This document shows, in pieces, positions 1 to 20,849 of a DNA stretch of 20,849 bases. The position numbers and the translations under genes were made by a program. Origin of the DNA: Mikrocytos mackini. Taxonomy: Eukaryota; Endomyxa; Ascetosporea; Mikrocytida; Mikrocytiidae. The notes beneath the pieces are model-generated. The model had not been told where the DNA came from. It was given only the letters and a program-made list of their open reading frames with translations, and searched no databases. The DNA is taken from the NCBI GenBank assembly GCA_030180075.1, contig JASNJN010000333.1, positions 1 to 20,849 of the forward strand. The letters run 5' to 3'. The stretch's first letter is position 1. Every line of letters begins with the position of its first letter.

Positions 1-190
1 TGGCATTCAGAACCACCAGGACCTTTGGAATAGGTTCTGTGTGGGTGAGTGGAGTCAAGGTTAAAAACCTCGGACATACCACGCGAATGCTCAGACACCT
101 TACAAGCTTACCAAGCTTGCTGAACGGTGTAGCTGCTGAACCCTCGTACAGGGTAATACGCGCCCTCAAAGAGGATAAAGATAGGGTTCA
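1..190. repeat. GC-richer fragment of an unidentified repeat
   Basis: This left edge is clearly GC-richer than the adjoining transposase remnant, and the change falls near 185-195. Two overlapping frames stay open on both strands, but I recognise no domain in any of them. It replaces the missing C-terminal part of the Merlin transposase on the minus strand, so it is probably another repeat that truncated that gene. Family unknown. Confidence 0.35.
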
Positions 191-737
191 AAAAATGTTC
201 AACAAAATTATCAATTGTTGAAATATGTTTATTTTGAATAATCCGAAGTGAAATTTTTCTGGTGTTATTATCCACCATACCAATAACGCAAAAACGACGA
301 CCCCAATGGGTTTCGTCAATTTCAACAACGTGAAAATTACCACCGATTTTATAATCATTTAAATTTAATAAATGTTCGCTGATTTTACCATGCAATATGG
401 AATAAAATCGTTGTATAGTGCGCCTATCTACGCCCGCCTTTTCTTCTAAAGAAGATCCTTCGGTCTTATAGCACATTTCATAAATTATAGAAATAAAAGT
501 CCGAATATCAATTTTTGAAAAACTAAAAAAGGAATCGGTTAAAACGCTTGTTGTTTTCTTGCAAACCGAACAACGCCAAACCGCAGGCAAATTTCTATTG
601 CGCCTATATGATTGTAGCGCCATATTGTGGTTGCAATCTTGACGTAGTCGTGCATTTTTCAAAGTGCCGATCTCCATCAACCACTCGATTGCAACACGCT
701 TTGAATGAATTTTTTCTATAAATTCTAGAAATTTCAT
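108..737 (-). pseudogene. Merlin / IS1595-type transposase, truncated
   Basis: This is the N-terminal two thirds of a DDE transposase of the Merlin (IS1595/ISXO2-like) group, which cuts and pastes DNA through a DDE/DDH active site. The frame starts at ATG 737. Residues 35-59 form a degenerate zinc ribbon (C35, H37, C56, C59). Residues 96-123 look like a helix-turn-helix. The first catalytic Asp is D141 in VEIDETHWGRR. In the family this is usually followed by a basic loop and a G-x-W-V/I-F/L-G stretch; here GRR runs almost directly into VIGMVDNNTR, suggesting a loss of about ten residues. Family similarity ends near residue 182 (VEHF, about position 192). The last 27 residues come from different, GC-rich DNA, so the second Asp and the last acidic residue are missing. 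Non-functional as it stands. The family call is from motif recognition. Confidence 0.75.
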
Positions 738-1084
738 TTGTTGATAAAAAGATTTTATAAAATTAGTTAATTTTACATAATTTTTGATGAAACATAAATA
801 TTACGACAAAACATGTTTTATATAAGGGTGGGTATATAATTAATTTTAAAAACTATATTTGTTGAAATCAAAAGTTGCTGATATTAAAAAAAGAATTGAA
901 ACGCAAATTCACATTATTCGATTTTTTTAATTAACCATTCTAAAGTTTGTTATCCTTGGGAATGCTATTGCTTCGGTCCTCTTTGTAAAAAGTGTTGATC
1001 GAGGTAAAATAATAAAGTAATTATAATCGTTTTAGTTGATTGAAGTTATCAATTAAGATTATAAATTCCAATGACTATATAGTT
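738..1084. other. AT-rich non-coding stretch
   Basis: No ORF of note and no recognisable RNA. It is probably the 5' flank of the Merlin remnant. I could not identify a terminal inverted repeat for that element here. Confidence 0.4.
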
Positions 1085-2335
1085 GTGCATATTGTTTAGT
1101 CCAATAATATTTTCTGGGAGAGGGTTGCTTCACGCACCCTCCCCTTGATTTATGGTTTTCCAAAATTCTGGCAGTATCGCAACAAAATCCAAAACTACTT
1201 GTAAAATTTACAAAAATGGAGAAAACGGGACTAAAATTTATTTTTTAAAAAAAATTTCCTGGGTATCGCTTCAGAGTGCAACGCGAGCCCAGGATGGAGA
1301 TGAAGAGCCCGAGGTTGCAACAACTAGCGCGACAAGGGCTCCACATTCCTCCCGGCCTTCAAAGCGGCCTATAACCCAACCCCTGACTGGTCCCCTATTA
1401 GGGAGACAATAAAGCCAGATGGGGAACCATGTTGGTCTGTCCCGTCATTAACGCTTTAACGCGGGGCCGCAAGGCCCACAATAAGAAGACGGGCCCGGAA
1501 TCAGTTCATGATTAGAGATTGGACTTTACAAATATTCGTTTTGAAAAACTTCGAATATTCGTCAAAAACCGAATTTCTGGTATTCGTTTTCCGAATATTT
1601 TTTAAAAATAATTTCAATTTTGCGAAAAATTCAAAAAATATTCGAATATTCGTTGATTTTTTGATGTGAAAAAATTAAATTTTGGAATAGGATAAAAAAT
1701 TATGCAAAATTCAGTTCAAAAAACCAGAACGATGAAATCGATATTAGAAATAAATTTATTTTGAAATTTTCAGTATATTAAGTCATTTCAAAATTCCGAA
1801 GATTCTTCGAATATTCGTTTCCTTGGAATATCTTGCTTCGAATATTTGTTCATTTTGCAAGTGTCCAATCTCTATTCATGATTCCCTGACCACAGGCTCG
1901 GCAAACCGCACAAAGGGAAGGTGAACCATGAATACCAGTTCTCAACGAGAAGGTGGTAGAACTTTGCGACAACCCTGTGGGCTCAACGCATAGACCAAAA
2001 CAAGGTCTCCGATTTATATCGCCAACTTCGAAGAAACGGAGTGGTATCGTTAGATACCACAGCGACCTTGTAAATAATACCCAAGTCACCTGGTCATTCC
2101 TTACGCGCTAAAAACCCCAAGGGGGAGAATAGGCGAAAGTAAGTGAGTGTGACAAGCTGATCTAGAAACCCTTTCAGGGTTATCGCAGGGCCTTAAACGG
2201 CTCTTTGGGAGCCAGGAGTAGGCTAGGGAGATCCAAAGTGAACCATCAAGTTGGAATGTAATCCATTGGTTTCACAAGGAAGGGCTGAAGTGGCCAGGGG
2301 ATAGTGCCTTAATTAATTAATAATCATTAATTGTT
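1085..2335. repeat. GC-richer unidentified repeat, split by a MITE
   Basis: This is a block with much higher GC than its surroundings, interrupted by the hAT-type MITE at 1513-1874. Removing the MITE and one copy of its 8-bp duplication rejoins the sequence smoothly. Short open stretches exist on both strands (for example plus 1152-1412 and minus 1850-2089) but frames break often and I recognise no domain. Near 1118-1142 is an imperfect GGGAGAGGGT / ACCCTCCCC hairpin. It could be a decayed retroelement or a structured non-coding repeat; the sequence alone does not decide. Confidence 0.35.
1513..1874. mobile_element. hAT-type MITE with TAGAGATTGGAC ends
   Basis: Non-autonomous element of 362 bp. 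Its ends are perfect inverted repeats TAGAGATTGGAC ... GTCCAATCTCTA, flanked by a perfect 8-bp duplication TTCATGAT at 1505-1512 and 1875-1882. The 8-bp duplication and TAG-type ends are the hAT signature. Several copies of the palindrome CGAATATTCG or close variants sit towards both ends. It codes for nothing and would depend on a hAT transposase supplied elsewhere. Confidence 0.85.
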
Positions 2336-2339
2336 GGTT

Positions 2340-2484
2340 TTAAAGGGTCTCTCACGGTAAGGTACATGAATATTCAAAATATATTGAACCAATACTAATC
2401 ATTGTTCTGGTTATAACGTATTTTTGGATATAACGAACCAGATTTAGCTAACGTACAACTACGTTATAGAGGGGGTTGACTGTA
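2340..2484. mobile_element. Lone end of a pogo/Tigger-like element
   Basis: On the minus strand the sequence ending at 2482 reads CAGTCAACCCCCTCTATAAC and is preceded by TA. It closely resembles pogo/Tigger terminal repeats, which insert at TA. No matching left end is visible upstream, so this is probably a truncated copy. Between about 2408 and 2445 a CTGGTT/AACCAG inverted pair brackets two TATAACG repeats. Confidence 0.45.
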
Positions 2485-2573
2485 TTTATATATGCTACGT
2501 ACAGATTTGTTCCCGGCATCTAAAGTTTGTTCGGCATCACTTTGGACCCGCATAACGGAAAAATAATAAAAGA

Positions 2574-2938
2574 TTAATAACAGTTCTGGGGCCTCAAATT
2601 AGCATCTTCAAAAATTGAATTTTTAAATGCGGAAAATTTTTGCCTTGAACATGTTCGTTTATTACACCGATAGAACGGGGAGCTATTTCTCGAAAAATAC
2701 AATTTTTCTAAATTTGCGCCGCAATCAAAACAAGTCCATGAAGGTTTTATTATTTTTATTTTTTGTAAAAAGTAATAAAATTCATTATCCGGTAATGATA
2801 CGAGAAAAATAGATCAAACTAATTTAACGAAAAAAGTTCGGTGAAGTTATATCTTCCCTCCTCTGAATTGTAAGTTAACTTTGCTGAAGTAATTCTTTGA
2901 ATAATTTCCTCTAATTTGTTGTTTTCATTTGCTTCCAT
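2574..2938 (-). pseudogene. Second Merlin-type transposase remnant, N-terminal zinc ribbon
   Basis: A 39-codon ORF opens at ATG 2938 and stops at 2819. About 20 bases on, another frame continues to the stop at 2574-2576. In that frame is a clear zinc ribbon, WTCFDCG ... FYRCNKRTC ... KFSAFKNSIFEDANL, i.e. C-x2-C followed by C-x4-C and the K-x-S-x-x-x-x-S/T-x-F-x-x-S/A-x-L-like stretch that precedes the helix-turn-helix in Merlin/IS1595 transposases. The catalytic domain is absent. The pogo-like end at 2482 lies just beyond and may have contributed to the truncation. At least one frameshift (about 2815-2835) is needed to join the pieces. It is on the same strand as the remnant at 108-737 but clearly diverged from it. 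Confidence 0.6.
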
Positions 2939-2939
2939 T

Positions 2940-3302
2940 TTGTAAATTTAAATTTTGTTCTAAAATGCCGAAAAAAATATTATATGTTATATTTTGGAAA
3001 TAAAAATATTGTTAAATAAGAATCAATTTTTAATTCTAAAAACTTTAAATATAAAATTTATCAGGAACAATGTTTTGTAGATTGTAATATTACAATAAAT
3101 AATTTTCACATAATATTTTATAAAGTTTTTATAATGTTTTTTAATTTTATTTTATAATGTAAATAAATTATCGTTTTATGTGAACAACAAACAACAAAAC
3201 ATATTTTATAAGAAAGTTTATACAATAACGGTTAATAGTAATTACTTTCTTTTTCATTTAATTTTAAAATATCGTTAAATTATACGATATCGACAACTAC
3301 AG
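2940..3302. other. AT-rich intergenic stretch
   Basis: Very AT-rich with T- and A-runs. I see no gene, RNA or repeat with clear ends. Confidence 0.4.
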
Positions 3303-3495
3303 CCGCCTTCCATTCGTTTTGCGGCCGCAATCTTACTCTCACACTTTAGGACAACAACCATTATTTCGGCCATCTCTTCCTTTTTATGGCCGCAATTACA
3401 CTCCAACTCACTGTGTAAATATGGACTTCTGCGGCCACCTCTTCTTTTTGTGGCCGCAATTACACTCTTACTCACAGTGTAGGTCAGGACTATTA
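3303..3495. repeat. Degenerate minisatellite, three units of about 64 bp
   Basis: Three successive units share GCGGCCGCAATC or TGGCCGCAATTACACTC, then an ACTCAC-(A/T)-GTGT-like block and a CGGCCA(T/C)CTCTTC block. GGCCGCAAT recurs near 3323, 3388 and 3452, giving spacings of about 64-68 bp. The ORFs on both strands here follow the repeat and are probably chance. Confidence 0.6.
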
Positions 3496-3518
3496 CGACC
3501 ACAATAGTCCTGATGACC
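3483..3518. repeat. Hairpin at the end of the minisatellite
   Basis: CAGGACTATT and AATAGTCCTG form a perfect 10-bp stem over a short loop, extended by GGT/ACC with a small bulge. It directly follows the third minisatellite unit. Confidence 0.6.
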
Positions 3519-4097
3519 TCTCCGTCTTTATATTCACTTTACTGCATTTCCTTCGGAAAATACTATAAAACAAATAAAAATCGTTGTTGTGATATCTTAA
3601 AAGGGATTCTGACTATTCATGAAATTTGAGGCAAAATGAGACTGCACCCGCATAAAAAAGCAAAAATGCAGTGTTTTAGAATCTATCTAAAACGATAGGC
3701 ATGTTTGACTAAACTTAAAATAAGTCTGTATAGAAACATGTTTTAGCAAATTTGTATGCTATTTAAAAATGTATTCCCATACCCAACCCCACTGTATTAA
3801 TTAAAATAACACCGCATTGGTATATACATACCATTTGGACGGAATAACGTATTATTTGCAAAATTTATTTCAGTACAAAACAACACATATGTTCCTTTAT
3901 TTTTTATTTCATGGCAGAAATATTCTAACAAGAAATCAAATTTCCAAAATATGAGAATGTAAACTTTGTGTATTTATAATTCACAATCCATCAAAAAGTT
4001 ATTTAAAATTATGAATATATTTTATAAAATTTACCTATTTATCAAACTTTTGAATATTCAACATTACACCACAATTTGTAAACAAAAGATATTTTAC
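3519..4097. other. Intergenic region 3' of the VPS15-like gene
   Basis: AT-rich. It contains the short palindrome TGGTATATACATACCA near 3819-3834, but no gene or element end was recognised. It includes the 3' flank of the minus-strand VPS15-like gene. Confidence 0.4.
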
Positions 4098-6347
4098 TTA
4101 ATTGCAATCTACAAACGGTTTAACACTTAACAAATAATCGTCAGTATCTATATCCTCCAAAATATTTCTAATTTCGGTTTTAATTTTATTTTCAACATTA
4201 GAAAATGCTACTTCTTTCATAAAATTTCTTATCCTAATTACCATCTCTATTTTTTCCAATTCGCGAAACCGTTTTTTGTAAGCAAAGTTCAACAATTTAG
4301 CATAGTTTGTTCTCCACTTCCCATCATGTACGCATTTTTTCTTTACTTCGTCTATAAAACCATACATGAAGTCATTATCCTTTACCAGCTCTGTCTTATC
4401 TAACAATGTCAAAACTTCATCAAACATACTCCTTCTGATTTTATGCGCCTGTGTCAAAAGAAAGTTTTTTAAGTTCAACAAAGTGTGATCCTTCTTCACT
4501 AAAAGAGGCTTTAATGTATAAATTATATTGAAATTGGCCTTACTAATTTCTACTTTCAATATAAACTCCTCAAAAAACATGAATCCCTTTTCAACAATGT
4601 CTTTACTGTCTGACTTGTTAAACAAAATGATAACAAAATAAGCTATGTATTCTTTCAATAAATTGGCCTGTTTAAGTTGCTTTTCCCTTTCTGTAGAAGA
4701 TCGTATGCTAAAAGCTTTTCTTTCCGCCTTTATTATAACTTCTAACATTTTCTCTAATGTGATTTCCATTACATAGCTGTGCAAACTATCAGCTCTTCCA
4801 TTCGGTAGTGAAACTAAGCTCACTTTAATACATTCTAATATAAAGTTCAAAAGACTGTAATGCTTTGAATTGAAGTACTCAGAAAGGTCTATTATAATTT
4901 TCTTTGTTTCTGCGGATCTTTTATTCAAAAGGCAAAGTTGTAGTTCCACATAAAGCAAGGAACAAATTTTTGCTATTTCTAACTTAGAAAGACCTTCTTT
5001 GTTGATTAGATGAGGAAGTTTCTTATCAAATGCTTTGGCTAGGTTGTAACAGAACTTGAATATCTCAGGAATGTTGCTATACTTTGATTTGTTGTTTTTA
5101 AATTGTAGGAAGACATTCCGTTTTATCTTTATAGATATTTCTGAGCGAAACAATGACTTAATAAACCCGAAGAATTTGTCTATATTGTTGTCGTTTATTA
5201 TACTGTCTTTGTATTTGTCGCTGTTGTTTGTGTTGTTATTTGTATTGTTGTGGATGTGCTCTGAATGCTTGGAGAGTCTTGATAGCCCAGAGACAAGTTT
5301 TGTACTCAAGCACTTCTCAAATTCTTTTCCTGGTTCGTTCTCAGGCACCAGACTATTAATGTAAACTTTAAATGCTGTGAACAACGATGTAATTTCCGGA
5401 CGTTTGTCTAAATCAGAACAAAAACATGATTTTAAAAGAGTTAGAAAGTCCATCCCTTCAGTCGTATTTGCTAATCCTTTTATGGAAGTTGAATTAGAGA
5501 ATATTAAGTCTATCTTTGTTCCGAAGTCATGTACATAGCTATAAATAGAGTCGTCGTCCAATTGTAGTCTTGTTTGGTATTCTATTATCTCTGTCAGATT
5601 AAAAAGGCATACAGAAGGTTCAATTAGTTCTACTATTAAACATGCTACTTCGAACACTAACGAGTCTTTAAAGTTCCGGCTTCTTATTCTCTCGGTGAAT
5701 TCTGCGGATTTGCTGTGTTCGAGTTGAATTCGTTCAGGGGGGTAAATGTACGGCTCAATTGACGAGTTCAAATAAGTCGTGGAAAGCTCGTCTTCAAATA
5801 ATCCTGTGAAGTGGTTAAAATGCAGGTCGGATGCTTTTATGAACTGTTTGTCACTGAAGTTTTCTAGGATTGATACAAAGCCTATTTCATTTACGAAAAT
5901 GTCCCCTGGATTAACAAGACTTTGGTGGTCCAAATGAACAAAAAGATTCAGGAGCTGGAGAATAACGAGTTGACGGTCGAATGCCGATAAAGACGATTTG
6001 GCAGTCCATTTTCTCAAAGTATATTCTGGGACGCTGTAAAGAGCTAGGGTGTACTTTTTATGGTGCTCAACTTGGGTGGGTCGAATGAGCAAGTTTGAAT
6101 AAAGTTCGGATGTTGTGTTCTTTCCTAGAACTTCTAAATGCTTCAGATTGTTGTAGGTAATGTCTGCGTAAGGTATGATTAAAGCTTTGAAGGAAGATTC
6201 TCTATTGTTGTCGAATACTACAGTTAGAACAGATGTCAATGAATCTCGAACACCATTTCTGTTGATATTACAGCTGTGGAGCTTCCTACCTCTATTAAAT
6301 GTCTTTGGGAAGTATGTAGGAAGATTTTTCTTTGTGTAAGTTATCAT
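4098..6347 (-). CDS. VPS15: VPS15-like PI3-kinase regulatory pseudokinase, WD40-less
   Basis: Intact frame of 749 residues. VPS15 holds and regulates the class III phosphatidylinositol 3-kinase VPS34 on endosomal and autophagic membranes. The match is to the kinase-like region: residues 120-165 carry the remnant catalytic loop VNPGDIFVNE (D149 in the HxD position) and ENFS where VPS15 normally has DFx, so that Asp is replaced by N163. YIYPPERI (200-207) matches the VPS15 YIAPERF motif. Residues 228-259 match the DIFSAGCVIAELF...LFDLSQLLAY block, and DLDKRPE (312-318) the EPDKR motif. An Asn-rich linker lies at 366-388. The remainder is helical, as expected for HEAT-type repeats. The protein is about half the usual length, with no WD40 domain, and residue 2 is Ile rather than the Gly that is normally myristoylated. 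Start at ATG 6347; no upstream extension is evident. The strong block match makes this a confident family call; activity as a kinase is doubtful. Confidence 0.8.
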   Translation of the reverse strand: MITYTKKNLPTYFPKTFNRGRKLHSCNINRNGVRDSLTSVLTVVFDNNRESSFKALIIPYADITYNNLKHLEVLGKNTTSELYSNLLIRPTQVEHHKKYTLALYSVPEYTLRKWTAKSSLSAFDRQLVILQLLNLFVHLDHQSLVNPGDIFVNEIGFVSILENFSDKQFIKASDLHFNHFTGLFEDELSTTYLNSSIEPYIYPPERIQLEHSKSAEFTERIRSRNFKDSLVFEVACLIVELIEPSVCLFNLTEIIEYQTRLQLDDDSIYSYVHDFGTKIDLIFSNSTSIKGLANTTEGMDFLTLLKSCFCSDLDKRPEITSLFTAFKVYINSLVPENEPGKEFEKCLSTKLVSGLSRLSKHSEHIHNNTNNNTNNSDKYKDSIINDNNIDKFFGFIKSLFRSEISIKIKRNVFLQFKNNKSKYSNIPEIFKFCYNLAKAFDKKLPHLINKEGLSKLEIAKICSLLYVELQLCLLNKRSAETKKIIIDLSEYFNSKHYSLLNFILECIKVSLVSLPNGRADSLHSYVMEITLEKMLEVIIKAERKAFSIRSSTEREKQLKQANLLKEYIAYFVIILFNKSDSKDIVEKGFMFFEEFILKVEISKANFNIIYTLKPLLVKKDHTLLNLKNFLLTQAHKIRRSMFDEVLTLLDKTELVKDNDFMYGFIDEVKKKCVHDGKWRTNYAKLLNFAYKKRFRELEKIEMVIRIRNFMKEVAFSNVENKIKTEIRNILEDIDTDDYLLSVKPFVDCN

Positions 6348-6375
6348 TGAAACTTGTAGAATTTAAAAAGAGAGA

Positions 6376-6381
6376 ATGGGG
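6376..6381 (-). promoter_or_regulatory. Possible CCCC promoter motif of VPS15
   Basis: On the minus strand a CCCCAT sequence lies about 30 bases before the VPS15 start codon, followed by a pyrimidine/A-rich leader. Short C-rich motifs close to start codons have been described in several microsporidia. One instance is weak evidence. Confidence 0.25.
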
Positions 6382-6505
6382 TGTCTATATGAAAATATAA
6401 TTGAGTTTTTTAAATGGAGAGTGTAAGTTTATATTGTTGCGTTGACGTATTATTTGCATTTTAACAGTACGGTTTCATATAGATATTTAAAACAATCAGG
6501 ACCAA

Positions 6506-6578
6506 GCTCTTATGGCGCAACGGTTAGCGCGTCTGACTTCGGATCAGAAGGTTTTGGGTTCGAATCCCAATAAGGGCG
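6506..6578 (+). tRNA. tRNA-Arg (anticodon UCG)
   Basis: A 73-nt cloverleaf. The acceptor stem is GCTCTTA/TAAGGGC (one T-G wobble). The D stem is GCGC/GCGC. The anticodon stem is TCTGA/TCAGA with loop CTTCGGA, giving anticodon TCG. The variable loop is AGGTT. The T stem is TTGGG/CCCAA with loop TTCGAAT. The discriminator base is G. The internal A box (TGGCGCAACGG) and B box (GGTTCGAATCC) are intact and there is no intron. CCA is not encoded, as in eukaryotes. It reads CGA and, through wobble, related CGN arginine codons. It stands divergent from VPS15, 158 bp from its start codon. Confidence 0.95.
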
Positions 6579-6584
6579 TATTCA

Positions 6585-6594
6585 TTTTATTTTT
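6585..6594 (+). terminator. Pol III T-run terminators of the tRNA
   Basis: TTTT at 6585-6588 and TTTTT at 6590-6594, 7-16 bases after the tRNA, match RNA polymerase III termination. Confidence 0.7.
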
Positions 6595-7841
6595 AGAACA
6601 CACATGTAACGATTAACAGTTTAGGAATGTTAAATTAAGCGGTTAGACATTTCAAATGACTCTGTAGTTATTTATTCGTCAGTCTTCCTTTTCTTTCATG
6701 AATTTCAAGGGGTGAGAGTTGTAGAATGGCCAAGGAGGAATGCATAACTTTTATAGTAAATACAAAGATAACCAGTATGAATGAAGCTAGTTGTATCTTC
6801 ACAGTCCATAGAAAATCTTGAAATGTTAATCCCATTATATTTCCAATTATCTTTTAAATATAATACAGTTCCTAATACAAACACCCAGGTACTTATTTTA
6901 TTTGACAGTTTCTTTCCTTCGAAATCCTTTTAAAGCAAATACCATTTTTAAAAAACTAAAATTTGAAAAATTATAATATACTCTTCAACCACTTACCACG
7001 CTGTTTTAGCATTCATACTTGGCACAAGGATTGTTTCAACCCATATTTGCTATCTGCTCAAGAAAACCAGTTATATTGTCGGCTCTACAAAGAAACTAGC
7101 TTTTATATACCTATTACCGCGTGTATGGAATGAAATTACTGATACAGAATTTCTTTTGGACATTACGTTCAACTTCTCTTTCCAATATTGATCGTAACTA
7201 ACTTTTATTGCTTTACTATTCCTTACTACCTTCATTTGTACTAATGCAATTCAAAGCACATAATCAGGATATCTTTCACTACTTAACAACAGAATAAAAT
7301 ATGCCATTTAGATGTTCGTCTAATTGTCTTTATTTTATTAAGATTACGCGAGATAACTGCCAAATATGACGATAAAAAGAAAATTTTATGCTCCTATTGA
7401 TCTTTATGTTTGTACAAAGGATATTAAAATATGAAGACGGATAATCATAAAATAGTAAGAAATGAAATATTGGCTATTAAGATCATTTATAGTTTTTAGG
7501 AGTTAAATTAATGTGAATAATAAAAAAAATGCTATAATAAATATATTTTAATGGGCACAAACTCCGCGATTTTCTATGACTTGTTCTATAACATCTTTAA
7601 ACATTTAGGATTTTGAATATTTTATATTTTAAACTTTTACAATTAATTATCAAGATTGTTGAAATAGGTGCTTTATTCGAATGACATATTTTCTATCCAA
7701 TGTTCAAAATATTCCCAAGTTTGGTTTAAAATACCTAAATTTGTCAATCTATTATATTTATTTGTTTAACTCGGACTAAACGATTTAAAAATAAAGTAAA
7801 ATGTTAATATTAAGTTTTAAAACACCCATTCTAAATCATAC
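6595..7841. other. AT-rich intergenic region
   Basis: About 1.25 kb with only the small minus ORF at 6668-6835 and an ATG-less open stretch on the plus strand at 6967-7191 (74 codons). I found no RNA, inverted repeat or target duplication that would define an element. Confidence 0.35.
6668..6835 (-). CDS. Possible 55-residue single-pass membrane protein
   Basis: ATG 6835 to TAA 6668, 55 codons. The frame has a hydrophobic stretch at about residues 16-28 (LASFILVIFVFTI), a second moderately hydrophobic patch at 31-41, and a charged basic tail (EIHERKGRLTNK). That layout fits a small single-pass membrane protein, a class common in the secretory pathway, but I recognise no family. An overlapping 32-codon plus ORF starting at 6726 is less protein-like. 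Length alone does not rule out chance in this AT-rich DNA. Confidence 0.3.
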   Translation of the reverse strand: MGLTFQDFLWTVKIQLASFILVIFVFTIKVMHSSLAILQLSPLEIHERKGRLTNK

Positions 7842-7843
7842 TA

Positions 7844-8657
7844 CAGTGAACACTCGATACAACAAAGTTTTGTAAAATTCAAGACTTTTGTTTGTTATAC
7901 GCGAAAATTTTTTATACGAGGAGTAGTTCTTGGTAGAATTTTTCAAGACGTGGCGTGGTACAAATTTATATCATACTTTAAATGTGTTTTTCATCTCTAT
8001 TAACATTTATTAAAACTAGAGTTCCCAAAATTCTCGAACCTAAAATTTACGAGAATCGGAAACGGATTTATGGCCATATTTCCCGGGAAATGAGAAAAAA
8101 TTCTCGAAATTCTCGAAAATTTTCGAGAATTTTAGACGTAAAAAGTCCAGTTCCCGGGAATTGGGAACTTTAATTAAAACATAATTAATTTTTGAAAAGT
8201 GAAAAATGCATTTTAAACCAATCAATATGATATTTCTTTGATAATTTCAAAATTTATTTCGCCAAAAAAGTACTTTTTCAAAAATAATTTGTTAATGGAC
8301 TTCGAAATTTCTTCAAAATGCCATATTATATCTTAGAACCACACATCAAATAAAATAAATCATTTACGATCAAAATTTTTCAGAAAAATTCACATATTTG
8401 GAAAAAATCCCGTGTTGTTTGTTAGATTAAAATTTCATTAGTAAATTTGAAAATGAATACATTTTCATAAATTTCCATAACATTAAATTTAATCATTCTA
8501 ATACAAAAAAGAATTTCTACAAACATTTTCGGAAAATATTATTATTGACGAAAATTTTTTTCGAACAATTTGGTAGAGAATTGGCGAAATTTTTCAAATT
8601 TTTGTTTGTACTACGTCGGTTTGTTGTAGTTTTGTTTGTTATAGAGAGGATTGACTG
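7844..8657. mobile_element. Pogo-like non-autonomous element, interrupted
   Basis: The left end reads CAGTGAACACTCGATACAAC and the right end, on the other strand, CAGTCAATCCTCTCTATAAC. These are imperfect inverted repeats of pogo/Tigger type, each bordered by TA (7842-7843 and 8658-8659), the target used by that superfamily. Subterminal TTTGTTTGTTATA sequences occur at both sides. Total length is 814 bp, of which 164 are the inserted MITE and its duplication. No transposase frame. The end divergence suggests an old copy. Confidence 0.6.
8017..8172 (-). mobile_element. hAT-type MITE family B, copy 1
   Basis: Element of 156 bp with ends TAGAGTTCCCAA and TTGGGAACTTTA, flanked by a perfect 8-bp duplication ATTAAAAC (8009-8016 and 8173-8180). 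It is inverted relative to the copies at 9206 and 10567. Internal palindromes TTCCCGGGAA and TCGAAAATTTTCGA are shared with them. It sits inside the pogo-like element and is therefore younger than it. Confidence 0.9.
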
Positions 8658-8659
8658 TA

Positions 8660-8810
8660 TGCCCGCAATATTTAATTTCGAAACAAAATGTGTCTTTCTT
8701 TTATTATAAGATGTGCTTTGTCTTAAAATGCATGCATAAACTGCTGTTGCAAATTACATCTCTGTTTATTTCTTAAAATCTATTTCCCACCAAATGATAA
8801 ACGACTACAA
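8660..8810. other. Short stretch between the pogo-like element and element A
   Basis: By position this could hold the tail of the hAT transposase gene read on the minus strand beyond element A. The frame that continues from the last readable block is open for only about 13 codons across the junction and I see no hAT dimerisation motif, so it may simply be flanking DNA. Confidence 0.25.
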
Positions 8811-8818
8811 GTTTAAAC

Positions 8819-9197
8819 TAGAGGTGAGAATTTGGCCATTTATTGAGAACCGCCCGAACCGCGCCGCCGAACGGGCGGGCGGTTTCACATTTCTTAACCG
8901 TTTTATTTTCAGTGAAAATCTGAAAAATTTTGAATTTTTTAAAAAATATGTATAAAGAAAAATCATGTAAAATATACAATTAAAACGACTATTACCTTAA
9001 AATTTACCCAAACTTGTTGAAAATATAGTTTAAATGCTAAGAAAATAGAAAATCATATTTATTTTGGAAATTTCTTTCAAAAAAGATAAGTCACCTGTTA
9101 ATGAGAATTTTTTCAAAAAATGACCCCTTCACCGCCCGAAACCGAACCGCATGGTTCGGTTTCGGGCGGGCGGGCGGGCTGATAATGCTCACCTCTA
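8819..9197. mobile_element. hAT-type MITE family A with 17-bp GC hairpin
   Basis: Element of 379 bp, ends TAGAGGTGAG ... CTCACCTCTA. It is flanked by GTTTAAAC (8811-8818) and CTTTAAAC (9198-9205), a 7/8 match. Near the right end is a perfect 17-bp stem, CCGCCCGAAACCGAACC, around a GCAT loop (9132-9169). A related, shorter hairpin lies near the left end (about 8850-8885). No coding capacity. Its right-hand duplication is shared with the next element, family B copy 2. Confidence 0.85.
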
Positions 9198-9205
9198 CTT
9201 TAAAC

Positions 9206-9375
9206 TAGAGTTCCCAATTCCCGGGAATCGATTTCTCGAATCCCGGGAACTGGACTTTTTATATCAGAGAAACTCGAAAATTTTCGAGAATTTTTTCTCA
9301 TTTCCCGGGAAATATGGCCAAAAATCCGTTCTCGATTCTCGATAAATTTTAGGTCCGAGAAAATTGGGAACTCTA
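9206..9375 (+). mobile_element. hAT-type MITE family B, copy 2
   Basis: Element of 170 bp, ends TAGAGTTCCCAATT ... AATTGGGAACTCTA (internal palindromes TTCCCGGGAA, CGAAAATTTTCG). It is flanked by a perfect 8-bp CTTTAAAC at 9198-9205 and 9376-9383. It abuts family A element 8819-9197, the two sharing the central CTTTAAAC. Confidence 0.9.
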
Positions 9376-9674
9376 CTTTAAACCCTGTTTCTAAATCTAA
9401 TGTTTTGTTTTCTAATGAATCAATTGTTTCGTTTAAACAATGGTAGTAACCATATGCTTTCTCCAATTCGATGTGAATTCCTTCATCATTCACTTCCGAT
9501 TTCGCATTTTCCAATAACTTTCCTGATCCATCCATATTGTTAATTATTCTCCTTATATTGTTAAAGTTTTTAAAGTAATACTTTGTAGCTTTTAACCAGG
9601 AACCCCAATGAGTAACTATTGGTATCGGAGGGGCGCCAATTCTTTTGAATAATTTCTTCTGTACTCATTTCTGT
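9376..9674 (-). pseudogene. hAT transposase piece 4, core block
   Basis: After MITE D the gene resumes with KKLFKRIGAPPIPIVTHWGS, WLKATKYYFKNFNNI and a further helical block ending DLETGF. The P-x-P-x-x-T-x-W-G-T/S-W pattern is typical of this hAT group. An in-frame TGA lies just before the block and a one-base frame change separates it from piece 3. It ends where MITE B copy 2 begins. Confidence 0.7.
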
Positions 9675-9682
9675 GTGTCAAC

Positions 9683-9913
9683 TAGTGTGTTCGCGGGACG
9701 GGATGGCGGGAATTTTCCGAAAATTGGGAGCTCATTATTTTGAACACCAATACATTATTTTCATGAATTCGAACTTTATTTTATTCGATATCAATTAAAT
9801 AACAGGAAAAGGGTATTTGCAGGTATTTTGTAATGGATATTTCATAACAAAAAAATTTTTGCTCCCGGGATAATCCCGTGGAAGTCCAAAAAGTCGGGAA
9901 ATCGAACACACTA
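9683..9913. mobile_element. hAT-type MITE family D
   Basis: Element of 231 bp with perfect 11-bp ends TAGTGTGTTCG ... CGAACACACTA, and a perfect 8-bp duplication GTGTCAAC at 9675-9682 and 9914-9921. It contains GGGAATTTTCCGAAAATTGGGAG-like and CCCGGGATAATCCCG hairpin motifs near the ends. It interrupts the hAT transposase core. Confidence 0.85.
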
Positions 9914-9921
9914 GTGTCAAC

Positions 9922-10566
9922 TTCTTAACTGTAGCAACTAATCTATCTGCCTTTGAAAAATAATTTCTTATGTTCATAAAGCAGTTATGCAACAAATGAG
10001 AGAGACACAAGACGTGATAAAGGTTTGGGAAAAGAAAGGACAGTGTATTGAACGCTTTTATCATGTAAGATGCCGCGTCAGATATCAATAACAGGAAGTG
10101 CTCTCTTTTTAATCCCAATTTGATAACAGTGTCGTCAATTAATCTAACCATACTACCAGAATTAACCGATGAATCAGAAGACAATGATTCCACAAGGTAT
10201 GTTCTATCGGGCTGATCAATTCTTGCTATTAGAATATTTATGACAAAGTTATCATTGATATAGCTTTCGTCAATGACTAAAAAGTAATAGAACTCTTGAA
10301 GGTAATGAAAGATACTGGAAATTTTATCCCCATCTAGTTTTTGTACTAAATTTCTGGTAGTAGATTCACTTGGTAGAGGTAAGTCATACTTTGAAAAGAA
10401 ATTAGTAAGGGAAGTTCTCCGTAGTTTGGATAATGGAATGTCTATTTCTAAGAACAAAGTTATTAGATCATGTTTGAATGAATTGTCCTCGATGCACTGG
10501 CCCAGTGTTGGTGTTTTGGATATTGTAAATAAATGTGTTAGGTGGTTTTTTTACTAATTCTGTGAC
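9922..10566 (-). pseudogene. hAT transposase piece 3, catalytic core start
   Basis: The longest open piece. It continues the BED finger with GQCIEDNSFKHDLITLFLEI, then the N-terminal hAT block DIPLSKLRRTSLTNFFSKY ... PSESTTR. Two likely catalytic positions follow: D in VIDESYIN (10269-10271) and D in LLISDAASYM (10077-10079). The hAT C-x2-H motif is in HVLCLSHLLHN. A TTG at 10457 can look like a start, but the frame is open upstream of it and joins the preceding piece, so it is internal. The residues encoded past 9921 (to 9795) come from inserted MITE D and are not transposase. Confidence 0.8.
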
Positions 10567-10745
10567 TAGAGTTCCCAATTTCCGGGAATCGATTTCTCGA
10601 ATCCCGGGAACTGGACTTTTTATATCAAAAATTCTCGAAAATTTTCGAGAATTTCGAGAATTTTTTCTCATTTCCCGGGAAATATGGCCAAAAATCCGTT
10701 CTCGATTCTCGATAAATTTTAGGTTCGAGAAAATTGGGAACTCTA
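10567..10745 (+). mobile_element. hAT-type MITE family B, copy 3
   Basis: Element of 179 bp, ends TAGAGTTCCCAATT ... AATTGGGAACTCTA, with a perfect 8-bp duplication TCTGTGAC at 10559-10566 and 10746-10753. Nearly identical along its length to copy 2 except for a short internal length difference around the CGAAAATTTTCG repeats. It splits the BED finger from the core of the hAT gene. Confidence 0.92.
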
Positions 10746-10808
10746 TCTGTGACTGCCTACATTACATTTCCTTTCATATGACACACTCTTATCACATACT
10801 TTACACCA
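10746..10808 (-). pseudogene. hAT transposase piece 2, BED zinc finger
   Basis: On the minus strand this piece encodes a C-x2-C (CKVC) with SVSYERKC and then GSHRISKK, the shape of a BED-type DNA-binding finger. It is cut on one side by element 10817-11499 and on the other by MITE B copy 3 (10567-10745). Confidence 0.65.
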
Positions 10809-10816
10809 CATAAGAC

Positions 10817-11499
10817 CAGGGATGGGTTTAGGACATGTCCAAAACGTTTTGGGCAGGACATTTTTTAAACCGGTTTAATACGTTTTGGATACCGAAAAAA
10901 TTGATTTTGCGAAATAATTCGAATTTTAAAATTTTATTTAAAATGCAAATATTGAACATATTCCCAGAAAATAAGAAACAAAATAAATCCCAAATTACAA
11001 AAAATTTCCAAAATATTGGTTATAAAATCTCAAACCAAAATTTAGCAAATTTTTAAATATTTTCGGCAAAAAATTTGCCGAAAAATTCTCCCTACCAAAT
11101 TTTATGTTTTATCCGGCCAAAACGTCCAAAACGTTTTGAATGGGTCGGTGTAAACCAGAGATGAGGATAACCGATCCGACCGCCCGAACCCGACCCGATT
11201 GGGTCGGGTTCGGGCGGAAGAAGGACCCAAAATTGCTAATAATTCTCAACAAATCATGAAACATGAAAATAATGAAAATACAAAAATATTAATTTCAGAT
11301 ATACATTCCAGAAATTAAGCAAACGAGGGGAAGGTTCCCAATGGAGTATTTGCGGCATAGGTCTAAAAAAATTTGGACACCCACTCATATTTTGAGGTAA
11401 ATTTAAACAGAATTTTTGAAATTACATGATAAATTACCACCAAAAATTTTATATTTTCTACCCGAAATTCTCATGTCTGGTTTAAACCTGCCAACCCTG
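10817..11499. mobile_element. hAT-type element with CAGGG ends, itself interrupted
   Basis: The left end is CAGGGATGGG; the right end, on the other strand, is CAGGGTTGGC. It is flanked by a perfect 8-bp duplication CATAAGAC at 10809-10816 and 11500-11507. The palindrome CCAAAACGTTTTGG occurs near the left end (10839-10852) and, in 13-base form, near the right arm (11126-11138). The span of 683 bp includes the nested element 11156-11479. The ORF at 10835-11056 lies wholly inside and resembles no transposase. Confidence 0.8.
11156..11479. mobile_element. Nested hAT-type element related to family A
   Basis: Ends CAGAGATGAGGAT and, on the other strand, CAGACATGAGAAT. It is flanked by GTGTAAAC (11148-11155) and GTTTAAAC (11480-11487), a 7/8 match. 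It holds a perfect 17-bp stem CCGCCCGAACCCGACCC around a GATT loop (11180-11217), the same architecture as element 8819-9197. It sits inside the CAGGG element and so is the younger of the two. Confidence 0.7.
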
Positions 11500-11507
11500 C
11501 ATAAGAC

Positions 11508-11590
11508 CCGTTTCGTTTCATAAAACTCATCGGGAATTTGGTTATGTATTTCTTCGTTAGTTCTGAGTTGGGTGCTTTTTGCTTTGCCAT
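11508..11590 (-). pseudogene. hAT transposase piece 1, N-terminus
   Basis: From ATG 11590 the frame begins MAKQKAPNSELTKKYITKF and runs to the duplication CATAAGAC, where element 10817-11499 interrupts it. One base must be dropped at the junction for the frame to run on into the BED finger in piece 2. The annotated 79-residue ORF in another frame here (from 11642) is a shadow. Confidence 0.6.
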
Positions 11591-11642
11591 GAAAATTTAA
11601 TTTTTTATTTTTAATATAATATAAGCATTTATTCAAATACAT

Positions 11643-12019
11643 ACAAAATAAACTAATATATCACAACACAATATATGTTATAAATAAATACAATATCTTA
11701 AAATAGCATAACTACAAATATAAGTAATATTTAGTTTCAGCATTTTGATTGCCCTAACTATATAACAGAGATACACATTCACTCGAAATTGATAACAAGA
11801 ACTCGGTCATTATATGATGGAAATTGCGGTGTTTACAAACGGGCACATCGTATAGGACACCATGTATTAATCAGCTATCTAATTCAATAGAAGCCCGGTT
11901 TACTATTTATAATGTTAATGATAGATTGTTAAGAAATGAGATGATATAATACTATATTTGGTCTTCATTCAAAAAGGTTGTACTTTGTCAAATAATATGT
12001 TTCTTAACATTATAGGTTT
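11643..12019. other. AT-rich flank of the hAT gene
   Basis: The 5' flank of the hAT gene. No gene, and I could not find the terminal inverted repeat that the autonomous element should have here. Confidence 0.35.
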
Positions 12020-13040
12020 CCTGACGAATTGGCCCGAGGCGAGCACTCGCTTGAATAGAAGGTTGAGCTAATATGTAAAATATTTTATACAAACCTGGAG
12101 AGCGGACAAAATTTGGACCAGCCCAGATTTGGGTTGTTATTTTAATTTTATAAGAACAAAATGTTTTGTTGATCTAAATATTATGATTTCGGAGTGTTAT
12201 GAATTAATATTTGTTTTGATATTGTTTGCAACGATCTAATTGTTAAATATTTATATTTTCGTACATATAATGTATAAATTTTGAGCTAGACCAACATCTG
12301 GGTCAGCCCGAGCGTGGACTTTCCCGAAATTTATCTTTTCTCACAAACATGTAGATTTGCTGCCAGAATGTAGAAAATGATTAACCAAAAACATTCTTAT
12401 AAAATAAAAAGCGATAAAATTTTAGTTTGGATGATATTTTCACAAAATTTCATCTTTATATGCATTTCAAAATGTATAATTCGGTGATTATTTTGTTTAC
12501 TATCCTATTTTCATGTTTTTACGATTATATGTTTAAAATAACTCGCTCGACTACTCGACTCGGCTTAAACCACAAGCTCGGAACTAGACATTCAATATTT
12601 ATCGAAAATGGAATGATTGCTATCTCGAAACGAATAATCGATATGATATATCGATTTTCAAATATTTCCATGATTTCTATGTTGTTTTCAGCACATTTCG
12701 TTGGGATTTCGTTAGAATTCCGTAATTTCCAGACTCATAAACATTCAAAAATACTACCAAATCTCTATAAATGTGTCAAATTATATATAATGAATGTGGG
12801 AACATATTTCTGAGTATATAATAGATGTTGTTCGAGGTATTTAACTTTCACAAAATGAAATACCCTTTATTTAAAGGACTATTTAACCATAATTTCCCAT
12901 TTTATTTAATATCAAAAATTATCCCATTTCGATGTAATCATCAAAAATCTCGAATGTTTTCGTTATGCATCTCGATCAAGATCAAGACTTTGAATGTCTA
13001 CTCGGAGCCCGGGTAATTTTTCAATTCGGAACTCGTAGAA
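12020..13040. repeat. Cluster of GC-rich inverted-repeat patches
   Basis: Several GC-rich patches in AT-rich DNA pair in inverted orientation. GGACCAGCCCAGATTTGG (about 12116) pairs imperfectly with the patch at about 12290-12310. GCTCGGAACTAGACATTC (about 12575) pairs with GAATGTCTACTCGGAGC (about 12990). Such patches resemble the subterminal palindromes of the MITEs in this window, but I could not find clean termini or 8-bp duplications. ORFs at 12427-12813 and 12825-13016 overlap these repeats, have no recognisable domain and are probably chance. Confidence 0.4.
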
Positions 13041-13250
13041 CAATAATGTAACAATATCCAAGTTTTCAAACGCTATTACAATAGCTTCTATAATTCGTCA
13101 ATATTCTTATATGAGTGCCTTCTTTTATAGAAGTCTCTGTTTAAGTTTGCAAATGCATTTGGATGAAGTTCAGGTCAGGACTTCTAGTCAGACATTTCAG
13201 TATTTCCAACCCCTTTCCAACAATAATCCTTTGCCAGACATGTATGTATT

Positions 13251-13631
13251 TAGGGTTTAAAATGACGGGTCACGGGTAATGGTATTAATCAACCAATATA
13301 CACAACAACAACTCATTAACGTTTGTGAAAATGATCGTACGTGCGTATTTAGCAATACTGTATATTTTATATTAATTTTCGTATAAATTATTAAAAAATC
13401 TTATAATATTTTGACGTTTTAGAAATTTTCCTGAAAACCCATTTTCAATTACCCGGGTAACGGGTAATTGATTATTAAGCCGTATGTGAAGGTATTTCAT
13501 AAAATAAAAGTGCGCAAATCGATATCTGGAAAAAATTGAGGTTGTCATAAAAATTTCAAATTTTTTAATGATAATAAACCTATATAAAAATACATTTTAA
13601 ATTTGTCGCTACCCGACCATTTTAAACCCTA
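13251..13631. mobile_element. hAT-type MITE with TAGGGTTTAAAATG ends
   Basis: Element of 381 bp with perfect 14-bp ends TAGGGTTTAAAATG ... CATTTTAAACCCTA. The flanks TATGTATT (13243-13250) and CATGTATT (13632-13639) match at 7 of 8 positions. It contains the palindrome TTACCCGGGTAA (13449-13460) and several ACGGGTAAT repeats. No coding capacity. Confidence 0.75.
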
Positions 13632-13639
13632 CATGTATT

Positions 13640-14294
13640 ATAAATAGGCGTAGTGTTTTGTTGAAATACAAATGAACTGTTTGTAAATAATTGTTGTGCC
13701 TAAGTAAGAACTTGGCCATAAATTAAATTGATAAAATCCTGTATATTGTATGTTCCAATGGTCTCAAATAACAAAACATACCTATAATAAGAAACCGCCA
13801 CGTCGACCATTATTGGACCATCTCCTAATTTTTGTCGATATTCATACAATATTTCTTCATCCTTTTGCACCAATGTTTAAAATAACAATCAGTGCCTTCC
13901 TTATAAAATTTTTATGTCCAAAAATGTTTGTTTGAGAATTCCAACATTTCTTGTTTATGTTGTTTTGAAAGTATAATTTTCTTAGTTAAAGTTCTACTGG
14001 TTACATCTGAATTTTATAGGTGTATTTGTATTATAGGTCTCGAAGTAGTCAATTTATTCACATTTTAGTGCTGCAATACTTGTAACAGGTTATTTGTTAC
14101 ATTTTTCAACAATACCTTCTTGCCTTGTTAGTTAGAGCTTGTGGGCAGCCTCTGTTGTCGATATTTAATGATTTGACGTCTTTTCTAAACTTATATCCAA
14201 AGTTTCATTGTTTGTTGCAGAATACTTATAACTCTTGAAACTTCACCCGTGTTATTTAGATATATAATCTTAGAACGTTTCGAAATAACCTCGC
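13640..14294. other. AT-rich flank left of the MULE
   Basis: No gene recognised; the 61-codon ORF at 13750-13935 looks like chance. Before MULE insertion this ran directly into the sequence that now begins at 19745. Confidence 0.35.
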
Positions 14295-14303
14295 ATCTAC
14301 AAG
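14295..14303. repeat. 9-bp target duplication of the MULE, left
   Basis: ATCTACAAG, repeated exactly at 19736-19744. A 9-bp duplication is the usual footprint of Mutator-like transposases. Confidence 0.92.
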
Positions 14304-14588
14304 ACTTAACAAATTCCACAGGAAATAACATTTTAAAAATTAGTGTCTTTTTTGTTTTAAAATTTATATATAGTCAGAAGTATATATGTTAAATCAGGTA
14401 AGGGCTCTTTTTAGGTTTAAAACTTCGGATAGGAATATATTTTAATTTTTTCTTTTTTAAAATGTTAAATTTCTTTGAATGCACAAAGTGTTCACAGTTC
14501 TTCAAAACAGAGAAAGGTTTGAACATACACACAGTCAGAGTACATTCTCCATCAGCAACTTCAACACACACATGTATAGTGTGTGAAA
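14304..14588 (+). repeat. MULE left terminal inverted repeat
   Basis: Begins ACTTAACAAATTCCACAGG and ends inside the transposase gene at about codon 42. It therefore holds the promoter region, the start codon (14462) and the whole first zinc finger. It pairs with 19451-19735. Confidence 0.93.
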
Positions 14589-14803
14589 AGGTATACAGAT
14601 CAAGCGAAAGTCTTCAAAACCATAAAAAGATAAAACACAATCCTACGAACGATAATATTTTTACTTACAATTGCGATTTGTGTGAAGATATGTCTTTTGT
14701 ATCAAGAAAAGAAGTTCTCGAGCATTTACATATCATACACAATACCACATATTCATCAACTAATTTATGTATCACCAATAGAACAGAATGTGAAAATATC
14801 TAA
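14462..14803 (+). CDS. MULE transposase part 1, three C2H2 fingers
   Basis: 113 codons from ATG 14462, the first ATG after the AT-rich leader. Three C2H2 fingers: C7-C10-H23-H28, C38-C41-H54-H59 and C71-C74-H88-H93. They presumably recognise the terminal repeats. The frame ends at TAA 14801-14803, while the next frame opens at 14794. The AAAA run at 14793-14796 is the likely site of the lost base. Confidence 0.8.
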   Translation: MLNFFECTKCSQFFKTEKGLNIHTVRVHSPSATSTHTCIVCEKVYRSSESLQNHKKIKHNPTNDNIFTYNCDLCEDMSFVSRKEVLEHLHIIHNTTYSSTNLCITNRTECENI

Positions 14804-15207
14804 AATCGATTATATTCTCAGAAGCTACAAGTTTTTCTAAACCAACAGGAACTAAAACACTCGATAACAAAAAGGTAACTTATTACATGTGTAGTCAAGC
14901 TGATAACCTATGCAAATGCATTTCCTATATTAAACACATTGAATATACAAACTCAAAATATAAACTCGAATTCTTATTTATACATAACCACAAAACTAAT
15001 ATAGACAAAGTTAGGCTGAATCCGGAAGTTAAAGAGGGAATAATTTCACAAATAAAAGATGGCATACCAATTAAGAGTATTTACAACAATATTATAGAAA
15101 ATGCCGAGACTGAAAAAATTAGAAAGACTTTGATGATAATGATGCAATATCTCCGTTACCTAAAATATAGGTACAAAACCCTAGTTTATGTTCATTTGAT
15201 GATATAA
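14794..15207 (+). CDS. MULE transposase part 2, GCM1/WRKY-like finger
   Basis: The frame is open from 14794, so the ATG at 14887 is internal rather than a start. Around it the sequence reads VTYYMCSQADNLCKC ... FLFIHNHKT: a C-x6-C-x-C group followed after about 21 residues by H-x-H. That is the WRKY-GCM1 type finger found before the catalytic core of many Mutator-like transposases. The region after it (NPEVKEGIISQIKDGIPI and on) is the usual helical linker. It ends at TAA 15205-15207, within a window where the next frame is already open. Confidence 0.7.
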   Translation, partial: KYLKSIIFSEATSFSKPTGTKTLDNKKVTYYMCSQADNLCKCISYIKHIEYTNSKYKLEFLFIHNHKTNIDKVRLNPEVKEGIISQIKDGIPIKSIYNNIIENAETEKIRKTLMIMMQYLRYLKYRYKTLVYVHLMI

Positions 15208-16844
15208 CGAGCCTAAAGTTCACGATTAATATCTTAACAGAACAGAAAAAAGTTAAATTTTCATTTCTTAAAGTTCCCGATACACATATTAATGAACTGC
15301 CCGACTTCGACGACAGTTTTTTCTTCGCTTTTACCACAAACGAACAGTATGAAAGCTTTAAAGACTTGAATATATCAATTATTATGGCCGATAGCACTTT
15401 CGGTACAAACCACTATAATTTTCCTTTGATTGTATTCGGAACACTAAATCAAAAGCAAGTATTTACTCCATTCCTATATATAATAACAAGTAAAGAAAAT
15501 ACTTCGATAGTTAGCTTTGTATTGAAAAAATGGAAAATTGAATTGAATATAAACATAAGCCCCAAAGTTGTAATGAGCGATTTATCGCCAATATTCTTCA
15601 ACGCTTGTAAGGATAACTTTGGAAATGGTTTGAAATGGTTGTTTTGTCAATGGCACTTTAAGAAAGCCATCAAACGCCAACTTGTAAGAAAAGTTAAATT
15701 TTGTGATAACCGCCAAATTATTGACAAGAGATTTGAAACACTGACTAAAATCCCCGATGAGTCATTGTTTAAGAAAAAGCTCAAAACGTTCCTAAACTTA
15801 TGTAAAAGAATTGAGCCGGAATTTTATGACTACTTCAATGGGCTGTATGGACACAATACTTCTTCGTGGTCGTTATATGGGCGAATTAATGCAGAAATAA
15901 ATACAAATATGTTTTTTGAAGCGTTCTTTGGGATGCTGAAAAGAAAGTTTTTGTGTGAAAATTCCAAAAATAGAATAGATTTCTTGACCAACACTTTGAT
16001 ACAAATTGACAAGCATCTCAAAGTTAACCATTTGCGAGCTCAAATATCAACACAGATTCAATACCAACCTTACCGATGCCGGATCGCAAACACAAGACAC
16101 AAAACTAGCCTAACATTAAATCCGAAGAAATTTGCATACAACAATGAAACGAATATAATGCAATACAAAAACTATGAGATCACTAGGGGAAGTTGTAAAA
16201 ATTGCAAGGTGAATTGCAAGATAATGTGTCTGCACTGCGGAATTTGCTTCTACAGGTATCGTTGTACATGCTTGTCGTTTCTAAGGAGAAAAGAGATTTG
16301 CAAGCATGTTCACCGTACGCATCTATTAATCCAATCGAATCTGGTTGAACACTCTATGAATATGAAGATAACAGAGCACAGTGAAAAAAGAAATGGCAAA
16401 AATGACTTGGTATTGTTGAAACAATCCATGATATCTGAACATGAACACGGAGGGGTTGAATCAAGAGAAACAGATTCAAAAGAGACGAGTATATTAGATA
16501 TAGAAAGGCCATATAGTAACAAAGATGAAAAAAAAGCCATGGCCGATAGGCAATCATTATTTAGTCGTTTGGAAATCACTGTAGATCAAGCCAACAAAGA
16601 GGATATATTATGCAAGAACAAAATGAAGAGAGAGTGTAAGGATATTTTAGAAGAAATCCGAGAAAAACTTGATGATAGTAATAATTTCATCAGGTTGAGT
16701 AAGCTAAAAAACGATTTACTTGTTCTACGTAACTACATTGGTCATCAAAGTACAACAGCCATGGATGAAGAGAAGACCATCCTATCCATTGATAGAAGCA
16801 TGAAGAGGAAGCATCCTACACAACGTAGCTATTATTCTAAATGA
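15171..16844 (+). CDS. MULE transposase part 3, DDE core and SWIM finger
   Basis: Open from just after TAG 15168-15170. It starts with the typical pre-core stretch (DDITSLKF ... DDSFFFAFTTNEQYESF). Numbered from ATG 15366, the catalytic residues are D9 (IIMADSTFGTN), D72 (VVMSDLSP) with the CQWH motif at 94-97, and E185 (NMFFEAFFGMLKRK). Spacings of 63 and 113 residues fit the family. A SWIM finger follows: C300-x-C302, C312-x-H314. The tail (about 330-492) is charged, with a predicted coiled-coil-like segment ECKDILEEIREKLDD. ATG 15366 is internal to the real gene. All signature residues are intact. Confidence 0.9.
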   Translation, partial: VQNPSLCSFDDITSLKFTINILTEQKKVKFSFLKVPDTHINELPDFDDSFFFAFTTNEQYESFKDLNISIIMADSTFGTNHYNFPLIVFGTLNQKQVFTPFLYIITSKENTSIVSFVLKKWKIELNINISPKVVMSDLSPIFFNACKDNFGNGLKWLFCQWHFKKAIKRQLVRKVKFCDNRQIIDKRFETLTKIPDESLFKKKLKTFLNLCKRIEPEFYDYFNGLYGHNTSSWSLYGRINAEINTNMFFEAFFGMLKRKFLCENSKNRIDFLTNTLIQIDKHLKVNHLRAQISTQIQYQPYRCRIANTRHKTSLTLNPKKFAYNNETNIMQYKNYEITRGSCKNCKVNCKIMCLHCGICFYRYRCTCLSFLRRKEICKHVHRTHLLIQSNLVEHSMNMKITEHSEKRNGKNDLVLLKQSMISEHEHGGVESRETDSKETSILDIERPYSNKDEKKAMADRQSLFSRLEITVDQANKEDILCKNKMKRECKDILEEIREKLDDSNNFIRLSKLKNDLLVLRNYIGHQSTTAMDEEKTILSIDRSMKRKHPTQRSYYSK

Positions 16845-19450
16845 TTGTTTTAATTATGATTAGAAGCGTTGACATTTAAATTTTATATTTTAATGTAAAC
16901 CATTCAAACATCCATTTACATATAGTCACATTAGTTTGCTTAATTATTTATGAAATTAAATTATCATTTTATTCTATTCTTCACTAATTCATTATTTTAG
17001 TAAGTTACTTCCTAATCAATCCTAATTGATATACAAATAAATAATTTGGGACTTTTCCCAATTCCATCTTTTTAGCCTGATTATTTGATTTAAATAACCT
17101 ATACTCAATTTAAACATTACATATCTGGAATAAACTGTCAATTTCGTCGTGCTTTGTTTAAATCATTTGAACACATGGTTTGTTTGTATTATTGTTTAAA
17201 ATGTAAGTAGATCAACGTGTAAATCCCAGAAAAGCCTTTACTGTGTTAGAACAATTGAAATTTGTCTTTGATTACAACGTATGGTCTGTTTATTAAGATT
17301 AGCCGCCAATAAGTCTTTTACTGTCTATTTCTTGCTTTATATTCCTTATAGGCGTTGGAAGTCCTTGTATGTGTTGTTTTGTACTTATATAATTTCAAGT
17401 TTTAAATTTTTGGAAACCTCAAATGTCCTACATTGATCGGATGTGTCTTTAAACTTAATGTCATTTCATGGGCACTCTTTCTAATCGAACCGACATTTAG
17501 ACGCTGGATTGTTTTATCATTCCTAACTGATGCCTTCACAAACTTTTGTTTAGAGTTAATACGAGAATTGCTTTCTGATATGATATTATATGTTATATAT
17601 TTTAATCATACAACTTTATAATGCATTGGCCCTTGTGAATATCAGAAAAGGTTTAGCTTTGTGTAATTTGTACAATTTTGTCACGTTTCTTCAGATAATG
17701 ATCATTTTGGTCTAATATAATATAAATAATGTCAGAACTATATATTAAATTATATGAATATATCATTATTTCGATATATTTTGAATTTATATTTCATATT
17801 ATATAAAATGATAACATAACCCATATTGGGATAAGAAAGTCTTTATTCATATCATGACATCCTTAGAATACTTTTATGAACACTCAATAATATAAATAGA
17901 AAAGCTGTATTCTTTTATTTGTAAAATTTTTATAATATGGGATAAAATCATTATTTGGAATGTGATCAGAAATAACAAATCTTTTATTCTTAGTTTATAT
18001 GTTAATATTACAAACCAAGATATTATTCGAATATTATGTTTTCTGTATGATATTTTGTATTTTATAAAAATAAATACTTTAAAATTTAACAAAACCCACA
18101 TTCCAGAACAAGCTTATTCTACTATCCAAAAGAAGACAAAAACAAATGTTACAAACCCATGATCAACACCCTCTTCCATCTATCAAGAAGAACATGGACT
18201 CGGTGATGGATAAGATACAAGGTCCATTGGTAATTTTCTCTTATACACCGGATTAAGACAATGAGACATGATACAGCGTTTGAATATAACTTTCATCAAT
18301 ACTAAACACCCCACAGATTATATCAACTTGTTTTGAACTTCAACATGTACAGTAATTTCCCATGCAAAGAAATCCAATGAACAACTAAATTCAGAAGCAT
18401 AGATAATAATTTACTTTATACCCAAGTTATTAGAGTAAAGACATTTACGTGTCAAAATTGAGGACACAAAGATATGTTATACGTACATTACGTCGATGGA
18501 TGATTAGATAAGTTGCAACATTTGAAAGTCATAAATTAAACTCTAGTTACAACTCTCTTTGAATTCTACAACATATAAGGATTAACATGAAGAAATTTGT
18601 TCAAACCACATTTTCTATAATACCCCAAATACAAAGGCACGATATTGGCTTAAATTATACAACAGAAAGAATTAAAAAACAAAACAAAATAATTAAAATA
18701 TGAATGAAAGCCGTTGATTATTTAGACAAGGAATACTTTGGCAATTTAATCAATAAATTACGTAATCAGAAATATGTTGTGTAATAGTTATAATAAGTAA
18801 ATAATAAGTTAAAAAATATTAAACATAATGATTTTTTATTTAGTATTTTATGAAAAAAAATATATATTTATCTTGAATTTTATACAACTTGAATATTTTA
18901 ATAGCATTCTCGTTTTTAGGAAATTTTAAATTTGATTTATAATCATTCAAAAGAAAATATAAATTATTTATTGGTTTCAAATCATATTAAAGTTTTATAG
19001 TTTTCTAATTCTAATATGTTATGAAATTTGAGGATTATTTCTAAAACTAAATAGTCATAGTTCATAATCCCTAATAAACCAAATGATATCTATATTTTTG
19101 ATTTCTAATCCAATTGTCTCAAAAATACCAATGACGAGTATCGTTAGCATTTTTGTCTTCTTATCAAACTGCTGATAATACATTGTACTTTTAAACCTCC
19201 AATTGTTATCTTTAACATATTTCTATAATCTTAACTTTATTTGAGTCGGCTATTTTGGATTGCAGTTGCTGTTGTTAATATTTGTATAAAACTTTAGATT
19301 GTAATGACTGTTGTTACTAGTTGATATAGAGTTTAAGATTGCTGACATGTTTGCCAAGATATCTCAATTAAGAAAAGCAAATGTTAGAATATTCAAGATC
19401 TATGGGGAAATGTGGAACATTTCAATTGAAATAGCTCATCTCGATTGACC
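16845..19450. other. Non-coding right half of the MULE
   Basis: About 2.6 kb of AT-rich DNA between the transposase stop and the right terminal repeat. ORFs at 17433-17621, 17874-18101 and 17962-18162 are short, AT-driven and without domains. A slightly GC-richer patch at about 18160-18260 could be captured host sequence, but I recognise no gene in it on either strand. Confidence 0.4.
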
Positions 19451-19577
19451 TTTCACACACTATACATGTGTGTGTTGAAGTTGCTGATGGAGAATGTACT
19501 CTGACTGTGTGTATGTTCAAACCTTTCTCTGTTTTGAAGAACTGTGAACACTTTGTGCATTCAAAGAAATTTAACAT
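19422..19577 (-). CDS. 51-residue single-finger ORF in the MULE right end
   Basis: Because the terminal repeat includes the transposase start, the right end encodes the same first 42 residues on the minus strand (ATG 19577). These include the complete first C2H2 finger and the first Cys pair of the second, and are followed by nine unrelated residues (RSIEMSYFN) before the stop. It has the same upstream sequence as the transposase, so it may be transcribed inward. Expression and function are not shown; it could equally be a passive consequence of long terminal repeats. Confidence 0.4.
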   Translation of the reverse strand: MLNFFECTKCSQFFKTEKGLNIHTVRVHSPSATSTHTCIVCERSIEMSYFN

Positions 19578-19735
19578 TTTAAAAAAGAAAAAATTAAAAT
19601 ATATTCCTATCCGAAGTTTTAAACCCAAAAAGAGCCCTTACCTGATTTAACATATATACTTCTGACTATATATAAATTTTAAAACAAAAAAGACACTAAT
19701 TTTTAAAATGTTATTTCCTGTGGAATTTGTTAAGT
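19451..19735 (-). repeat. MULE right terminal inverted repeat
   Basis: Reverse complement of 14304-14588 over 285 bp, with one mismatch noticed. The match ends abruptly at 19451. Confidence 0.93.
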
Positions 19736-19744
19736 ATCTACAAG
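19736..19744. repeat. 9-bp target duplication of the MULE, right
   Basis: ATCTACAAG, identical to 14295-14303. Confidence 0.92.
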
Positions 19745-20200
19745 TGGGATGTCTTATTTGTCCATAAATGGGCTGTCAATATTTTTGAAATTAAAAATTT
19801 GAACACAAACACAAAATTGTAATTTTAGAACGATTCTATTATTTTAACACACCTTTTTATTTATGTTAGAGGCCTTATTTCTTTCTAAAAACACGATTAA
19901 AACGTTTTTCACGTGTTCTGGGGGGTCTTATTAATTTTTTGTAAATGATTTTTTTTCGAAGGGGGGACCCTTGTGGCCCCCTTCGAAAAAAAATTAGAAT
20001 TTCAATATTTTCACCCATTTTTCAAAAAACAAGCCCAAAATGACCCTTTAACCAAAATAAGACCAATAAAGCATGCAAACAACCCCCAAAATACTGTTTA
20101 CAACTTTCAAAAAACTCTAGTTTTTTTCAAAAAAGGTGTGTTCCTCTAAGATTTTGTTTTAGAACACCCGTCACAACCTTGATACATGTAAACAAATCAG
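19745..20200. repeat. AT-rich region with inverted repeats around a hairpin
   Basis: The short arms AACACACCTTTTT (about 19850) and AAAAAGGTGTGTT (about 20130) are inverted copies on either side of the 17-bp hairpin at 19949-19993. Together they may be the ends of a small non-autonomous element, but I see no clear target duplication and the spacing is asymmetric. No gene. Confidence 0.4.
19949..19993. repeat. 17-bp perfect hairpin
   Basis: TTTTTTTTCGAAGGGGG (19949-19965) pairs perfectly with 19977-19993 over an 11-base loop. Confidence 0.85.
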
Positions 20201-20226
20201 ATAAATTTTGCTATTTATAGACGTTT

Positions 20227-20308
20227 GCAAAACTATTCGTACGATATCGCAAAACTTTCGTACGATATTGCAAAACTTTCGTACGATATTGCAAAACTAT
20301 TCGTACGG
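20227..20308. repeat. Tandem array, four 21-22 bp units
   Basis: Units GCAAAACTATTCGTACGATATC, GCAAAACTTTCGTACGATATT (twice) and a partial GCAAAACTATTCGTACGG. Each holds the palindrome TCGTACGA or TCGTACG. The 63-codon ORF across it looks like chance. Confidence 0.9.
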
Positions 20309-20528
20309 AAAATCGAAGAAATTTTTTGTGAATAAATTTTTTTTATGTTATTTTTATTTTCAAAAAAATAGTTGCGAATGGTGTTTTAAAGTGTATTGAT
20401 AAAAATATGGGTATAATTTCCGAAGATAGACATGTAGTATTATTAGTTTTATATTTTGTAGGATTTTATATACAATATTTATTTCCAAAATTTAATATAT
20501 AAGGGGAATATTATATATTTTAATTAAA

Positions 20529-20849
20529 AATGGTACTAGAAACCAACAATACCCAACCGCCAACGAGGCAAAGTAACCAGCATGTGGCTAGTGATTCCGA
20601 TAGCGTTACCGTAAACTCACCCGTGGCATCGTAACCTACCACAGGGCCAGCACCCAATGCTCGACAACATCGTACTTATCGCAAGGTTCGGCCCCTCTAT
20701 CACTAACAAATTCTCTAATTTCTTAACGCTGTGGAGTCTTATGGTCAGATAGCCAGACGCCTGAGGAAATCTAAGAGTACCGTTGCAAGCGCCATAACTC
20801 GCAGTAGAACAAGTGGATTTAACGCGCAAGAAAGTATAGCACCGCAAAC
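20529..20849 (+). pseudogene. Degenerate Tc1/mariner-type transposase N-terminus
   Basis: GC-richer than its flank. One frame from 20725 reads AVESYGQIARRLRKSKSTVA followed by SAITRSRTSG, a good match to the helix-turn-helix at the start of Tc1/mariner-family transposases (SY-x-x-IA-x-x-L-x-x-SKSTV ... R-x-x-x-TG). Upstream in the same region the frame has several stops, including a 36-codon ORF from ATG 20529, so the gene is decayed. It runs off the window at 20849, and the catalytic part cannot be judged. The minus-strand ORF here (20617-20847) is probably a shadow. Confidence 0.5.

What the first reader, a model, noticed from the sequence alone, without database searches (positions are those of the whole stretch)
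8811..11590. A hAT transposase gene shredded by hAT-type MITEs
Within 2.8 kb at least four non-autonomous elements interrupt or abut one BED-finger hAT transposase gene, and two more are nested or abutting. All carry 8-bp duplications (four perfect, two at 7/8). The gene is readable piece by piece across the insertions. This suggests either a safe landing zone or a preference of hAT elements for a hAT copy.
Basis: partly seen in the sequence, partly recalled or inferred. Interest (0 to 1): 0.75.

Follow-up and report, generated by a model that had tools for sequence, protein, structure and literature searches.

The report
MITEs stacked on TTTAAA target sites
A dead transposase gene in an AT-rich eukaryote genome really is cut up by small hAT-type mobile elements, but nothing points to a general attraction to such genes; part of the pile-up fits one element family that favours an 8-letter palindrome, which each insertion duplicates and another element family carries inside it.

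Summary
Six non-autonomous elements with hAT hallmarks lie at the stated place, four with perfect and two with 7/8 8-bp duplications. A natural relative in the same genome (C712) is collinear with all four gene pieces and lacks E3, E4 and E5; full-length transposases carry the pieces in the same order. The gene's last ~90 codons are missing, and E1 marks that edge.

A preference for hAT copies is not supported. Outside the window, listed E1- and E2-family elements lie within 1.5 kb of hAT matches 8 times, 7.9 expected. What is unusual is target choice: 74 of 152 exact E1 ends abut GTTTAAAC and 94 of 152 abut TTTAAAN, against 4 of 109 for the E2 family. E5-family stretches carry GTTTAAAC about 68 times more densely than background. 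E1 occupies the same E5 site at 10 of 81 places. So E1 beside E2, and E6 inside E5, fit target-directed insertion; E2-E5 in the gene look like ordinary insertions. A MITE-tolerant zone is not excluded. The host was not identified.

The parts
9376..11590 (-). Remnant of a hAT transposase gene in four pieces: 11500-11590, 10746-10816, 9914-10566, 9376-9682 (5' to 3'); 3' end missing
   Evidence: tblastn of the pieces apart to P0001/P0004; collinear relative C712; DUF659 E 7.6e-6, below the curated cut-off
8819..9197 (.). E1, MITE with ends TAGAGGTGAG; GTTTAAAC/CTTTAAAC
   Evidence: 152 exact ends TAGAGGTGAGAATT in the genome
9206..9375 (.). E2, palindromic MITE with ends TAGAGTTCCC; duplication CTTTAAAC
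   Evidence: right flank 31-32 of 32 in C712/C160
9683..9913 (.). E3, MITE with ends TAGTGTGTTCG; duplication GTGTCAAC
   Evidence: empty site in C712 and C160
10567..10745 (.). E4, same family as E2; duplication TCTGTGAC
   Evidence: empty site in C712
10817..11499 (.). E5, MITE with ends CAGGG(A/T)TGG, containing E6; duplication CATAAGAC
   Evidence: empty site in C712
11156..11479 (.). E6, MITE nested in E5 at the GTTTAAAC site 12 bp inside E5's right end; GTGTAAAC/GTTTAAAC
   Evidence: the same E5 site holds E1 in 10 of 81 E5-type right ends
8017..8172 (.). Further copy of the E2/E4 family, outside the gene; duplication ATTAAAAC

Best explanation
A decayed hAT transposase gene in a MITE-rich stretch was hit by separate insertions of several hAT-type MITE families, each making an 8-bp duplication. 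Two contacts in the pile come from target sequence. E1-type elements insert mostly at GTTTAAAC or close variants. E2 happened to use CTTTAAAC in the gene and so doubled it, and E1 now ends at one copy. E5-family elements carry GTTTAAAC sites, one 12 bp from the right end, and E6 (here) or E1 (elsewhere) land there. A palindromic target that is duplicated at each insertion makes a fresh landing site each time. That the gene is a hAT is incidental. Shown: bounds, duplications, empty sites, target bias, shared E5 site. Inferred: order of insertion (E2 before E1, E5 before E6), mobilisation by a hAT transposase, loss of the gene's 3' end by a break or recombination at E1.
For: 74 of 152 exact E1 ends have GTTTAAAC directly outside and 94 of 152 TTTAAAN, against 4 of 109 for the E2 family, two of those four being E2 here; background 10 GTTTAAAC in 182,466 bp of hAT and MULE loci. 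Of 21 E1 copies read at both ends 18 have identical 8-mers, 14 of them GTTTAAAC. Flanks outside are unrelated in many copies. E5-family stretches hold 15 free GTTTAAAC in 4,045 bp. E1 lies in exactly the right-end site of E5 in 10 of 81 places, near it (20 bp) in 2 more. No excess of E1/E2 at hAT genes.
Against: E2, E3, E4 and E5 used other targets, so target bias does not explain why four elements hit 1.1 kb of one gene. 78 of 152 E1 ends lack exact GTTTAAAC. E1's two flanks differ and its left side is not hAT, so E1's arrival next to E2 was not necessarily a plain insertion. E6's own target preference was seen only here; the one other E6 relative looked at (L035) has no GTTTAAAC on the side read. 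Some counted loci are near-identical (C138/C563) and the counts are not corrected for this.
Confidence: 0.7

Rival explanations
1. Lenient zone: MITEs of all kinds pile up here because the stretch is unconstrained; target sequence adds little.
For: Window 0.48 hAT-like candidates per kb against 0.08 and 0.02 in hAT and MULE loci. E2 and E1 copies cluster with their own kind within 3 kb: 12 pairs against 2.0 and 6 against 1.7 expected.
Against: Does not predict the E1 target bias or the repeated use of one E5 site. The window was picked for its density. Some E2 'pairs' may be the two ends of one altered element.
Confidence: 0.4
2. hAT MITEs prefer hAT genes, for example through transposase bound at or made near its own gene.
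For: This locus, and an E1 inside one further hAT gene seen in C138 and C563. MULE loci have fewer E1/E2 than expected, 1 against 6.6 within 1.5 kb.
Against: hAT matches have background numbers: 1 against 1.9 inside, 3 against 3.9 within 500 bp, 8 against 7.9 within 1.5 kb, window left out.
Confidence: 0.06
3. One E5+E1 composite was amplified; the shared site reflects descent, not repeated insertion.
For: Several E5-nested E1 copies have the same orientation.
Against: E1 is inverted relative to E5 in C228, and E5-nested E1 copies are not each other's nearest relatives in most cases.
Confidence: 0.15
4. GTTTAAAC is the outer part of E1's inverted repeat, not a target.
For: The 8-mer is its own reverse complement, so both readings fit copies flanked by it.
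Against: CATTAAAG, GTTTAATG and GTTTAAAG flank E1 copies as direct repeats; 78 of 152 ends lack the 8-mer.
Confidence: 0.04
5. The join of the left flank and hAT through E1 is an assembly error.
For: E1's flanks are unequal, the left side is not hAT, and contig C445, 479 of 480 bases identical, ends inside E1.
Against: C445 agrees with the window through the first 259 bp of E1. The other five elements do not depend on it.
Confidence: 0.25

Closest known systems
hAT-like MITEs of Nosema bombycis (PMC4405373; abstract and passages seen)
   Same: hAT-like MITEs with 8-bp duplications in a small parasite genome (8 families, 309 elements in N. bombycis)
   Different: The passages seen give no fixed target 8-mer; 'nested' does not occur in that text
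hobo and P element target motifs (PMC3276498; passages seen)
   Same: 8-bp palindromic target motifs, GTNCGNAC for hobo (a hAT) and GTCCGGAC for P
   Different: Those are consensus motifs; here one exact 8-mer flanks about half of all exact ends, and a second MITE family carries it inside
Nested plant LTR retrotransposons (PMC6911290; abstract and outline seen)
   Same: Nesting is not random and shows a preference for palindromes
   Different: Another class of element; the palindrome preference there is described as weak
Mobile elements of mikrocytids (PMC10245619, PMC11069148, PMC9998036; passages seen)
   Same: AT-rich parasite genomes with many transposons, MULEs included; hAT relative P0004 (44% identity) bears an accession of series GAHX01, listed as Mikrocytos mackini in PMC9998036
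   Different: The host here is not identified, and a mobile gene at 44% identity does not name it

Membership tests
hAT-type MITE (E1-E6) | 8-bp target site duplication | tested here: met
   8/8 in E2-E5, 7/8 in E1 and E6; 18 of 21 E1 copies identical at both ends
hAT-type MITE (E1-E6) | Short terminal inverted repeats | tested here: met
   10 of 10 in E1-E4, 9 of 10 in E6; E5 weaker, 8 of 9 outermost bases
hAT-type MITE (E1-E6) | Moved by a hAT transposase | not testable with these tools
   No autonomous element with E1 ends was found; two longer E1-ended stretches (C372, C150) could not be read
hAT transposase (the remnant) | hAT core homology (DUF659) | tested here: met
   E 7.6e-6 but below the curated cut-off; relatives P0001-P0120 are DUF659/hAT proteins in part by precomputed Pfam; P0005 over the cut-off
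hAT transposase (the remnant) | C-terminal hAT dimerisation domain | tested here: not met
   That part (residues 366-456 of P0001) is missing from the window; weak, below cut-off, in the C712 copy. A truncated gene, not a non-member
hAT transposase (the remnant) | BED zinc finger at the N-terminus | tested here: inconclusive
   No Pfam zf-BED match in 5 proteins at E 0.5, 4 of them full-length relatives; a Cys/His pattern is visible by eye in P0001/P0004

The most novel reading that the evidence does not exclude
E5-family elements act as landing pads: their repeated GGTTTAAACC motifs are binding sites of a hAT transposase, and the bound transposase steers E1-type MITEs into them. Target choice and end recognition would be two uses of one DNA-binding domain, giving self-extending chains of MITEs.
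Probability: 0.12. Interest if true: 0.65.

Novelty: new variant of a known kind. Interest (0 to 1): 0.4.

Why it matters
hAT elements are usually described with loose target motifs (hobo: GTNCGNAC, PMC3276498). A natural family with one exact palindromic 8-mer at about half of its exact ends, remaking its target at each insertion, gives a simple testable cause for nested and abutting MITEs without a preference for transposon genes. It also warns against reading a pile of MITEs in one gene as attraction to that gene.

Tried and rejected
Preference for hAT genes: not supported in contigs C1-C498 for the two families tested (one search was a first run with part of the weaker hAT rows left out, 7 against 7.3, and one search has all rows: 113, 81 and 82). 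GTTTAAAC as part of the inverted repeat: rejected through direct repeats. One amplified E5+E1 composite as the only source: unlikely. Host identification: the frame at 4098-6347 gave no relatives at E 0.001; the microsporidian rRNA model did not complete; an early guess, microsporidian, was dropped for lack of evidence. PDB sequence search and plasmid search gave nothing. A random genome sample as density control could not be fetched.

Full report
What is there. A structural scan of the window gives 26 hits, 12 with TIR GC of at least 0.4; five shuffles gave 2-6 and 0-2. Some of the 26 pair arms of different related elements; E5 is missed because its ends match less well, so counts from this scan are lower bounds.

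The gene. Searched piece by piece on the minus strand, the four pieces match P0001 and P0004 (456 aa each) in order: about residues 1-30, 30-52, 55-266 and 272-365. The two short pieces are weak alone: E 0.018 and 2e-8 for P0001, 1.7e-4 and 5e-7 for P0004, in a very small database. No piece matches residues 366-456. Pfam gives DUF659 at E 7.6e-6, below its cut-off.

Empty sites. C712 is collinear with all four pieces at 92-94% and lacks E3, E4 and E5; C160 lacks E3 and its match breaks off at an element with ends CAGAGGTGTCA. At E3 the matching flanks overlap by exactly 8 bp in both relatives. At E4 and E5 small length differences lower the 32-bp scores (22 and 29, 31 and 23 of 32), while the BLAST pieces overlap by 9 bp. 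At E2 only the right flank can be compared (31 and 32 of 32), because the left side of the gene is gone.

The edge at E1. The 157 bp left of E1 occur once more, in C445, at 100%. C445 agrees with the window at 479 of 480 bases and ends inside E1; it is probably an allelic or duplicate contig. Unequal flanks and the lost gene end fit a recombination or deletion at E1, or an assembly join; this is open. Another E1, at L021, has quite unlike flanks.

Attraction to hAT genes? Genome matches: 81 to PF05699, 82 to DUF659, 113 to this gene's protein, overlapping lists. The place lists are capped (first 100 of 152 and of 109 ends), so the test uses contigs C1-C498: 100 E1 ends and 83 E2 ends, giving 68 and 75 inferred elements, 135 merged hAT loci and 123 MULE loci. 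With the window left out, E1+E2 lie inside hAT matches once (1.9 expected), within 500 bp 3 times (3.9), within 1.5 kb 8 times (7.9). For MULE: 0 (1.0), 0 (2.9) and 1 (6.6; P 0.011). hAT genes are at background, MULE genes perhaps below it; the MULE list is itself the best 150 of 419 candidates. Expectations assume contigs of like size. An E1 splits one further hAT gene, seen in C138 and C563, whose E1 copies are 99.7% identical, so they count as one. Structural candidates: window 10 in 20.8 kb, 27 hAT loci 7 in 87.4 kb (L049/L050 are duplicates), 30 MULE loci 2 in 95.1 kb; these loci lean towards well-preserved genes.

Target choice. Of 152 exact E1 ends, 74 have GTTTAAAC directly outside and 94 have TTTAAAN. 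The E2 family has TTTAAAN at 4 of 109 ends, two of them E2 in this window; Fisher P 1e-24, not corrected for related loci. Background is 10 GTTTAAAC in 182,466 bp after dropping E5 stretches and sites touching MITE ends. Of 21 copies read at both ends, 18 have identical 8-mers: 14 GTTTAAAC, and one each of CATTAAAG, GTTTAATG, GTTTAAAG and CTTTAAAG. The other three are the window's E1 (7/8), one in L023 (7/8) and L021. These 21 were found by similarity to a query that included the 8-mers; the 74 of 152 is free of that. Direct repeats of non-palindromic variants show that the 8-mer is target and not element.

Landing sites in E5. Thirteen E5-family stretches in the fetched loci hold 15 free GTTTAAAC in 4,045 bp, 68 times background by odds ratio; 5 of the 13 hold none free, the window's own E5 part among them. 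The right-end pattern GTTTAAACCTGCCAACCCTG is found 81 times at up to 2 mismatches. E1 sits in exactly that 8-mer in 10 of 81 (C83, C84, C228, C402, C404, C444, C571, C597, C620, C712) and within 20 bp in C643 and C686. In the window E6 has this site. Orientation and nearest relatives argue for several separate events. Chains exist: in C469 two E1 copies stand 19 bp apart, and in L017 two larger elements with ends CAGAGGTGTCA share one GTTTAAAC.

Reading. The pile is ordinary in kind: a dead gene in a MITE-rich stretch. Two of its contacts are explained by target sequence. E3, E4 and E5 used other targets, so the hits in the gene itself remain either chance picked out after the fact or a lenient zone; E2 and E1 also cluster with their own kind.

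Literature. Passages of PMC3276498 give GTNCGNAC for hobo and GTCCGGAC for P. PMC4405373 reports hAT-like MITEs in Nosema (abstract and passages). PMC6911290 reports non-random nesting of plant LTR elements (abstract). PMC3942097 passages say that hAT groups Ac and Buster differ in target selection. A search for GTTTAAAC with transposon and target site gave 4 papers, none on hAT by title and abstract start. Searches on hAT target palindromes and nested MITEs listed nothing that by title or abstract start describes a family like E1; only listings were seen, and most subscription papers are not held. That hAT consensus motifs are loose in general is recalled beyond these papers.

Limits. P0004 (44% identity) bears a GAHX01 accession, listed as Mikrocytos mackini in PMC9998036; that does not name the host.

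Noticed in passing
window 1513-1874: Another hAT-like MITE, ends TAGAGATTGG, perfect 8-bp duplication TTCATGAT; part of it (1547-1818) is 74% like a stretch of C712 (L009:2625-2885).
   Followed up: no
window 12585-13000 and 13251-13631: Two more hAT-like candidates with 10-bp end matches and 7/8 duplications; a copy of the second family lies in C560 (L012:4008-4387) with an 8/8 duplication.
   Followed up: partly
window 7843-8660: By eye, ends like those of a pogo/Tc1-type element (recalled, no test), with the E2-family copy 8017-8172 nested in it.
   Followed up: no
window 15366-16844: 492-codon frame with a MULE transposase domain, E 1.1e-10; at least 150 MULE matches in the genome.
   Followed up: no
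window 108-737: 209-codon frame; no Pfam match at E 0.01. It resembles a Merlin/IS1016-type transposase by eye (recalled, untested).
   Followed up: no
window 4098-6347: 749-codon frame, no Pfam match at E 0.01 and no relatives at E 0.001 among the candidates scored.
   Followed up: partly
L021:1336-1711 (C494): E1 copy with unlike flanks GTATATAC and CTTTAAAC, like the window's E1 a candidate product of recombination between E1 copies.
   Followed up: no
L010:4585-5223 (C160): Element with ends CAGAGGTGTCA where the C160 hAT copy breaks off; flanks GTTTGAAT and CTTTAGAG do not match as a duplication.
   Followed up: no
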